DNA of 64,000 bases from Streptococcus suis (lineage in GTDB: Bacteria; Bacillota; Bacilli; Lactobacillales; Streptococcaceae): contig NZ_POJD01000358.1 of assembly GCF_002960445.1 (NCBI RefSeq), positions 1-64,000 on the forward strand, read 5' to 3'. Position 1 is the first letter of the stretch. Each line of letters starts with the position of its first letter. The position numbers were made by a program, and so were the translations under genes. The notes beneath the pieces were generated by a model that searched no databases, had not been told where the DNA came from, and worked only from the letters and a program-made list of their open reading frames with translations. Below are positions 1-64,000 of this stretch, in pieces.

Positions 1-47
1 TCTAGTTTCTCAGAGACAGACTTTGGACTTCTTTTGGACATAATAAA

Positions 48-107
48 ACTCCCTTTATAGTTTCTAGTGAAAATTTTTGTTTTTTCACTGTCCACTATAA
101 GGGGAGT
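48..107. repeat. Long imperfect inverted repeat at left edge
   Basis: The outer arms, 13 bases at 48-60 and 95-107, differ at one position. Inner arms AGTGAAAA (66-73) and TTTTCACT (82-89) pair perfectly. The structure would fold into a tall hairpin with symmetric internal loops. There is no following T-run, so it is not a typical terminator. No gene is recognisable in 1-134. Confidence 0.6.
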
Positions 108-134
108 ATATCACTATCGTCAGGGGATATTTGT

Positions 135-959
135 TTATTTCCAAAAGTCATCAAAAATCGTAATTGGTAGGTGGCGTTTGTGTGCTGTTTTGTTCCACCA
201 GCCTTCGATAATGGTTTGGGCTTGAGGGGCGATGGTTTTGCCTTCAAGATAGTCGTCGATTTGGTTATAGGTAACACCGAGGGCGACTTCGTCAGCCAGA
301 CCTGGTTTGTCTTCTTCCAAGTCTGCAGTAGGAACCTTGAGGTAGAGTTTTTCGTCTGCCCCCAGTTCAGCTAGGAGCTGCTTTCCTTGGCGTTTGTTGA
401 GGCGGAAGAGGGGGAGGATGTCTGCACCGCCGTCTCCGTGCTTGGTAAAGAAGCCAGTGATATTTTCAGCTGCATGGTCAGTTCCAATAACAGCCCCCTT
501 GCGTTCACCAGCGATAGCGTATTGGGCAATCATGCGCATGCGGGCTTTAGCATTTCCCTTATTAAAATCAGACATAGCAAGCCCATTTGCATTGACGGCC
601 GCCACCATGGCATCAGTAGATTCCTTGATGTTGATGGTTAGGCTGACATCGGGTTGGATAAAGGCTAAGGCTGCCTGGGCGTCAGACTCGTCAGCCTGCA
701 CGCCGTAAGGGAGTCGGATAGCAATGAATTGGTAGCTTTCGTCACCTGTTTCCGCCCGCATTTCTTCCATGGTCAGCTGAGCCAAACGACCAGCCAAGGT
801 CGAATCTTGCCCACCAGAAATCCCCAAGACATAGGTTTTCAAAAATGGGTGTTTTTTAAGATAATCTTTGAGAAAGTCGATGGAGCGACGGATTTCTTCT
901 TTGGGGTCAATGCTTGGCTTGACACCTAATTCTTTGATGATGGTTTCTTGTAGAGTCAT
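135..959 (-). CDS. nadE: NH3-dependent NAD+ synthetase
   Basis: Makes NAD+ from nicotinate adenine dinucleotide, ATP and ammonia in the cytoplasm, the last step of NAD synthesis. The 274-residue length fits the short ammonia-dependent form without a glutaminase domain. The ATP pyrophosphatase loop SGGQDS is at residues 48-53, and the GTDHAAE stretch further on is typical of the family. It lies 12 bases downstream of pncB on the same strand, so the two probably form one transcript for salvage of nicotinate. The start follows a short AAGAAAG-type ribosome binding site. Confidence 0.95.
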
Positions 960-971
960 AACGTATCTTTC

Positions 972-2432
972 TTAAATGGATTTAGCCTGGCTTTGCTTGC
1001 GAATGCGGTTGATAATATCCATCTTGTTGTCCCAGACATCCTGAGCCAAATCAACTGGATAGAGCTGTGGGTTGAGGACGCGTTTGTACTCATCCCAAAG
1101 CTTGTCAAATTCCTGATTGGCATAGGTTTGAATGTCCGCTAGGCTTGGAAGTTCATAAACCTGTTTGCCCTCTTCAAAAATAGGAATGAGAAGGGGACGG
1201 GCATCGAAGTTTTCCACGGTCTTGTTGATGTAGGTATAGGTTGGATGGAACATATAAATGCTGTCCATTTGGCTGACATCCGTATCCGCAAAGGTAATAT
1301 AGTCGCCTTCTGACTTGCCCTTTTCTTTTGAGGTGATGCGCCAGACTTGTTTTTTGCCAGGTGTCGATACTTTTTCCACGTTGGAAGACAATTTGATGGT
1401 GTCTCGCATCTTTCCATTTTCCTCTTCAATGGATACAATCTTATAGACAGCTCCCAAGGCTGGTTGGTCATAGGCCGTGATCAACTTAGTGCCCACTCCC
1501 CAGACATCAATTTTTGCCTTTTGCATTTTGAGGTTGAGGATGGTATTTTCATCCAAGTCGTTGGATGCGTAGATTTTGGCTTCTGTAAAGCCTGCCTCAT
1601 CCAACTGTTGACGGACCTTTTTGGAAATATAGGCCATGTCGCCAGAGTCGATCCGTACGCCCTTAAAGTTGATTTTATCGCCCATTTCCTTGGCCACCTT
1701 GATGGCTGCAGGAACACCGATTCGTAGGGTATCATAGGTATCCACAAGGAAGACACAATCACGGTGGGTTTCCGCATAGGCCTTGAACGCCTTGTAATCA
1801 TCTCCGTAGGTTTGAACAAGGGCATGGGCGTGGGTACCAGCGACAGGGATGCCGAAGATTTTTCCAGCTCGAACATTGGATGTTGCAGAAGCTCCGCCGA
1901 TAAAGGCTGCACGGGTACCCCAAATGGCAGCATCCATTTCCTGGGCACGACGGGTTCCAAATTCCATCAGCATCTCATCTTCAATGACTGCCTTGATACG
2001 ACGGGCCTTGGTAGCAATCAGGGTTTGGTAGTTGACGATATTGAGGATAGCTGTTTCAATCAACTGGCACTGGGCAAGTGGGCCCTCAATTTGCATGATA
2101 GGTTCGTTGGCATAAACCAAGTCGCCTTCCTTGGCAGAGCGAACCGTCAAGTTCATTTCAAGGTTTGCCAAATAGTCAAGGAAATCCTGTGGATAGCCCA
2201 ATTCAGTCAGATAGTCAATATCCGTCTGGCTGAAGGAAAGATTGTTGAGGTAGTCTACGACACGCTCCAAGCCGGCAAAGACGGCATAGCCATTTTTAAA
2301 GGGCTGAGAACGGAAATAGACTTCAAACACGGCATGTTTGTTGTGGATGTTTTGATTAAAATAGACCTGCATCATATTGATTTGATAAAGATCGGTATGC
2401 AGGGTTAAACTGTCATCTGTAAAAACTGTCAT
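972..2432 (-). CDS. pncB: Nicotinate phosphoribosyltransferase
   Basis: Converts nicotinate and PRPP to nicotinate mononucleotide, the entry reaction of the Preiss-Handler route to NAD. The 486-residue length is that of the Gram-positive form. The N-terminus (LHTDLYQINM), the central FGTRRAQ segment and the RIDSGD phosphate-binding segment are family hallmarks. An AAAGGAG ribosome binding site precedes the start. With nadE directly downstream, the pair supplies NAD from nicotinate. No de novo NAD genes are seen in the window. Confidence 0.95.
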   Translation of the reverse strand: MTVFTDDSLTLHTDLYQINMMQVYFNQNIHNKHAVFEVYFRSQPFKNGYAVFAGLERVVDYLNNLSFSQTDIDYLTELGYPQDFLDYLANLEMNLTVRSAKEGDLVYANEPIMQIEGPLAQCQLIETAILNIVNYQTLIATKARRIKAVIEDEMLMEFGTRRAQEMDAAIWGTRAAFIGGASATSNVRAGKIFGIPVAGTHAHALVQTYGDDYKAFKAYAETHRDCVFLVDTYDTLRIGVPAAIKVAKEMGDKINFKGVRIDSGDMAYISKKVRQQLDEAGFTEAKIYASNDLDENTILNLKMQKAKIDVWGVGTKLITAYDQPALGAVYKIVSIEEENGKMRDTIKLSSNVEKVSTPGKKQVWRITSKEKGKSEGDYITFADTDVSQMDSIYMFHPTYTYINKTVENFDARPLLIPIFEEGKQVYELPSLADIQTYANQEFDKLWDEYKRVLNPQLYPVDLAQDVWDNKMDIINRIRKQSQAKSI

Positions 2433-2461
2433 AGCTTTCTCCTTTATTCTTTCTATTATAC

Positions 2462-2489
2462 CAAAAAAATCGAGCTAGGCTCGATTTAG
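2462..2489 (-). terminator. Terminator of the prepilin peptidase gene
   Basis: On the minus strand AATCGAGC, a 3-base loop and GCTCGATT are followed by a run of T. It separates the prepilin peptidase gene from pncB. Confidence 0.8.
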
Positions 2490-3130
2490 AGAGTGATATT
2501 GATAATCAGGCTGGCCAAAAAAAGAAAAGGTACATAGGGTAGGGATTTTGGTTTAAAGATGAAAAAGATGGCCAGACCTAGGATGGAACTTAGCTGAATA
2601 ATCCAGAGAATTTCTGTAAAGCCAAACAAAAGTGACAGACTTGCCAGATAGAGAAAATCGCCAGAACCGATATTGAGTTGCCATTTTTCAGTCAGATAGG
2701 CTAGGACCAAAAGGCCACAGAAGAGCCAGTTGAGCTGGGAGAGTATTAGAGCTATAAAAGTAAAAACGAGCCAGACAGCAAAAGGATATTCCTGATGTTT
2801 GATGTCGTAAATGGCCAAAACTAGTCCTGCCAAAATGAGAATGGTTTGGGCAAGAGATAGAATTTGAAAATGGCAGAGCAGGGTCAATAGACCAGCTAAG
2901 AACTCCAGTCCCAGATACCAATAAGGTATCTTCGCCTTGCAATAACGGCACTTGGATTTTGTGGAAAGTTGGGACAGGATAGGTATGAGATCCCAAGCTT
3001 TTAGCCGTCGCTTGCAGGCATTGCAGTGACTAGATGGGGCGATAATGGACTGTTCAGGGAAACGGTCGATGACCAATCCCAGGAAGGAGCCGATAGAAGC
3101 TCCCAGGAAAAATAGGATAATTGTCTTCAT
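2486..3130 (-). CDS. pilD: Prepilin leader peptidase (type IV / competence pseudopilin)
   Basis: Membrane aspartyl protease that cuts and can N-methylate type IV prepilin-like proteins; in streptococci it matures the ComG pseudopilins of the DNA-uptake pilus. The 214-residue protein has the N-terminal segment GSFLGLVIDRFP, two CxxC pairs (CNAC and CRYC) as in the zinc-binding form, a first aspartate in AIYDIKHQEYP and the GxGD motif in GSGDFLYLA. Several membrane segments are evident. It is also called CilC in pneumococcus and ComC in Bacillus. It stands alone rather than in a comG operon, as is usual in streptococci. Confidence 0.9.
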   Translation of the reverse strand: MKTIILFFLGASIGSFLGLVIDRFPEQSIIAPSSHCNACKRRLKAWDLIPILSQLSTKSKCRYCKAKIPYWYLGLEFLAGLLTLLCHFQILSLAQTILILAGLVLAIYDIKHQEYPFAVWLVFTFIALILSQLNWLFCGLLVLAYLTEKWQLNIGSGDFLYLASLSLLFGFTEILWIIQLSSILGLAIFFIFKPKSLPYVPFLFLASLIINITL

Positions 3131-3183
3131 ACCTATTTATTCGCAAATGGGAGAGGAAAATGAGATATTTTTAAAAAATTTTT

Positions 3184-4002
3184 TTACAAAATTTCGATGG
3201 TGCTTTGGACAATGCCAAAGGTGATGAGAGAATTCCGTATTTTTGCTTTGGTCTTGTCTGCTACAGCAGGATTTGTTAGTTTGACCGTCACTGTCGCACA
3301 ATGGTCATATCCATCCATGGTCCAGACATTCAGTTGAGTGATTTCGTGAACATTTTCAAGAGCAAGGAGAATTTCTTTCACTTCTTCAAGATTTACTTCT
3401 TGCGGACTTGTTTCAAGTAGAATCTTGACACTATTCCAGGCTTTTGGCAGGGCTTTGGAGAGGATGAAGATAGCAATACCGAGTGAGAGGAGTGGGTCTA
3501 GAAAGTACCAATCAGTGAATTGAAGAATGATGGAAACAAGGATGACCGCCAGCCATCCCAAAATATCCTCTAAAAAGTGCAAGCTGAGAATGGATTCATT
3601 ATGGCTATGGCCATTTTTTACAATACGGGAAGCGAGTAAATTGATGATGATAGCGATAATGCCGAGGACTAACATCCCATCTTGATTGACAGGGTTGGGA
3701 TGGAAAAGATTGGGAATGTTTTCTACAAGGATCAAGCTGGAGCCGATAATCAGAATACTAGAAGTCAATAGAGCGGCCAAAATATTCCATCTCTTGTAGC
3801 CAAAAGGATAGTTCTTGTCAGCAGGTTTGTTGGCATAGGTTTGCATGATGGCAGAGCTTCCGATGGCGAGGGCGTCACCCAAATCATGAACAGCATCTGC
3901 TAAGATGGCACTGGAACCAAAGATCCAACCAAAGATAAACTCGATGATAGAAAAGCTGAGATTGAGGAGAAAAGCGATAAATGTATTTTTAGAAGATGAC
4001 AT
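3184..4002 (-). CDS. CDF-family cation (probably Zn2+) efflux protein
   Basis: Predicted proton-coupled divalent metal exporter in the cytoplasmic membrane. The start at 4002 is chosen over one 72 bases upstream because AAAGGG lies at the right distance and family homology begins with this residue; the product is 272 residues. The metal-site motifs HDLGD and HFLED, in transmembrane helices 2 and 5, match zinc-type CDF proteins. The tail has a cytoplasmic ferredoxin-like domain ending in VQSTIEIL. It is divergent from a TetR-family regulator at 4124, an arrangement like pneumococcal czcD/sczA, but the identity of the regulator is not proven. Confidence 0.85.
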   Translation of the reverse strand: MSSSKNTFIAFLLNLSFSIIEFIFGWIFGSSAILADAVHDLGDALAIGSSAIMQTYANKPADKNYPFGYKRWNILAALLTSSILIIGSSLILVENIPNLFHPNPVNQDGMLVLGIIAIIINLLASRIVKNGHSHNESILSLHFLEDILGWLAVILVSIILQFTDWYFLDPLLSLGIAIFILSKALPKAWNSVKILLETSPQEVNLEEVKEILLALENVHEITQLNVWTMDGYDHCATVTVKLTNPAVADKTKAKIRNSLITFGIVQSTIEIL

Positions 4003-4095
4003 GAGATTCCCTTTCTGTGTTATACTGTTTATAGGTTTATTATGTACTGTAATGAGCCGAAAAACTAGAAACAAGAGAAACGGTTTGTCTTTTTC

Positions 4096-4111
4096 TGAAC
4101 AAATTGTTTGA
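4096..4111. promoter_or_regulatory. Palindrome in the CDF/TetR intergenic region
   Basis: An inverted repeat with the perfect core AACAAATTGTT lies 12 bases before the TetR gene start. It could be the autoregulatory operator of that TetR protein. This is inference from position only. Confidence 0.4.
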
Positions 4112-4123
4112 AATGTACGAAAA

Positions 4124-4642
4124 ATGGATAGACGAATTGCAAAAACAAAAAGAGCTATTTTTCAGGCTTTTTTGACCTTATTAAATGATAAAGGTTATGA
4201 TGACATGCGCGTGCAGGATGTTATTGACCTGGCAGATGTGGGGCGTTCCACTTTCTATGCTCACTATGCCAGTAAAGAGGCTCTTTTGGAAGAACTTTGT
4301 CATGACCTCTTTCACCACTTATTTACAGGTCGTGAAGATGCGGATGTGAAGACCTTGTTGGCCCATATTTTCAAACACTTTCGGACCAATCAAGACCGAG
4401 TTGCCAGCCTTTTATTGTCCCGCAATGCCTATTTTCTAAGAGAACTGGAAGCGGAGCTGAAACACGACATTTTTCCAAAAGTGGTTGAAGACTACATGCA
4501 GGACAAGGGGAATCTTCCAGAGGATTTGCTGGTACATTTTGTTGTGACCACTTTTGTGGAGACGGTCAGCTGGTGGTTGCAGCAACGCAAAAAGGTGGAC
4601 GAAGCCACCTTGACCGAATATTATGTAAGATTATTAGCTTAA
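4124..4642 (+). CDS. TetR/AcrR-family transcriptional regulator
   Basis: A 172-residue protein with an N-terminal TetR-type helix-turn-helix (residues about 6-50), including the recognition-helix stretch GRSTFYAHYASKEALL. The C-terminal half is a shorter ligand domain of the DhaS/SczA-like type. No clear Shine-Dalgarno sequence precedes the ATG. It is divergent from the CDF exporter and is followed after 9 bases by mnmM, so it is probably cotranscribed with the latter. Control of the exporter is the simplest guess; the ligand is unknown. Confidence 0.85.
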   Translation: MDRRIAKTKRAIFQAFLTLLNDKGYDDMRVQDVIDLADVGRSTFYAHYASKEALLEELCHDLFHHLFTGREDADVKTLLAHIFKHFRTNQDRVASLLLSRNAYFLRELEAELKHDIFPKVVEDYMQDKGNLPEDLLVHFVVTTFVETVSWWLQQRKKVDEATLTEYYVRLLA

Positions 4643-4651
4643 GGAGTGAAA

Positions 4652-5206
4652 ATGCTTAGACCTTTACACATGGCTCATGCCTTTTTAGATGAAATTTTAA
4701 CCGACCAAGACCTAGCGGTTGATGCGACGATGGGAAATGGCCATGACACACTATTTTTAGCCCAGCGAGCAGGAAAAGTGGTGGCCTTTGATATTCAGGA
4801 ACAAGCCCTGACCACAACGGCTGAAAAACTAGAAAAAGCTGGCTTGACCAATGCCCAATTGGTTTTGACAGGACACGAAAACCTCGACCAATATGTAGAG
4901 GAATGCAAGGCAGCCATTTTCAATCTGGGCTATCTTCCTTCGGCGGATAAGTCAGTTATTACCTTGCCTGCAACCACCCTTCAAGCTGTTGAAAAAGTTC
5001 TTGACCGACTGGTGGTTGGTGGTCGCCTAGCCATCATGATTTATTATGGACATGAGGGTGGGGCGGTTGAGAAGGATGCTGTCTTAGACTTTGTCAGCCA
5101 GCTAGACCAGACCGTCTTTACAGCCATGCTCTACAAACCGCTCAACCAAGTTAATACCCCACCATTTTTGGTGATGGTGGAACGATTAAAATCCAGCTCA
5201 AACTAG
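4652..5206 (+). CDS. mnmM: tRNA 5-aminomethyl-2-thiouridine methyltransferase MnmM
   Basis: SAM-dependent methyltransferase of the YtqB/MnmM family (PF06962), which performs the last methylation forming mnm5s2U at tRNA wobble position 34 in Gram-positive bacteria. The N-terminal HMAHAFL and the SAM-binding motif DATMGNGHDT are family signatures, as is the later FNLGYLPSADK. I place the start at ATG 4652, with AAGGAG at 4641-4646, rather than at GTG 4646 inside the Shine-Dalgarno sequence; this gives 184 residues. It follows the TetR gene closely and ends at a bidirectional hairpin. Confidence 0.88.
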   Translation: MLRPLHMAHAFLDEILTDQDLAVDATMGNGHDTLFLAQRAGKVVAFDIQEQALTTTAEKLEKAGLTNAQLVLTGHENLDQYVEECKAAIFNLGYLPSADKSVITLPATTLQAVEKVLDRLVVGGRLAIMIYYGHEGGAVEKDAVLDFVSQLDQTVFTAMLYKPLNQVNTPPFLVMVERLKSSSN

Positions 5207-5220
5207 GGCTGGATTTATTT
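5188..5220. terminator. Bidirectional terminator between mnmM and the ABC ATPase gene
   Basis: AAATCCAGC and GCTGGATTT form a stem with T-runs on both strands, serving the two convergent genes. Confidence 0.85.
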
Positions 5221-5221
5221 T

Positions 5222-6001
5222 TTATAATATGGGCTTAATGAATAATCTTCCCTCACCCAAGTCAATCAATTCCACCTGATTGCCGTAAAAAACACTTAGT
5301 AAATCAGGTGTCAGGATGTCTTGTTTTGCTCCCTGAGCCAAGACCATGCCATCTTTGAGCAGGAGGACATGGGTAAAATTGTCAGTGATTTCCTCTGCGT
5401 GATGGGTCACATAGATAATGGCAGGAGCCGTTGGGAGTTGGCAGATGTGGTCGATGTGATGGAGCAGGCGTTCTCTTGCTAGTAAATCCAATCCGACTGT
5501 TGCTTCGTCTAAAATCAAAATAGCAGGTTCTTCCATCAAACTGCGGGCGATCAGCAGGAGTTGGCGTTCGCCTTGTGACAAACTGGCATAGGTCCTGCCA
5601 ATCAAGTGGTCAGCCTTGATTGTTTTCAGCATTTCAATAGCCTGGTCCAATTCTGCCTGTCCATGTTCCCGGTATAAGATAGAAGACTTATATTTTCCTG
5701 TCAAGACAATCTGCTCAGCTGTCAAATCAATGGGAAATCGTTCTGCCAAAAAGGAGCCAACCACACCAATTTTAGTGCGCAGGCCGGGAATATCACCCTT
5801 ACCAAATTCCACACCCAGAACAGTCAACTCGCCAGAAGTCTTCCAAAACTCTGCCATTAAAATGCGCAGCAGTGTCGATTTTCCAGCACCGTTAAGGCCT
5901 AAAATAGCCCAACGCTCTCCCTTTCTAAATTCCCAGTTGATGTCTTTTAATAGATACTTCCCCTGTCTTTTGTAGGACAGTTCTTTCATGGATAAAATCA
6001 T
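5222..6001 (-). CDS. ABC transporter ATP-binding protein, YlmA-like
   Basis: A stand-alone ATPase of 259 residues with Walker A (GLNGAGKST), the LSQGERQ signature and Walker B (AILILDEAT), followed by a switch histidine (YVTHHAEE). It belongs to the YlmA/molybdate-type ATPase group, members of which often lack a nearby permease. No permease is adjacent here, so the substrate or role cannot be stated. The start follows GAGGTCC on the minus strand. Confidence 0.85.
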   Translation of the reverse strand: MILSMKELSYKRQGKYLLKDINWEFRKGERWAILGLNGAGKSTLLRILMAEFWKTSGELTVLGVEFGKGDIPGLRTKIGVVGSFLAERFPIDLTAEQIVLTGKYKSSILYREHGQAELDQAIEMLKTIKADHLIGRTYASLSQGERQLLLIARSLMEEPAILILDEATVGLDLLARERLLHHIDHICQLPTAPAIIYVTHHAEEITDNFTHVLLLKDGMVLAQGAKQDILTPDLLSVFYGNQVELIDLGEGRLFIKPIL

Positions 6002-6144
6002 ATGGACCTCGCTTTTCTTTTTAACTATTTTATCACAGAAGTGTAGATTTACAGATATTTTTGCCGAATGTCACCTCGATTATACCAAAATGAAAAGAAT
6101 ATGGTATAATGGGAATGTTATAGATTTTATTATAGGAGAATATC

Positions 6145-7479
6145 ATGGAAGACCCTGGTAGTCAGACCATTCATTTACAATTATTATTACTTTTATTGTT
6201 GACCTTGCTCAATGCCTTCTTTTCAGCTTCAGAAATGGCCCTTGTTTCCCTCAATCGTTCACGGGTGGAGCAAAAGGCCGCTGAGGGTGAGAAGAAGTAT
6301 ATTCGCTTACTTCAAGTTTTAGAAAATCCCAATAATTTCCTTTCTACTATTCAGGTGGGAATTACCTTTATTTCTATCCTTTCGGGTGCCAGCTTGGCCA
6401 ATGATTTAGGTGCTGTTTTTGCCAAGTGGATGGGTAATTCAACAACAGCTCAAACTGCTGGTTATTGGTTGGCTTTAGCGATGTTGACATTTGTGTCTAT
6501 CGTACTGGGTGAACTATATCCTAAGCGAATTGCCATGAATATGAAGGAAAATCTGGCAGTGGTTACGGCGCCAGTGATTATTTTCCTAGGAAAGATTGTC
6601 AGTCCTTTCGTTTGGCTCTTATCAGCCGCGACCAATCTCATCAGTCGCATTACACCTATGAACTTTGACGATGCGGACGAGCAGATGACCCGGGATGAGA
6701 TTGAATATATCTTGACTAAGAGCGAGCAGACTTTGGATGCGGAAGAAATCGAGATGTTGCAAGGTGTATTCTCCTTGGATGAGCTGATGGCGCGTGAAGT
6801 CATGGTTCCCCGTACGGATGCCTTCATGGTTGATATTGAAGATGATACGGAAACCATTATGGCGGCCATTCTCAAACAGAATTTTTCTCGCGTTCCCGTC
6901 TATGATGGGGACAAGGACAATATCATCGGCCTTATTCATACCAAGAAAATTTTATCTGCAGCTTTTAGCAATGGTTTCGACAATCTCAATATCCGTCGTA
7001 TTATGCAGGAACCTCTCTTTGTTCCAGAAACCATTTTCGTGGATGATTTGTTAAAATCCTTACGCAATACCCAAAACCAGATGGCTATTTTGCTGGATGA
7101 GTATGGTGGAGTTGCTGGTTTGGTTACCTTAGAAGATTTGTTGGAAGAAATTGTCGGGGAAATCGATGATGAAACAGATAAGACAGAGATTTTTGTCCGT
7201 GAAATTGCAGAGAATACCTACATTGTCCAAGGGAATATGACTCTGAATGACTTCAATGAGCATTTTGATACGGAGCTAGAAAGTGATGATGTGGATACCA
7301 TTGCAGGTTATTATTTGACGGGAGTCGGCACTATTCCAAGCCAGGAAGAAAAGGTGACCTTTGAAGTGGACAGTAAGGACCATCATTTAGTCTTTATCAA
7401 TGATAAGGTGAAAAATGGTCGAGTGACCAAGCTTAAAATGATGATGACTACTCTGGAAGAGGAAGTTGAAAAAGAATAA
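6145..7479 (+). CDS. CorC/HlyC-type membrane protein (DUF21-CBS-CorC_HlyC)
   Basis: A 444-residue protein with an N-terminal DUF21 membrane domain (about residues 10-190), two CBS domains (about 215-345, with MVPRTDAF and LLDEYGGVAGLVT) and a C-terminal CorC_HlyC domain. Relatives are linked to Mg2+ or Co2+ transport in the CNNM/CorC family; the label haemolysin is historical. A TATAAT -10 lies near 6103 and a TAGGAG ribosome binding site precedes the ATG. It is a single-gene transcript closed by a hairpin at 7484. Confidence 0.9.
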   Translation: MEDPGSQTIHLQLLLLLLLTLLNAFFSASEMALVSLNRSRVEQKAAEGEKKYIRLLQVLENPNNFLSTIQVGITFISILSGASLANDLGAVFAKWMGNSTTAQTAGYWLALAMLTFVSIVLGELYPKRIAMNMKENLAVVTAPVIIFLGKIVSPFVWLLSAATNLISRITPMNFDDADEQMTRDEIEYILTKSEQTLDAEEIEMLQGVFSLDELMAREVMVPRTDAFMVDIEDDTETIMAAILKQNFSRVPVYDGDKDNIIGLIHTKKILSAAFSNGFDNLNIRRIMQEPLFVPETIFVDDLLKSLRNTQNQMAILLDEYGGVAGLVTLEDLLEEIVGEIDDETDKTEIFVREIAENTYIVQGNMTLNDFNEHFDTELESDDVDTIAGYYLTGVGTIPSQEEKVTFEVDSKDHHLVFINDKVKNGRVTKLKMMMTTLEEEVEKE

Positions 7480-7483
7480 GAGG

Positions 7484-7514
7484 AAACCAGTTGCTTTAAG
7501 GTAGCTGGTTTTTC
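7484..7514 (+). terminator. Terminator of the CorC/HlyC gene
   Basis: AAACCAG and CTGGTTT arms are followed by a T-run. Confidence 0.8.
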
Positions 7515-7612
7515 ATAGCAATTCAAATAGTTAGTTAAAAACAATCAAATACAAGTATAGAAGCGTTTTCATTTTTATGATATAATAACTATATTAAGAA
7601 AATGAGGATGAG

Positions 7613-8404
7613 ATGATGGAAGAAGTAGATTACCGAAAAGTAACAGGGCTTGTTCATTCGACTGAGAGTTTTGGCTCTGTGGATGGACCAGGTGTACGTT
7701 TTGTGGTCTTTATGCAAGGTTGTCATATGCGTTGCCAGTATTGCCATAACCCTGATACTTGGGAATTGGTCAATCCTGCGGCCAAAGAACGAACTGCAGA
7801 GGATGTTCTCAATGAAGCCTTGCGTTTTCGTATGTTCTGGGGGAAAGAAGGTGGGATAACGGTATCTGGTGGTGAAGCTACTATTCAGATTGACTTTTTG
7901 ATTGCCCTTTTTACCCTGGCAAAAGAAAAAGGCATCCACACAACCTTGGACACCTGTGCTCTGACCTTCCGTTCGACAGAGCGTTATCTGGAAAAATATA
8001 ATCGCTTGATGGCGGTGACAGATCTGGTGCTCTTAGATATTAAGGAAATCAATCCAGACCAGCACCGTATTGTAACGGGGCATAGCAATAAGACTATTTT
8101 AGAGTGTGCCCGTTACCTATCGGATATCGGTAAGCCAGTTTGGATTCGTCACGTATTGGTCCCTGGTTTGACAGACCGTGATGATGACCTGATTGAGCTA
8201 GGAAAGTTTGTCAAGACCTTGAATAATGTTGAGCGTTTTGAAGTCTTGCCTTACCATAATCTTGGAGAATTTAAGTGGCGTGAGCTGGGCAGACCTTATC
8301 CACTCGAAGGGACCAAGCCACCAAGTAAGGAACGTGTTTTAAATGCTAAGACCTTGATGGAAACCGAATCCTATCAAGACTATATGAATCGAATAAAGGG
8401 ATAG
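7613..8404 (+). CDS. pflA: Pyruvate formate-lyase-activating enzyme
   Basis: Radical SAM enzyme that installs the glycyl radical on pyruvate formate-lyase, needed for anaerobic mixed-acid fermentation. The CxxxCxxC iron-sulfur motif is at residues 37, 41 and 44 (QGCHMRCQYCHNPDTW) and the GGEAT segment that contacts SAM follows. The 263-residue length is normal. A TGATATAAT promoter element lies about 35 bases upstream. An alternative ATG one codon later is possible. It is followed after 2 bases by the GH3 gene, so the two overlap in transcription. Confidence 0.95.
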   Translation: MMEEVDYRKVTGLVHSTESFGSVDGPGVRFVVFMQGCHMRCQYCHNPDTWELVNPAAKERTAEDVLNEALRFRMFWGKEGGITVSGGEATIQIDFLIALFTLAKEKGIHTTLDTCALTFRSTERYLEKYNRLMAVTDLVLLDIKEINPDQHRIVTGHSNKTILECARYLSDIGKPVWIRHVLVPGLTDRDDDLIELGKFVKTLNNVERFEVLPYHNLGEFKWRELGRPYPLEGTKPPSKERVLNAKTLMETESYQDYMNRIKG

Positions 8405-8406
8405 TA

Positions 8407-9564
8407 GTGCGTAGAGCTAGAGTAAATAAAAGTCTAGGTGTAGTCGGACCGCTTTTGGCATGTTTGTTGATTGCGGTCTGTGCATCCCTAGCATATTATG
8501 TGTTTAATAAAAGAGAAGGACAGTCCAGCAACAGTCCTTCTTTTGTGCCTGTTCAAGAGATTTCTGTCAAAGAGAAACTAATCTCTGATTACCTACAGCA
8601 AATGACCCTAGAAGAAAAAGTTGGTCAGATGATTTTTGCACGTATACCTGCTGAAAATCAGTTGGAAGACCTTATTTCCTATCAATTTGGTGGTTATATC
8701 TTATTTTCACGGGACTTTGAAGGAAGGACCTTAGAACAAGTCAAGGAAGAAGTTGCGGCTTATCAAGCTAATTCCAAACTACCACTTTTAATGGCTTCTG
8801 ATGAAGAAGGTGGAACGGTAACGCGGGTTAGTCAGTTATTAGAAACTCCCTTTGCCTCCCCCTTGGAATTGTATCAGTCAGGGGGGCTGGAGGCTGTTTT
8901 AGAAGATACTAAGCATAAAACCAGTCTTTTGAAAGGGATAGGTATTCATGCCGGTTTCTTTCCAGTTGCGGACGTATCTACAGATCCATGGTCATTTATC
9001 TATGATCGGACTATTGGCCAAGATGCTGCTACAACATCCACTTATATCAGCCAAGAGGTCCAGCTACTGAAACAAGAGCAATTTGCTTCGACTTTGAAAC
9101 ATTTCCCAGGCTATGGGAACAATGCTGATTCACATACAGATTTGGTATATGACAATCGTAGTTTAGAAGAATTACGAGCAAATGATTTTCTTCCCTTTAA
9201 GGCTGGAATTGAAGCGGGGGCAGACTCCATCATGGTCAGTCACAATATCGTCCCTGCCATTGATGATGTTCCATCATCTATTTCACCTGAGATCAATAAA
9301 ATATTACGGTCCGAGCTAGGTTTTGATGGTGTCATTATGACCGATGACTTTGATATGCTGGGTCTATCGCAATTCGTTGATCAAAATTCGGGTGCCTTGC
9401 AGACTATTCAAGCTGGGACAGATATGATCTTATCTTCGAGCTATGCTAGTCAAATTCCTTATATTGTGGAACAAGTGAAAGCTGGAACTATTACAGAGGA
9501 GCGGCTTGACCAATCTGTCAAACGTATTTTGGGAATGAAATATGATCTTGGCTTAATCAAATAA
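8407..9564 (+). CDS. Membrane-anchored glycoside hydrolase family 3 (beta-N-acetylhexosaminidase-like)
   Basis: A 385-residue protein starting at GTG two bases after pflA, with AAAGGGA inside the pflA end as ribosome binding site. Residues about 12-32 form a signal anchor or uncleaved signal peptide. The GH3 N-terminal barrel follows, with the NagZ-type loop KHFPGYGNNADSHT, the SHNIVPAID stretch and the catalytic aspartate region GVIMTDDFDM. It lacks the C-terminal GH3 domain, as NagZ-type enzymes do. It probably acts on N-acetylglucosamine-containing wall or host glycans outside the cell. The link to pflA looks incidental. Confidence 0.88.
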   Translation: MRRARVNKSLGVVGPLLACLLIAVCASLAYYVFNKREGQSSNSPSFVPVQEISVKEKLISDYLQQMTLEEKVGQMIFARIPAENQLEDLISYQFGGYILFSRDFEGRTLEQVKEEVAAYQANSKLPLLMASDEEGGTVTRVSQLLETPFASPLELYQSGGLEAVLEDTKHKTSLLKGIGIHAGFFPVADVSTDPWSFIYDRTIGQDAATTSTYISQEVQLLKQEQFASTLKHFPGYGNNADSHTDLVYDNRSLEELRANDFLPFKAGIEAGADSIMVSHNIVPAIDDVPSSISPEINKILRSELGFDGVIMTDDFDMLGLSQFVDQNSGALQTIQAGTDMILSSSYASQIPYIVEQVKAGTITEERLDQSVKRILGMKYDLGLIK

Positions 9565-9570
9565 ACAAAG

Positions 9571-9597
9571 AAAAGGAAGTGCTAGATACTTCCTTTT
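9571..9597. terminator. Bidirectional terminator after the GH3 gene
   Basis: AAAAGGAAGT and ACTTCCTTTT form a perfect stem around a 7-base loop. It serves the GH3 gene and the convergent VOC gene. Confidence 0.85.
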
Positions 9598-9601
9598 CGT
9601 A

Positions 9602-10444
9602 TTATTCTAAAACAAGCTTAGTTTTGATGCCGTCTATATCAACAAAGGCTACGCTATTGTCTAGTCTTTGAAGGTTTAGGTTTGCAGCTGTGGCGCGTTC
9701 CAAGGTTGCTTCAAAAGCTTCTGGATTGGAATAGATGACCGTATAGTAGGCAAGTCCTGGCATGCCTTCAGTTCGTGTTTGGAGATGTTTTCCTCCCCAT
9801 TCGTTGACTGCTAGGTGGTGATGGTAGTCGCCTGAGGCTAGCCAGGCTGCAGATGGGACCGAGAATTTATCCTCGACAGCTAGGACCTCTTGGTAAAATC
9901 GGCTAGAAGCGGCGCTTTCTCGAACGGACAGGTGAATATGGCCCATGCGACTGCCAAGCGGCATCTGATAGACTGCGTCAGCTTTTTTTCCTAAAGCATA
10001 GATCGTTTCAGCATCCATAGGCTCAGTAATGCCGACGATGCGGCCGTCTGGGCGGACATCCCAAGTGTCTTGAGGCAGGTCGCGGTAAATTTCGATGCCG
10101 TTACCTTCGGTGTCGGCTAGGTAAATGGCTTCGCTGTAACCGTGGTCGCTGGCGCTTTGGAGGGGAATCTTATTGTCGATAAAGTGGCGGAAAATGGTGC
10201 CTAAGTCCTCTCGGCTAGGTAGGACAATGGCCAAGTGGTAGAGTCCGTAGCTGTGGCTAACTTCACCTTTCTGCTCTGTTTGAATCAGGCGGACAAGGGT
10301 ATTTTGGCCGATGCCAAGATCAATCTGGTTTTGACTTTCCATCAAAATTTGCAGGCCTAGTACCTGTTGGTAAAATAGGCTTTGCAGTTCGAGATTGCGG
10401 ACGTTGAGGGCGACATAACCCAGTTCAAATTGGGAATTGTACAT
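9602..10444 (-). CDS. VOC-family dioxygenase-like protein (CatE-like)
   Basis: A 280-residue protein with two tandem vicinal-oxygen-chelate halves, each of two beta-alpha-beta-beta-beta modules. Metal-ligand candidates are His in SYGLYHLAIV, Glu in GIEIYRD, and His in MGHIHLSV and HHLAVNEWGG. The domain order matches Bacillus CatE and YfiE, catechol 2,3-dioxygenases used in quinone and catechol detoxification. The real substrate is unknown. It has its own upstream region with an operator-like sequence at 10493-10518 also found before the HxlR gene, which ties it to the local thiol-stress island. Confidence 0.85.
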   Translation of the reverse strand: MYNSQFELGYVALNVRNLELQSLFYQQVLGLQILMESQNQIDLGIGQNTLVRLIQTEQKGEVSHSYGLYHLAIVLPSREDLGTIFRHFIDNKIPLQSASDHGYSEAIYLADTEGNGIEIYRDLPQDTWDVRPDGRIVGITEPMDAETIYALGKKADAVYQMPLGSRMGHIHLSVRESAASSRFYQEVLAVEDKFSVPSAAWLASGDYHHHLAVNEWGGKHLQTRTEGMPGLAYYTVIYSNPEAFEATLERATAANLNLQRLDNSVAFVDIDGIKTKLVLE

Positions 10445-10492
10445 GGAAATACCTGACTTTCTGATACAATTTATAGGAATTTTCGAGCTACT

Positions 10493-10518
10493 TAGTATTT
10501 TTTGTTGAAGTAATGTGT
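10493..10518. promoter_or_regulatory. Operator-like sequence shared with the HxlR promoter region
   Basis: Matches 12391-12416 at 21 of 26 positions without gaps, including 13 identical bases TGAAGTAATGTGT. It contains the weakly symmetric ACT and AGT ends typical of MarR/HxlR sites. It lies about 50-75 bases before the VOC gene start. Confidence 0.6.
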
Positions 10519-10545
10519 GACGAATAGACTTTTGAAAATTGATTT

Positions 10546-10947
10546 TTATCTCATAGCTTTCTCAACAAGTGCGCTATCTACGATTTGGATAAAGTGTGTA
10601 ATTCTATTTTCAGCATTAAAATCGTAAACATGGACAAAGTCTGCTTGAAAGGATTTCTGAGTAAGGTTGTAGGTTCCCTTGTAGTAGCCGTAAACCATGA
10701 CACGGTTTCCTGAAAAGGCGTAATCAATAGGTGTGGCACTATAATTGGTCCATTCAGAACCTAGTCTTGCATGGACGTTTTCAATCACTGCATCTGGACC
10801 GATATAGGTACCAGCATAGGGAAAGCCTGCAGCTTCTGTCCAAGAGATATCAGCAACCAAATGGCTCTTGAAATCTTCTATTCGACCTTGTGCAGTAGCT
10901 AGATAAGTCTCTTCTAAAATATTTTTATATAATTGATTTTTTGACAT
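10546..10947 (-). CDS. NTF2-like / SnoaL-type small protein
   Basis: A 133-residue single-domain protein of the nuclear transport factor 2 superfamily (ketosteroid isomerase-like fold). The N-terminal helix (KNILEETYLATAQGRIEDFKSHLV), the AGFPYAGTYIGPDAVIENV segment and the strand-rich second half support this. No catalytic role can be named. It follows the DsbA-like gene after 14 bases and belongs to the same minus-strand run as the FMN reductase. A lost relative of this fold lies at 11619-11750. Confidence 0.8.
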   Translation of the reverse strand: MSKNQLYKNILEETYLATAQGRIEDFKSHLVADISWTEAAGFPYAGTYIGPDAVIENVHARLGSEWTNYSATPIDYAFSGNRVMVYGYYKGTYNLTQKSFQADFVHVYDFNAENRITHFIQIVDSALVEKAMR

Positions 10948-10961
10948 AGGTATTTTCTTTT

Positions 10962-11582
10962 CTATTGAGCAACTGCCTCTTGGAAATTTTTTTCCAAATC
11001 GTCTACTGTGCGAACTTTATTGATAAGATTAAAGAAGTTTCCGTCTTTTTCAAGTAACAAGGTTGGGAAAGAGGTTACCCCCATTTCATAAGCCTTGATA
11101 AAGTCTGGGTGTAGATTTTCTGGTTGATTCAAGATGCGTGATAGTTCTTCCATAGCCTTTGTAGGTAACTGATAGCTACCGATTAGGCCGGTGTAACTGT
11201 CTGCTTGACTGAGGTCTAACCCATCTTCAAAAAACAATGTTTGAATATCGATTGTCAGCTGAGCAAGCTGGTGTGGTTCAACATAATTTTTCAAAACGGA
11301 GTAGGCTCTAGCAGGACCAAGGGAGTCCATGGTAAAGTCCTTATCCTTAAACAATTGATTGTAGTTATCGCCAAAAGACATTTGGTAATAGCTTTCGATT
11401 TGTTTGTTGATGGTCTGTGCCTGCTGGAAATCAACCATTTTCTTTTTGTTATCTCCGACAAACAAGCCTCCGTTAATGACCTCTATTTCTATGTCAGAAT
11501 GGTCTTGCATGAATTTTGTGAAAATGTGGTTAAAGCCGTAGGTCCAACCACAATAAGCATCGATGATGTAATATAGTTTCAT
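10962..11582 (-). CDS. DsbA-family thioredoxin-like protein with a single active-site Cys
   Basis: A 206-residue cytoplasmic protein of the DsbA/FrnE group: beta strand, active-site loop AYCGWTYGF, helical insertion, then the cis-proline loop TSFPTLLL. The usual CxxC is CGWT here, so only one cysteine remains; this resembles SpxH/YjbH and other non-oxidase relatives rather than a disulfide-forming enzyme. No signal peptide is present. It sits between an FMN reductase and an NTF2-like gene next to an HxlR regulator, which suggests a role in thiol or electrophile stress. Function is inferred. Confidence 0.82.
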   Translation of the reverse strand: MKLYYIIDAYCGWTYGFNHIFTKFMQDHSDIEIEVINGGLFVGDNKKKMVDFQQAQTINKQIESYYQMSFGDNYNQLFKDKDFTMDSLGPARAYSVLKNYVEPHQLAQLTIDIQTLFFEDGLDLSQADSYTGLIGSYQLPTKAMEELSRILNQPENLHPDFIKAYEMGVTSFPTLLLEKDGNFFNLINKVRTVDDLEKNFQEAVAQ

Positions 11583-11618
11583 TTTAATTTTCTTTCATCT
11601 TATTTTCTTGGTTTTTGA

Positions 11619-11750
11619 TTAGAATTTAGCATTGCTATTGGAAGTTTTGGAATCTTCCTCGATTGGCACAACAAGATTCCAGAGTTCTGCAATTTTATCA
11701 TCTTCAACTCGATAAAGGTCATAGAATGATGTCTATTGACCTGTAGAGTC
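11619..11750 (-). pseudogene. C-terminal remnant of a SnoaL/NTF2-like gene
   Basis: Between the FMN reductase stop and the DsbA-like gene, the minus strand encodes a stretch reading TSFYDLYRVEDDKIAELWNL and continuing to a stop at 11619. This is the typical C-terminus of SnoaL-like proteins (the FxVxDGKIxEhWD type). An in-frame TAG at 11733-11735 splits it and no start remains; the upstream part is gone, replaced by the FMN reductase end. It indicates deletion of one member of this stress-gene cluster. Too short and interrupted to be a working gene. Confidence 0.7.
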
Positions 11751-12289
11751 TAAGCTTCTAACAAAGCTTGCGCTTGAGCTTGCAGACCAGCGATGGCTTC
11801 TTCTGACAATACCAACTGTCCAGTTCCCCATGCTTCTGGGTTGACGGTAGTCCCTGTAAACTCACCTACAACTTGCATACGAACAAATGGTAGGAGTGCA
11901 TGGTAGCTAGCGAACATTGGCTCGTGTCCAGCATTTGCTACAGATGACACGGTTACAATCTTATCTTGGAGAGCAGATGGGCCACGTGTTTCTGACAAGT
12001 CTAGGGCACGGCTGAGCCAGTCAATCAAGTTTTTCACCGTGCCTGGGATTGCAAAGTTGTAAACTGGTGAGAAAATCCAGATAGCATCTGCAGCCATAAT
12101 CGCATCGCGTGCAGCTTGGACAGCTGGCAAGACTGGTGTTTCAAAATCTTGGTTCATAAGCGGGATTTCTTTATAGTTAAGATAAGATACAGTTGCTTGA
12201 CCTTCTAAGATGCTTTCAGCTTGCTTTGCCATTTGGTGATTAAATGAACCTTCACGTAGTGAACCGACGATAAATAGAATGTTTTTCAT
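11750..12289 (-). CDS. NADPH-dependent FMN reductase / quinone reductase
   Basis: A 179-residue flavodoxin-fold protein with the FMN phosphate loop [13 protein letters not shown] near the N-terminus and the flavin-binding [22 protein letters not shown] segment, as in YieF/ChrR and azoreductase relatives. Such enzymes reduce quinones, azo compounds or chromate by two electrons. It is divergent from an HxlR-family regulator. Its promoter (TTGTAA-N16-TACAAT with extended -10) is overlaid by the inverted repeat at 12353-12374, so repression by the neighbour is likely. Confidence 0.88.
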
Positions 12290-12342
12290 GATCTTATACC
12301 TCTAAAAATTTTTTCTTCCCTGCTCTCGCAGTTTATGGTATT

Positions 12343-12374
12343 ATTGTAACAGGTACTAAAAATATTACAAGTAC
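12343..12374 (-). promoter_or_regulatory. FMN reductase promoter with overlapping inverted-repeat operator
   Basis: On the minus strand TTGTAA (12365-12370), a 16-base spacer and TACAAT (12343-12348) with TG one base before form a good promoter. GTACT (12353-12357) and AGTAC (12370-12374) form an inverted repeat across the spacer and -35, as expected of an HxlR repressor site. Confidence 0.65.
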
Positions 12375-12390
12375 GATTTTTTTGAATAGT

Positions 12391-12416
12391 CACTATCTTT
12401 TTGTGAAGTAATGTGT
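12391..12416. promoter_or_regulatory. Second operator-like site before the HxlR gene
   Basis: Shares 21 of 26 positions with 10493-10518. It lies 29-54 bases before the regulator start, fitting autoregulation. Confidence 0.6.
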
Positions 12417-12444
12417 CGTATCAAGGGGAAATAAAGGAGAAATT

Positions 12445-12792
12445 ATGGCAACTTTCACACACCATACAGTTCCGGAGTGTCCTTATGTGACCACTCAGTG
12501 TGTCTTATCTGGGAAATGGAGTATGTTATTACTACATCATATCGAAGAAGGTCCCATTCGGTTTAATGAATTGCACCGTCGATTGACAGGGATTTCCCAA
12601 GCAACCTTGACCAAGCAGTTGCGTCAGCTAGAAGATGATGGTTTAATCACTCGGAAGGTTTATGCACAAGTTCCGCCAAAAGTGGAATATGAACTGAGCG
12701 AGATTGGTCAGGAATTCAAGTTGGTTCTTCAACAAATTGAAGTCTTCGGCGATAAATACATCAACTTTGTTAAATCAAAAAAATCTGAATGA
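12445..12792 (+). CDS. HxlR-family winged-helix regulator
   Basis: A 115-residue DUF24/HxlR protein. The single cysteine pair region ECPYVTTQCVLSGKWSMLLLHHI at the N-terminus carries the redox-sensing cysteine position used by YodB, CatR and HypR of Bacillus. The winged helix (GPIRFNELHRRLTGISQATLTKQLRQLEDDGLI) is clear. AAAGGAG precedes the start. It is divergent from the FMN reductase, and copies of a putative operator lie before itself and before the CatE-like VOC gene, matching the Bacillus logic where CatR/YodB repress catDE and azoreductase genes until quinones or diamide modify the cysteine. Confidence 0.9.
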   Translation: MATFTHHTVPECPYVTTQCVLSGKWSMLLLHHIEEGPIRFNELHRRLTGISQATLTKQLRQLEDDGLITRKVYAQVPPKVEYELSEIGQEFKLVLQQIEVFGDKYINFVKSKKSE

Positions 12793-12820
12793 GTTCGTAT
12801 CTCATTCAGATTTTTGTTTT
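12781..12820. terminator. Bidirectional terminator of the HxlR and M3 peptidase genes
   Basis: Two 13-base arms (AAATCTGAATGAG and CTCATTCAGATTT) pair perfectly. The HxlR stop codon lies inside the left arm. Confidence 0.85.
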
Positions 12821-12821
12821 T

Positions 12822-14519
12822 TTATAGTTCGTCATCCTTAACAGCGTCTAGCCAGCTAGCAGCAGCCTTGGCTGTGCTTTCAAGGGCACCTTCTTTGAAC
12901 GGTGATTGGAGGTTTGCAGCTTCAACCACTTGCAAGAAGGACTTGGTACCACCCAAATCACAGATGCGGATGTAGTCTTCCCAAGCATTTTCATCGTGAT
13001 CTACCTGCGTACGTTTCCAGAATTGGAGGGCACAGACTTGAGCCAAGGTATAGTCGATGTAGTAGAATGGGCTGGCAAATATATGCCCTTGACGGTACCA
13101 GAAGATACCGCGGTTGAGGGCTTCTGACTCAGAATAATCACGGTCTGGCAAGTAGAGGTCTTGGAGTTTTTTCCAAGTCGCCTTACGTTCGGCTGGTGTC
13201 ATCTCTGGGCGTTCATAGACTTCGTGCTGGAAGTGATCCACCAAGACACCGTAAGGCAAGAAGAGAAGGGCACTTGCCAAGTGGGTAAACTTATACTTAT
13301 CCACCTGTTCCTTGAAGAAACGGTCCATCCATGGCCATGTCATAAATTCCATAGACATGGAGTGGATTTCACAGGTTTCGTAGGTTGGCCAAACAACTTC
13401 TGGACTTTGAATCCAACGCGAACGATAAACTTGGAAGGCGTGACCTGCTTCGTGAGTCAAGACATCAATATCACCGCTGGTTCCGTTGAAGTTAGAGAAA
13501 ATGAATGGGCTCTTGAAGTCAGGAATATAGGTGCAGTAGCCACCGCTGTTTTTGCCTGGTTTTGCAACCAAGTCCAAGAGTTCATGCTCAATCATGAAGT
13601 CGAAGAACTCGCCTGTTTCTGCGGACAATTCGCGGTACATGTCTTGGGCTTGGCTGACGATAAAGTCAGGGTCACCTTGAGGAACAGCATTTCCGTCTAA
13701 GAACTCAAGATTGAGGTCGTAGTGTTTCAGGCTTGGTACCTGCAAGCGTTTGGCTTGGCGTTGACGAAGATTTTGTACAATCGGTACGATATGTTTGAGG
13801 ATTTCCTCACGGTAAACTTTGACCATATCACGATTGTAGTCGAAACGGTTCATCTTGAGATAGCCGTATTCTACGTAGTCCTTGAAGCCAAGTTTGTGGG
13901 CGATTTCCGTGCGGACCTTGACCAACTCATCGTAAACACGGTCAAAGTCAGCTTCCTTGCTTTCAAAGAAGGTAGTTGTAGCAGCAGAAGCAGCCTTGCG
14001 GACCTCGCGGTCAGTTGATTGACCGAATGGGCCCATTTGTGCCAAGTTGTAAGTCTGTCCTTGGAAATCAATCTCTGCTCCAGCAATCAGTTTGCTGTAT
14101 TCATCAGATAATTCATTTTCTTTTTGCAGTAATGGAATGACGTCTGATGAGAAGGTCTTGAGCTTGTTCTCAGCCAGCATGAAAAAGGTTTCTGGCAAGA
14201 TGTCTGACAACTCTTCCTTGTAAGGCGTCTGGACGATGACACGGTAGTAGTTGGTGGTCAATTCTTCAAAAAGTGGCGAATATTCATTCCAAAACTTGGT
14301 TTCTTCATTATAAAACTCATCGTTCATATCGATGGTGTGGCGGATCATCCAGAGATTGTACTGGGTATCGACCAAGCTGAGCAATTTGGTAATATCTGCA
14401 ACAAGTGTGCGAGTTGTTTCCAAGTCACTTGCTTGAGCTAACTGATCGGTTAGGTCAGTAAATTGAGCCTTGATGGCTTCATAATCGGGACGGACATAGG
14501 TATAGTCTGAAAATTTCAT
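12822..14519 (-). CDS. M3-family oligoendopeptidase
   Basis: A 565-residue cytoplasmic zinc metallopeptidase related to PepF. The HExxH zinc site is present as DVLTHEAGHAFQ, with the downstream glutamate in YETCEIHSMSMEFM. I start at ATG 14519, which follows AAAGGAG, and not 18 bases upstream where the Shine-Dalgarno sequence would be inside the gene. It degrades peptides of roughly 7-17 residues in related enzymes. It is a single-gene transcript sharing a terminator with the HxlR gene. Confidence 0.9.
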   Translation of the reverse strand: MKFSDYTYVRPDYEAIKAQFTDLTDQLAQASDLETTRTLVADITKLLSLVDTQYNLWMIRHTIDMNDEFYNEETKFWNEYSPLFEELTTNYYRVIVQTPYKEELSDILPETFFMLAENKLKTFSSDVIPLLQKENELSDEYSKLIAGAEIDFQGQTYNLAQMGPFGQSTDREVRKAASAATTTFFESKEADFDRVYDELVKVRTEIAHKLGFKDYVEYGYLKMNRFDYNRDMVKVYREEILKHIVPIVQNLRQRQAKRLQVPSLKHYDLNLEFLDGNAVPQGDPDFIVSQAQDMYRELSAETGEFFDFMIEHELLDLVAKPGKNSGGYCTYIPDFKSPFIFSNFNGTSGDIDVLTHEAGHAFQVYRSRWIQSPEVVWPTYETCEIHSMSMEFMTWPWMDRFFKEQVDKYKFTHLASALLFLPYGVLVDHFQHEVYERPEMTPAERKATWKKLQDLYLPDRDYSESEALNRGIFWYRQGHIFASPFYYIDYTLAQVCALQFWKRTQVDHDENAWEDYIRICDLGGTKSFLQVVEAANLQSPFKEGALESTAKAAASWLDAVKDDEL

Positions 14520-14657
14520 AACTTTCTCCTTTTGCATTGTTACCTACTATCTTACTCTTTTTGAAAAGGTTTGGCAAATCCTGACCCGTCCATGTTCACA
14601 AGTCTTTCTATTTATGGTAAAATGTAGGAGATTATTAGAAAAAATGAGGTTGTAGAC

Positions 14658-15593
14658 ATGTCTAAATTTTTAGTTTTTGGTCACCAAAATCCTGATACAG
14701 ATGCCATTGCATCATCATACGGTTGGGCTCACTTGGAGCGTGAAGTGTTTGGTCGTGATGCGGAAGCAGTTGCACTTGGAACGCCAAATGAAGAAACAGC
14801 GTTTGCGCTTGACTATTTTGGTGTTACTGCACCGCGCGTGGTTGAGTCGGCTAAGGCAGAAGGTGTTGGCCAAGTCATCTTGACTGACCACAATGAATTC
14901 CAACAGTCTATAGCAGACATCAAGGATGTGGAAGTAGCTGCTGTTATTGACCACCACCGTGTCGCAAACTTCGAAACGGCAAATCCATTGTACATGCGTT
15001 TGGAGCCGGTCGGTTCAGCATCTTCAATCGTTTATCGTGCCTTTAAAGAAAACGGAGTAACACCTCCAAAAGAAGTAGCTGGACTTCTTCTATCAGGTTT
15101 GATTTCAGATACCCTCTTGCTCAAATCACCAACCACTCACGCAACAGATCCACAAGTAGCAGCTGAATTGGCTGAAATTGCTGGTGTGAACTTGGAAGAA
15201 TATGGCTTGGCACTCTTGAAAGCAGGAACCAACCTTGCCAGCAAGTCAGCAGAAGAATTGATCGACATCGACGCAAAAACCTTTGGTTTGAACGGCAATG
15301 ACGTGCGTGTAGCCCAAGTCAACACAGTGGACATTGCAGAAGTCTTGGAACGCCAAGCAGAAATCGAAGCAGCTATGACAGCAGCATCAGCAGCAAATGG
15401 CTACTCTGACTTTGTTCTGATGATTACAGACATCGTTAACTCAAACTCTGAAATCCTTGCCCTCGGTAGCAACATGGACAAGGTGGAAGCGGCCTTTAAC
15501 TTCAAGTTGGAAAACAACCACGCTTTCCTTGCTGGTGCCGTTTCACGTAAGAAACAAGTGGTACCACAATTGACAGAAGCGTTTAACGCATAA
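14658..15593 (+). CDS. ppaC: Manganese-dependent inorganic pyrophosphatase (family II)
   Basis: Hydrolyses pyrophosphate to phosphate in the cytoplasm. DHH-superfamily motifs are present: GHQNPDTD (residues 8-15), DHNE, DHH (98-100) and the C-terminal DHHA2 domain with the [10 protein letters not shown] active-site lysine/arginine segment. The 311-residue length is standard. TAAAAT near 14615 gives a short leader; GAGG lies about 12 bases before the start. A strong hairpin at 15600 ends the transcript, with partial read-through to the next gene possible. Confidence 0.96.
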
Positions 15594-15599
15594 ATACCT

Positions 15600-15622
15600 A
15601 GCACCTTCGGGTGCTTTCTTTA
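15600..15622 (+). terminator. Terminator of ppaC
   Basis: AGCACC, a TTCG-type loop and GGTGCT are followed by TTTCTTT. Confidence 0.8.
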
Positions 15623-15636
15623 TTAAAAGGAAAATC

Positions 15637-16101
15637 ATGTCTTATACAGTAAATTTCAAAGAAGTCGAAACGGCAGGCTTGGAAACCAGTCCTGTCGCAG
15701 CTGTCCTGGCAGGTTTGCGTGCCAACGAAGCCCGCTATTTCTGGAACAAATACAAGCAGGAGTTCGTGATCTATACACCAGAAGAGAAGCCTGAAATCCT
15801 GCCCTTCATCGAGAAGGTCTTGGCAGAGCGGGACATGAACTTTCCATATACCCCGCTTAACGTAGCACAGCTTGAAGTAGATGGCATTCTCTGGTCATTT
15901 GTCTTTTATGACAATGGCCTGGCAGTCAATGTCCTTTATACGCTAGAAGAAGGAGGCAAACGAGCGGTCGGTTTCAAATTGTCAGACGGGATTGACATTC
16001 CTAAAGAATTTGAAGGAAAATTCAAGTTTGCCCGCCAACGCTCCAAACTGGCAGGCGAAATCCGTGGAACCTTCTTTGTGGTCAAGGGTAACTATCTATA
16101 A
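15637..16101 (+). CDS. Conserved streptococcal protein of unknown function
   Basis: A 154-residue soluble protein without signal peptide or membrane segment. I do not recognise a named family. The sequence has an alpha/beta look, with an N-terminal strand (SYTVNFKEV), a helical middle (KPEILPFIEKVLAERDM) and a run of predicted strands (GILWSFVFYDNGLAVNVLYTLE). It starts after AAAGGA, 14 bases past the ppaC terminator. The codon pattern looks like that of its neighbours, and the good ribosome binding site supports it as a real gene. Confidence 0.75.
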   Translation: MSYTVNFKEVETAGLETSPVAAVLAGLRANEARYFWNKYKQEFVIYTPEEKPEILPFIEKVLAERDMNFPYTPLNVAQLEVDGILWSFVFYDNGLAVNVLYTLEEGGKRAVGFKLSDGIDIPKEFEGKFKFARQRSKLAGEIRGTFFVVKGNYL

Positions 16102-16153
16102 GGTGGTCATAGAAAGTTTAGTAAAATAAAAAGGCTGAGAATGACTTCTCTGC

Positions 16154-16456
16154 CTATTTTTTTACTTTGTACAATATTCTTTTTTTAAGTCCAACTTGAA
16201 CCAAACGAAAACCGATGAGGCCTGTAGCACTTGCTAATGCGAGGGCAAGAAAAACAGGGATATCTAAAGCTAGGTAGATGTAGCTAGAGATAACTGTGAT
16301 TAGGCTAAATAGAACAATATTCACAAAGAATAAGAGTTCATTGATGCGTTCTTTTTTTGCATTTTTTACCTGATAGGCTTGAACAGTTGTGTTTTTCTCT
16401 TTCGGGATATACTCTTCGTACTGGTATTCTTGGGACTGATAGTGTCTTAATGCCAT
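16154..16456 (-). CDS. Small membrane protein, DUF3270-like
   Basis: A 100-residue protein with a charged N-terminal cytoplasmic segment rich in Tyr, Glu and Gln (HYQSQEYQYEEYIPKE) and two hydrophobic helices at about residues 40-62 and 65-85, ending in basic residues. This layout fits the streptococcal DUF3270 family, which has no known function; the assignment is by memory of the family and is moderate. The start at 16456 follows AAAGGAG; an upstream ATG at 16489 lacks one. It is divergent from the U32 gene. Confidence 0.65.
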   Translation of the reverse strand: MALRHYQSQEYQYEEYIPKEKNTTVQAYQVKNAKKERINELLFFVNIVLFSLITVISSYIYLALDIPVFLALALASATGLIGFRLVQVGLKKRILYKVKK

Positions 16457-16597
16457 ATCGTCTCCTTTTCTGCCTTTTAAGAATAACATAACATTTATGA
16501 AATTTTATGTCAGCAATATTACAATATGGTTACAAGAAAATGAGAAAAGTCTGAACATTAAATTTACGGGCAGGTTATGTTTTCCAAAAATACTTTG

Positions 16598-16606
16598 TGA
16601 TATAAT
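16598..16606 (+). promoter_or_regulatory. Extended -10 promoter placing the start at the U32 ATG
   Basis: TGATATAAT ends 7 bases before the ATG at 16614. Transcription would begin at or next to the start codon. Confidence 0.6.
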
Positions 16607-16613
16607 TAACTTT

Positions 16614-17543
16614 ATGGGAAAAATTATCATTACAGCAACAGCTGAAAGTATTGAACAGGTCAAGGAACTGCTTGCAGCAGGGGTTGACCGCATTTATGTT
16701 GGCGAAGCTGACCATGCTCTTCGTATTCCGACAAACTTTACTTATGATGAGTTACGGGAAATAGCAGTGCTGGTCCATGGTGCAGGCAAGGAACTGACCG
16801 TTGCCGCAAACGCCCTTATGCACCAAGACATGATGGATAACATCAAGCCCTTTATGGATTTGATGAGAGAAATCAAGGTGGACTATCTAGTTGTCGGTGA
16901 TACAGGTATTTTTTATGTCAACAAGCGAGATGGTTACAATTTTAAGCTGATTTACGATACCTCTGTCTTTGTGACTTCAAGTCGCCAAATTAACTTCTGG
17001 AAAGACCATGGGGCTGTCGAAGCCGTATTGGCACGGGAAATTCCGTCGGAAGAACTATTTGACATTGCCAAAAATTTGGAAATTCCAGCGGAAATCTTGG
17101 TTTACGGTGCTTCGGTTATTCACCATTCCAAGCGAACCCTGTTACGGAATTACTATAATTTTACCAAGGCTGATGAAACTGACTTGTCACGTGGACGTGG
17201 TCTTTTCTTGGCAGAACCAAGCGACCCAGACAGTCACTATTCAATTTTTGAGGACAAGCATGGCACACATATCTTTATTAACAATGACATTGATATGATG
17301 ACCAAATTGGCAGAATTAGATGAGCATGGCTATCGTAACTGGAAGTTGGATGGGATCTACTGTCCTGGTCAGAACTTTGTAGCAATTGCCAAGCTCTTTG
17401 TTCAAGCTAGAGATTTGATTGAAAAAGAGGAGTTCACCTATGATCAGGCCTTTTTGCTAGATGAGCAAGTGCGTAAGCTCCATCCAGTACAACGTGGCTT
17501 GGATACAGGTTTCTACGAATTTGACCGCAATACAGTCAAATAA
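16614..17543 (+). CDS. Peptidase U32-family protein, probable tRNA hydroxylation factor (first of pair)
   Basis: A 309-residue U32 protein beginning MGKIIITATAESIEQ, the usual N-terminus. In Bacillus the paired U32 proteins YrrN and YrrO (TrhP1/2) are needed for prephenate-dependent 5-hydroxyuridine at tRNA position 34; that role is likely here, rather than the collagenase activity older annotations imply. The longer reading frame from 16497 is rejected because homology begins at 16614 and the promoter lies between. No Shine-Dalgarno sequence precedes this ATG, and the -10 is 7 bases upstream, so the message is probably leaderless. The second U32 gene follows after 122 bases. Confidence 0.88.
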   Translation: MGKIIITATAESIEQVKELLAAGVDRIYVGEADHALRIPTNFTYDELREIAVLVHGAGKELTVAANALMHQDMMDNIKPFMDLMREIKVDYLVVGDTGIFYVNKRDGYNFKLIYDTSVFVTSSRQINFWKDHGAVEAVLAREIPSEELFDIAKNLEIPAEILVYGASVIHHSKRTLLRNYYNFTKADETDLSRGRGLFLAEPSDPDSHYSIFEDKHGTHIFINNDIDMMTKLAELDEHGYRNWKLDGIYCPGQNFVAIAKLFVQARDLIEKEEFTYDQAFLLDEQVRKLHPVQRGLDTGFYEFDRNTVK

Positions 17544-17665
17544 CTATATTTTTAGCATAATCAGTTTACTTATTCTATCCAGGTGGAGTAAGATCTGTCC
17601 TAGTTTTCTGAGTGAAAAAATGTTGTTTTCACGTGGAAACCGTTGTAAACAGAAAGAAGTTTATT

Positions 17666-18952
17666 ATGTCAAAAACATTAAAGCGTCCCGAGGTCTTGTC
17701 ACCTGCAGGGACTTTGGAAAAATTAAAGGTTGCCATTGACTATGGTGCTGATGCTGTCTTTGTCGGCGGTCAGGCCTACGGTCTGCGTAGCCGGGCTGGT
17801 AACTTTACCATGGACGAGATGCGGGAAGGGATTGAATATGCCCATGCCCGTGGTGCCAAGGTCTATGTAGCTGCAAACATGGTCACCCATGAAGGAAATG
17901 AAGAAGGGGCAGGAGCCTGGTTCCGAGAATTGAGGGATATGGGCTTGGATGCGGTTATCGTGTCTGACCCAGCCCTCATCGTTATCTGTGCGACAGAGGC
18001 GCCGGGACTTGAAATTCACCTGTCCACCCAGGCTTCATCGACCAACTATGAAACCTTCGAGTTCTGGAAGGAATTGGGTTTGACCCGTGTCGTCTTAGCC
18101 CGCGAAGTGACCATGGAAGAAGTGGCTGAAATCCGCAAACGGACCGATGTTGAAATCGAAGCCTTTGTTCACGGTGCCATGTGTATCTCCTACTCAGGCC
18201 GCTGCGTCCTCTCCAACCACATGAGCAAGCGCGATGCCAACCGCGGTGGTTGCTCCCAGTCTTGCCGTTGGAAGTACAATCTCTACGACCTACCTTTCGG
18301 CGAAGAACGCCGTTCCATTAAGGGGGAAATACCCGAGGAGTTCTCCATGTCTGCGGTGGATATGTGTATGATTGACCATATTCCAGATATGATTGAAAAC
18401 GGGGTCGATAGCCTGAAAATCGAAGGCCGAATGAAATCTGTCCACTACGTGTCAACCGTGACTAACTGCTACAAGGCGGCGGTCGATGCCTATCTAGAAA
18501 GTCCAGAAAAGTTTGAAGCGATCAAACAAGACTTGATTGACGAAATGTGGAAGGTTGCTCAACGGGAATTGGCGACAGGTTTCTACTACAGCCCACCGAG
18601 CGAAAACGAACAGCTTTTCGGTGCCCGCCGTAAAATTCCAGAATATAAATTCATCGCCGAAGTAGTGGCCTTTGACAAGGATACTATGACTGCCACTATC
18701 CGCCAACGCAATGTCATCAACGAAGGTGACCAAGTAGAGTTTTACGGACCAGGTTTCCGCCACTTTGAAACCACTATTCAGGACTTGCATGATTCAAATG
18801 GAGAAAAGATTGACCGGGCCAATAAGCCGATGGAACTCTTAACTATTAAGCTGGACCGTGAAATCTATCCTGGTGATATGATTCGTGCCTGCAAGTCAGG
18901 TCTTATCAACCTCTACCAAGAAGATGGGCAATCATTGACTATTAGAGCATAA
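17666..18952 (+). CDS. Peptidase U32-family protein, probable tRNA hydroxylation factor (second of pair)
   Basis: A 428-residue U32 protein with the family signature EAFVHGAMCISYSGRC and cysteines in GGCSQSCRWKY that bind an iron-sulfur cluster in characterised relatives such as TrhP and RlhA. A C-terminal beta-barrel extension (about residues 340-428) is typical of the YrrO type. The start is placed at 17666, where LKRPEVLSPAGTLEKLK begins, rather than 54 bases upstream. It pairs with the preceding U32 gene and ends in a shared bidirectional hairpin. Confidence 0.9.
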   Translation: MSKTLKRPEVLSPAGTLEKLKVAIDYGADAVFVGGQAYGLRSRAGNFTMDEMREGIEYAHARGAKVYVAANMVTHEGNEEGAGAWFRELRDMGLDAVIVSDPALIVICATEAPGLEIHLSTQASSTNYETFEFWKELGLTRVVLAREVTMEEVAEIRKRTDVEIEAFVHGAMCISYSGRCVLSNHMSKRDANRGGCSQSCRWKYNLYDLPFGEERRSIKGEIPEEFSMSAVDMCMIDHIPDMIENGVDSLKIEGRMKSVHYVSTVTNCYKAAVDAYLESPEKFEAIKQDLIDEMWKVAQRELATGFYYSPPSENEQLFGARRKIPEYKFIAEVVAFDKDTMTATIRQRNVINEGDQVEFYGPGFRHFETTIQDLHDSNGEKIDRANKPMELLTIKLDREIYPGDMIRACKSGLINLYQEDGQSLTIRA

Positions 18953-18955
18953 AAT

Positions 18956-18978
18956 AAAAGGCTGAATGTCAGCCTTTT
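18956..18978. terminator. Bidirectional terminator after the second U32 gene
   Basis: AAAAGGCTGA and TCAGCCTTTT form a perfect stem with a 3-base loop. The stop codon of the convergent gene lies in the right arm. Confidence 0.85.
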
Positions 18979-19292
18979 GTTTGTTTCTGGGAGTTTTTCA
19001 CACTTTCTGGAACCAGGGTGATTTTCTTAATATCTTGGATATTGATAATGCTGGTTACCCGACGTTTGAAATTTTTCATGATAATCCGTTGGCGTTCCTT
19101 ATCGTATTTGACAATATCGCCTGTAAAACTGCGATCGTTATAGATAACATGAATGGCGGCTTTCTTGTAGAGTGCTAGTTCTAAATTGTTCTTAATCTCT
19201 TCCTTGCTGTCAGGCTCAATGGTCTTAGGAGCTTTGCTATTGCCCAAAAAGATATTGACCTGCTCTAAAATAACTTCCAAAAATCTCTTCAT
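18969..19292 (-). CDS. Conserved hypothetical protein with an Sm/YolD-like fold pattern
   Basis: A 107-residue soluble protein. I cannot assign a family firmly. The second half reads as a small beta-barrel: AAIHVIYNDRSFTGDIVKYD, then RIIMKNFKRRVTSIINIQDIKKI, a pattern seen in YolD-like and Sm-like proteins, preceded by an amphipathic helix. AAAGGA precedes the ATG. It is divergent from the PC4-like gene and convergent with the U32 gene. Confidence 0.7.
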   Translation of the reverse strand: MKRFLEVILEQVNIFLGNSKAPKTIEPDSKEEIKNNLELALYKKAAIHVIYNDRSFTGDIVKYDKERQRIIMKNFKRRVTSIINIQDIKKITLVPESVKNSQKQTKG

Positions 19293-19384
19293 GGCATTAT
19301 CCTTTCAAACTTGCTATAATTATAGTATCCAATTTTCGCAAAAATGACAAGTTTTTTCGAACAAATAAGTGAAGGAGGTAACAA

Positions 19385-19600
19385 ATGGCAGAATTTACAT
19401 TTGAAATCGAAGAAAAACTCTTGGTCCTATCTGAAAATGATAAGGGCTGGACCAAGGAACTCAATCGTGTATCATTCAATGGCGCACCAGCCAAGTATGA
19501 TATCCGTACCTGGAGCCCTGACCACACTAAGATGGGCAAGGGGATCACGCTCAGCAATGAAGAATTCCAAGTTCTCTTGGATGCATTTGCTAATAAATAA
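19385..19600 (+). CDS. PC4/YdbC-family single-strand nucleic acid-binding protein
   Basis: A 71-residue protein matching the YdbC family (PC4 superfamily, PF02229): four strands and a C-terminal helix, with KGWTKELNRVSFNGAPAKYDIRTWSPDHTKMGKGITL. The Lactococcus homologue YdbC binds single-stranded DNA as a dimer. A strong GGAGG ribosome binding site precedes the start. It is monocistronic, ending in a hairpin shared with bioY. Confidence 0.9.
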   Translation: MAEFTFEIEEKLLVLSENDKGWTKELNRVSFNGAPAKYDIRTWSPDHTKMGKGITLSNEEFQVLLDAFANK

Positions 19601-19632
19601 AAGAAGCCTAAGCGAAAAAGGCTTCTTTTTTT
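19601..19632. terminator. Bidirectional terminator between ydbC-like and bioY
   Basis: AAGAAGCCT and AGGCTTCTT arms are followed by T-runs on both strands. The bioY stop codon lies in the left arm. Confidence 0.85.
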
Positions 19633-20147
19633 GTAATGGGCTGGAGAAGGCTGTGGCAGACAGTCACCAAGGTAATTTTTGCTAAATCTGGCAGGATAAA
19701 GGGAAGGACTGTCCAGGCTAAGGTATCTGACCAGCTCGCTCCTGAAACAAACTTAAAGACCAAACAGCCTAAAAGGAAGCAACTTGCTGTTCCGAGAAGG
19801 CAAGCTGAGAAAACAGTCACAGGTGAGGAAGTTGACTTGGTGAGGACAGAAGTAATAGCAGCATAGACTAGGAAGCCCCATAAAAAGCCGGCTGTTGGTC
19901 CGAAAAGAGCAGCGAATCCGCCTGAAAAACCAGCAAAGACAGGAAGGCCGATAGCGCCTAGAGTTAGATAAAGGGCTAAACTTGCAATGGCTTCTTTCGG
20001 CTTGTATAAACAAGCTACTAAGCCGATAGCCAAGGTCTGTAGAGTAAAGGGAACAGGCCCGATAGACAGGCTGACTTGTGACAGGGCAGCAATGATAGCT
20101 GTTCCGATAGCGATGTAAACAAGAGATTTCGTAGAATGGTTTGTCAT
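19608..20147 (-). CDS. bioY: Biotin ECF transporter S-component
   Basis: A 179-residue membrane protein of the BioY family, the biotin-binding subunit that works with the shared EcfA/A'/T module encoded elsewhere. Six hydrophobic helices are visible; the conserved segments GPVPFTLQTLAIGLVACL and GGFAALFGPTAGFLWGF are family marks. No biotin synthesis genes are seen nearby, in keeping with a biotin auxotroph. Its promoter and a BirA-type operator lie directly upstream (see 20149-20210). Confidence 0.95.
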   Translation of the reverse strand: MTNHSTKSLVYIAIGTAIIAALSQVSLSIGPVPFTLQTLAIGLVACLYKPKEAIASLALYLTLGAIGLPVFAGFSGGFAALFGPTAGFLWGFLVYAAITSVLTKSTSSPVTVFSACLLGTASCFLLGCLVFKFVSGASWSDTLAWTVLPFILPDLAKITLVTVCHSLLQPITKKEAFFA

Positions 20148-20148
20148 T

Positions 20149-20180
20149 TTGTTATCCTTTTTATTTTTCTAGGTTAACAA
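20149..20180. promoter_or_regulatory. BirA-type biotin operator of bioY
   Basis: TTGTTATCC (20149-20157) and GGTTAACAA (20172-20180) are inverted with one mismatch, separated by 14 bases. This matches the Firmicute BirA site pattern (TTGTTAACC with a spacer of about 15). The bioY promoter on the minus strand is TTGACT (20205-20210), 17 bases, TATAAT (20182-20187), so the operator covers the transcription start and the ribosome binding site. Biotin-loaded BirA would block bioY. Confidence 0.8.
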
Positions 20181-20244
20181 AATTATAGACATTCTAGTCG
20201 TGAAAGTCAATGCTTCTGCCATCGGCTGTCACAGTGTTATAGTT

Positions 20245-20305
20245 TTTATTTATGGGAGTAGATAGAAAATATATATTAGTAGAGTTACTTGTTTCATGTT
20301 AGAAT
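20245..20305 (+). promoter_or_regulatory. Shared promoter/operator module, copy A (cyclase-family gene)
   Basis: TTTATTTATGGG (20245-20256), ATATATTAG (20271-20279), exactly 20 bases, then the extended -10 TGTTAGAAT (20297-20305). The same architecture recurs at 61595-61653 and 63429-63488. There is no consensus -35; the AT-rich palindrome lies where a -35 would be. Confidence 0.65.
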
Positions 20306-20333
20306 AATAAAAAAAAAGAAAGCGAGAATTGCC

Positions 20334-21071
20334 ATGTCAGAATTACTTGAAATTTACCAGACCCTTAAAGCAAAAACCTGGGTGGACTTGACCCATCAAA
20401 TCAATGAGAATAGCCCGCATTTTCCAGCTCTTCCAGCCTTGGAGAAAAAGGCCTTGTTTACTCACAAAGACGGATTTTTTGTTGAACAATTTACGGTTGT
20501 TGGTCAGTACGGTACCCATATCGATCCGCCTATCCACTTTGTAGAAGGGGCTCGCTATCTAGATGAAATCGACTTGAAAGACTTGCTCTTACCTCTCTAT
20601 GTGATTGATAAGTCGGAGGCAGTTGCAGCCAATAATGACTACGAGATTACCAAGCAAGATATTCTGGATTTTGAGGCTGAGCATGGTCCAATTGCACCTG
20701 AATCTTTTGTTGCTTTTCGTTCAGATTGGTCAAAACGTTGGCCAAGTCAGGATGCCGTGCGAAACTTGGATGACCAAGGGGTACAACATACACCAGGTTG
20801 GAGCCACGAGGCTCTGCAATACTTGATTGAAGAGCGTAAGGTAAAAGCGGTTGGACATGAAACTCTGGATACGGATTCAGGAGTATCGGCTGCCAAACAT
20901 GGTGGCAGCTTGCCAGAAGAATACTATCTCTTGTCCAAAGACATCTATCAACTAGAAGTATTGAATAATTTGGACCAGGTGCCAGCAACAGGAGCCTTGA
21001 TTTCTATTGCCTTTCCACATTGGGAAAAGGCTTCGGGGTCGCCAGTGCGTGCTATTGCGATTTTACCATAA
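20334..21071 (+). CDS. Cyclase-family hydrolase (kynurenine formamidase-like fold)
   Basis: A 245-residue protein of the PF04199 family. The metal-binding motif GTHIDPPIHF is present in the first third, and GHETLDTDSG in the second half corresponds to the family's second conserved block. Relatives include kynurenine formamidase, isatin hydrolase and cyclases of unknown substrate. The start at 20334 is chosen because the upstream reading frame is AT-rich and overlaps the promoter. It is a single gene with a promoter shared in design with a TDT transporter and an AhpD-like gene far away, suggesting a common inducer. Confidence 0.85.
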   Translation: MSELLEIYQTLKAKTWVDLTHQINENSPHFPALPALEKKALFTHKDGFFVEQFTVVGQYGTHIDPPIHFVEGARYLDEIDLKDLLLPLYVIDKSEAVAANNDYEITKQDILDFEAEHGPIAPESFVAFRSDWSKRWPSQDAVRNLDDQGVQHTPGWSHEALQYLIEERKVKAVGHETLDTDSGVSAAKHGGSLPEEYYLLSKDIYQLEVLNNLDQVPATGALISIAFPHWEKASGSPVRAIAILP

Positions 21072-21078
21072 GAAAAAA

Positions 21079-21119
21079 GCCAGACAGTGTGCTTTCTTAC
21101 GCTTGTCTGGTCTTTTTTT
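21079..21119 (+). terminator. Terminator of the cyclase-family gene
   Basis: CCAGACA and TGTCTGG arms with a 17-base loop, then a long T-run. Confidence 0.75.
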
Positions 21120-21121
21120 CT

Positions 21122-21232
21122 TATACTCAATGAAAATCAAAAGCAGACTAGGCGACGCAGATGCAGATAGAACTGAAGTTCATCAAATCAAGTCAAGTCA
21201 ACAACGTTTGCTTTTGATTTTCGAAGAGTATT
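21122..21232. repeat. BOX-like repeat element
   Basis: Ends carry TACTCAATGAAAATCAAAAG and CTTTTGATTTTCGAAGAGTA, inverted apart from a few positions. These are the boxC and boxA outer ends known from pneumococcal BOX elements, and an internal GGCGACGC stretch recalls boxA. No boxB units are seen, so this is a short A-C form. Its right end coincides with the stop codon of gor. Confidence 0.75.
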
Positions 21233-22580
21233 AACGCATGGTAACGAATTCTTCTGAGCCAGTCGGATGGATGGCCACAACGGCATCAAATTCTTCCTTG
21301 CTTGCTCCCATCTTAATGGCAACGGAGAAACCTTGGATCATTTCATCGACACCATAGCCAATTCCGTGTAAACCGACGACCTGTTCATTCTCGCCAACTG
21401 TGACTAACTTAAACTTAGCCATTTGGCGATTGTTTGCTAGAGCTGTGTACATGGAAGTAAAGGCTGAAGTATAGACTTTTACATTGTCCTGACCATATTG
21501 GGCGATGGCTTCATCTTCCGTAAGACCGACTGTTCCGATAGCAGGATGAGAAAAAACAACGGTTGGGATGGTTGTGTAATCCATTTTTGCGGTTGGTTTG
21601 TTGTTGAAGAGGCGTTCAGCCAACAAGCGACCTGCCTTGATGGCTACTGGGGTCAATTCTTTTTCGCCTGTCACATCACCAAGGGCATAAATGCCTGGGA
21701 CGCCAGTTTCTTGGTATTCATCAACGACGATATGACCAGATGGTGCGAGTTGCACACCAGCAGCTTCAAGGTTGAGTTTGTCCACATTTGGCTTACGTCC
21801 GATAGCCCAGAGAACCTGTTGAGCAGTATGGCTGCTTCCATCCTCAAAGTTGATTTGAATGAGGTCATCCTCCGTTTTTTCTAAGCTGACAGGGGTTTTC
21901 CCAGTATGGAGAGGGAGGTTAGTGCGCTCCATTTCTTCCATTAAGGCTTGGATGATGTAGTTATCAAAGTTACGAAGGGGGCGATTGCCACGTACAAAGA
22001 GGTCTGTTTGAACACCAAGTCCGTGGAGAAGTCCAGCCATTTCGACAGCGATATAGCCAGCCCCAATAACTGCAACAGATGCAGGCAATTCTTCCCAAGC
22101 GAAGACATCATCCGATGCGATGCCAAGTTCACTTCCTGGAATATTTGGCACAGCAGGCTGGGCACCCGTTGCAATGACGATGTGTTTGGCACGAATGAGT
22201 TCCCCATTGACTTCAACCGTTTGGGAATCAACAAAACGAGCAAATCCCTTGATGACTTCAACTCCGTTATTTTTAAAGGTATTCCCATAGGATGTACGGG
22301 ACCGTTCAATGTAGGCTTCACGGTTTTTACGCAAGGTAGCAAAATCAAATGTTACATCCTGGCTGGTAAAACCATACTCAGGTCCATAGTGATGAATGGC
22401 TTCAGCCACTTGAGAACCGTACCACATGATTTTTTTAGGAACACAGCCAAGGTTAACACAGGTTCCACCAAGGTGACTTCCTTCGATCACAGCAGCCTTA
22501 GCCCCATAGATAGCAGCACGGTTCATAGTAGCAATACCGCCGCTACCTCCACCAATGGCAATAATATCAAATTCTTTCAT
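21231..22580 (-). CDS. gor: Glutathione-disulfide reductase
   Basis: NADPH-dependent flavoenzyme that reduces glutathione disulfide. The 449-residue protein has the N-terminal FAD motif GGGSGG, the redox pair C41-C46 in [12 protein letters not shown], the NADP domain [17 protein letters not shown] followed by [12 protein letters not shown], where arginines fit NADPH, and the C-terminal [12 protein letters not shown] with the catalytic histidine. A GAGGAG ribosome binding site precedes the ATG. Its last codons abut a BOX-like element without loss of the usual C-terminus. Confidence 0.95.
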
Positions 22581-22716
22581 GAGTTTTTCTCCTCTAAATG
22601 ATTATTATCTTCATTCTATCGTTTTTTTAGTTATCAATCAAAAATCCGCTACGTTCTCTTACAAAATTGTAAGTAGGAAAAATACCGAACTTTTTGTAAA
22701 ATGATTAAGAAAACAC

Positions 22717-22745
22717 TTGCAAAAAAACGTGTATTTGTGTATTAT
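22717..22745 (+). promoter_or_regulatory. Promoter of the MacAB-like operon
   Basis: TTGCAA, 17-base spacer, TATTAT; about 49 bases before the first start codon. Confidence 0.6.
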
Positions 22746-22793
22746 AAAGACAATACAAAATAAATATGTTTTGAATTAGAAAAGGAGTATCAT

Positions 22794-23957
22794 ATGTTAA
22801 AGACAAAGAAGGCTAAAATTGCTTTGTTTAGTGGTCTTGGTGTTGCGGCTGTCGCCTTAATTGGTGGTGCCTTGGTATTTGGAGGTGTATTAGGTGGTTC
22901 ATCTCCTAGCGTGGAACAGACAGCGACCAGTTTGACTTATCGGATTGCTCAAGAGGGCTCAATTGCTTCATCTACCCTCTTGACAGGAACCATCTCAGCT
23001 GCGGAAGAACAGTATGTTTACTATGATGCGTCCAAGGGTGATTTGAGTGAGGTCTTGGTTGAGCCAGGCACTCAAGTAGAAGTCGGAACTCCTTTGGTTA
23101 GTTATGATGCGACAGAATTACAGGCAGCCCTAGATACAGCTGTGCGTGGTCGGGATAAGATTGGGCGTCAGATTTATGATTTAAAAAATAATGGTCAAAC
23201 TGTTCAAGCAACAGGTGATGCGGCGGCAGATGAAGCAGCTACTGCAGCAGCGCAACGCTCCGTAGATTCTCAATTAGCAGATTTGAATGATTCCTATGCT
23301 GATGCCCAAGCAGCTGTGGACAAGGCCTATACAGCATTGACAGAAGCAACTATTTACAGCACTGTCGCAGGTACAGTGGTTGAGGTCAATAAATCGGTTG
23401 CTAAAAGCTCGACAACTAGCCAGACCGTTGTTCATATCGTTAACCAAGGTAGCCTACAAGTTACAGGTAATTTAACGGAGTATGATTTGGCAAACATTGC
23501 AGTTGACCAAGAAGTAAAATTGACCAGTAAGGTTTATCCAGATAAGACATGGACTGGTAAGATTACCTACATTTCTAACTATCCATCGACAGAACAAGCT
23601 ACAAGTGCAGTAGCAGGTGCAGGAGGTGGCTCAGGTGCCAAATATCCTTTCAAGGCTGCCTTGACCAGTGAATTGGGGGAATTGAAGCAAGGTTTTACTG
23701 TTAATATTGAAGTTGTTAATACTACCAACCATATTTTAATTCCTGTAACAGCAGTTGTTCCAGAAGGAGATAAAAACTTTGTATGGACAATTGTGGAAGG
23801 GAAGGCTAAAAAAGTAGAGGTTACTCTTGGAAATGCGGATGCTCTTAATCAGGAGGTGACAGCAGGTATTGCAGTAGGAGATCAGGTCATCACCATTCCA
23901 ACTCCAGACCTTGAAGAAGGAAAAGAGGTTGAAGCCTATGAAGAACCAGCTAATTAG
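22794..23957 (+). CDS. HlyD/MacA-like membrane fusion protein
   Basis: A 387-residue adaptor with an N-terminal membrane anchor (about residues 9-32), a lipoyl-like half motif, a coiled-coil hairpin rich in Ala, Asp and Gln (about 105-185), a second lipoyl half (ATIYSTVAGTVVEVNKSV) and a beta-barrel domain. It is the extracytoplasmic part of a three-gene MacAB/YknXYZ-type system with the next two genes. In Gram-positive relatives such systems protect from host or self-made antimicrobial peptides; the cargo here is unknown. Confidence 0.9.
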   Translation: MLKTKKAKIALFSGLGVAAVALIGGALVFGGVLGGSSPSVEQTATSLTYRIAQEGSIASSTLLTGTISAAEEQYVYYDASKGDLSEVLVEPGTQVEVGTPLVSYDATELQAALDTAVRGRDKIGRQIYDLKNNGQTVQATGDAAADEAATAAAQRSVDSQLADLNDSYADAQAAVDKAYTALTEATIYSTVAGTVVEVNKSVAKSSTTSQTVVHIVNQGSLQVTGNLTEYDLANIAVDQEVKLTSKVYPDKTWTGKITYISNYPSTEQATSAVAGAGGGSGAKYPFKAALTSELGELKQGFTVNIEVVNTTNHILIPVTAVVPEGDKNFVWTIVEGKAKKVEVTLGNADALNQEVTAGIAVGDQVITIPTPDLEEGKEVEAYEEPAN

Positions 23958-24633
23958 ATTAACCAATATAAATAAATCCTATAAAAACGGTGACCAAGAA
24001 CTTCGTGTCCTCAAAGATATTGATTTAGAGGTGGAAGAAGGTGAGTTTCTTGCTATAATGGGACCATCTGGTTCAGGGAAATCCACCCTGATGAATATTA
24101 TCGGGCTTTTGGATCGGTCTACAACCGGTAATTATTGGTTGGAGGGAGAAGAAGTCAGTCAACTGTCTGAGAAGAAATTAGCTTCCGTTCGTAATGACCA
24201 GATTGGCTTTGTTTTCCAACAATTCTTTCTCTTATCCAAACTCAATGCCCTTCAAAATGTCGAGTTACCTTTGATTTATGCAGGGGTTCCAGCCAATCAA
24301 CGGAAAAAATTAGCCAAACGTTATTTGGAAAAAGTGGAGTTGGCTGAGCGGATGACTCACCTGCCATCTGAGTTATCAGGTGGACAGAAACAAAGGGTGG
24401 CTATTGCGCGTGCCTTGGTCAATACACCAGCCATTATTTTAGCGGATGAGCCAACAGGTGCCTTGGATTCCAAGACAGGCCAACAAATTATGGAACTCTT
24501 AACAGAGTTGAATAATGAAGGCAAGACTATTATCATGGTCACCCATGAACCTGAAATTGCTGCCTATGCCAAACGTAAAATCGTTTTGCGTGACGGTATC
24601 ATTACCGAAGATAGTAGAAGGGAGGAAGTCTAG
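23938..24633 (+). CDS. MacB-like ABC transporter ATPase
   Basis: A 231-residue ATPase of the LolD/MacB family with GPSGSGKST (Walker A), LSGGQKQRVAIARAL (signature), and IILADEPTGALDS (Walker B). I place the start at ATG 23938, inside the end of the adaptor gene (20-base overlap), with AGAGG as ribosome binding site; the upstream candidate adds residues not found in the family. Coupled to the adjacent FtsX-like permease. Confidence 0.92.
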   Translation: MKNQLIRLTNINKSYKNGDQELRVLKDIDLEVEEGEFLAIMGPSGSGKSTLMNIIGLLDRSTTGNYWLEGEEVSQLSEKKLASVRNDQIGFVFQQFFLLSKLNALQNVELPLIYAGVPANQRKKLAKRYLEKVELAERMTHLPSELSGGQKQRVAIARALVNTPAIILADEPTGALDSKTGQQIMELLTELNNEGKTIIMVTHEPEIAAYAKRKIVLRDGIITEDSRREEV

Positions 24634-25887
24634 ATGGAAAACTGGAAATTTGCCCTCAAGTCTATCCTAGCCCACAAAATGCGTTCTCTTTTAACTATGT
24701 TAGGTATTATCATCGGTGTGGCTTCAGTTGTTATCATTGTAGCTTTAGGGACTGGGGTGTCTAAGAGATTCGAAAAGGCCTTGGCAGGCGATCAGAATAA
24801 TGTTCAGGTCTATTTTACGCCTTATGTAGCTTCAGAAGGTGCTGCTTCAATGGGGATGCTTGGAAGCGTTGGTGGTGGTGAGCTATCCATGGAAGAAGAA
24901 CCTGATTTGACAGATGCTATGTTAAAGGGACTTTTGGAAATCGATGGGCTTAGCGGCTACTATATTAGTTCTTCAAGCACCTCGACTGTAGCAGCAGGAA
25001 ATACGCAAGCTGATAATGTCTTTATTACTGGCGTTAGTCAACCCTATTTTGACATAAAGGAATTAGAAATCTTGACTGGTCGTCGTTTCACAGCTAACGA
25101 TTACAGCCAATTTTCCCGTATTATCATGTTGGATGTAGCTCTGGCAGAGAAACTCTTCGGTTCACAAGAATCGGCACTCAACCAAGTAGTGAGTGTCAAT
25201 GCCAATTCTTACCTTGTAGTTGGTGTTTACAAAGATCCCAAAGCAGGTACTTCCCTCTATGGATTCAACTCTGGAGGAAATGCCATTATGACCAATACAC
25301 AGCTGGCTGCTGAAATGGGGACTAAAGAAAATAGTGGTCTGTATGTTCATGTGGAAGATCTGAGCAGAGCTGCTGAGGTTGGACAGGCTGCAGCTGCCTA
25401 TTTGACCAATATTACAGGTCTGAAGGAAGCTCGCTATGACATCTATGACATGTCCGCTATGTTGGATACCTATAGGACTGAAATGGCAGGGGTTACCATG
25501 TTTATCGGTTCCGTTGCAGGAATTTCACTTCTTGTAGGTGGTATCGGTGTTATGAACATTATGCTGGTATCTGTTACTGAGCGGACCCGTGAAATCGGTC
25601 TTCGTAAAGCTCTAGGAGCAACTCGTGGGAATATCCTTATGCAGTTCTTGATTGAAGCCATGGTATTGACTACCTTGGGTGGTGCTATTGGATTGATGAT
25701 TGCTCAAACAATTGTATTTATTCTCAATACCACCAAAGCCATGGGACCAAATATGACGGCTGAAATTTCCCTTCCGGCTGTTCTAGGAAGTTTAGTCTTC
25801 TCAGCAGTAATTGGTATTGTCTTTGGTGTTCTACCAGCCAGCAAGGCTTCTAAGTTGGATCCGATTGAGGCCTTGCGTTACGAATAA
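24634..25887 (+). CDS. MacB-like ABC transporter permease (FtsX domain)
   Basis: A 417-residue membrane protein: one N-terminal helix (about 17-40, RSLLTMLGIIIGVASVVIIVALG), a large extracellular MacB periplasmic-core domain, then three C-terminal helices of the FtsX type with the conserved VTERTREIGLRKALGATRGNI cytoplasmic loop. It begins immediately after the ATPase stop codon. The set of three forms the complete exporter. Confidence 0.92.
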   Translation: MENWKFALKSILAHKMRSLLTMLGIIIGVASVVIIVALGTGVSKRFEKALAGDQNNVQVYFTPYVASEGAASMGMLGSVGGGELSMEEEPDLTDAMLKGLLEIDGLSGYYISSSSTSTVAAGNTQADNVFITGVSQPYFDIKELEILTGRRFTANDYSQFSRIIMLDVALAEKLFGSQESALNQVVSVNANSYLVVGVYKDPKAGTSLYGFNSGGNAIMTNTQLAAEMGTKENSGLYVHVEDLSRAAEVGQAAAAYLTNITGLKEARYDIYDMSAMLDTYRTEMAGVTMFIGSVAGISLLVGGIGVMNIMLVSVTERTREIGLRKALGATRGNILMQFLIEAMVLTTLGGAIGLMIAQTIVFILNTTKAMGPNMTAEISLPAVLGSLVFSAVIGIVFGVLPASKASKLDPIEALRYE

Positions 25888-25894
25888 TTGATTG

Positions 25895-25928
25895 AAACGA
25901 TTAGGTTTTCCTAGTCGTTTTCTTTTTT
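25895..25928 (+). terminator. Terminator of the MacAB-like operon
   Basis: AAACGATTAGG and CCTAGTCGTTT arms (one G-U pair) followed by T-rich sequence. Confidence 0.7.
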
Positions 25929-26012
25929 GAACAAATTGATTGACTTTATCGCTAATTAGAGATAAAATAAACGCATCAATTAAGAAATAGTGATTTTAAA
26001 GGAGAATACATC

Positions 26013-27077
26013 ATGGTAGAATTAGGTATTTCAACATTTGGCGAAACAACTCCACTAGAAAAAACAGGCGAAACCTATAGCCACGACGAGCGGATTCGTC
26101 AACTGGTTAAAGAAATTGAGCTAGCAGATGCGGTGGGTCTGGATGTCTATGGGATCGGGGAGCATCACCGCGAAGATTTTGCGGTTTCTGCACCTGAGAT
26201 TGTGCTGGCAGCTGGTGCCGTCAATACCAAGCATATCAAGCTAACATCAGCAGTTTCCATCCTTTCTTCCATGGACCCTGTAAGGCTCTACCAGCAGTAC
26301 ACCACCATTGATGCTTTGTCAAATGGCAGAGCAGAAATCATGGCGGGTCGTGGTTCCTTTACGGAGTCATTTCCCTTGTTTGGCTATGATCTCCATGACT
26401 ATGAAGAACTCTTCGATGAAAAGTTGGACATGCTTTTGGAAATCGACAAGGATACCAATCTCAAGTGGGATGGACATTTTACTCAGTCTGTCGATAATAA
26501 GCCAGTCTATCCACGTCCTGTTCAGGAAGATTTTCCAATCTGGGTGGCGACAGGAGGCAATGTAGAATCTACCATCAAGATTGCTCAAAAAGGGTTACCT
26601 ATCGTATATGCAGTCATTGGTGCTGGTGCCCATCGCTTTAAACCTTTAGTCGATGCCTATCGAAAAGTTGCTCGCAACTCAGGTCACGATCCCAAGAAAG
26701 CGAAAGTTGCAGCTCATTCTTGGGGTTGGATTGCAGACGACCATGACAAGGCTGTGGAAGAATATTACCATCCGACCAAGGTGATTACCGATAACATTGC
26801 CAAAGACCGCCCCCATTGGAGCGAGATGACCAAGGCGCAGTATCTCTACTCCCTGACAGACGAAGGGGCAACCATCGTTGGAGATCCAAAACGAGTCGCT
26901 GAAAAAATTATTAAGACCATTGAAACGCTTGACTTGGACCGCTTCTTCCTCCATCTCCCAATCGGCTCCATGCCACACGAGGATGTCCTCCGTGCCATCG
27001 AACTCTACGGAAAAGAAGTCGCGCCAATTGTCCGAGATTATTTTGCTAAGAAAGAAGAAAATCAGTCCCAAGACTGA
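26013..27077 (+). CDS. LLM-class flavin-dependent oxidoreductase
   Basis: A 354-residue luciferase-like monooxygenase with the TIM-barrel N-terminus (VELGISTFGETTP), GIGEHHREDFAVSAPE and LSNGRAEIMAGRGSFTESFPLFG, all typical of the bacterial luciferase-like superfamily; the substrate is unknown. Promoter TTGACT, 17 bases, TAAAAT lies about 40 bases upstream, and AAAGGAG precedes the ATG. Single-gene transcript. Confidence 0.9.
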   Translation: MVELGISTFGETTPLEKTGETYSHDERIRQLVKEIELADAVGLDVYGIGEHHREDFAVSAPEIVLAAGAVNTKHIKLTSAVSILSSMDPVRLYQQYTTIDALSNGRAEIMAGRGSFTESFPLFGYDLHDYEELFDEKLDMLLEIDKDTNLKWDGHFTQSVDNKPVYPRPVQEDFPIWVATGGNVESTIKIAQKGLPIVYAVIGAGAHRFKPLVDAYRKVARNSGHDPKKAKVAAHSWGWIADDHDKAVEEYYHPTKVITDNIAKDRPHWSEMTKAQYLYSLTDEGATIVGDPKRVAEKIIKTIETLDLDRFFLHLPIGSMPHEDVLRAIELYGKEVAPIVRDYFAKKEENQSQD

Positions 27078-27139
27078 TGAGATAGTTGATAGGATGAGTT
27101 ATACTATATTCAATCCTAAATATTTTTCATAATCTCCTG

Positions 27140-27168
27140 AAAATCCTGACCATGTGGTCGGGATTTTT
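27140..27168 (+). terminator. Terminator of the LLM gene
   Basis: AATCCTGACC and GGTCGGGATT arms with loop ATGT, then T-run. Confidence 0.8.
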
Positions 27169-27175
27169 TGCATGA

Positions 27176-27208
27176 AAAAACACTCTTGGAATTTCCAAGA
27201 GTGTTTTA
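27176..27208. terminator. Bidirectional hairpin, probable lysS-side terminator
   Basis: Fifteen-base arms around CACTCTTGGAA and TTCCAAGAGTG are flanked by A and T tracts. On the minus strand this is the first strong terminator after lysS, about 160 bases past its stop. Confidence 0.75.
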
Positions 27209-27364
27209 AGTAACGGTGTTAAACAGTTTGTAATTTTTCTTTCATCTTCGGGAGTGAAAAGGTCTAGTAGACCTTTTCAGCCAATCGCCAAGAAACTTGA
27301 GAGCGATTGGTACATTCTAGTGAAAACAAACCTAGTGAAAACAATCCTAGCAAGCTACTGTTTC
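27209..27364 (-). other. Structured 3' region of lysS: hairpins and direct repeats
   Basis: A perfect 23-base palindrome with central G lies at 27256-27278; CCAATCGC (27281-27288) pairs with GCGATTGG (27303-27310); CTAGTGAAAACAA is repeated at 27317-27329 and 27332-27344. No reading frame of note. It would be the 3' untranslated part of the lysS message, or a separate small RNA. Confidence 0.5.
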
Positions 27365-28891
<1,527 letters not shown>

Positions 28892-28920
28892 TTATCATAG
28901 ATTAGGGAAAAAATCAGCAA

Positions 28921-28948
28921 AAAAGAAAGCAGGAAACTGCTTTCTTAG
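28921..28948 (-). terminator. Terminator of the phosphatase-YbaK-DUF368 operon
   Basis: AAGAAAGCAG and CTGCTTTCTT arms with loop GAAA; T-run on the minus strand. The phosphatase stop codon is inside the stem. Confidence 0.8.
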
Positions 28949-29568
28949 AGAGATTTGTAGCTGGTATCATTCCAAGCTAACTCGGTAAAGTGTTCAAAGT
29001 CAGTTGTTTCCAAAAGGCTTATGGAAGCATTATCCAAGCCACCGCGGTGACGGAGCTGGGCGGACGTAAATCCGAGTAGCCGGTGGATGGAAGCAGTTAG
29101 GATAGCTCCGTGGCTGACAATTAGGACCGTATCCATGTCCTGTCCTTTTAGTGATTGGACAAAATCCACCATCCGTTGAGTAACTTGATGGACACTTTCT
29201 GCATCAAATAGGTCATTGTCAAAAAGGGCTAGATTATGTTTGAGTGCCCAGGCTTGTTTGGGGTAGATGGCACGAAAAATTGCCATCTTGCTCCCTTCCA
29301 ATTTTCCAAAGTTCCATTCACGTAGTTGTGGCGTGGTTAGAACGGTTTGGCAATGGTGATTGGCTTTAGCAATTTCTTGGGCAGTTACCTGAGCACGTTG
29401 AAGATCGCTTGAGTAGATAGCGTCAAAAGGCAGGTCTGACAAGTATTTTCCTAGCAATTCAAGCTCTTCAAAGGCTTGTGGCAAAAGAGCGGAATCACCA
29501 GAATAGCCTTGAAAGCGTCCCTCCAAATTCCATTCGGTTTTACCGTGACGGACAAAATAGATTTTCAA
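28945..29568 (-). CDS. Histidine phosphatase (phosphoglycerate mutase-like)
   Basis: A 207-residue member of the histidine phosphatase superfamily: FVRHGKTEWNLEGRFQG with the catalytic RHG near the N-terminus and VSHGAILTA with the second histidine. The start codon is TTG at 29566-29568, two bases after the YbaK stop, with GGGAGGG as ribosome binding site. Substrate unknown; family members range from cofactor-dependent mutases to broad phosphatases. Last gene of a three-gene minus-strand operon. Confidence 0.88.
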   Translation of the reverse strand: MKIYFVRHGKTEWNLEGRFQGYSGDSALLPQAFEELELLGKYLSDLPFDAIYSSDLQRAQVTAQEIAKANHHCQTVLTTPQLREWNFGKLEGSKMAIFRAIYPKQAWALKHNLALFDNDLFDAESVHQVTQRMVDFVQSLKGQDMDTVLIVSHGAILTASIHRLLGFTSAQLRHRGGLDNASISLLETTDFEHFTELAWNDTSYKSL

Positions 29569-29570
29569 GT

Positions 29571-30053
29571 CTAGTCCCTCCCCTCAATAATATCCGCAAA
29601 GCTTGCATTGACAAAATCTGCTAACGTTTGGCTGTCAATACGAATCGACCGACCAATTTCACCAGCAGACACAATCATCTGGCCTTTTTCAAGTGCAGAC
29701 TGGTCAATGTAGATAGGAAAGTTGTGTTTTTGCCGTATGCCCACGGGATTGTTGGCACCGTGAACATAGCCAGTTGTCTTTTCCAAGTCTTTTTGTGGAA
29801 TCATGCTGACCTTTTTATTGCCAGAGATCTTGGCTAATTTTTTCTCAGACAGGTGCTCCGTGATTGGCACAATACCAATGACCGGGCCTGTCTTATCTCC
29901 GGTCAATGCCAGTGTTTTGTAAATGTCGTCTTCTTCAATTCCTGGTGGTAGTTGACCATCGAGGGCATTTAAAACAAGGCTATCATGATCGATCTTAGCC
30001 TTGTCTAACATTTGGTCCACCAAGGTTTTCTTTATTTTAACCTTTTTTGCCAT
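29571..30053 (-). CDS. ybaK: Cys-tRNA(Pro)/Cys-tRNA(Cys) deacylase YbaK/EbsC family
   Basis: A 160-residue trans-editing protein that clears cysteine mischarged on tRNA-Pro. The N-terminus (KKTLVDQMLDKAKIDHD) and the core segments GDKTGPVIGIVPITEHLSEKKLAKISGNKKVSM and TTGYVHGANNPVG match YbaK, including the lysine and GxxxP residues of the active site. Its ATG overlaps the DUF368 stop codon by one base, a sign of translational coupling. Confidence 0.92.
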   Translation of the reverse strand: MAKKVKIKKTLVDQMLDKAKIDHDSLVLNALDGQLPPGIEEDDIYKTLALTGDKTGPVIGIVPITEHLSEKKLAKISGNKKVSMIPQKDLEKTTGYVHGANNPVGIRQKHNFPIYIDQSALEKGQMIVSAGEIGRSIRIDSQTLADFVNASFADIIEGRD

Positions 30054-30895
30054 TATTTATATTTTTCCTCAAGTTTACTCATCCAAAGCCCTAACCATGC
30101 TCCTAGTATAAATAGGACAATAGCAGCAATCCATGTAACAAAGTTCGCTCCAGCATAGGAAATTGACTCTTTATTACTTGCTTGTGGAATCAGAATCAGG
30201 AGAGTGGATGATGAAACGATACCAATAATAAAGTGATAAACACGTGAATGGTATGCTTTAAGAGCGTGGTCCATTGCTTTTGAAAATGCAACCATTGCAA
30301 GAACACCACCGATTGCGATTGGTAGGAAGGTACCGAAAAGGTCTAACGATTTAAAGCCATTAAGCATTGGCGTGTAGATACCTAAAATTAAGAGTAAGTT
30401 TGAAGGGCTAAGGCCAGGTACTAGAATACCCAAAGCAATCAGAGCACCTGCCAATACAAAGCTTACGAAGTTTGCTGGAAGGGTTCCAACTAGACTATTG
30501 AGATTATAAAGGAAAAGTCCAGAAATGATAAAGGTTCCAATCAACCAAGCCCAGTCAATCGCATTACGTTGGCTTTGTAGTGTCGATTCCTTGACCAAGC
30601 TAGGAATGGTTCCGATGATTGCTCCTGCAAATGCCCACAAAACAGGAACTTGAAAATGCTGTAAGAGAAATTCAACAGGGAAAGAAAAGAGAGCAATCCC
30701 TAAAATTCCACCAATACCAACAGGTACAAAGAAAAGAAAGTTTTCATTAAAATCCTTGCGAATATTTGCCAAAAATCCAATCAGTCGTTCATATATTCCC
30801 AAGATAGCAGCCAGTACTCCCCCAGAAACACCAGGTAAGATAAAACCAAGGGCGATAATCATACCTTTGATTATTCTTGAAATCCAAGTAGTCAT
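30053..30895 (-). CDS. DUF368 (PopT-type) undecaprenyl phosphate translocase
   Basis: A 280-residue polytopic membrane protein of the DUF368 family. Family members (PopT) return undecaprenyl phosphate across the membrane for reuse in wall polymer synthesis. The two internal repeats each carry the re-entrant signature: KGMIIALGFILPGVSGGVLAAILGIYERL and ALGILVPGLSPSNLLLILGIYTPM. The start at 30895 follows GGAGG; the ATG 12 bases upstream overlaps the Shine-Dalgarno sequence. First gene of the operon. Confidence 0.9.
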   Translation of the reverse strand: MTTWISRIIKGMIIALGFILPGVSGGVLAAILGIYERLIGFLANIRKDFNENFLFFVPVGIGGILGIALFSFPVEFLLQHFQVPVLWAFAGAIIGTIPSLVKESTLQSQRNAIDWAWLIGTFIISGLFLYNLNSLVGTLPANFVSFVLAGALIALGILVPGLSPSNLLLILGIYTPMLNGFKSLDLFGTFLPIAIGGVLAMVAFSKAMDHALKAYHSRVYHFIIGIVSSSTLLILIPQASNKESISYAGANFVTWIAAIVLFILGAWLGLWMSKLEEKYK

Positions 30896-30959
30896 AATAT
30901 CCTCCATATTTATTTATAACGTTCCCATTATAGCATAAAGACCAGTAAAAAGTTTAAAA

Positions 30960-30992
30960 AGAAAGCCTGTCAGGAAAAATTGACAGGCTGTT
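30960..30992 (-). terminator. Terminator of thiT
   Basis: AGCCTGTCA and TGACAGGCT arms; T-run on the minus strand. Confidence 0.85.
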
Positions 30993-30996
30993 TCTA

Positions 30997-31545
30997 TTAA
31001 AGAGTGTAAAAATTTGGTTGAGCTTTAAAGAGTAAGATGAGCAAGAAACAAGCTATGAAGCTTGAAGGAAGAATATAGCTGATATTATAGGTAAAGGAAT
31101 AGAGCCAGACAGGCATACCAGGTGTAGCGTAGTCAGCATAGAAGATAATGCCAGATAGGAAGGTGGCAAGTAGTCGAACACTTCCACCAAGAAATCCAGC
31201 CAAGCTGATGGTGAAGACCGCTTGCTTCAAGTCTTTTTGTTTCTTTAGAAGAGGGGCTAATAACCCTGCTAAACCAATTCCAGCATAGGAGAGGGCATAG
31301 TCCAGAAAAACTTGAAAGATATTCAAAAAGTAACCGCCATAGAAGAGTTGAATGGTTCCTACAATTCCACCTGTTAGCAAACCAGTCGTCAATCCATGTC
31401 TGAGGGCGACTAAGAGTATGGGGAGCATGACCAGTGAGACGGAACCACCTTGTGGCATGGTGAAGAGAGGCAACTTGTCAAAAACCAGAGCGATAGCAGA
31501 AAAAATAGCGATTTCTGTTAGAGTGGCAAGTTTAGATTTAGACAT
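30997..31545 (-). CDS. thiT: Thiamine ECF transporter S-component
   Basis: A 182-residue membrane protein of the ThiT family, binding thiamine for the shared ECF module. Six hydrophobic helices; the FTMPQGGSVSLVMLPILLVALRHG and GGYFLNIFQVFLDYALSYAGIG segments carry the tryptophan/tyrosine-rich site region typical of ThiT. A TPP riboswitch upstream (31615-31695) confirms the vitamin. AAAGGAG, its ribosome binding site, is part of the switching hairpin. Confidence 0.95.
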   Translation of the reverse strand: MSKSKLATLTEIAIFSAIALVFDKLPLFTMPQGGSVSLVMLPILLVALRHGLTTGLLTGGIVGTIQLFYGGYFLNIFQVFLDYALSYAGIGLAGLLAPLLKKQKDLKQAVFTISLAGFLGGSVRLLATFLSGIIFYADYATPGMPVWLYSFTYNISYILPSSFIACFLLILLFKAQPNFYTL

Positions 31546-31551
31546 AAAAAT

Positions 31552-31581
31552 ACTCCTTTAATCTTGTTAGACAAAGGAGTG
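31552..31581 (-). promoter_or_regulatory. Expression platform of the thiT riboswitch
   Basis: On the minus strand ACTCCTTT (31573-31580) can pair with the ribosome binding site AAAGGAGT (31552-31559). The larger element CACTCCTTTGT (31571-31581) can instead pair with all 11 bases of ACAAAGGAGTG in the aptamer 5' side (31683-31693). The two pairings exclude one another. Confidence 0.75.
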
Positions 31582-31614
31582 TTTATAGAGCAGTATCATC
31601 TCATTCTATAAAGC

Positions 31615-31695
31615 ACACAATTCCTACGCTAGTTTTAACTAGATCAGGTTCGAGGATTTCGCAGTTGCGATCTCAGCCGAAGCACTCCTTTGTGT
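31615..31695 (-). ncRNA. TPP riboswitch (THI box)
   Basis: The minus strand carries the conserved CTGAGA and GAACCTGATCTAG segments and the GCGTAGGA end of the THI box, with ACACAA and TTGTGT forming the closing P1 stem. It lies directly upstream of thiT. With TPP bound, the 5' side is occupied, and the downstream CACTCC element is free to mask the thiT ribosome binding site, so control is at translation. No T-run follows, which argues against termination. Confidence 0.93.
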
Positions 31696-31715
31696 ATATA
31701 TTTTATTAGAAAACT

Positions 31716-32564
31716 TTATTCAGGAACGGTGAATAATTTTTGATATACTTCATTAGGTTCCTTGAGAGTGGTGATGAGGTTGAGATCTAGATGGTATCCA
31801 AAACCGTTCAGGTAACCTCGGGAAGTGTATTGGTGTAAGTCATAGTCTAGGTATGTATTTGGTGCTGCATTGTAGTAACCGGAATCAGTTCCATATGTTG
31901 GAATCCAAAGAGCATCAAATTTATCAACATTAATACTATGATCTTCCATAAAGTAAGTACCTATGTAGATACCAATATTTTTAGCACCTAGTGTTTCTAG
32001 TTCCTTACGAAAGGCTTCAACACCAGCATTCATATCATTCATGGTGTATTCTTCTACGTCTAACCAATAAAAAGTAGGGTTGTATTGGTTGGCAGCCTTA
32101 TAGAAACTACGAGCCTCTTCCTTCATATTTTCAATGCTGTTACCTGTTACATAGGCATAGACTGCAACTGGGATATTGCGAGCTTGAAACTCTTTGATAT
32201 GGGTTGCAAAAGACTTATCTAGTCCATTCTTGTCAGTGGCTGTATTTTCACTCTTGGTATGTGAACCACTCTGAATACGGACGATAGCACCAGAAATATT
32301 CTGGCTTAGTGTGTCGTAATCAATCTCGGATGGTCTTTGCCAGGCTGAAACGTCAATGATTGGTTTCATTTCAAGGGCATTGGTGATATGATAGCTAGGC
32401 TTTGTTCCTGATTTTTTCGAGCTGGAGCTAGCAGTTGTACTTGATTGGGTTGTTACGGTTTCTTTCTTATTGGCAGTATTTCCCAGAACACCAGTTATGG
32501 AAATCAGAATAAAAAAAGATAGGAAAAAACCAATAACAACCATTGGATTTATTTTCTTTCTCAT
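31716..32564 (-). CDS. Secreted or membrane-anchored GH25 lysozyme
   Basis: A 282-residue protein with a signal anchor at about residues 8-30, a Ser/Thr-rich linker and a GH25 catalytic domain (about 65-275): PIIDVSAWQRPSEIDYD at the start and FYWLDVEEY with the DxE catalytic acids. GH25 enzymes are muramidases. No wall-binding repeats are attached. The promoter is TTGATT, 17 bases, TAAAAT (32572-32577), only 7 bases before the ATG, so the mRNA is probably leaderless; an AGGG directly before the ATG is too close to act as Shine-Dalgarno sequence. Confidence 0.9.
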   Translation of the reverse strand: MRKKINPMVVIGFFLSFFILISITGVLGNTANKKETVTTQSSTTASSSSKKSGTKPSYHITNALEMKPIIDVSAWQRPSEIDYDTLSQNISGAIVRIQSGSHTKSENTATDKNGLDKSFATHIKEFQARNIPVAVYAYVTGNSIENMKEEARSFYKAANQYNPTFYWLDVEEYTMNDMNAGVEAFRKELETLGAKNIGIYIGTYFMEDHSINVDKFDALWIPTYGTDSGYYNAAPNTYLDYDLHQYTSRGYLNGFGYHLDLNLITTLKEPNEVYQKLFTVPE

Positions 32565-32571
32565 CCCTATT

Positions 32572-32600
32572 ATTTTATCTTAAATAGCAAAAAAAATCAA
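32572..32600 (-). promoter_or_regulatory. Promoter of the GH25 gene (leaderless layout)
   Basis: TTGATT (32595-32600), a 17-base spacer and TAAAAT (32572-32577) on the minus strand; the -10 ends 7 bases from the ATG. Confidence 0.6.
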
Positions 32601-32675
32601 AAAAATAATATTGAAAAGAGGATGTGAGGTAGATACTATTGACAAATGAGCTATAATAGGGTAATCTAAAGTTAT

Positions 32676-33179
32676 ATGGGTAAAAATCATGATACAGTGA
32701 AACGCTTGAGTAGAATAGTACTATTAACTTCCTTAACCATCGTGTTACGGATTGTTTTTGGTGCTTTTCCAAATATTAAACCCTTGACAGCAATATTCCT
32801 TGTCAGTCTTTCTTTTATGGGATTGATGGATGCTTGGCTGGTTATGACCTTAACCATGGTTGGAAGTGGTCTTCTCTTTGGTTTTGGACCGGTAGTCCTG
32901 TGGCAAGTGCTTAGCTTCGGTCTAGTCCAACTGCTTTGGTGGTGCTTGGTGAGGCCTTTGGTGAACAAGGAGCGATTGTCTATCTGGCTACAGTCCTTGC
33001 TAGCTGCTCTATTGGTCTATGTTTATGGCCTGATTATTAGTATCTTGTCTGCTTGGCAATTTGGTCTGTCACCTCTTATCTTCTGGTTCAATGGTTTATT
33101 CTTTGATAGCCTTCATGCGATTTCGACTTTCTTGTTCTATCCCATTATTGACTACATTTTTAGGAGATTTTATAAATGA
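32676..33179 (+). CDS. ECF transporter S-component, probable vitamin (cobalamin-like) uptake
   Basis: A 167-residue polytopic membrane protein with the S-component look: LTSLTIVLRIVFGAFPNIKP, the alanine-poor first helix and a buried charged C-terminus. It overlaps the next gene (DUF4430 lipoprotein) by 4 bases (ATGA). In other Firmicutes S-components paired with DUF4430 proteins are linked to cobalamin. TATAAT at 32652-32657 leaves only about a dozen bases of leader and no good ribosome binding site is visible. Substrate is inferred. Confidence 0.8.
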   Translation: MGKNHDTVKRLSRIVLLTSLTIVLRIVFGAFPNIKPLTAIFLVSLSFMGLMDAWLVMTLTMVGSGLLFGFGPVVLWQVLSFGLVQLLWWCLVRPLVNKERLSIWLQSLLAALLVYVYGLIISILSAWQFGLSPLIFWFNGLFFDSLHAISTFLFYPIIDYIFRRFYK

Positions 33180-33541
33180 AACGAATACTTCTTATTGTTA
33201 CATTTCTTATGACAATGGTTCTAGCTGCTTGTCAGGCAAATCCTGTCGAACAAGCTGAAACCAAGATAACAGTCACTTTGCAAATTACCAAAGACGGGAA
33301 AACAGCTAGTCAGGAAGTAGTGGCTGAGCAGGGCGATAGTGTCATGGATGTTTTAGAGGACTACCATCAAGTAGAAGAAGATAATGGCATGGTAACAGCT
33401 ATTGATGGTGTTAGTCAAAATCCAAGTACCAATACCTACTGGATGTATAAAATCAATAATCAAATGGCAGACAAGGGGGCAGAAGAGCTGAAACTAGATG
33501 CTGGCGATACGATTGAATTTTATCTTGAAACATTTGAATAA
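33176..33541 (+). CDS. DUF4430 lipoprotein
   Basis: A 121-residue lipoprotein: signal peptide with lipobox LAAC (mature Cys at residue 19), then a DUF4430/transcobalamin C-terminal-like domain with GDSVMDVLEDYHQVEEDNGMV and the aromatic TYWMYKINNQMADKGAEELKL. The fold suggests a substrate-capture protein on the outside of the membrane for the S-component encoded just upstream. Translationally coupled to that gene. Confidence 0.85.
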   Translation: MKRILLIVTFLMTMVLAACQANPVEQAETKITVTLQITKDGKTASQEVVAEQGDSVMDVLEDYHQVEEDNGMVTAIDGVSQNPSTNTYWMYKINNQMADKGAEELKLDAGDTIEFYLETFE

Positions 33542-33547
33542 TGGAAG

Positions 33548-33569
33548 GAGGGGAGGTCCCCTCTTTTTT
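33548..33569 (+). terminator. Terminator of the S-component/DUF4430 operon
   Basis: GAGGGGA and TCCCCTC arms, then six T. Confidence 0.85.
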
Positions 33570-33680
33570 GTGCTAAGGTAGATTTCCGAAAGATGTCTTT
33601 ACTTTATAGACCCTACTGGGTAATTTATAGTAAAGTATGCTATAATAGAACCCAGTACTCGAAAGAAGGTTGGATTAGAA

Positions 33681-34895
33681 ATGAAGATTGACAAACGGCA
33701 GTTATTGAACTATTCCATTCTCATTCCCTATCTCATTTTATCTGTGATAGGGTTGATAATCGTCTATTCAACAACCAGTGCCACGCAAATTATCAATGGG
33801 GGGAACCCTTTTAGAACAGTCATTAACCAGTCGCTTTTCTGGGGTGTCAGCCTCTTTGCAATTTACACGATTTACCGTATGAAATTAAGCTTTTTGAGAA
33901 GGAAAGCTGTCATTTACTCAGTTATTTTATTCGAGGTGTTTCTCTTAGCCATTTCTCGATTGTTTCCGCCTATCAATGGGGCCCACGGTTGGATTCCCTT
34001 GCCTGGAGCTGGTAATTTGCAGCCTGCCGAATACCTCAAGTTGATTATCATCTGGTATTTGGCTCACGAATTTGCCAAACAGCAGGCTGATATTCGGACC
34101 TATGACTACCAGGCTTTAATACAGGGGAGCTGGATTCCTAGAGAATTCACTGATTGGCGTGTGGTCAGCCTCCTCTTGTTAGCCATGGTAGCGACCTTGC
34201 CTGACTTGGGAAATGCTACCATTGTCGTCTTGATTATGGTGATTATGATTAGTGTCAGTGGTATTGCTTATCGGTGGTTTTTGACAGCGGTTTTGAGTAT
34301 CGTTGCAGTGTCAGGTTTTGTTCTAGGAACAATCTTTGTTCTTGGTGTGGAAACAGTTGAGAAAATTCCTCTGTTTGGCTATATCGCCCGTCGTTTCGCA
34401 GCCTTTTTTGACCCTTTTGGCAATGCCACGGGGGCAGGGTTGCAGTTGACCCATTCCTTCTATGCCATGAGTAATGGTGGCTGGTTGGGTCGCGGTTTGG
34501 GTAACTCCATTGAGAAAAAGGGATATCTACCAGAGGCGCAGACAGACTTTGTGTTTTCCATTGTGATTGAAGAGTTGGGATTTGTGGGTGCTAGCTTGAT
34601 TTTGGCCCTGCTTTTCTTCCTCATCATTCGCATTATCATTGTAGGTGTTCGTGCCCGCAGTCCATTTAATTCCATGATGGCCTTGGGTGTGGCAGGAATG
34701 CTCCTCATTCAGACCTTTGTCAATATTGGTGGAATTGCAGGTATTATCCCTGCGACGGGAGTGACCTTCCCCTTCCTATCGCAAGGAGGGTCTAGCCTAC
34801 TCATTATTTCGATTGGCATTGCCTTTGTCCTCAATATCGATGCCAACGAGAAGCGTAAATTGATTGAAGAAGAGATTGAACGGACAATCGGCTAA
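33681..34895 (+). CDS. ftsW: Septal peptidoglycan glycosyltransferase FtsW
   Basis: A 404-residue SEDS-family polytopic protein that polymerises lipid II at the septum with its partner class B PBP. The N-terminus KRQLLNYSILIPYLILSVIGLIIVYS and the C-terminal GGIAGIIPATGVTFPFLSQGG are diagnostic. Position directly before ppc matches pneumococcal ftsW rather than rodA. Extended -10 TGCTATAAT lies near 33640. A conserved large extracellular loop (HGWIPLPGAGNLQPAEYLKL) is present. Confidence 0.92.
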   Translation: MKIDKRQLLNYSILIPYLILSVIGLIIVYSTTSATQIINGGNPFRTVINQSLFWGVSLFAIYTIYRMKLSFLRRKAVIYSVILFEVFLLAISRLFPPINGAHGWIPLPGAGNLQPAEYLKLIIIWYLAHEFAKQQADIRTYDYQALIQGSWIPREFTDWRVVSLLLLAMVATLPDLGNATIVVLIMVIMISVSGIAYRWFLTAVLSIVAVSGFVLGTIFVLGVETVEKIPLFGYIARRFAAFFDPFGNATGAGLQLTHSFYAMSNGGWLGRGLGNSIEKKGYLPEAQTDFVFSIVIEELGFVGASLILALLFFLIIRIIIVGVRARSPFNSMMALGVAGMLLIQTFVNIGGIAGIIPATGVTFPFLSQGGSSLLIISIGIAFVLNIDANEKRKLIEEEIERTIG

Positions 34896-34914
34896 ATAAG
34901 GAAAGAGAGTAGAA

Positions 34915-37611
34915 ATGTCTATCCAAAAACTAGAAAACTATAACAACAAAGAAACCATTCAGGAAGAAATTGCGATTTTAACGACCATCCTTGAAGAAGT
35001 AGCGGCCCAGATGATGCCCCAGGAAACCTTCAAGAAGATTATTGAATTGTCCCAACTTTCTCGTGAGGATGATTACCAGTCCTTGATTGAGATTATTGGT
35101 CAATTAAATAACGAAGAATTAGCAGTCATTTCTCGTTACTTCGCTGTCCTTCCTTTGCTGATTAACATTTCAGAAGATGTGGATTTGGCCTATGAAATCA
35201 ACCACCAAAATAATATCGACCAAGATTATCTAGGGAAAATCTCAACGACTATTGACATGGTGGCCAAGCAGGAAAATGCGGCAGAAGTTTTGGAAAAACT
35301 CAATGTTGTTCCCGTTTTGACAGCCCATCCAACCCAGGTACAACGTCAATCTATGTTGGACTTGACCAAGCATATTCATGAGTTGCTTCGTCGCTACCGT
35401 GATGTCAAAATGGGTTTGCTGAACAAAACTAAGTGGGAAGACCAACTTCGTTGCTACATTGAAATCATCATGCAAACGGATATGATTCGCGAGAAGAAGT
35501 TGAAGGTAACCAACGAAATCACCAACGTTATGGAATACTATAATTCTTCCTTTATCAAGGCTGTGACCAAGTTACAAGGTGAGTACAAGCGATTGGCTGC
35601 AGAAAAAGGCATTGAGCTTAACAATCCTCGTCCTATTACCATGGGCATGTGGATTGGAGGGGACCGTGATGGAAACCCATTTGTTACAGCTGAAACCTTG
35701 AAACTTTCTGCTCTTACTCAGTGTCAAGTCATCATGAACTACTACGATGAGCAACTTCATAAACTCTACCGTAATTTCTCTCTCTCAACTTCCATCGTGA
35801 AGGTTTCGACAGCTGTCAAACTATTGGCTGAAAAATCAGAGGATAGTTCAGTCTATCGAGAAAATGAACCTTACCGTCGTGCCTTCCATTATATTCAGAT
35901 GAAATTGGCCAATACGCGCGATTATTTGGTGGATAATAAGCCATCGGATGTTCGCTACGCCAATGTCACTGAATTTAAAGAAGACTTGCTTGCGATAAAA
36001 CAGTCTTTGATTGATAATAAGGCAAGTGCTTTGATCAAGGGTGATTTGACAGAATTGCTGGAAGCAGTGGAGGCCTTTGGTTTCTACCTGGCAAGTATTG
36101 ATATGCGTCAGGACTCTTCTATTCACGAGGCAAGTGTTGCAGAACTCTTGGCTTCAGCCCGCATTGTCGAAAATTACTCTAGTTTGTCTGAGGAAGCCAA
36201 ATGCCATGTTCTCTTGAAACAGTTGGAAACAGATCCGCGTATTCTTTCTGCTACCCATGTTCCTAAGTCGGAGCAGTTGCAAAAAGAATTGGCTATTTTT
36301 GCAGCAGCCCGTGAATTGAAAGACAAACTTGGTGAGGAGATCATCAAACAACACATTATCTCTCATTCTGAGAGTGTGTCTGACCTCTTAGAACTCGCGG
36401 TCCTCTTGAAAGAAGTTGGTTTGGTGGATATGGACAAGGCGCGTGTGCAGATTGTTCCACTTTTTGAAACCATCGAGGACTTAGACAATGCTTCAGCAAC
36501 CATGCGTCAATACTTGCAACTTGACTTGGCTAAACGTTGGATTGCGGGCAATAAATACTATCAAGAAATCATGCTAGGCTACTCGGATTCCAATAAGGAT
36601 GGAGGCTATCTCTCATCTGGTTGGACACTCTACAAGGCTCAGAATGAATTGACACAAATCGGTCAAGAATTTGGTGTTCATATTACCTTCTTCCATGGTC
36701 GTGGTGGTACCGTTGGTCGTGGTGGCGGTCCATCTTATGATGCCATTACTTCACAGCCATTTGGCTCCATCAAAGACCGCCTTCGTCTGACAGAACAGGG
36801 GGAAGTGATTGGTAACAAGTACGGTAACAAGGATGCTGCTTACTACAATTTGGAAATGCTGGTGTCAGCAACTCTTGACCGCATGATTACCCAAATGATT
36901 ACCAATCCAAATGAGATTGATGGTTACCGTGAAACCATGGACGCCATTGTGGCGGATAGCTACTCGATCTATCGTGACTTAGTCTTTAACAATCCTCATT
37001 TCTACGATTACTTCTTTGCAGCAAGTCCAATTCGTGAGGTATCTAGCCTAAATATCGGTTCTCGTCCAGCTGCTCGTAAAACCATTACGGAAATTGGTGG
37101 ACTTCGTGCCATTCCTTGGGTATTCTCATGGTCGCAAAACCGTGTCATGCTTCCTGGTTGGTACGGAGTAGGCTCCAGCTTTAAACGCTTTATTGACAAA
37201 GACCCAGCCAACTTAGCAAAATTACAGAAAATGTATGAAAGCTGGCCATTCTTCCGTTCACTCCTATCGAATGTGGACATGGTTCTGTCCAAATCCAACA
37301 TGAACATCGCCTTTGAGTATGCGAAAATGTGCGAGAGCGAAGAAGTAAGAAATATCTTCCATATTATTTTAGATGAATGGCAGTTGACCAAGGATGTTAT
37401 CCTGTCTATTGAGCAAAATGATGCGCTACTGGCAGAACTTCCTTTCCTCAAGGCCAGTCTAGACTACCGTATGCCATATTTCAACGTCCTCAACTATATT
37501 CAGATTGAACTGATTAACCGCCTTCGTCGTGGAGAACTCAGTAAGGAACAAGAAAACCTCATCCACATCACCATCAACGGTGTGGCGACAGGTTTACGAA
37601 ATTCTGGTTAA
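34915..37611 (+). CDS. ppc: Phosphoenolpyruvate carboxylase
   Basis: Makes oxaloacetate from PEP and bicarbonate, supplying aspartate in an organism lacking a full TCA cycle. The 898-residue protein carries the catalytic histidine motif [41 protein letters not shown] and [16 protein letters not shown]. It begins 19 bases after ftsW, with GGAAAGAGAG as ribosome binding site, so both may share a transcript. A strong terminator follows. Confidence 0.97.
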
Positions 37612-37618
37612 TTTTATT

Positions 37619-37647
37619 AAGCAACTTCTTCGGAGGTTGCTTTTTTA
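37619..37647 (+). terminator. Terminator of ppc
   Basis: AAGCAAC and GTTGCTT arms followed by a T-run. Confidence 0.85.
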
Positions 37648-37680
37648 ATACGGTAAGGGATATAATATTTTAAAAAAATG

Positions 37681-37708
37681 TGTAACCAAATAGAATTCCA
37701 TTCGTTAT
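37681..37708 (+). promoter_or_regulatory. Putative ECF sigma-dependent autoregulatory promoter
   Basis: GTAACC (37682-37687), a 15-base spacer and CGTTAT (37703-37708) match the general -35 (xAAC) and -10 (CGT) pattern of ECF sigma promoters. It stands directly before the sigma factor gene. A sigma-A-like TATAAT is also present at 37661-37666. Confidence 0.5.
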
Positions 37709-37725
37709 ATTAGTGAAAGGAGGAG

Positions 37726-38229
37726 ATGAGCATCAAATTAGATGAATATGAAAAAGAAGTCATCGGTATTGCCGAGGAGATTTCCTACTACCTGCAAAAA
37801 TCAGGCGCCACATTTGCAGATAGTCAGGATATAGCCCAGGATGTACTGGTGAAAATCTTAGAAGCAGAACTTGTCCTTCCTTTTGACAAATTACGAGCCT
37901 GGCTTTATCGTTCGGCAGTTAGAGCCTACATCGACAAATACAGGAGGGACAAGCACTATCATGAAATTCTACAAAGGGAATTTTTTGCCAGCGAAAAGTT
38001 TTTGGTTTATGACCAAGAAGGCTATGACGAACTCTATCAGGCAGTAGCAGACCTACCAGCCAAGTATCAGCATGTCATTGACCTTTATTATTTTCAGGAT
38101 ATGAGTGTCAAAGAGATTGCCCATATCTTAGGATATAGTCAGAGTTTGGTGAAAATCAATCTTTACCGCGGTCGAAAACTTCTAGCAAAAAACTTAAAAG
38201 AGAAAGGGTATGAATATGAAAACTTTTGA
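37726..38229 (+). CDS. ECF-type RNA polymerase sigma factor
   Basis: A 167-residue sigma-70 family protein with region 2 (DSQDIAQDVLVKILEAELVLPFDKLRAWLYRSAVRAYIDKYRRD) and region 4 (DLPAKYQHVIDLYYFQDMSVKEIAHILGYSQSLVKINLYRGRKLL). Regions 1 and 3 are absent, as in ECF factors. AAAGGAGG lies before the ATG with a rather short gap. It overlaps the anti-sigma gene by 14 bases. ECF factors are scarce in streptococci, where usually only RpoD and ComX are found. Stimulus and regulon are unknown; a cell envelope stress role is the usual one. Confidence 0.88.
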   Translation: MSIKLDEYEKEVIGIAEEISYYLQKSGATFADSQDIAQDVLVKILEAELVLPFDKLRAWLYRSAVRAYIDKYRRDKHYHEILQREFFASEKFLVYDQEGYDELYQAVADLPAKYQHVIDLYYFQDMSVKEIAHILGYSQSLVKINLYRGRKLLAKNLKEKGYEYENF

Positions 38230-39196
38230 AATTGCAACAAAGAAAAGTAAGAAAAAACACTTATGGAAAACGGTTGGTCTATCTATATTAGGGCTCTTGC
38301 TGATAACGGGGGCGACCTTGAAGACCTTGCAGATTTTGACTGCCAATAATGGTGAAAAAATCTATCAAGAACACGAATTATTGTCACAAGTTGCCTATCC
38401 AAACATTGAATACTCAACCTACTATTATAAAGCGACCTCTCTATTTGCTGGAGCTGTCCATGCAGATCGCCACAAAGACTTGGCAGGAGTTCCAGTTGCC
38501 TTTGGGGACTATGAATACCACTATGATTGGTTGGGAACGTATTTGAATTTTTCTCAGGATGGACCTTCTTATAAGGGAGAAATTGCCTATGATCGTCAAA
38601 CCTGGTCAAAACTCCCTCTCTTCTATAATACGGAGAAAGTTGACACAGATGACTTTGCAAGGGTTCCAAGTCAAGAACTTTCTCTAGTGAAAGACATGTC
38701 TAATCAGCTAGTAGAAGTAGCCATCACCTTTGACAAAAAATATAGTTTTGGAGACTTGCAGACCATGCTTCCTCAAAATTTGAAAAAGAATTGGTACTGG
38801 ATTGGAACAGCTTCTAAGGAGAACACAGCTGATTTCCGTATTGATCAGTTGTTTGGTTTTCAAGGAGAGGCTCTAAAGGTTTATGAACCAGATGCTGAAT
38901 TACCAACAGAAGCAGCTGCATGGAATCCTTTAGCACCTATGAAAAAAATGGCTGAACAGTATAATCATTATATAGGGGAATACGCACTCGTCACAGATGT
39001 CAAAACTTTCTTGGACAAATTTGGTAAAACGGACTTCTCTAAACAAGAAGAGATTGATAAGCTAGAATTTGCAGGCATTATCCTAACAGGCAGAGCAGAA
39101 GACTTTGCACAGTTGGAGGGTAAGGACTGGATTTATGCGTCTAGTATTGGTGCTTCAACTCCAAATCAACCCTACTATCGATTAGATTTCGAATAG
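38216..39196 (+). CDS. Anti-sigma factor with sigma-regulator N- and C-terminal domains
   Basis: A 326-residue protein: a short cytoplasmic N-terminus rich in Lys, one transmembrane helix (about residues 20-42, VGLSILGLLLITGATLKTLQIL), then an extracellular domain of the Sigma_reg_C type (PF13791), ending in WIYASSIGASTPNQPYYRLDF. The start at 38216 is preferred over 38210 because AAAGGG is then 7 bases away. Overlap with the sigma gene indicates coupled synthesis and a sigma/anti-sigma pair. Confidence 0.82.
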   Translation: MKTFEIATKKSKKKHLWKTVGLSILGLLLITGATLKTLQILTANNGEKIYQEHELLSQVAYPNIEYSTYYYKATSLFAGAVHADRHKDLAGVPVAFGDYEYHYDWLGTYLNFSQDGPSYKGEIAYDRQTWSKLPLFYNTEKVDTDDFARVPSQELSLVKDMSNQLVEVAITFDKKYSFGDLQTMLPQNLKKNWYWIGTASKENTADFRIDQLFGFQGEALKVYEPDAELPTEAAAWNPLAPMKKMAEQYNHYIGEYALVTDVKTFLDKFGKTDFSKQEEIDKLEFAGIILTGRAEDFAQLEGKDWIYASSIGASTPNQPYYRLDFE

Positions 39197-39208
39197 CAGA
39201 TGGCTAGT

Positions 39209-39246
39209 ACCTTGTTTGAAGTGTATTCAGACAAGGTTTTTATATT
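39209..39246 (+). terminator. Terminator of the sigma/anti-sigma operon
   Basis: ACCTTGT and ACAAGGT arms extended by TGAA/TTCA, followed by T-rich sequence. Confidence 0.75.
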
Positions 39247-39345
39247 TTGAAGAAAATTAAAAAAATATCTTATTTTTCATCATTTTTTTGTATTTTTTGC
39301 GAATAGTATAGATAGGGGAGATAAATATTTCTTTCTCGGCACAAA

Positions 39346-39371
39346 TGTTACAAAAATATTACAAATGTTAC
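39346..39371 (+). promoter_or_regulatory. Candidate WalR/VicR binding boxes
   Basis: TGTTAC (39346-39351), five bases, TATTAC (39357-39362), then TGTTAC (39366-39371). The first pair has the spacing of the WalR/VicR consensus TGTWAH-N5-TGTWAH with one mismatch. They lie just upstream of the promoter TTGTTT-N17-TATAAT (39381-39409) of a cell-surface protein gene. Confidence 0.5.
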
Positions 39372-39447
39372 AATTTTTACTTGTTTTATGACATAGATAA
39401 GTATATAATATAAGTGAAAAGGATAACAGAAAGGTAGGATATGATTT

Positions 39448-41544
39448 ATGCGTCGCACAAGATTTGGTCAAGAAAAACAAAATTTTTCTATTCGTAAGTA
39501 TTCTCTAGGTGCTGCTTCAGTACTGATTGGAACCAGTTTGGTCTTTGGGCTACAGGATGTAAAGGCTGATGAGCAAGTAGGGACAGTTGCATCAAGTAAC
39601 CTACCGCTGGTACAAGTGGAAGAGAAAAGCTTGGCTGATAAGCCAAAGTCTGAACCTGTTCAGCTTACAGATGAGACACAGAAGGTTGCTAGCCAGATAG
39701 AGGGACAAGTATCTGCTGTGGAGACAAATCAGACTAGCCCGAATCTGACTTCGAAAAGTCAAGTTTCTTCAGAAACTACAAGTCAAGAAAAGCCTAGCAG
39801 TACTACCAGTCAGGAATCTCCTGTTCAGCTACCACCTGTAGTGGAGACTGCACAAGCTACACCAATAGCCACGGCTACACCTGCCGCTCCATTATCACTT
39901 CAAGGTCAATACGTTTATGAAAAAGAAATAGCAGTCAGAAATCAACCAAGTCAATCTGCTCCAGTAGCCTTTTATGCACAGGTAGGCGACAAGGTCAACT
40001 ACGACAAGGTTGTTCAAGCAGAGAACCATCAATGGATTTCCTATGTAAGTTATAGTGGTACTCGTCGTTATGTGGATTTAGGTCAACTAACCGGATCAAC
40101 AGCTGTTAATAAAGTCACAGAAAAACCAGTTGAGGCACCAAAAGTATCTCAACCAACCGGTCACTTAACCATTCAAAATCAAACTGCTACAAGTTTTGAA
40201 GTGGAAGTATCCAATGTTACCGATAGTAAGGGCATCAAAGCTATCAAAGTACCAGTCTGGGCAGAACAAAATGATCAAAACGATATTATCTGGTATGATG
40301 CAGTCAAACAGTCCAACGGGAACTACAAGGTAGCAGTATCCTTGTCAGACCACAAAAATGAACAAGGAGTTTACCATGCCCACCTCTATTATGTAGAAAA
40401 TGATGGACAACTGGTAGGTGTAGCTATTACACAGACCAAGGTAACGATATCAGGGGCTAGCCAAACAACACAGGTAGAAAAAATTGCCGATCAAGGCACC
40501 TATCACTTTACCAAACAGACTGCAGTAAAAAATGAAGCAAAAGAAAGTGCAGCAACCCAATTTACCTTTGAAAAAGGAGAAAAAGTAAATTACGATAAAA
40601 AAATTGAATCAGAAGGTCATCAGTGGATTTCTTATTTGTCTTATAGTGGTGTTCGGCGTTACATTGATTTAGGAAAGATTTCAAATTCGACATCAACTAG
40701 TGCCAGTCAACCTTCAGCCCCCCAGGCGAACACCCCGACAGGACAATTGACTATCCAAAATCAAACCGAAACAGGTTTTGATATCGAGGTATCCCATGTA
40801 TCAGATAGTCATGGAGTCAAAGCAGTGAGAGTGCCAGTCTGGTCAGAGCAGGGAGGACAAAATGACCTTGTATGGTACGATGCAGTTAGACAATCCAACG
40901 GTACCTATAAAGTTTCCGTTTCCCTGGCGCAACACAAGAATGAACAAGGAGTTTACCATGCCCACCTCTACTATGTGGAAAATGATGGAAAAATGGTCGG
41001 TGTAGCCACAACTCAAACCAAAGTATCAGTTGCGAGTCCTTCCCAAGTGAAACGGGTAGAGAAATTAGCAGACCAAGGAACCTATCATTTTATCAAACAG
41101 GCTGCTGTAAAAAATGAAGCTAAGGGAGGTGCAATAACACAGTTCACCTTTGAAAAAGGAGAGAAAGTCAATTACGATAAAAAAATAGAATCAGATGGTC
41201 ACCAGTGGATTTCTTATCTATCTTATAGTGGCGTTAGACGTTATGTTGATTTAGGAAAAATAGAAACAGCTTCTGTTCCTCTAGTAACTACTCAATCTCC
41301 TTCTCCAGCAAATATAGTAGAGAAAAAGGAGGGGGAAAAAGATACTCTTTCTCAGAGTGGCAGTTACACCTTTACTAAAACTGTTCCGGTAAAAAATAAG
41401 GCAGAGAATCAGTCTCCAACTCAATTTGAATTCACGACAGGAGATAAGATCAACTACGATAAAATTATTGAGTCAGATGGCTCACGTTGGCTGTCCTATG
41501 TATCTTACAGTGGTACCCGTCGGTATGTGAAAATTAGCAATTAA
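39448..41544 (+). CDS. Surface protein with YSIRK signal, SH3b-like and GBS Bsp-like repeats
   Basis: A 698-residue secreted protein. Residues 1-40 form a YSIRK-type signal peptide (FSIRKYSLGAASVLIGTSLV, cleavage after VKA). A Ser/Thr/Pro/Gln-rich linker runs to about 148. Then come four SH3b-like domains (about 149-214, 346-411, 540-605, 635-698; each with NYDK and WISYxSYSGxRRYxDL) alternating with two GBS Bsp-like domains (236-336 and 429-529). There is no LPxTG; attachment is probably through the SH3b domains. Bsp-like proteins affect cell shape and adhesion in group B Streptococcus. No enzymatic domain is present. Confidence 0.88.
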   Translation: MRRTRFGQEKQNFSIRKYSLGAASVLIGTSLVFGLQDVKADEQVGTVASSNLPLVQVEEKSLADKPKSEPVQLTDETQKVASQIEGQVSAVETNQTSPNLTSKSQVSSETTSQEKPSSTTSQESPVQLPPVVETAQATPIATATPAAPLSLQGQYVYEKEIAVRNQPSQSAPVAFYAQVGDKVNYDKVVQAENHQWISYVSYSGTRRYVDLGQLTGSTAVNKVTEKPVEAPKVSQPTGHLTIQNQTATSFEVEVSNVTDSKGIKAIKVPVWAEQNDQNDIIWYDAVKQSNGNYKVAVSLSDHKNEQGVYHAHLYYVENDGQLVGVAITQTKVTISGASQTTQVEKIADQGTYHFTKQTAVKNEAKESAATQFTFEKGEKVNYDKKIESEGHQWISYLSYSGVRRYIDLGKISNSTSTSASQPSAPQANTPTGQLTIQNQTETGFDIEVSHVSDSHGVKAVRVPVWSEQGGQNDLVWYDAVRQSNGTYKVSVSLAQHKNEQGVYHAHLYYVENDGKMVGVATTQTKVSVASPSQVKRVEKLADQGTYHFIKQAAVKNEAKGGAITQFTFEKGEKVNYDKKIESDGHQWISYLSYSGVRRYVDLGKIETASVPLVTTQSPSPANIVEKKEGEKDTLSQSGSYTFTKTVPVKNKAENQSPTQFEFTTGDKINYDKIIESDGSRWLSYVSYSGTRRYVKISN
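40153..41262 (+). repeat. Internal tandem duplication in the Bsp-like gene
   Basis: Two units with a period of 582 bases, each coding a Bsp-like plus an SH3b-like domain. Long stretches are identical between units, for example 32 bases at 40357-40388 and 40939-40970, so the copy number could change by recombination. Confidence 0.8.
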
Positions 41545-41569
41545 AGAAAGCAGAGTATTACAGAGATTG

Positions 41570-41602
41570 ACTCGTTGGTAAAAGTTACTGACGAGTTGTT
41601 TG
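41570..41602 (+). terminator. Terminator of the Bsp-like gene
   Basis: ACTCGT and ACGAGT arms with an inner GGTAA/TTACT extension, followed by TTGTTTGTT. Confidence 0.6.
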
Positions 41603-41766
41603 TTAGTAGCGTAGGCTAGTAAAAAGGGACTTTCTGGCAATAAATAACAAAAACGATAGAAAATGCTTGCAATTCTGCTACAATTTGATAGAATAGTAAG
41701 GTAAAGTTAGACCGTATTGCCTACTGTCTATCTATAAAATATATTTTATTGGAGGCTTTTACCAAA

Positions 41767-42963
41767 ATGGCAAAAGAAAAATACGATCGTAGTAAACCAC
41801 ACGTTAACATTGGTACAATTGGACACGTTGACCACGGGAAAACTACTTTGACTGCAGCTATCACAACTGTATTGGCACGTCGCTTGCCTTCATCAGTTAA
41901 CCAACCTAAAGACTATGCGTCTATCGATGCTGCTCCAGAAGAGCGCGAGCGCGGTATCACAATCAACACTGCACACGTTGAGTACGAAACTGAAAAACGT
42001 CACTACGCTCACATCGACGCTCCAGGACACGCGGACTACGTTAAAAACATGATCACTGGTGCCGCTCAGATGGACGGTGCGATCCTTGTAGTAGCTTCTA
42101 CTGACGGTCCAATGCCACAAACTCGTGAGCACATCCTTCTTTCACGTCAGGTTGGTGTTAAACACCTTATCGTCTTCATGAACAAAGTTGACTTGGTTGA
42201 CGACGAAGAATTGCTTGAGTTGGTTGAAATGGAAATCCGTGACCTTCTTTCAGAATACGATTTCCCAGGTGACGATCTTCCAGTTATCCAAGGTTCAGCT
42301 CTTAAAGCCCTTGAAGGTGACGCTAAGTACGAAGACATCGTTATGGAATTGATGAACACTGTTGATGAGTACATTCCAGAACCAGAACGCGATACTGACA
42401 AGCCATTGCTTCTTCCAGTCGAGGACGTATTCTCAATCACTGGTCGTGGTACTGTAGCTTCAGGCCGTATCGACCGTGGTACTGTTCGTGTCAACGACGA
42501 AATCGAAATCGTTGGTCTTCAAGAAGAAAAATCTAAAGCAGTTGTAACTGGTGTTGAAATGTTCCGTAAGCAACTTGACGAAGGTCTTGCCGGCGATAAC
42601 GTTGGTGTGCTTCTTCGTGGTGTTCAACGTGATGAAATCGAACGTGGTCAAGTTATCTCTAAACCAGGTTCTATCAACCCACACACTAAATTCAAAGGTG
42701 AAGTTTACATCCTTACTAAAGAAGAAGGTGGACGTCACACTCCATTCTTCGACAACTACCGTCCACAGTTCTACTTCCGTACAACTGACGTAACTGGTTC
42801 AATCAAATTGCCAGAAGGTACTGAAATGGTAATGCCTGGTGATAACGTTACTATCGACGTTGAATTGATCCACCCAATCGCCGTTGAACAAGGTACTACT
42901 TTCTCTATCCGTGAAGGTGGACGTACTGTTGGTTCAGGTATGGTTACAGAAATCGAAGCTTAA
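41767..42963 (+). CDS. tuf: Translation elongation factor Tu
   Basis: GTPase delivering aminoacyl-tRNA to the ribosome; 398 residues. G motifs [17 protein letters not shown] and NKVD are intact, with the three usual domains. The start at 41767 gives the standard N-terminus [14 protein letters not shown]; the upstream ATG at 41749 is not used. GGAGG lies about 11 bases upstream. The upstream region has two possible -10 elements (TGCTACAAT and TAGAAT) near 41675-41695. Codon use is strongly biased, as expected for high expression. It stands alone, without fus or rps genes. Confidence 0.98.
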
Positions 42964-43278
42964 TTCGATTGAGTTCCCAGAAATAACAATTATAGTCAGA
43001 CAACTAAATTGTAACTCTCTACTTTCGGGTAGAGAGTTTTTCTGTAACAAATACCTAGACTATTTCTAGCTTCTATCAATAATATAGTATATATTTTTGT
43101 TTTGTAGTTTTCTGATTCTAAATATGCTTAAAGAGGAGTGTTTTCCGTGTCCAAGTTTATGAAATATCGATAAATCCTTGGAAAATTAGTATGAGAGGCT
43201 TTTATTATGATTATTATTTTCGGAAATACCATCTGATTATGAGTAGGTATGATACAATAAATTGAAGGGAGATATATT
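42964..43278. other. Intergenic region tuf-vanY-like
   Basis: Holds the tuf terminator at its left end and, at 43249-43257, an extended -10 (TGATACAAT) for the next gene. The middle part is very AT-rich, with only tiny unsupported reading frames; I recognise nothing else in it. Confidence 0.5.
43015..43042 (+). terminator. Terminator of tuf
   Basis: CTCTCTAC and GTAGAGAG arms with loop TTTCGG, then a T-run. Confidence 0.9.
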
Positions 43279-44376
43279 ATGAAAAAAATACGTTTTTATT
43301 TTATGTTATTGTATAGTTTTTGCAGCCTTTCCCTATTTTCTTCACATATGATCTTCGCTTTAGATAGTCAGTCGGAAACAGTAAGAGAGAGTCTTGCTAT
43401 TTACAGATTATATAATTATGAAAATGGGGAACATCTTTATACGATCGATGCTAACGAGAAAGATGTACTGTATCAGCAACATCATTGGGGCTATGAGGGA
43501 GTAGCCTGGTATGCTCCTAGTTCGGGAAATGCTGTTTATCGTTTATATAATCATGGATTGCAAAATCACTTATATACGATGGATTTAAATGAGGTGAAGG
43601 AATTGACAACCTATCATGGGTGGCAGTTGGATAATGCTGGGGATCCTGTTTTTTACTCTGGGGGTAGCACACCAATTTACCGTGTTTATAACCCTGGATT
43701 ACGTGGTTTACATCACTGGACTACTGACTACAATGAATACAGTATCTTGCCAAACCATGGTTGGAAAAAAGAGGGTGAGGCATTTTTTGCAGAGAGTTTA
43801 GGAAATCCGATACAGACTCAATATGCTTCTAATATCTTATATAATGGTTTTTACTCTTATGTAAGAGGGAAATATGGGTATGTTCCAATTGTTAATAAAA
43901 AATATCCTGTAAATAGTCAATATAACCCAGGTGAAAATGCTGAAGCAAAGGCAGCTTTCCTAACTCTGACTAATCAAATGCGTCAGCTTGGATTTTCAAT
44001 TAGTCATTCTTATAGTGGTTTTAGAAGTTATAGTCTACAGAATTCCCTATATAATAATTATGTTGCTCAGGAGGGACGAGCGGCAGCGGATCGTTATTCT
44101 GCCCGTCCTGGATACAGTGAGCATCAAACAGGTTTAGCTTTTGATGTTTTGAATGGTCAAGGGGAGCTTTTGCAGGGAGCAGCAGCTCAATGGTTAGCCG
44201 AACATGCTCACGAATATGGTTTTATCGTAAGGTATCTTCCTGAAAAAGAAGCGATAACAGGTTATATGCATGAAGAGTGGCATGTTCGATATGTTGGTAA
44301 GGAAGCGGCTGATATTTATCACTCAGGTCTAACACTAGAGGAATATTTTAAGGTTGCAGGTGGAGATTATCAGTAA
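43279..44376 (+). CDS. Secreted D-Ala-D-Ala carboxypeptidase (M15B, VanY-like) with DUF5648 repeats
   Basis: A 365-residue protein. Signal peptide at 1-27 (cleavage near IFA-LD). Residues about 40-172 hold three to four DUF5648-type repeats (IYRLYNYENGEHLYT, VYRLYNHGLQNHLYT, IYRVYNPGLRGLHHWT), a module thought to bind carbohydrate. Residues about 185-360 are an M15B peptidase with SEHQTGLAFD (280-289) and EEWH (332-335), the zinc ligands and catalytic acid. It trims D-Ala from wall peptides. Base composition is lower in GC than neighbouring tuf and tpiA, which hints at acquisition. Confidence 0.9.
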   Translation: MKKIRFYFMLLYSFCSLSLFSSHMIFALDSQSETVRESLAIYRLYNYENGEHLYTIDANEKDVLYQQHHWGYEGVAWYAPSSGNAVYRLYNHGLQNHLYTMDLNEVKELTTYHGWQLDNAGDPVFYSGGSTPIYRVYNPGLRGLHHWTTDYNEYSILPNHGWKKEGEAFFAESLGNPIQTQYASNILYNGFYSYVRGKYGYVPIVNKKYPVNSQYNPGENAEAKAAFLTLTNQMRQLGFSISHSYSGFRSYSLQNSLYNNYVAQEGRAAADRYSARPGYSEHQTGLAFDVLNGQGELLQGAAAQWLAEHAHEYGFIVRYLPEKEAITGYMHEEWHVRYVGKEAADIYHSGLTLEEYFKVAGGDYQ

Positions 44377-44488
44377 ACAAGAGTAGAAGTCCGTAGTCTC
44401 AGTTTGCTAAATGCGGGCTTGGGAATTCCATATTGTACTTTAATCTTTTGAGAAAATATGCTATAATAGGGACTGTAAAAATTTTTAA

Positions 44489-45256
<768 letters not shown>

Positions 45257-45269
45257 TAAAAGCATAGAA

Positions 45270-45306
45270 AAAGACATCGGATTTTTTAAATCTGATGTCT
45301 TTTTTG
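45270..45306. terminator. Bidirectional terminator after tpiA
   Basis: AAAGACATC and GATGTCTTT outer arms with GGATTT/AAATCT inner pairing, T-runs on both sides. Confidence 0.85.
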
Positions 45307-45317
45307 ACTTTAATATG

Positions 45318-46127
45318 TTATTGCAGTACCCATTCTCTCAGAGCGTGGGCTACACCGCTCTCGTCATTTGATTTGGTGATGTACTTGGCAATTTTCTTGA
45401 GTTCTGGATTGCCATTTTCCATGACAACTGGATTACCGACTACTTCAAGCATGGGACGGTCATTTTCTTGGTCGCCGATAGCCATGGTTTGATCCATTGT
45501 CAGACCTAGTTTTTCAGCCAATTGGATGATGGCTTGCCCCTTATTAACTGTTTTTGGTGTGATTTCTAAGTAGAATGGTGCAGATTTGGCAACATTGTAT
45601 TTGTCAGTCAAGCTGGTTGGAAGTTGAGGGATGGCAGCATCAAGAATGTCTGCCTCATCGACCATCATGATTTTGATAATTTCCTTATCAGCCATCTCTT
45701 CTGGAGTACGGTAGAAGACAGGGGAGCTGACTAACATGGATTCATAAATGGTATATTTGCCAATATCGCGGTTGGCTGTGTACATACCTTCTTTGGTGCT
45801 GGCATGCATAGGAAGTTTGAGTTTGCGGGCAGCTAGTTCGATGTCCAGGTAATCGTCATAGGTCAAGGTATCTTTGACAATATCTTCACCAGTTGCTGCA
45901 TCCTGCACCAAACCACCGTTAAAGGTAATGACATAGTCACCAACCTCGGTTAGATTGAGTTCTTCCAAAATGGCGCGAACTCCTGAAATAGGGCGACCAG
46001 TAGCGATGACGATTTTTACACCGGCCTTTTTGGCATCCTGAATGGCTGAAAAGACTTCAGGTGTGATTTGGTGTTGGCTATTTAAGAGGGTGCCATCGAT
46101 GTCGATGGCTACAAGTTTAATGGACAT
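45318..46127 (-). CDS. Cof-type HAD-IIB sugar-phosphatase
   Basis: A 269-residue HAD phosphatase of subfamily IIB. DIDGTLL carries the nucleophile aspartate, IATGRP is motif II, and GDQENDRPML is motif IV. The start at 46127 follows GGAG and matches the family N-terminus (MSIKLVAIDIDGTLLN); the longer frame is not used. It overlaps the end of the HD-domain gene by 11 bases and is cotranscribed with it. Substrate probably a sugar phosphate or flavin phosphate; not determinable. Confidence 0.9.
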   Translation of the reverse strand: MSIKLVAIDIDGTLLNSQHQITPEVFSAIQDAKKAGVKIVIATGRPISGVRAILEELNLTEVGDYVITFNGGLVQDAATGEDIVKDTLTYDDYLDIELAARKLKLPMHASTKEGMYTANRDIGKYTIYESMLVSSPVFYRTPEEMADKEIIKIMMVDEADILDAAIPQLPTSLTDKYNVAKSAPFYLEITPKTVNKGQAIIQLAEKLGLTMDQTMAIGDQENDRPMLEVVGNPVVMENGNPELKKIAKYITKSNDESGVAHALREWVLQ

Positions 46128-47430
46128 CTTTTTCTCCAGTTGTAAAATGATCGTTATGAATATGGCTGATAAAATCAGTAGTGTACTGGCTAAAAATACC
46201 AGTATCTTCCAGCATTTCTTTTGGGAAATAGAAACGGCTATCACCATGGATGGTTCCAGAAAGAGAGTGGACAATTGGTGATAGGGTGGAAAGCTCGACC
46301 TTGGTATCATCCTTACGATAGATTTCAATCTGTGTCCGTTTCTTCTCGGCATTGGGACGGTAAATATCGTAAGGCAGATCAAAATTATGATGAATAGCTG
46401 TATAGTATTCTGGATCAAAGCCGACATCGGCTACCAAACTCCGCAGTTGGTTGAGGTCTTCTTCATTCTCTGCCTTGAAGGTGATGGATTTGAAGACCTT
46501 GCGGTTGATATAGCGTTGGGCCAGGTCAGATAAGATATGGTCAGGTCCGTCAATCCAAGACTGGAAATAGGTATTCATGACACCGTCATCCAGGGCTAGA
46601 TAGTCAGACAAGCTAACACGGTGTTCAAAAAAGGGAACCAGGCGTGGAGAGGTTCGAGCAAAAAAATCTTGTTCGCTCTTATAGAGTAATTTTGCTCGAT
46701 TGAGCAAATTTTGTAAGAGAACTTCCATGGAGCGACTGGCTGGATGGAAGTAAACCTGCATGTACATTTGGTAGCGACTGAGGACATAGTCTTCAACTGC
46801 GTGCATACCTGATTCTTTGAAGGCAATGCCATTTTCTGTAGGACGGATAACTCGTAATATTCTGGTTAGGTCAAATTCACCATAGTTGGTACCTGTAAAG
46901 TAGGAATCACGGAGTAGATAGTCCATGCGGTCGACATCAATTTGGCTGGAAATCAGCTGGACAACCTGTTTATTGGGATAGGTATGGTTGATGACGGAGG
47001 CAATTTTGTCAGGAAAATCGGGAGCTACCTGTTTTAATATTTGATTGACCTCCGTTTCAGGACTAGTGATAATGGCACAGGTCATTTCTTCATGGTCGGT
47101 ATCGAAGAGGCGCTCAAAGGTATGGGAATAGGCTCCGTGTCCAATATCATGTAAAAGAGCAGCAACCATGGTAATCAGACTTTCCGAGGGGTTCCAGACT
47201 TGTGGATATTTCTCTTCAAATTTTTCTGTAATCCTTCGAGCTATTTCATAGACACCAAGGCAGTGCGAAAAGCGGCTATGTTCGCCACCGTGGAAGGTAT
47301 AGGAAGTGGTCCCTAGTTGCTTGATGCGGCGTAGTCGCTGGAATTCCTTTGTATTGATGAGTTTGTAAATCAATTCATGATCAACATGAACATAGTTATG
47401 GACAGGGTCACGAAAAACTTTTTCTATCAT
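46117..47430 (-). CDS. HD-domain phosphohydrolase (YwfO/dNTPase-like)
   Basis: A 437-residue cytoplasmic protein of the HD superfamily related to YwfO and SAMHD1-type dNTP triphosphohydrolases. Metal residues appear in HSRFSHCLGVYEIARR and ALLHDIGHGAYSHTFE; the later RMDYLLRDSYFTG is also conserved. The start at 47430 begins MIEKVFRDPVHNYVHVDHE, the usual N-terminus. No Shine-Dalgarno sequence is present and the extended -10 TGGTATAAT ends 6 bases before the ATG, so a leaderless mRNA is likely. Confidence 0.88.
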   Translation of the reverse strand: MIEKVFRDPVHNYVHVDHELIYKLINTKEFQRLRRIKQLGTTSYTFHGGEHSRFSHCLGVYEIARRITEKFEEKYPQVWNPSESLITMVAALLHDIGHGAYSHTFERLFDTDHEEMTCAIITSPETEVNQILKQVAPDFPDKIASVINHTYPNKQVVQLISSQIDVDRMDYLLRDSYFTGTNYGEFDLTRILRVIRPTENGIAFKESGMHAVEDYVLSRYQMYMQVYFHPASRSMEVLLQNLLNRAKLLYKSEQDFFARTSPRLVPFFEHRVSLSDYLALDDGVMNTYFQSWIDGPDHILSDLAQRYINRKVFKSITFKAENEEDLNQLRSLVADVGFDPEYYTAIHHNFDLPYDIYRPNAEKKRTQIEIYRKDDTKVELSTLSPIVHSLSGTIHGDSRFYFPKEMLEDTGIFSQYTTDFISHIHNDHFTTGEKDVH

Positions 47431-47436
47431 AGATTT

Positions 47437-47445
47437 ATTATACCA
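47437..47445 (-). promoter_or_regulatory. Extended -10 of the HD-domain gene (leaderless layout)
   Basis: TGGTATAAT on the minus strand; its last base is 47437 and the ATG begins at 47430. Confidence 0.6.
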
Positions 47446-47518
47446 AAAATCGTTAGAATTTCGGCTTTTTTTCTCATAAAACAAGGATATTGCTATGTAC
47501 CAAATACTATCTTTTGAG

Positions 47519-47524
47519 TATAAT
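47519..47524 (+). promoter_or_regulatory. -10 element of the TSUP gene (leaderless layout)
   Basis: TATAAT ends 6 bases before ATG 47531. GGAGG lies between but only one base from the ATG, too close for a Shine-Dalgarno sequence. Confidence 0.5.
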
Positions 47525-47530
47525 GGAGGA

Positions 47531-48421
47531 ATGACAAATAAACTTATTTTACATGCTATCCAGTTTATCCTTGTGGGGATGATTGCCTGGATGCTTTACT
47601 TGATTGTTAGCTATGCTCGGAAGAATAAGATTTCTTTGAAAGACAGATTTTGGACGGGCTTTGCCATTGGTTATGTAACAGACTTGTTGGATACCTTGGG
47701 GATTGGTACCTTCGCAACAACGACAAGTTTGCTGAAGGCGACAAAATTGATAGAGGATGACCGACGGATTCCAGCAACTATGACGACGGCTCACATCATT
47801 CCTATCTTGTTGGAGGCCCTGCTCTTTATCACCATTGTAGAAGTAGAAATGACTACCTTGATTTCTTTGGCTATTGCTGCATTTACAGGTGCCTCAGTTG
47901 GTGCCCGTGTGACGCAACATTGGGATACCAGGAAAGTACAGCGGGTCTTGGGGATTTTGCTTATTGTCGCAGCGGGTATTATGGTCTATCGGATGGTGAC
48001 CAACCCTGGTGCTGACTTAGCTAATGATGTTCGTGGTCTGACAGGTTGGAAGCTGCTTGTTGGGATTGTATTTGACTTTTTTATCGGTATGCTTTTGAGT
48101 ATGGGCTTGGGCAACTACGCACCAGAATTGATTTTCTTCTCCTTGATGGGCATTAGTCCAGCGGTGGCCCTTCCTGTCATGATGCTGAATGCAGCTATGA
48201 TGTTGTCTGCTGGGGCCAAGCAATTTATCCAATCGGGCCGCGTCAACTGGCCAGGAGTTCCAGGAATTATTGTAGGGGGTGTTTTGGGTGTCTTGACAGC
48301 GGCCTTCTTCCTATCTAATTTGGACATCAATAATTTGAAAATCTTAGTTGTCTTTATCGCAGCCTTTACAGGTCTAACCCTGCTTCGTTCATCATTCATT
48401 ACCAATATTAAAGCATCATAG
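47531..48421 (+). CDS. TSUP-family (TauE/SafE) membrane transporter
   Basis: A 296-residue polytopic membrane protein of the TauE/SafE family, with eight or so helices and the repeated GFAIGYVTDLLDTLGIGTFATTTSLLKA and GLGNYAPELIFFSLMGISPAVALPVMMLNAAMM segments. Members export or import sulfur-containing organic anions; the substrate is unknown. I prefer the start at 47531. A start at 47495 has AAGGAT 8 bases upstream and cannot be excluded, but it places the -10 TATAAT inside the gene. Confidence 0.85.
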   Translation: MTNKLILHAIQFILVGMIAWMLYLIVSYARKNKISLKDRFWTGFAIGYVTDLLDTLGIGTFATTTSLLKATKLIEDDRRIPATMTTAHIIPILLEALLFITIVEVEMTTLISLAIAAFTGASVGARVTQHWDTRKVQRVLGILLIVAAGIMVYRMVTNPGADLANDVRGLTGWKLLVGIVFDFFIGMLLSMGLGNYAPELIFFSLMGISPAVALPVMMLNAAMMLSAGAKQFIQSGRVNWPGVPGIIVGGVLGVLTAAFFLSNLDINNLKILVVFIAAFTGLTLLRSSFITNIKAS

Positions 48422-48429
48422 GAGGTAGC

Positions 48430-48816
48430 ATGAATATTCGTCTACGGAATGAAATTGATTTAGATGGCCATTTGGAAGTGATAGATCAGACTTTCTCAGT
48501 AGAGGTGAAGGAAAAAGACGGGAAGCTCTATCTCATCTATCAGAATGATGAGGAAGAAAAAGTTGTCATCAAGTGTGATGAAAACGAACTGGTCATGACA
48601 CGTTTTTCCAATCCCAAATCTATCATGCGATTTGTGAAGAAACAAGAAGCAATAGTGACTATTCCAACGCCGATGGGGATCCAGCATTTTACGACACAAA
48701 CCAGCCTGTATCAGTTGAGTGTTGAACAGCAAGAACTAATCCTTCATTATGATTTAAATGGGCTAGAAAATCAGCAGAAATTTGCTAGTTATAAGATGCA
48801 TATTGAATGGAAATGA
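48430..48816 (+). CDS. DUF1934 (YwiB-like) beta-barrel protein
   Basis: A 128-residue protein matching DUF1934/YwiB: LYLIYQNDEEEKVVIKCDENELVMTRF, then IPTPMGIQHFTTQTSLYQLS and ELILHYDLNG, a lipocalin-like series of strands with the conserved TPxG turn. Function unknown. It starts 8 bases after the TSUP gene with GGAGG, so the two are cotranscribed. In Bacillus ywiB neighbours argS and rpoE, not the case here. Confidence 0.85.
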   Translation: MNIRLRNEIDLDGHLEVIDQTFSVEVKEKDGKLYLIYQNDEEEKVVIKCDENELVMTRFSNPKSIMRFVKKQEAIVTIPTPMGIQHFTTQTSLYQLSVEQQELILHYDLNGLENQQKFASYKMHIEWK

Positions 48817-48841
48817 AAAACGTTTTCATAGAAAATATTCT

Positions 48842-48869
48842 TTGAAATTCCTTAGAAATTTGTTATAAT
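48842..48869 (+). promoter_or_regulatory. Promoter of mgtA
   Basis: TTGAAA (48842-48847), 16 bases, TATAAT (48864-48869) with TG one base before the -10. Confidence 0.75.
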
Positions 48870-48871
48870 AG

Positions 48872-48960
48872 TTAGCAAATCGAGGGAGTAGCTAACGGAA
48901 TTTTCCGTGGTAGTGTCGTCATTCCGAAAATCGTTTCCGGCACTATCTTAAATAGCGAGA
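48872..48960 (+). ncRNA. yybP-ykoY manganese riboswitch
   Basis: The transcript starts near 48876 and carries the GAGGGAGTAGC segment followed by a stem (ACGGAA/TTCCGT), a second stem region (TAGTGTCG ... CGGCACTA) and the return strand ATAGCGAG. This matches the yybP-ykoY arrangement known in front of streptococcal mgtA. A terminator stem directly follows. Mn2+ binding should favour antitermination. Confidence 0.85.
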
Positions 48961-48989
48961 CTTGTTTTAATAAAACAGGTCTCTTTTTT
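48957..48989 (+). terminator. Riboswitch-controlled terminator before mgtA
   Basis: GAGAC plus TGTTTT pair with AAAACA plus GTCTC, followed by six T. Its 5' arm touches the end of the riboswitch aptamer. Confidence 0.85.
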
Positions 48990-49029
48990 ATTGTACAAGG
49001 TAGAGAAGAGGCCGAAAAGGAGAAGGAAA

Positions 49030-51717
49030 TTGTCAAAAGAACAAAAACGCGATTTGTTTTACACACAAAGCGAAGAGCAAGTATTGTCAAGCATGGGGTC
49101 TTCTTTAGACGGTTTGTCTAGCAGCGAAGCTAGCAAACGTCTGGCAGACTATGGTCGTAATGAATTGGATGAGGGTGAGAAACGCACACTCTTGGCTAAA
49201 TTCTTGGATCAGTTCAAGGACTTGATGATTATCATCTTGATTGCAGCAGCACTCTTGACGGTGATTACTGAGGGTTCTCATGGTTTGACAGATGCTATTA
49301 TCATCTTGGCTGTAGTTATCTTGAACGCTGCATTCGGTGTTTATCAGGAAGGTCAAGCAGAAGCGGCTATTGAAGCTCTAAAGAACATGTCAAGCCCTGT
49401 TGCGCGTGCCCTTCGTGACAGTCACGTAGTCGAGGTTGATTCTAAGGACTTGGTGCCAGGTGACATCGTCTTGCTTGAGGCAGGTGACGTTGTTCCAGCT
49501 GATATGCGTTTATTAGAAGCTAACTCCCTCAAAATTGAAGAAGCTGCTCTTACAGGTGAATCTGTTCCAGTTGATAAGGATTTGTCAGCAGTCTTGGCTG
49601 AAGATGCTCCAATCGGTGACCGTGTCAACATGGCCTACCAAAACTCTAACGTTACCTACGGACGTGGTCTTGGTGTGGTTACCAACACTGGTATGTACAC
49701 TGAGGTGGGGCATATCGCAGGCATGCTTGCCAATGCAGATGAAACAGACACTCCATTGAAACAGAACCTGCACCAATTGTCTAAGGTCTTGACCTATGCA
49801 GTATTGGTTATCGCAGTCATTACCATGTTGGTATCTGTATTCGTACGTGGTGAAGGTATCTTACCAGCCCTTATGACCTCTGTAGCTCTTGCGGTTGCAG
49901 CTATCCCAGAAGGATTGCCTGCTATCGTAACGGTTGTCCTTTCACTTGGTACTCAGGTCTTGGCTAAGCGTAACTCTATCATTCGTAAGTTGCCAGCGGT
50001 TGAAACACTTGGTTCAACTGAAATCATTGCATCAGATAAAACTGGTACCTTGACCATGAACCAGATGACGGTTGAGAAAGTCTATACAAACGGTCAATTG
50101 GTGGATGCTAAAGAAGCTTTGGATGCTAGCAATACAACGCTTCGTGTTATGAACTTTGCCAACGATACAAAAGTTGACCCAACTGGTAAATTGATCGGTG
50201 ACCCAACTGAAACGGCACTTGTTCAATTTGGTTTGGATCAAAACTTTGACGTTCGTGAAGTCTTGGTTTCTGAGCCTCGTGTAGCAGAGTTGCCATTTGA
50301 CTCAACGCGTAAGTTGATGTCAACCATTCACCAACAAGCTGCTGGCAACTTCTTTGTAGCTGTTAAAGGTGCACCAGACCAGTTGCTCAAACGTGTGACA
50401 CAAATTGAAGAAAATGGTACTGTTCGTCCGATTACCGATGCGGATAAACAAGCCATTCTTGCAACTAACAAAGAGTTGGCAAAACAAGCACTTCGTGTCT
50501 TGATGATGGCTTACAAATATGTGGATGCTATTCCTGAATTGGAGTCTGAGATTGTTGAAAATAATCTTGTCTTCTCAGGTTTGGTTGGTATGATTGACCC
50601 TGAGCGTCCTGAAGCAGCTGAAGCTGTTCGTGTCGCTAAGGAAGCGGGTATCCGTCCAATCATGATTACAGGTGACCACCAAGATACAGCTGAGGCGATT
50701 GCCAAACGTCTTGGTATCATTGATCCGAATGATACAGAAGACCATGTATTTACTGGTGCGGAGCTCAATGAGTTGACAGATGAAGAGTTCCAAAAAGTCT
50801 TCAAACAATACTCAGTTTATGCGCGTGTATCTCCAGAACACAAGGTTCGTATCGTCAAGGCTTGGCAAAATGATGGTAAGGTTGTTGCCATGACTGGTGA
50901 CGGTGTTAACGATGCACCATCACTTAAGACAGCCGACATCGGTATCGGTATGGGTATCACAGGTACGGAAGTTTCTAAAGGTGCATCTGATATGGTCCTT
51001 GCTGATGATAACTTCGCAACCATTATCGTAGCGGTTGAAGAAGGACGTAAGGTCTTCTCAAACATCCAAAAAACAATCCAGTACCTCTTGTCAGCTAACA
51101 CGGCTGAGGTATTGTGTATCTTCCTTGCAACCCTCTTTGGATGGGATGTATTGGAACCAGTTCATCTCCTTTGGATCAACTTGGTAACAGATACTCTTCC
51201 AGCTATCGCTCTTGGTGTTGAGCCTGCAGAACCAGGTGTCATGCACCACAAACCTCGTGGACGTAACTCAAGCTTCTTCTCAGGTGGTGTCTTGAGCTCT
51301 ATCGTCTACCAAGGTATCCTTCAAACAATCCTTGTGTTGGGTGTTTATGGTTTTGCTCTTCTTTATCCAGAGCATGCTGGTGACGACCATGCCATCCACG
51401 CAGATGCTCTTACAATGGCTTACTTGACGCTTGGTTTGATCCAGCTGGTACATGCCTTTAACGTCAAGTCTGTTTACCAATCTATCTTTACAGTTGGTCC
51501 GTTCAAGAATAAACTCTTTAACTGGTCTATCGTGGCTGCCTTCTTACTCTTGATGGCAACCTTGGTTATTCCAGGCTTCAATACCTTCTTCAAGGTATCT
51601 ATCTTGACCCCAACTCAATGGTTGGTAGCTGTTATCGGTTCTGGCCTCATGGTTGTCGTTGTTGAAATTGTTAAATTTGTTCAACGTAAGTTGGGATTGG
51701 ATGAAAAAGCTATCTAA
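49030..51717 (+). CDS. mgtA: P-type ATPase MgtA (Ca2+/Mn2+ exporter type)
   Basis: An 895-residue P2-type ATPase. It has the cation-ATPase N-terminal domain, ALTGESVPV (actuator TGES), AAIPEGLPAIV in M4, the phosphorylation site SDKTGTLTMN, GDGVNDAPSLK hinge and NLVTDTLPAIALG in M6. Start: TTG at 49030 with AAGGAG seven bases upstream, giving MSKEQKRDLFYTQS, the N-terminus of pneumococcal MgtA; the TTG at 48991 is in the terminator T-run. The riboswitch upstream fits an exporter that protects from Mn2+ excess; Ca2+ has also been proposed for orthologues. Confidence 0.93.
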   Translation: MSKEQKRDLFYTQSEEQVLSSMGSSLDGLSSSEASKRLADYGRNELDEGEKRTLLAKFLDQFKDLMIIILIAAALLTVITEGSHGLTDAIIILAVVILNAAFGVYQEGQAEAAIEALKNMSSPVARALRDSHVVEVDSKDLVPGDIVLLEAGDVVPADMRLLEANSLKIEEAALTGESVPVDKDLSAVLAEDAPIGDRVNMAYQNSNVTYGRGLGVVTNTGMYTEVGHIAGMLANADETDTPLKQNLHQLSKVLTYAVLVIAVITMLVSVFVRGEGILPALMTSVALAVAAIPEGLPAIVTVVLSLGTQVLAKRNSIIRKLPAVETLGSTEIIASDKTGTLTMNQMTVEKVYTNGQLVDAKEALDASNTTLRVMNFANDTKVDPTGKLIGDPTETALVQFGLDQNFDVREVLVSEPRVAELPFDSTRKLMSTIHQQAAGNFFVAVKGAPDQLLKRVTQIEENGTVRPITDADKQAILATNKELAKQALRVLMMAYKYVDAIPELESEIVENNLVFSGLVGMIDPERPEAAEAVRVAKEAGIRPIMITGDHQDTAEAIAKRLGIIDPNDTEDHVFTGAELNELTDEEFQKVFKQYSVYARVSPEHKVRIVKAWQNDGKVVAMTGDGVNDAPSLKTADIGIGMGITGTEVSKGASDMVLADDNFATIIVAVEEGRKVFSNIQKTIQYLLSANTAEVLCIFLATLFGWDVLEPVHLLWINLVTDTLPAIALGVEPAEPGVMHHKPRGRNSSFFSGGVLSSIVYQGILQTILVLGVYGFALLYPEHAGDDHAIHADALTMAYLTLGLIQLVHAFNVKSVYQSIFTVGPFKNKLFNWSIVAAFLLLMATLVIPGFNTFFKVSILTPTQWLVAVIGSGLMVVVVEIVKFVQRKLGLDEKAI

Positions 51718-51823
51718 TATAGTTATTCAGCTTATCTTTTATTACTTCGTTAACTCGCCTTGCCGTACTTCAGTACAGCCTGCGCCTCGTTGCCTTGTAC
51801 TAAAAGCAAACTGAAGACTATAT
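51717..51823. repeat. Small interspersed repeat candidate (107 bases, inverted ends)
   Basis: Begins ATATAGT and ends ACTATAT, with CAG/CTG next inside, and contains GCCTTGCCGTACTTCAGTAC with an inner GTACT/AGTAC palindrome. Total length 107 bases, the size reported for pneumococcal RUP elements; sequence identity to RUP is not confirmed. It abuts the mgtA stop codon. Confidence 0.55.
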
Positions 51824-51830
51824 CATTTGA

Positions 51831-51863
51831 AAAAGCTCAGATTTAGTGGTCTGAGCTTTTTTC
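51831..51863. terminator. Bidirectional terminator between mgtA and the convergent gene
   Basis: AAAAGCTCAGA and TCTGAGCTTTT arms with flanking T-runs on both strands. Confidence 0.85.
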
Positions 51864-52232
51864 TGTACTGATAATATATTTTGGGAAGATTGCTTGTCCC
51901 AACAAAGTGATGGCTAGTGCTAGTACGAGGAGGATGGTTTTTACAAGAGTTGGTAAGTTAAACAGTAAGGCGATTGGTAGGATAGCCAAGCTGAAGTAGT
52001 AGCGAATGAAGTATTTGCTGTTTTCCACTATTTGAACCCTGTCGCCTTCCTTAACTTGAATGGCTGATTTTTTATCCCCTCGAACGCTTAGTGTAACAGA
52101 TGGTTGTGTAATTGGTAGGCTTAAAATTTTTCCTTGAGTAACTGTCCCAGCAATTTTTCCATCTACCAGGAGTGGAAGTCTTTGGGAGGATAGTTGTTTG
52201 ATAGGTTTTGGATAATAAATAATAACTCTCAT
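51843..52232 (-). CDS. Small membrane protein of unknown function
   Basis: A 129-residue protein. The first ~75 residues are a soluble strand-rich domain (RLPLLVDGKIAGTVTQGKILSLPITQPSVTLSV), resembling small beta-barrel domains; two hydrophobic helices follow at about 80-95 and 97-117, and the tail is hydrophilic. I do not recognise a named family. The start at 52232 has AAGGAGG at ideal distance; the frame extends upstream without one. Confidence 0.7.
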   Translation of the reverse strand: MRVIIYYPKPIKQLSSQRLPLLVDGKIAGTVTQGKILSLPITQPSVTLSVRGDKKSAIQVKEGDRVQIVENSKYFIRYYFSLAILPIALLFNLPTLVKTILLVLALAITLLGQAIFPKYIISTEKSSDH

Positions 52233-52365
52233 AAGAACCTCCTTGTAATCTAGTTTCATTATAGCAAAAAAAGAAAAAATGTAAACGATTTCTGCCGCTG
52301 TTTTCCCCTTCAGGCTTGCTTGAAGAATAAGAAACTGCTATAATTTCTGTGAGTGAGGGATCTAT

Positions 52366-52785
52366 ATGAATTATTTACAAAATTATGTGTTTAGTAAGAG
52401 TAGTTATTTACCATCTGATAAGTTAATTCTGCTTCAGAAAGAACTAGAGGATTTAGACGAGGGAGCTTTGAATGCGCTGATGATGGTTGAATTGCGCCAG
52501 CCAGTGATTGCCCTTATCTTAGCCATCTTTTTTGGTGAGTTTGGCATAGACCGTTTTTATATTGGGGACAAGCGGATGGGATCGGCCAAGTTGATTGCTT
52601 TTGGTGTGTCTTTTGTGACCCTTTTTATTCTCATTGGTATGCTCTTGTTTATGGGCTTATATGTGTGGAAATTCATTGACTGTTTTTTGATTATGAAGGC
52701 CTGTAAGGAGGCTAACTACCAACGGCTCATGGCTCAAATTCAACAGTTCAAAGCCTTTCAGTATGGCAATCGGACATTTTCCTAA
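52366..52785 (+). CDS. TM2-domain membrane protein
   Basis: A 139-residue protein with a TM2 domain: IALILAIFFGEFGIDRFYIGDKRMGSAKLIAFG, a short turn, and a second helix LFILIGMLLFMGLYVWKFIDCFLIM. The N-terminal 45 residues are helical and soluble. Function unknown in bacteria. Extended -10 TGCTATAAT at 52337-52345; GAGGGA precedes the ATG. Confidence 0.88.
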   Translation: MNYLQNYVFSKSSYLPSDKLILLQKELEDLDEGALNALMMVELRQPVIALILAIFFGEFGIDRFYIGDKRMGSAKLIAFGVSFVTLFILIGMLLFMGLYVWKFIDCFLIMKACKEANYQRLMAQIQQFKAFQYGNRTFS

Positions 52786-52936
52786 TAGAATGGGGAGGGA
52801 GGTTTTTTCAAAACCTTCTTTTCTTCATTTCTTGTAAACTACTTGTAACAAGACCTGTGTATTGTCACAAAAGTGACATTTTTCATGTCCGTATTTGTGC
52901 TATAATGGTAAAATATGCTAGAAAGGGGGAGTTTTT

Positions 52937-53425
52937 ATGCAGACTAGAAAAATGAGTATTCTTTTATTTCTAACCTACCTCCTTTTATTGACCTGGATGA
53001 TTGTCTTTAAGATGGACTTGTCCATCCTGTACGGTCGGTATGATTTAGCCCAGTTCAATCTCATCCCTCTGGCAGGGACAGCCGTTTATAATGGGATTTT
53101 GAATTTTCCAGAAATTTTCTTTAATATTATTAGTTTCATTCCTTTTGGAATTTACATGGAAATGCTATTTCGTAAGGCTTCCTGGATTGTGAATCTATTT
53201 GTCATCATGCTGGTTAGCTTGGTTTTTGAAGTCGCCCAATACACTCTTTTGCTTGGTGTTGCAGACATAACGGATCTTCTAGCAAATGGCTTTGGTGGGG
53301 CAATTGGCATCAACATTATGTATGTACTGACGAGTGTTTGGCGTGAGAAAACCTACGCTCGGATAAATGTCTTTTGCTTGGTTTTAACAATATTTGTTAT
53401 ACTAACAACTTATTTCCTTGTGTAA
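52937..53425 (+). CDS. VanZ-family membrane protein
   Basis: A 162-residue protein with four hydrophobic helices and VanZ features: YDLAQFNLIPLAGTAVYNG, NIISFIPFGIYMEML and LVFEVAQYTLLLGVADITDLLANGFGGAIG. VanZ homologues are linked with low-level teicoplanin resistance in enterococci, but the molecular role is unknown. GGGGG ribosome binding site; extended -10 TGCTATAAT at 52899-52907. Confidence 0.88.
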   Translation: MQTRKMSILLFLTYLLLLTWMIVFKMDLSILYGRYDLAQFNLIPLAGTAVYNGILNFPEIFFNIISFIPFGIYMEMLFRKASWIVNLFVIMLVSLVFEVAQYTLLLGVADITDLLANGFGGAIGINIMYVLTSVWREKTYARINVFCLVLTIFVILTTYFLV

Positions 53426-53465
53426 TTCTTGCTAAAGTTGAGAAATTTTTGCTAAAATGAATGTA

Positions 53466-54593
53466 ATGAATATCAAAGAAGAGATTATCAAACTCTCTCA
53501 GGAAATAGGGATTTCCAAGATTGGTTTTACCACGGCGGATGATTTCGATTATCTGGAAAAATCCCTCCGAGCTAGTCAAGATGAGGGGCGTTCGTCAGGC
53601 TTTGAACACAAGAATATCGAAGAACGCATTCGTCCCAGACTGTCTTTGGCATCTGCAAAGACAATTATTTCTATAGCAGTAGCCTATCCGCGACACTTGC
53701 CAGTCAAACCTCAAAAAACTCAGTTCAAACGTGGAAAAATCACACCGAGTTCTTGGGGCTTGGATTACCACTACATCTTACAAGATAAGATGGAACGTTT
53801 GGCCCGTGGGATTGAGCAATTGACGGACGGTCTGGAATATAAGGCTATGGTAGACACGGGGGCCTTGGTGGATACTGCCGTTGCTAGAAGAGCAGGAATT
53901 GGTTTTATCGGGAAAAATGGATTGGTTATCTCTAAGGAATTTGGCTCCTATATGTTTTTAGGGGAACTGGTGACCAATTTAGAAATTGAACCAGATCAGC
54001 CAGTCGACTACGACTGTGGGGACTGTAATCGTTGTGTTGCAGCCTGTCCGACGTCTTGTTTATTAGGGGATACGACCATGAATGCCCGTCGTTGTCTGTC
54101 TTTTCAGACCCAGGATAAGGGCATGATGGACCTAGAATTTCGCAAGAAAATCAAGACGGTTATCTATGGTTGTGATATTTGCCAGATTTGTTGTCCTTAC
54201 AACAAGGGAATTTCCAGTCCACCTGTGGTAGAGATCGATCCAGATTTGGCAGAACCAGAGTTAATTCCCTTTTTGGATTTGTCCAATGGACAATTCAAGG
54301 AAAAATTTGGCATGATTGCTGGTTCTTGGAGGGGAAAAAATATTCTTCAACGCAATGCCATCATAGCTTTAGCCAATAGCAATGACCGCTCTGCCATTCC
54401 CAAACTCCTAGAAATCATCGATAAGAAACAAAATCCTGTCCACATGGCGACGGCTATCTGGGCTTTGGGACAGTTGGTGAAAGAGCCCAATGATGAGATG
54501 ATAGATTTTATCGCAGGCATTCAATCAGATAACGCAGATGTCATAGCGGAGCAGACAGCATTTCTCAACTTGGTAAATAGACTACAAATGTGA
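53466..54593 (+). CDS. queG: Epoxyqueuosine reductase
   Basis: Cobalamin- and iron-sulfur-dependent enzyme catalysing the last step of queuosine formation in tRNA. The 375-residue protein has the N-terminal cobalamin-binding half, then two 4Fe-4S motifs (CGDCNRCVAACPTSCL and CDICQICCPYNKG), and a C-terminal HEAT-like extension. The ATG at 53457 overlaps the -10 (TGCTAAAAT, ending at 53458), so the true start is likely ATG 53466, 7 bases after it, giving a leaderless message beginning MNIKEEIIKLSQ. No Shine-Dalgarno sequence is visible for either. Confidence 0.92.
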   Translation: MNIKEEIIKLSQEIGISKIGFTTADDFDYLEKSLRASQDEGRSSGFEHKNIEERIRPRLSLASAKTIISIAVAYPRHLPVKPQKTQFKRGKITPSSWGLDYHYILQDKMERLARGIEQLTDGLEYKAMVDTGALVDTAVARRAGIGFIGKNGLVISKEFGSYMFLGELVTNLEIEPDQPVDYDCGDCNRCVAACPTSCLLGDTTMNARRCLSFQTQDKGMMDLEFRKKIKTVIYGCDICQICCPYNKGISSPPVVEIDPDLAEPELIPFLDLSNGQFKEKFGMIAGSWRGKNILQRNAIIALANSNDRSAIPKLLEIIDKKQNPVHMATAIWALGQLVKEPNDEMIDFIAGIQSDNADVIAEQTAFLNLVNRLQM

Positions 54594-54627
54594 TATAATA
54601 CAAAGATAAATAAAAAATGAGGTGTAT

Positions 54628-55723
54628 ATGGATACAGCAGAAATTCGCCAAAAGATTGAAGAACTTGGCAAGAAATTAACATCTTTTAGGGGGTCTCTTT
54701 GACTTAGAAGGTCTGGAAGAAGAGATTGCCATTCTTGAGAATAAGATGACCGAGCCAGATTTTTGGAATGATAATTTGGCGGCACAAAAGACTTCCCAAG
54801 AATTAAATGAATTAAAAAACACCTACGGAAATTTCCATCAGATGTTGGATTTATATGATGAATCTGAAATTCTTTTGGATTTCCTAGCAGAAGATGAGTC
54901 GGTACGGGATGAGTTGGTCGAGAAGTTAGCAGAATTGGATAAATCCATGACTGCCTATGAAATGACCTTGCTCTTGTCAGAACCTTATGACCACAATAAT
55001 GCCATCTTGGAAATTCATCCAGGTTCGGGTGGTACTGAGGCTCAGGACTGGGGAGAAATGTTGCTTCGAATGTATCAGCGTTTTGGTAATGCCAAAGGTT
55101 TTACAGTAGAAACTTTGGATTATCAAGCTGGAGATGAGGCAGGCATTAAGTCAGTAACCCTTAGCTTTACAGGTCCAAATGCTTATGGTTTGCTCAAGTC
55201 AGAAATGGGTGTTCATCGCTTGGTGCGTATCTCGCCATTTGACTCAGCAAAACGTCGCCATACTTCCTTTACATCGGTAGAAGTCATGCCAGAATTGGAT
55301 GATACCATTGAAATTGAAATCAGAGATGATGAGGTCAAGATGGACACCTTCCGTTCAGGTGGTGCCGGTGGACAGAACGTCAACAAGGTTTCAACAGGTG
55401 TGCGTTTGACCCACATTCCGACAGGTATTGTGACCCAGTCAACAGTTGACCGGACCCAGTATGGTAACCGTGATCGGGCTATGAAACTCTTACAAGCTAA
55501 ATTGTATCAATTGGAGCAAGAGAAGAAGGCGGCAGAGGTTGACTCACTCAAGGGAGATAAAAAAGAGATTACTTGGGGCAGTCAGATACGTTCCTATGTC
55601 TTTACGCCTTATACCATGGTCAAGGACCATCGTACTGGTCACGAAGTGGCTCAGGTCGATAAGGTGATGGACGGTGATTTGGATGGCTTTATCGATGCTT
55701 ACTTAAAATGGCGAATTAGCTAA
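54628..55723 (+). CDS. prfB: Peptide chain release factor 2 with programmed +1 frameshift
   Basis: Release factor for UGA and UAA stops; 364 residues after frameshift. The ATG at 54628 (GAGGTG upstream) opens 24 codons ending in an in-frame TGA at 54700-54702, after AGG GGG TCT CTT. Ribosomes pause there, and the internal Shine-Dalgarno-like AGGGGG promotes a +1 slip on CTT T, continuing with GAC at 54701. The product then reads [15 protein letters not shown]. Later the GGQ loop ([10 protein letters not shown]) and the SPF motif ([10 protein letters not shown]) confirm RF2. The frame is intact. Confidence 0.97.
54685..54703 (+). promoter_or_regulatory. RF2 recoding site
   Basis: AGGGGG, three bases, then CTT TGA C, the standard RF2 autoregulatory frameshift; it differs from the E. 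coli site by one base (TCT for TAT). Confidence 0.95.
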
Positions 55724-55759
55724 AATCTAAAGAAAGGACTGTCTTAGACAGAATATCCT

Positions 55760-56452
55760 ATGAGAATTATTGAAATGAAGAACGTTTCCAAGAAATATGG
55801 AAACGGAACGACGGCCCTTCGAGGAGTGTCCGTCAATGTTGAGGCTGGAGAGTTTGCCTATATTGTAGGTCCTTCAGGTGCAGGTAAATCAACCTTTATC
55901 AAACTATTATACCGTGAAGAAAAGCTTGATAAGGGTAGTTTGACAGTTGGGAAGTTTGACCTGGCTAAAATCAAGAAGAGAGATGTCCCTTTGCTCCGTC
56001 GTAGTGTCGGAGTCGTTTTCCAGGACTATAAACTCTTACCGAAAAAGACTGTGTTTGAAAATATTGCCTATGCTATGGAAGTTATTGGCGAAAAACCGCG
56101 CAATATTAAAAAACGTGTTATGGAAGTCTTGGACTTGGTTGGTTTGAAGCATAAGATTCGTTCCTTCCCAAATGAATTATCTGGTGGTGAGCAACAGCGT
56201 ATTGCTATTGCCCGTGCTATTGTCAACAATCCGAAAGTACTGATTGCCGATGAGCCAACTGGTAACTTGGACCCAGAAAATTCCTGGGAAATTATGAACC
56301 TCTTGGAGCGTATCAATTTGCAAGGGACAACAGTTTTGATGGCAACCCACAATAGTCAGATTGTAAATACCCTCCGCCACCGCGTTATAGCGATCGAAGA
56401 CGGTCGAGTGGTACGGGATGAAGAACAAGGAGAGTATGGATACGATGATTAG
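55760..56452 (+). CDS. ftsE: Cell division ATP-binding protein FtsE
   Basis: ATPase of the FtsEX complex that activates septal peptidoglycan hydrolases (PcsB in streptococci). 230 residues with GPSGAGKST (Walker A), LSGGEQQRIAIARAI (signature) and VLIADEPTGNLDPE (Walker B). No good Shine-Dalgarno sequence lies immediately before the ATG; AAAGGA is 20 bases away. It follows prfB after 36 bases, the usual Gram-positive order prfB-ftsE-ftsX, and overlaps ftsX. Confidence 0.95.
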   Translation: MRIIEMKNVSKKYGNGTTALRGVSVNVEAGEFAYIVGPSGAGKSTFIKLLYREEKLDKGSLTVGKFDLAKIKKRDVPLLRRSVGVVFQDYKLLPKKTVFENIAYAMEVIGEKPRNIKKRVMEVLDLVGLKHKIRSFPNELSGGEQQRIAIARAIVNNPKVLIADEPTGNLDPENSWEIMNLLERINLQGTTVLMATHNSQIVNTLRHRVIAIEDGRVVRDEEQGEYGYDD

Positions 56453-57374
56453 ACGATTTTTAAGACACTTTATTGAGTCGCTCAAGAGTTTGAAGCGAAA
56501 TGGCTGGATGACCGTTGCGGCTATTTCTTCAGTAACTATCACATTGGCTATGGTTGGTTTATTTGCTTCTGTTATTCTCAATACTGCTAAACTGGCTTCT
56601 GATTTGGAACACAATGTTCGTATCAATGTTTACTTACGGGCCAATTCAACAGATCAGGTTGAAACCGTTGTCAATGAGGCTGGTGAAACGGTAGCTAACC
56701 CTGATTTTCAAAAGGTTTACAATCAAATCACCGCTTTGCCAAATGTTCAAACGGTAACCTATTCAAGTAAAGATGAACAGTTGAAAAAGCTGACCGACAC
56801 TCTTGGTGAAACCTGGAATCTCTTCCAAGGAGATGCTAACCCGCTTTACGATGCCTATATCATTGATACGACTGAGCCTCAGTACGTAAAATCGGTTGCG
56901 GCAGAAGTTGCAAAAATTGACGGTGTTACAGAAGTCCGTGATGGCGAGGTGGAAACGGAGCGTATCTTCAAATTGGCTTCAATGGTTCGTACATGGGGTC
57001 TGGTAGCGACAGGCTTACTACTGTTTACAGCTGTATTCTTAATTTCTAACACCATTCGGATTACTATCATTTCTCGTAGCCGTGAAATTCAGATTATGCG
57101 TTTGGTTGGTGCCAAGAATAGTTATATCCGTGGTCCCTTCCTTTGGGAAGGAGCATGGGTAGGTTTACTTGGAGCTATTATTCCATCTGCCTTGGTCTAT
57201 TTCTTATATCAGATGGTCTATAATTCTGTTAATGCTAGTCTTGCTAGTCAAGATCTATCCTTGATTAGTCTGGATATTTTCATTCCAAGCATGGTTGGAG
57301 CCCTATTTGTTATCGGTATCCTCATTGGTTCGGTTGGTTCCGTTATTTCCATGAATCGCTACTTGAAAATTTAA
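56436..57374 (+). CDS. ftsX: Cell division protein FtsX
   Basis: Membrane partner of FtsE, about 312 residues: N-terminal helix (WMTVAAISSVTITLAMVGLFA), extracellular domain that contacts PcsB in pneumococcus, and three C-terminal helices with SRSREIQIMRLVGAKNSYIRGPF. The start may be 56436 (AAGGAG 3 bases before) or 56445 (MIRRFLRHFIES, the form seen in pneumococcus); both overlap ftsE. Transcript ends at a strong hairpin. Confidence 0.93.
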   Translation: MDTMIRRFLRHFIESLKSLKRNGWMTVAAISSVTITLAMVGLFASVILNTAKLASDLEHNVRINVYLRANSTDQVETVVNEAGETVANPDFQKVYNQITALPNVQTVTYSSKDEQLKKLTDTLGETWNLFQGDANPLYDAYIIDTTEPQYVKSVAAEVAKIDGVTEVRDGEVETERIFKLASMVRTWGLVATGLLLFTAVFLISNTIRITIISRSREIQIMRLVGAKNSYIRGPFLWEGAWVGLLGAIIPSALVYFLYQMVYNSVNASLASQDLSLISLDIFIPSMVGALFVIGILIGSVGSVISMNRYLKI

Positions 57375-57385
57375 AAAATGAAAAA

Positions 57386-57422
57386 GGTCCGCACTGATGC
57401 TAGTGACGGACCATATTTTTTT
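57386..57422 (+). terminator. Terminator of the prfB-ftsEX operon
   Basis: GGTCCG and CGGACC with an inner CACT/AGTG, then a T-run. Confidence 0.9.
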
Positions 57423-57584
57423 AAATTATGCATACGAGTGGTGAGAAGGGGAATCCATTTCTTCTTTGCTTGTGCAGTTATAGGAATATTTTATTGTATT
57501 AGTTGGCGCGGGTCATCTGTAGTGTTGTTAACTAAAAGCTAGGAAGAACTTTCAGGATTGAGGGGGTGCTTTTTTAAATAAGTG

Positions 57585-57612
57585 TTGACAAATAGATAAA
57601 ATATGGTAAACT
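57585..57612 (+). promoter_or_regulatory. Promoter of tRNA-Thr
   Basis: TTGACA (57585-57590), 16 bases, TAAACT (57607-57612), 11 bases before the mature tRNA. Confidence 0.75.
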
Positions 57613-57623
57613 AATAAAGTACT

Positions 57624-57696
57624 GCTGGTTTAGCTCAGTCGGTAGAGCGCATCCATGGTAAGGATGAGGTCGCCGGTTCAATCCCGGCAACTAGCA
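57624..57696 (+). tRNA. tRNA-Thr (anticodon GGT)
   Basis: 73 bases. The acceptor arm GCTGGTT pairs with AACTAGC with one G-U; D arm GCTC/GAGC; anticodon stem CATCC/GGATG with loop ATGGTAA, anticodon GGT; T arm GCCGG/CCGGC with loop TTCAATC. CCA is not encoded. It stands alone with its own promoter and terminator. Confidence 0.97.
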
Positions 57697-57709
57697 TAAA
57701 ATAAGCTGA

Positions 57710-57736
57710 AAAACCCTTGAAACACAAGGGTTTTTG
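57710..57736 (+). terminator. Terminator of tRNA-Thr
   Basis: AAACCCTTG and CAAGGGTTT arms, then TT. Confidence 0.85.
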
Positions 57737-57776
57737 TTATGTCTGCCCCAAATTCTCCTCTGATATCAAAAAAATC

Positions 57777-57804
57777 TTGACTTGTCAGTTTATTATGTTA
57801 GAAT
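57777..57804 (+). promoter_or_regulatory. Promoter of the exporter leader
   Basis: TTGACT (57777-57782), 16 bases, TAGAAT (57799-57804) with TG one base before it. Confidence 0.75.
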
Positions 57805-57835
57805 AGGGCTTAGAAAAAAGAAAGGAGTAAAACAA

Positions 57836-57913
57836 ATGAACACACAACTTGTCCTTCAGCAAGCTATTTTTTATCATACACTCCTTTCTAAGCAGGAAAA
57901 CAGGGCTCATTGA
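57836..57913 (+). CDS. Leader peptide of the BmrCD-like exporter operon
   Basis: A 25-codon reading frame (MNTQLVLQQAIFYHTLLSKQ, then ENRAH) with a strong AAAGGAG ribosome binding site 8 bases before its ATG and a promoter ~30 bases further up. It ends well before a terminator hairpin (58037-58070) that precedes the transporter gene. In Bacillus the bmrB leader peptide controls bmrCD by ribosome-mediated attenuation in the presence of translation inhibitors; this looks like the streptococcal counterpart in position and design, not in peptide sequence as far as I can tell. Confidence 0.6.
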   Translation: MNTQLVLQQAIFYHTLLSKQENRAH

Positions 57914-57961
57914 AAGACTTTTGAAGTTTTCGTGGGCCTACTCTGGAATAGTGGGAAAGTC

Positions 57962-58040
57962 AGGCATGTCTTATCATGGTCAGGTGGGCTTTTCAGGGCT
58001 ATTCGAGAGTTGGTCTATTTTTGTGGACTGAGCCATGCCT
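57962..58040 (+). promoter_or_regulatory. Predicted antiterminator pairing
   Basis: AGGCATG (57962-57968) is complementary to CATGCCT (58034-58040), which includes the first four bases of the terminator's 5' arm. Forming it would break the terminator. Confidence 0.5.
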
Positions 58041-58070
58041 AGGTGGAGTGATAGACACCTAGGCTTTTTT
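58037..58070 (+). terminator. Attenuator terminator before the exporter genes
   Basis: GCCTAGGTG (58037-58045) and CACCTAGGC (58056-58064) pair perfectly over 9 bases, followed by six T, 39 bases before the first exporter start. Confidence 0.85.
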
Positions 58071-58108
58071 GTGCTTAGAAAGGAATAGTTTTAACTTAAA
58101 GGAGAAAT

Positions 58109-59836
58109 ATGTTTAAATTGATATTTGATTACGTCAAACAACACAAGTGGCTCTACTTGCTGGTTGTTGTGACCTTGATTATTTACGATATAACCCTCTT
58201 GATACCAACGCAGATTATTCAGAGGATGGTGGATACGCTGACCAAGAATGGCTTGACTGAGCGGATTTTAGTCCAAGAGATGGGCCTCTTGCTTTTGGTG
58301 ACCTTTCTCAATTATGGGATGGGTTTTATCTGGCATCTTAAGCTTTTTCAGGCTTCGGTTAATTTCAAATTTGATATGCAACAACGAGCCTTTAAAAAGA
58401 TGGTGACAATGCGGACACCTTTTTATGAAAAATTTCGGTCTGGGGATGTCATGACCCGATTTTCTACGGATGTCGATGGGCTGATGGAGATGGTCGGCTA
58501 TGGGCTCATGATTGTGGTCTATTCCGGTGGTATGTTGGCATTTATCATTCCTACCATGCTTTTGATTGACTGGAAGATTTCCTTCCTGGCTATCTTACCG
58601 ATGATTTTTATGGCAGTTGCTTTCTTTTTCATTGGTCGCAAGCAGGATTTGGCTATTGATGCCAACCGTGAGGCAGTTGCACAGCTCAATAATGAGGTCT
58701 TGGAAGTTGTCGAGGGTATTCGTGTAACCCGTGCCTATAGCAAAAAGGCAACTCAAAAGGGGCAGTTTCAGGCTCGAACCAAGGAATTGGCGGATGGTGG
58801 GGACCGGATTACTACCCTGCAATCTCTTTATAACCCCTTGGCTACGGTCGGTCTGGGTTTGTCGACTATCTTTGTCTTGGTGCTTGGAGCAGGGGCAGTC
58901 AAGTCTGGTCAGCTTAGTCTGGGGCAGGTCATCGCCCTGCAACTCTATGTCAGTTCCCTCCTAGAGCCTTTCTGGACCCTGGCGGATTTCATACTAGTTT
59001 ATCAGACAGGTAAGACTTCATTTGAAAAACTGCAGGAGCTGATTGAAACAGGAGATGACTTGGAAGTGGATGGCTCGGTAGAAATAGCCGAGCTAGATAG
59101 TATTTCTTTCAAGAACTACAGCTTTAGCTATCCTCAGTCGGACCGTCCGAGTTTGCAGGAGATTAACTGGACCTTGAAAGCCGGTCAGACAGTCGGGATT
59201 GTTGGGAAAACGGGTTCCGGCAAGACCAGTCTGGTTAGACAATTGTTACGTCAGTATCCAGTTGGGCAGGGTGAGTTTCTTGTTAATCATCAGTCTGTCC
59301 TTGACTTCAAACGCTCAAGCCTGGAGCAAAAAATTGGCTATGTTCCCCAAGAACACATTCTCTTTTCAAAATCTGTTGGGGAAAATATTGCCTTTGGTAA
59401 GCGTGACAGTAGTTTGGAAGAAATTGAAGCGGCTATCGCAACCGCAGCCTTTAGCCAGGACTTGGAGCGGATGAGTCATGGACTGGACACCATGATTGGC
59501 GAGCGGGGTGTGTCTATTTCTGGCGGTCAGAAACAACGGATTTCTATTGCGCGTGCCTTTTTACGAGAGCCAGACTTGCTCATTTTAGATGATTCCCTGT
59601 CAGCAGTTGATGCTCGAACAGAAGGCCAGATTATCCAAAATATCCAGAAAGAACGTGCAGGCAAGACCAATGTCATTGTGACCCACCGCCTGTCTGCTGT
59701 CAACCATGCGGACTGGGTACTGGTCTTGGATGAAGGTCGCATTGTAGAAGAAGGACGACCGGCAGACCTGCTAGCCCAAGAAGGCTGGTACTATGAACAA
59801 TACCAGCGCCAACAAAGTCAGGAAGGAGGAGAATAA
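58109..59836 (+). CDS. Heterodimeric ABC exporter subunit, BmrC/YheI-like
   Basis: A 575-residue half-transporter: six-helix membrane domain (about 1-310) and ATPase domain with GKTGSGKTS, VSISGGQKQRISIARAF and LLILDDSLSAVDA. The residue after the Walker B aspartate is Asp rather than Glu, the degenerate site of heterodimeric exporters. Similarity in the membrane domain is to BmrC/YheI and LmrC rather than to PatA. With the next gene it forms a drug exporter; expression is probably gated by the leader-peptide attenuator. The stop overlaps the next ATG region. Confidence 0.9.
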   Translation: MFKLIFDYVKQHKWLYLLVVVTLIIYDITLLIPTQIIQRMVDTLTKNGLTERILVQEMGLLLLVTFLNYGMGFIWHLKLFQASVNFKFDMQQRAFKKMVTMRTPFYEKFRSGDVMTRFSTDVDGLMEMVGYGLMIVVYSGGMLAFIIPTMLLIDWKISFLAILPMIFMAVAFFFIGRKQDLAIDANREAVAQLNNEVLEVVEGIRVTRAYSKKATQKGQFQARTKELADGGDRITTLQSLYNPLATVGLGLSTIFVLVLGAGAVKSGQLSLGQVIALQLYVSSLLEPFWTLADFILVYQTGKTSFEKLQELIETGDDLEVDGSVEIAELDSISFKNYSFSYPQSDRPSLQEINWTLKAGQTVGIVGKTGSGKTSLVRQLLRQYPVGQGEFLVNHQSVLDFKRSSLEQKIGYVPQEHILFSKSVGENIAFGKRDSSLEEIEAAIATAAFSQDLERMSHGLDTMIGERGVSISGGQKQRISIARAFLREPDLLILDDSLSAVDARTEGQIIQNIQKERAGKTNVIVTHRLSAVNHADWVLVLDEGRIVEEGRPADLLAQEGWYYEQYQRQQSQEGGE

Positions 59837-61575
59837 TGAAGGTTTTAGGATTTTTATTGAAGCAAATTGGTCGCGTTAAGTGGCTCTTTACGTTTGCTGT
59901 TATCTGTTACTTAGCAGCTTCTAGTCTTTTGCGATTTGCCCCTCTCATTATTCAAAAAGCCATTGATGGACCTTTAAGGGCCTTGAGTGAAGGCAGACCC
60001 TTCCAAGAAGCCCTTTTCTTGCAGATGGCAAGTCAATATGTGGCCATGATTTTCTTGGGTGCACTTGGCTATTACCTTTCCATGCGGATCTTGATGCACT
60101 CGGCCAATAGGATCGCAGAGTATTTGCGCAACCAGGCCTATGATGTTATGCAGCACCTGCCCATTTCCTATTTTGATGATAAACCTGCCGGTAAGATTGC
60201 CACTCGTATTGTTAACGATACTGAAACCTTGCGCAATCAGTTTTACGGTACTCTTGTTAATGTCTTTAATAGTTTTATTCGCTTGCTTCTTACCTACGGG
60301 ATTGTTTTCTACATCAATCCTAGTCTAGGTTTTGCTCTCTTGCTACTAATTCCAGTCTTTATCGGTATTCAATTTATCTATAAAAAGTTGACCGATAAGC
60401 CTATGAAGGATTTTTACGATGCTCGAAGTGAGGTCAATACTCAGGTCAATGAAACCATGAATGGTGCTAGTTTGATCCAGCTCTATGGTCAGGAAGAGAG
60501 AGTGCTAGCTGAGTTTGAAGCGACAGCAGATAAGATGCGCCTTGCAGATAACCAGATTATCTGGGCCCAATCCTGCTCGACATGGACCTTGACGGAGTTT
60601 CTGAAATTTCTGGTTGTGACAGGGATTTTAACCATTATTGGCTATCAATTCCTACAAGGTCAATCGAGCTTGTCACCGGGTAAATTATTTGTGTATATTG
60701 ATTATATTGAAGGGATTTTTGTGTCCCTTGGTGCCTTGGTCAAGCAGTTTCCAAATCTCCTTCGGTCGATTGAAACAGGTAAGAGGTTGATGGGCTTGCT
60801 GGAAGAAGAAACGGAGCCCGATAGTAGTGCTGAATTGATGGTGACAGACGGTCAGGTGGTCTTTGACCAAGTGACCTTTGCCTACGAAGTTGGCAAGCCT
60901 ATTCTCAAGGACATCTCCATTCAGGCAGAAAAGGGAGAAACCATTGCACTGGTGGGTCACACAGGCTCAGGCAAGTCCTCCATTATGAACCTCCTCTACC
61001 GTTTCTATGATCCTCAGGAGGGGCAGGTTTTGATTGATGGGAAAAATATCCGTGATTATTCCCGTGAGAGCCTGCGCAGTCACATGGGGATTGTCCTTCA
61101 GGATCCCTATCTCTTCACTGGAACCATCGCTAGCAACGTGGCTATGGATAAGGAGAAGATGGATAGACAGGCAGTCATAGAGGCCCTGGAAAAAGTTGGA
61201 GCAGGTCCAATGCTTGCTCGCTTGGAACAAGGTATCGATGAACCAGTATTTGAAAAGGGGTCAACCTTCTCTAGTGGGGAACGCCAGCTAATTGCTTTTG
61301 CCCGCACCCTTTACTCCAATCCCAAAATCTTGATTTTGGATGAGGCGACTTCTCATATCGATACGGAAACAGAAGAAATTATCCAGCACGCTATGGAAGT
61401 GGTCAAGGAAGGGCGGACCACCTTTATCATCGCCCATCGTCTGTCCACTATTCAAAATGCAGACCAGATTTTGGTCTTGGACCAAGGTCGTATTATTGAA
61501 CGTGGCAAACATGAGGAGCTGCTTGCCTTGGGCGGTGTTTATGCGCAGATGCATGAGATACAGGCTAGGGTGTAG
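59836..61575 (+). CDS. Heterodimeric ABC exporter subunit, BmrD/YheH-like
   Basis: A 579-residue half-transporter partner of the preceding gene, overlapping it by one base (TAATG), with AGGAGG upstream. Membrane domain about 1-320, ATPase with GHTGSGKSS, ILILDEATSHIDTETE with the catalytic Glu, and IIAHRLSTIQNAD with the switch histidine. Its signature loop is altered to FSSGERQLIAFARTL. The order of degenerate subunit first and canonical second matches BmrCD and LmrCD. Confidence 0.9.
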   Translation: MKVLGFLLKQIGRVKWLFTFAVICYLAASSLLRFAPLIIQKAIDGPLRALSEGRPFQEALFLQMASQYVAMIFLGALGYYLSMRILMHSANRIAEYLRNQAYDVMQHLPISYFDDKPAGKIATRIVNDTETLRNQFYGTLVNVFNSFIRLLLTYGIVFYINPSLGFALLLLIPVFIGIQFIYKKLTDKPMKDFYDARSEVNTQVNETMNGASLIQLYGQEERVLAEFEATADKMRLADNQIIWAQSCSTWTLTEFLKFLVVTGILTIIGYQFLQGQSSLSPGKLFVYIDYIEGIFVSLGALVKQFPNLLRSIETGKRLMGLLEEETEPDSSAELMVTDGQVVFDQVTFAYEVGKPILKDISIQAEKGETIALVGHTGSGKSSIMNLLYRFYDPQEGQVLIDGKNIRDYSRESLRSHMGIVLQDPYLFTGTIASNVAMDKEKMDRQAVIEALEKVGAGPMLARLEQGIDEPVFEKGSTFSSGERQLIAFARTLYSNPKILILDEATSHIDTETEEIIQHAMEVVKEGRTTFIIAHRLSTIQNADQILVLDQGRIIERGKHEELLALGGVYAQMHEIQARV

Positions 61576-61594
61576 GAGAAGGGGAGTATAGTCA

Positions 61595-61653
61595 TTTTTT
61601 ATAGGATGGATAAATAATATATATTAGTAAGGATCTTCTTTTTCTGATAGGAT
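61595..61653 (+). promoter_or_regulatory. Shared promoter/operator module, copy B (TDT transporter gene)
   Basis: TTTTTTATAGG (61595-61605), ATATATTAG (61619-61627), 20 bases, TGATAGGAT (61645-61653). The AT core here is the perfect 12-base palindrome TAATATATATTA. Confidence 0.65.
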
Positions 61654-61712
61654 AGGGGTAACTCGTTTAAACTTGTTACAATCAGTCATCATATCTATCA
61701 CGGAGGTCCAAT

Positions 61713-62651
61713 ATGAAAAGAAGTTTAGTCCAAGTCCCCCTAGCCCTTTCAGGTCTGCTACTGGCTCTGGTAGCTTTGGCCAATCTATTAGCTCCAGTTC
61801 ATCCCCTTATCAAGCCTAGTTTGCAAGCTCTTGCCCTACTGGGCTATGGTCTGCTGTTTTCCAGAATTTTTTCTGTCTGGTCAAAAACTAGGACTGAGCT
61901 AGGTCAGCCCATTGTTGCTTCTTGTTTTGCTACGCTTTTTATGGGCTTGTTATTGCTGGTAGCCAGCCTTCCTCCTCTACCTTTGGGAATTGGTAAAGGA
62001 ATTTGGCTAACTCTGGTCGCCCTGTATGGAATCTATATCGTTTATTTCTCTATACGTTTTATCAGTCAAAGGAAGTTGGAATTGGTTTTTCCAAGCTGGT
62101 TTATCGTCTATGTAGGCTTTGCCATGGTTGGGGTGACTGCTCCAGTCTATCAAGCCTTTAGACTGGGATGCTTTTCTCTGATTTTTGCGGGAATTTCCTT
62201 TGCTATCTTATTGCCAGTTGTTGTGCATCGTTTGCTACGCGTCAAATTGGTTCAGGCTCAATTTCCCCTGCTAGCTATTTTTGCAGCTCCGACTGCCCTG
62301 CTTTTAACTGCCTATCTTCAATTGGCAGAGCAGGTAGATTTGCGCTTGCTTGTGTTTTTGTTAGTCCTGTCCCAATCCTTCTATCTAACAGTGGTTCTCT
62401 CGCTCAGACGATTGACCAAAAATGGTTTTAGTCCTCTCTTTGCAGCCTTTACTTTTCCGTTTGTCAGCTCTGCTATTTCCCTAAAACTGACCCTAGGGAA
62501 GTTGGTGGGACTTCAATCCCTCCTGTCATTTGTCTTGCAAGTGGAGATCATCCTGGCGACGCTTGTGATTGCGGGAGTAGCTTTTCTGTATGTCAATCAC
62601 CTGTCAAGAGAGTTAGTCAGTGTTTGGTCCTCAGCTGGAGAGAGTGTGTAG
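61713..62651 (+). CDS. TDT-family transporter (TehA/SLAC1-like)
   Basis: A 312-residue protein with about ten hydrophobic helices and almost no soluble part, fitting the tellurite-resistance/dicarboxylate transporter family (TDT). Central phenylalanine-rich helices (WFIVYVGFAMVGVTAPVYQAF) match the family. Substrate unknown: anion channel, sulfite or malate are known for relatives. GGAGG precedes the start. Its promoter shares an unusual architecture with two other genes in the window. Confidence 0.82.
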   Translation: MKRSLVQVPLALSGLLLALVALANLLAPVHPLIKPSLQALALLGYGLLFSRIFSVWSKTRTELGQPIVASCFATLFMGLLLLVASLPPLPLGIGKGIWLTLVALYGIYIVYFSIRFISQRKLELVFPSWFIVYVGFAMVGVTAPVYQAFRLGCFSLIFAGISFAILLPVVVHRLLRVKLVQAQFPLLAIFAAPTALLLTAYLQLAEQVDLRLLVFLLVLSQSFYLTVVLSLRRLTKNGFSPLFAAFTFPFVSSAISLKLTLGKLVGLQSLLSFVLQVEIILATLVIAGVAFLYVNHLSRELVSVWSSAGESV

Positions 62652-62686
62652 GTCTGTGAAGGGATCTGGAAATTATTCAAAGCAGA

Positions 62687-62714
62687 AAATCTAGTCAAGG
62701 GGCTAGGTTTTTTG
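62687..62714 (+). terminator. Terminator of the TDT gene
   Basis: AATCTAG and CTAGGTT arms (one G-U) with loop TCAAGGGG, then TTTT; it ends where the promoter of the HAD gene begins. Confidence 0.7.
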
Positions 62715-62721
62715 TTATAAT
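62713..62721 (+). promoter_or_regulatory. Extended -10 of the HAD gene (leaderless layout)
   Basis: TGTTATAAT ends 6 bases before ATG 62728; no Shine-Dalgarno sequence fits between. Confidence 0.65.
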
Positions 62722-62727
62722 CAAAGC

Positions 62728-63426
62728 ATGAAAGCAGTGATTTTTGATTTAGATGATACCTTATACGACCAAATCCAGCCCTTCAAAAAGGCTTTGGATA
62801 GGCATTTGCAGGTGGATGATGAACTAGTCGGTCCCCTTTATCTAGCCTTTCGTCATTATGCGGATCAGGTATTTGAAGCAGCAGCGACTGGCAAGATGAG
62901 TTTAAAGGACAGCCATATCTATCGGATGAAAGCAGCTCTAGCTGATTTTGGATTTCAGGTATCGGATGCCTTAGCTTTGACCATTCAGATTGATTATGAT
63001 TATTTTCAAGGACAGTTGGAGCTTAGTCCTATGTTTCCAGCGGTTTTTTCCCATTGTAAAGAAAGGGGACTTGCGCTTGGGATCATAACCAATGGTCCTC
63101 ATCGCCACCAATTGCGGAAGATACGTACTTTGGGTCTTTTGGATTGGTTTGATCAAGATCTAATTCTTATTTCCGGTCAGCTTGGGGTAGCTAAACCAAA
63201 TCCGCAGATTTTTAAGGTCATGGAGCAACGTTTGGGACTTTCCTCTGATGAGATTTGTTATGTAGGCGATTCCTTTGAGAATGATGTTATAGGGGCCAAG
63301 GCTTGTGGTTGGCAGGCTATTTGGTTTAATCATCGGTTGCGTTCGGTCCCTGAAACCAGTGTCAGTCCAGACAAGATTGTAGATAAGTGGGAGGACTTGA
63401 CAGCGGCGCTTCTCCCTACGGATTAG
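62728..63426 (+). CDS. HAD-family hydrolase (HAD-IA)
   Basis: A 232-residue phosphatase of the haloacid dehalogenase superfamily, subfamily IA: FDLDDTLYD (nucleophile Asp), a helical cap, IITNGPHRHQ (motif II), the motif III lysine in VAKPNPQIF, and VGDSFENDVIGAKACGW (motif IV). Substrate unknown; the YjjG/nucleotidase-like pattern is possible. The ATG sits 6 bases from an extended -10, so the mRNA should be leaderless. Confidence 0.9.
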   Translation: MKAVIFDLDDTLYDQIQPFKKALDRHLQVDDELVGPLYLAFRHYADQVFEAAATGKMSLKDSHIYRMKAALADFGFQVSDALALTIQIDYDYFQGQLELSPMFPAVFSHCKERGLALGIITNGPHRHQLRKIRTLGLLDWFDQDLILISGQLGVAKPNPQIFKVMEQRLGLSSDEICYVGDSFENDVIGAKACGWQAIWFNHRLRSVPETSVSPDKIVDKWEDLTAALLPTD

Positions 63427-63428
63427 CC

Positions 63429-63488
63429 TTTATTTATGGGTGTGATAGGTAAAATATATTAGCAGACAGGCTATTTTTATGATAGGAT
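63429..63488 (+). promoter_or_regulatory. Shared promoter/operator module, copy C (AhpD-like gene)
   Basis: TTTATTTATGGG (63429-63440), identical to copy A, then ATATATTAG (63454-63462), 20 bases, TGATAGGAT (63480-63488), identical to copy B. Confidence 0.65.
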
Positions 63489-63554
63489 AGTGCTATATCA
63501 TGGAAGTCAGGATTGATGACTTGATGTAAAAAAAGCATGAAATGGAGTACCCCT

Positions 63555-64000
63555 ATGACACAAACATTTTTCCCAATTCATACCTTGGACACTGTTAGAC
63601 CTGATTTGAAAGAAAATCTGGAAACGGTCAAGAAAAACAATGGTGGCTACATCCCCAACCTGATTGGTCTGTTGGCCAACTCCCCGACAGCCTTGGAAAC
63701 CTATCAGACAGTAGGAGGAATCAATCGCCGCAACAGTCTGACACCGACTGAGCGTGAAGTCGTGCAAATCACAGCGGCTGTAGCAAATGGATGTGGATTC
63801 TGTGTGGCAGGTCACACCGCCATTTCGATCAAACAAATCAAGATGCCAGATGAGATTTTGCAGGCTCTTCGTCAGGGGACACCTATTGAGGCAGATGCGA
63901 AATTGGATACATTGGCTCGTTTTACTTTGGCAGTTATTCATGAAAAAGGTAAGGTCGGCGACCAGTTACTAGAAGAACTCTTCCAAGCAGGCTATACAGC
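63555..64000 (+). CDS. Carboxymuconolactone decarboxylase/AhpD-like protein (cut by window edge)
   Basis: The first 148 residues of a protein of the CMD family. VANGCGFCVAGHTAISIK holds the CxxC plus His proton-relay motif of AhpD-type alkylhydroperoxidase and peroxidase-related proteins. GGAG lies 7 bases before the ATG at 63555. The gene is open to the right edge and its C-terminus is not visible. The promoter module C precedes it. Confidence 0.85.
   Translation, partial: MTQTFFPIHTLDTVRPDLKENLETVKKNNGGYIPNLIGLLANSPTALETYQTVGGINRRNSLTPTEREVVQITAAVANGCGFCVAGHTAISIKQIKMPDEILQALRQGTPIEADAKLDTLARFTLAVIHEKGKVGDQLLEELFQAGYT

What the first reader, a model, noticed from the sequence alone, without database searches (positions are those of the whole stretch)
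57777..58070. Leader-peptide attenuator in front of a BmrCD-like multidrug ABC exporter
A promoter, a 25-codon frame with strong ribosome binding site, a 9-bp terminator with T-run and a mutually exclusive AGGCATG/CATGCCT pairing lie before the exporter pair. In Bacillus, bmrCD is switched by a leader peptide (BmrB) when ribosome-targeting drugs stall translation; the same logic is visible here with a different peptide. This would make efflux inducible by translation inhibitors.
Basis: partly seen in the sequence, partly recalled or inferred. Interest (0 to 1): 0.66.

Follow-up and report, generated by a model that had tools for sequence, protein, structure and literature searches.

The report
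Ribosome-sensing switch before drug exporter
In front of a drug-efflux pump of Streptococcus suis lies a short RNA switch, built around a tiny 25-codon gene, that seems to turn the pump on when an antibiotic holds ribosomes at that gene's start; the same layout recurs in front of related pumps in many other streptococci, known tetracycline pumps among them.

Summary
The anatomy is real: promoter, 25-codon uORF, intrinsic terminator and a BmrC/TetA(46)-type exporter pair. The leader is under selection: 69 of 71 Streptococcus homologues with readable upstream DNA have it, although 50 different peptides occur in the 69. What is conserved is an anti-Shine-Dalgarno element, B (here CTCCTTTCT, late in the uORF). 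B can pair with the uORF's own Shine-Dalgarno (A) or with the terminator's 5' arm and loop (partner permutation 5 of 20,000). Folding nascent RNA with a ribosome placed on it predicts the antiterminator for ribosomes near the start: in the window, P-site codons 1-3. Homologues with the leader include two that pass the Tet(46) cut-off and, by exact primer match, trexAB, whose loss lowers tetracycline MIC but not erythromycin or clindamycin MIC. Best reading: a ribosome-mediated transcription attenuator sensing ribosomes held at the start codon, tetracyclines being likelier inducers than macrolides or lincosamides. No expression data were available. New variant of a known kind.

The parts
57777..57804 (+). 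promoter TTGACT-16-TAGAAT with extended -10
   Evidence: a promoter-like pair by a loose pattern in 68 of 69 Streptococcus leaders
57819..57828 (+). element A: Shine-Dalgarno of the leader ORF, AGAAAGGAGT
   Evidence: arm I4, 10 of 10 complementary to 57880-57889
57836..57913 (+). leader ORF (uORF), 25 codons, MNTQLVLQQAIFYHTLLSKQENRAH
   Evidence: counterpart in 69 of 71 Streptococcus homologues with readable upstream DNA
57879..57893 (+). element B, anti-Shine-Dalgarno / antiterminator strand (CACTCCTTTCTAAGC); core CTCCTTTCT 57881-57889 encodes Leu-Leu-Ser
58012..58029 (+). small hairpin GGTCTATTTTTGTGGACT before the terminator, possible RNA polymerase pause hairpin
   Evidence: structure; the pausing role is a guess
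58037..58050 (+). terminator 5' arm plus loop, the alternative partner of B (GCCTAGGTGGAGTG)
   Evidence: best partner of this arm overlaps B in 66 of 69 leaders as scored
58037..58070 (+). intrinsic terminator, 9-bp stem, 10-nt loop, T6
   Evidence: a hairpin followed by a T-run found in 69 of 69 leaders
58073..58084 (+). element C, GCTTAGAAAGGA, a further copy of the B-complement just after the terminator
   Evidence: I1; GCTTAGAAAGG in 5 of 8 S. suis-type leaders printed; function unknown
58098..58104 (+). Shine-Dalgarno of the exporter gene, AAAGGAG
58109..59836 (+). exporter subunit A (TetA(46)/TrexA/BmrC-like ABC half-transporter), 575 aa
59836..61575 (+). exporter subunit B (TetB(46)-like ABC half-transporter), 579 aa

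Best explanation
This is a ribosome-mediated transcription attenuator of the anti-antiterminator/antiterminator/terminator type, working through RNA complementarity and ribosome position, not through the peptide sequence. Element B, near the end of the uORF, is complementary both to the uORF's Shine-Dalgarno (A) and to the 5' arm plus loop of the terminator (T5). If ribosomes run through normally, they cover B near the stop codon while RNA polymerase reaches the terminator, and transcription terminates. If a ribosome is held on the start region, it covers A and leaves B free; B captures T5 as it emerges and the exporter genes are transcribed. It is therefore read as a sensor of ribosomes arrested at or near the start codon, suited to tetracyclines. 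Shown by computation: conservation, complementarity, partner matching, position dependence in folding of nascent RNA. Inferred: translation of the uORF, termination, read-through, coupling and the inducing drugs.
For: Leader in 69 of 71 Streptococcus homologues with readable upstream DNA (73 of 197 genomes have the exporter). In B, leucine is CTC 66 and CTT 50 times, against CTC 1 of 144 elsewhere in the same uORFs, and 3 of 69 leaders keep B in another reading frame; outside the genus Thr-Pro-Phe frames occur. So the nucleotides are selected. T5's best partner overlaps B in 66 of 69 (one of the three misses, L075, is a script mislabel). Partner permutation over 19 dereplicated leaders: 5 of 20,000; reruns 3 of 20,000 with 19, 0 with 33, 245 with 7. 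Matched changes: S. parasanguinis group CTTCTCCAATCTC with AGATGGAGGAG; L093 and L100 TCCTTTATCA with TGATAGAGG. Nascent-RNA folding, mean B:T5 pairs in 19 leaders: 10.8 with a ribosome at the start, 3.7 with none, 1.2 at the stop; window 11.9, 1.8, 0.0. Position scan: at least 4 pairs in 18 of 19 for P-site codons 1-2, 0 of 19 for codons 14-20; window only codons 1-3. Two named homologues with the leader pass the Tet(46) cut-off; trexAB has the leader and its deletion lowers tetracycline MIC 16-32-fold. Tetracycline stalls ribosomes at start codons in E. coli.
Against: No expression, term-seq or ribosome-profiling data for this locus. At full-length equilibrium the terminator still wins in most leaders: mean terminator probability 0.93 unmasked, 0.77 with a start ribosome, and 1.00 to 0.99 in the window, so the switch needs kinetic (co-transcriptional) folding. 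In 7 of 19 leaders at least 4 B:T5 pairs form even without a ribosome, and in 3 of 19 with one at the stop. Taken alone, the window's B:T5 pairing is not significant against shuffles (31 and 23 of 200), and an S. suis-only insert offers a partner almost as good (-15.4 against -15.7 kcal/mol); in L035 and L060 another partner scores better. L049 shows no switch at the start. Shuffling T5 lowers the start-ribosome value only by half (10.3 to 5.3). A:B partner permutation is weak (803 of 20,000), as expected if A is fixed by its ribosomal function. The leaders are related by descent, so permutation values are not strict probabilities; with 3 leaders the test is empty (6,520 of 20,000). L101 and L102, the most distant homologues, lack the leader. 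Outside Streptococcus the B:T5 pairing is seen in a minority.
Confidence: 0.72

Rival explanations
1. BmrB/ErmL-style leader in which a drug-bound ribosome stalls at a specific peptide or codon context inside the uORF (macrolides, lincosamides, phenicols).
For: The uORF is open in all 69 leaders and starts with Met-Asn in 60 of 69; bmrB in B. subtilis responds to chloramphenicol, erythromycin and lincomycin. In about half of the 19 leaders ribosomes at codons 4-10 also free B (9 to 11 of 19).
Against: 50 peptides in 69 leaders; 83 nonsynonymous against 15 synonymous codon differences within six S. suis-type leaders; element B shifts reading frame. In the window, folding predicts read-through only for P-site codons 1-3, which I take to be early for context-specific nascent-chain arrest (inference). 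trexAB knock-out unaffected for erythromycin and clindamycin.
Confidence: 0.15
2. A plain terminator with constitutive partial read-through, as described for patAB; A:B merely damps uORF translation and there is no drug sensing.
For: At equilibrium the terminator dominates in the window whatever the ribosome does; patAB over-expression arises from terminator mutations.
Against: Does not explain conservation of the uORF, of B, or of B:T5 partner matching.
Confidence: 0.08
3. A drug-binding riboswitch or protein-bound leader without ribosome sensing.
For: Strong overall structure (z -6.7); Naville and Gautheret considered an aptamer or a protein factor possible for ABC-leaders, one of them in lactobacilli.
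Against: No Rfam match reached a gathering score in the leader; the conserved parts are the SD, B and the terminator, not an aptamer core; most S. suis-type leaders have 122-127 nt between stop and terminator where many others have 16-40.
Confidence: 0.05

Closest known systems
vmlR leader of Bacillus subtilis (and cplR of Clostridioides)
   Same: uORF; anti-antiterminator/antiterminator/terminator hierarchy in vmlR; induction linked to drugs that stall initiating ribosomes (passages seen)
   Different: vmlR uORF is 3 codons inside a stem with its SD in a single strand; here the anti-antiterminator is the SD itself paired with the far end of a 19-34-codon uORF; the gene is an ABC exporter, not an ABC-F factor
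bmrB leader of bmrCD, Bacillus subtilis
   Same: leader ORF and terminator in front of a homologous heterodimeric ABC exporter (passages seen; YheI is the best PDB relative)
   Different: BmrB is 53 aa with the terminator inside its coding region, induced by 50S drugs (tetracycline not mentioned); here 25 aa, terminator downstream of the stop, B is an anti-SD
toiL uORF of topAI-yjhQ, Escherichia coli
   Same: ribosomes stalled by tetracycline at the uORF start codon induce the operon, retapamulin does so too (abstract and one section read)
   Different: controls translation and Rho termination of a toxin-antitoxin operon; no intrinsic-terminator switch
TetAB(46) and TrexAB exporters
   Same: same exporter family; homologues scored or matched to these names have this leader
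   Different: in the TrexAB paper 'attenuat' occurs once, in the reference list, and 'leader' not at all; the TetAB(46) paper is not held
patAB attenuator of Streptococcus pneumoniae
   Same: intrinsic terminator before a heterodimeric ABC exporter (passages seen)
   Different: transcript predicted to start 67 nt before the gene; no leader peptide in the passages seen
'ABC-leader' of Lactobacillus gasseri/johnsonii (Naville and Gautheret 2010)
   Same: predicted terminator/antiterminator before a multidrug exporter in lactobacilli (section read); may be a far relative
   Different: no uORF or mechanism given in that section; sequence not available here

Membership tests
ribosome-mediated transcription attenuator (AAT/AT/T) | intrinsic terminator before the gene | tested here: met
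   window -17 kcal/mol, z -3.7; hairpin plus T-run in 69 of 69 leaders; termination itself not tested
ribosome-mediated transcription attenuator (AAT/AT/T) | uORF with ribosome binding site upstream of the terminator | tested here: met
   SD plus open frame in 69 of 71; translation itself not tested
ribosome-mediated transcription attenuator (AAT/AT/T) | mutually exclusive antiterminator and anti-antiterminator | tested here: met
   B shared by A:B and B:T5, as predicted pairings
ribosome-mediated transcription attenuator (AAT/AT/T) | ribosome position decides termination | not testable with these tools
   predicted for nascent RNA, weak at equilibrium; needs experiment
BmrB-type leader | precedes a BmrCD-type heterodimeric exporter | tested here: met
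BmrB-type leader | 53-aa ORF holding the terminator within its coding region | tested here: not met
   25 codons, terminator begins 123 nt after the stop
BmrB-type leader | induction by 50S drugs | not testable with these tools
   no expression data
TetAB(46) exporter (NCBIfam) | score above the curated cut-off (1250 bits) | tested here: not met
   834.6 and 824.5 bits; homologue, not a member
Rfam families | gathering score reached in the leader | tested here: not met
peptide-specific arrest leader (ErmL type) | conserved arrest peptide | tested here: not met
   50 peptides in 69 leaders; nonsynonymous excess

The most novel reading that the evidence does not exclude
A class-wide (Bacilli) family of peptide-independent 'start-stall' switches in which a uORF ends in the reverse complement of its own Shine-Dalgarno; the same element is the antiterminator, so a ribosome parked on the start codon licenses transcription of a BmrC/TetA(46)-type exporter whatever drug parked it. 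Sequences of uORF, SD partner and terminator have all drifted while the three-way complementarity was kept.
Probability: 0.42. Interest if true: 0.78.

Novelty: new variant of a known kind. Interest (0 to 1): 0.66.

Why it matters
It gives a testable cause for low-grade, breakpoint-straddling tetracycline resistance in streptococci: a chromosomal exporter held off by an RNA switch whose trigger would be the drug's own action on ribosomes. It also shows how a leader could sense translation arrest without a conserved peptide, so such switches would be missed by searches for conserved leader peptides, and it supplies a simple signature (SD plus its reverse complement near the end of a short ORF) by which to find more.

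Tried and rejected
Peptide-specific arrest: rejected as main model. Known RNA family: none (the three weak Rfam matches all lie in 57700-57808, below gathering scores). Full-length equilibrium folding as proof of the switch: did not show it for the window. Other places with the A-N-B pattern: 47 of 52 places in 197 genomes lie at this exporter by comparing coordinates; the other five (G056, G041, G161, G061, second place of G075) look unrelated; G056 and G041 look by eye like the start of a permease gene. In the order-wide scan the pattern is in 18 of 295 genomes and the reversed control in 3, so there it is less clean than within the genus. Searches placed B wrongly in one of 19 leaders (L063); one search repeats the three-state folding and the position scan with B placed rightly, and its numbers are the ones used; (equilibrium) and the T5 shuffles were not repeated. 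Control genomes gave no readable B. subtilis locus, so bmrB itself could not be compared letter by letter. Literature on a leader before tetAB(46)/trexAB or on an anti-SD uORF attenuator in streptococci: nothing seen in the listings (the phrase 'tet 46' matched no listed paper, so that search was weak); the TetAB(46) paper is not held. 'Not described' rests on those searches only.

Full report
What is there. The window belongs to the Streptococcus suis group: named S. suis contigs encode the first exporter protein at up to 100% identity. The exporter is closest to TetA(46)/TetB(46) among NCBIfam models (834.6 and 824.5 bits, cut-off 1250); among solved structures the first protein is closest to YheI, which I recall to be BmrC.

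Is it under selection? A search of 197 Streptococcus genomes with the first exporter protein gave 73 with E <= 1e-150. Upstream DNA could be examined for 71; in G006 the contig starts inside the gene, and for G015, whose match lacks the N-terminus, none was fetched. In two distant homologues, G026 and G021 (L101, L102), no comparable leader was recognised (for L102 the script's only candidate, at -635, was set aside as chance). The other 69 have an SD and a short open frame with the B element, and a hairpin followed by a T-run comes after it in 69 of 69. Yet the peptides differ: 50 different ones among 69, 19 to 34 residues; among six S. suis-type frames 83 codon differences are nonsynonymous and 15 synonymous.

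What is conserved instead is RNA. Late in the frame stands CTCCTTTCT (48 of 69: 47 in the Leu-Leu-Ser frame, one in another frame), CTCCAATCT (16) or a close variant (5); CTCCTTTCT is the reverse complement of AGAAAGGAG, the SD here. Leucine codons inside B are CTC 66 and CTT 50; elsewhere in the same frames CTC is 1 of 144 (with one leader misplaced, gave nearly the same). Three of 69 hold B in another frame; outside the genus Thr-Pro-Phe (ACT CCT TTT or the like) occurs. The pattern GAAAGGAG-N(44-74)-CTCCTTTC is in 51 of 197 genomes, the reversed control pattern in none; 47 of 52 places lie at this exporter by comparison with the coordinates.

The second partner of B. For every leader I slid a 22-nt window from the SD to the terminator and asked where the terminator's 5' arm plus loop (T5) pairs best: the best site overlaps B in 66 of 69. 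Of the three others, L075 shows the same pairing as its relatives and is mislabelled by the script; in L035 and L060 another site is better. In the window the pairing is 57879-57893 with 58037-58050, -15.7 kcal/mol, but an S. suis-only insert offers -15.4. Over 19 dereplicated leaders mean B:T5 energy is -13.9, against -10.2 and -10.3 for shuffles and -11.8 for partners swapped between species; 5 of 20,000 partner permutations do as well. Reruns: 0 of 20,000 with 33 leaders, 3 with 19, 245 with 7, 6,520 with 3. For A:B the permutation is weak (803 of 20,000), but both shuffles are clearly exceeded (-15.2 against -9.0 and -8.8). Taken alone, the window's B:T5 does not exceed shuffles significantly (31 and 23 of 200), its A:B does (0 and 0 of 200). 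Matched changes are visible: the S. parasanguinis group has CTTCTCCAATCTC facing AGATGGAGGAG, and L093 and L100 have TCCTTTATCA facing TGATAGAGG.

How it would work. Nascent RNA ending 4 nt after the terminator loop was folded with no ribosome, with one on the start region and with one at the stop. Mean expected B:T5 pairs were 3.7, 10.8 and 1.2; at least four pairs formed in 7, 18 and 3 of 19 leaders; in the window 1.8, 11.9 and 0.0 (which mends a misplaced B in one leader). Moving the ribosome codon by codon, P-site codons 1 and 2 give at least four pairs in 18 of 19, codon 3 in 13, codons 4-10 in 9 to 11, codons 14-20 in none; in the window only codons 1-3 do. L049 does not switch at the start. 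Shuffling T5 lowers the start-ribosome value from 10.3 to 5.3 on average (before the mend). Against the model, with the complete terminator at equilibrium the switch is small (mean terminator probability 0.93 to 0.77; window 1.00 to 0.99, before the mend). The model therefore rests on the antiterminator forming first during transcription. The small hairpin at 58012-58029 could give RNA polymerase a pause; that is a guess.

Which signal. Two named homologues with the leader pass the Tet(46) subunit A cut-off (L121 S. australis 1299.8 bits, L122 S. parasanguinis 1322.9; of the four scored, L136 with 1039.7 and L120 with 753.9 do not); the leader frame was found upstream in all four. The sequence just before trexA, taken from a primer in the TrexAB paper, matches L070 and L152, both of genome G175, exactly, so the trexAB locus has the leader MNNSTKRMNFLENTLLSSRKS. 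Deleting trexAB lowered tetracycline MIC 16-32-fold and tigecycline 4-fold; erythromycin and clindamycin did not change; two-fold shifts in minocycline and gentamicin in one strain, and in doxycycline and ciprofloxacin in the other, are in the table (parts 2 and 3 of the text seen). In E. coli tetracycline stalls ribosomes at start codons and induces topAI through the toiL uORF; retapamulin does so too (section read). These fit a start-stall sensor for tetracyclines; induction of this leader by any drug is not shown.

How far it reaches. In 295 genomes of the order, 102 had the exporter at E <= 1e-130, 27 of them Streptococcus. I fetched upstream DNA for 59 of the 75 others and for Streptococcus G244. 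An SD-uORF holding CTCCTT occurs in 29 of the 59, in none of 20 rounds of shuffles. Self-complementarity of SD and uORF tail beyond codon shuffles is seen in 29 of 59, and in 9 of 20 upstream regions from other orders of Bacilli (20 of the matches, fetched), against 0 of 26 long ORFs of the window. In those other orders the sequences differ (for example L287 GGAGGGTTTGATA facing TTGTCAGGCCCTCC); 1 of the 20 (L293) holds CTCCTT in an SD-uORF. Overlap of the best T5 partner with the A:B site was seen in 19 of the 45 rows with a terminator (46 hand-picked uORFs, one without a terminator; one of the 19 is Streptococcus G244, another overlaps by a single base), so the full three-way switch is claimed for Streptococcus only, and its spread over Bacilli is the bold reading.

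Relation to what is known. The working principle (anti-antiterminator, antiterminator, terminator, decided by a stalled ribosome) is that of vmlR (passages seen) and in outline of bmrB (passages seen); cplR is similar (passages seen). New here, as far as my searches go, are the use of the SD itself as the anti-antiterminator strand, the lack of peptide conservation, and the spread over an exporter family. Naville and Gautheret (section read) listed an 'ABC-leader' before a multidrug exporter of two lactobacilli without a mechanism; it may be related. patAB of pneumococcus has a different, short attenuator (passages seen). My searches for earlier descriptions are listed under Tried and rejected.

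Verdict. Confidence 0.72 in the attenuator model, lower (about 0.5) in tetracyclines as the natural trigger. The odds of the class-wide reading were set slightly lower on recounting without the Streptococcus row.

Noticed in passing
58073-58084: Element C, GCTTAGAAAGGA, directly after the terminator T-run, is a perfect 12-nt complement of B; GCTTAGAAAGG follows the terminator in 5 of 8 S. suis-type leaders printed and in none of the 3 others printed; its role is unexplained.
   Followed up: partly
L276, L278, L282, L284, L286, L290, L292 (upstream regions of exporters in other orders of Bacilli): A further small SD-led frame, often ending in Glu/Asp-Ser-Gly or the like, begins about 110-140 nt before the first aligned exporter residue, downstream of another uORF; possibly a second control element.
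   Followed up: no
L035, L036, L038-L043: Extra stretches of about 50 to 640 nt, compared with the window, between terminator and exporter gene in several S. suis-type genomes, the leader itself staying intact.
   Followed up: no
G056, G041, G290, G297: What looks by eye like the start of a permease gene matches the SD/anti-SD pattern because ATGCGCTCCTTTC or the like is part of its coding sequence; probably coincidence.
   Followed up: no
31604-31699 (-) and 48879-48988 (+): TPP riboswitch and Streptococcus sRNA SSRC10, both above Rfam gathering scores.
   Followed up: no
S. parasanguinis/S. australis group leaders (e.g. L071, L077): A second terminator-like hairpin follows the first in tandem before the exporter gene.
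   Followed up: no
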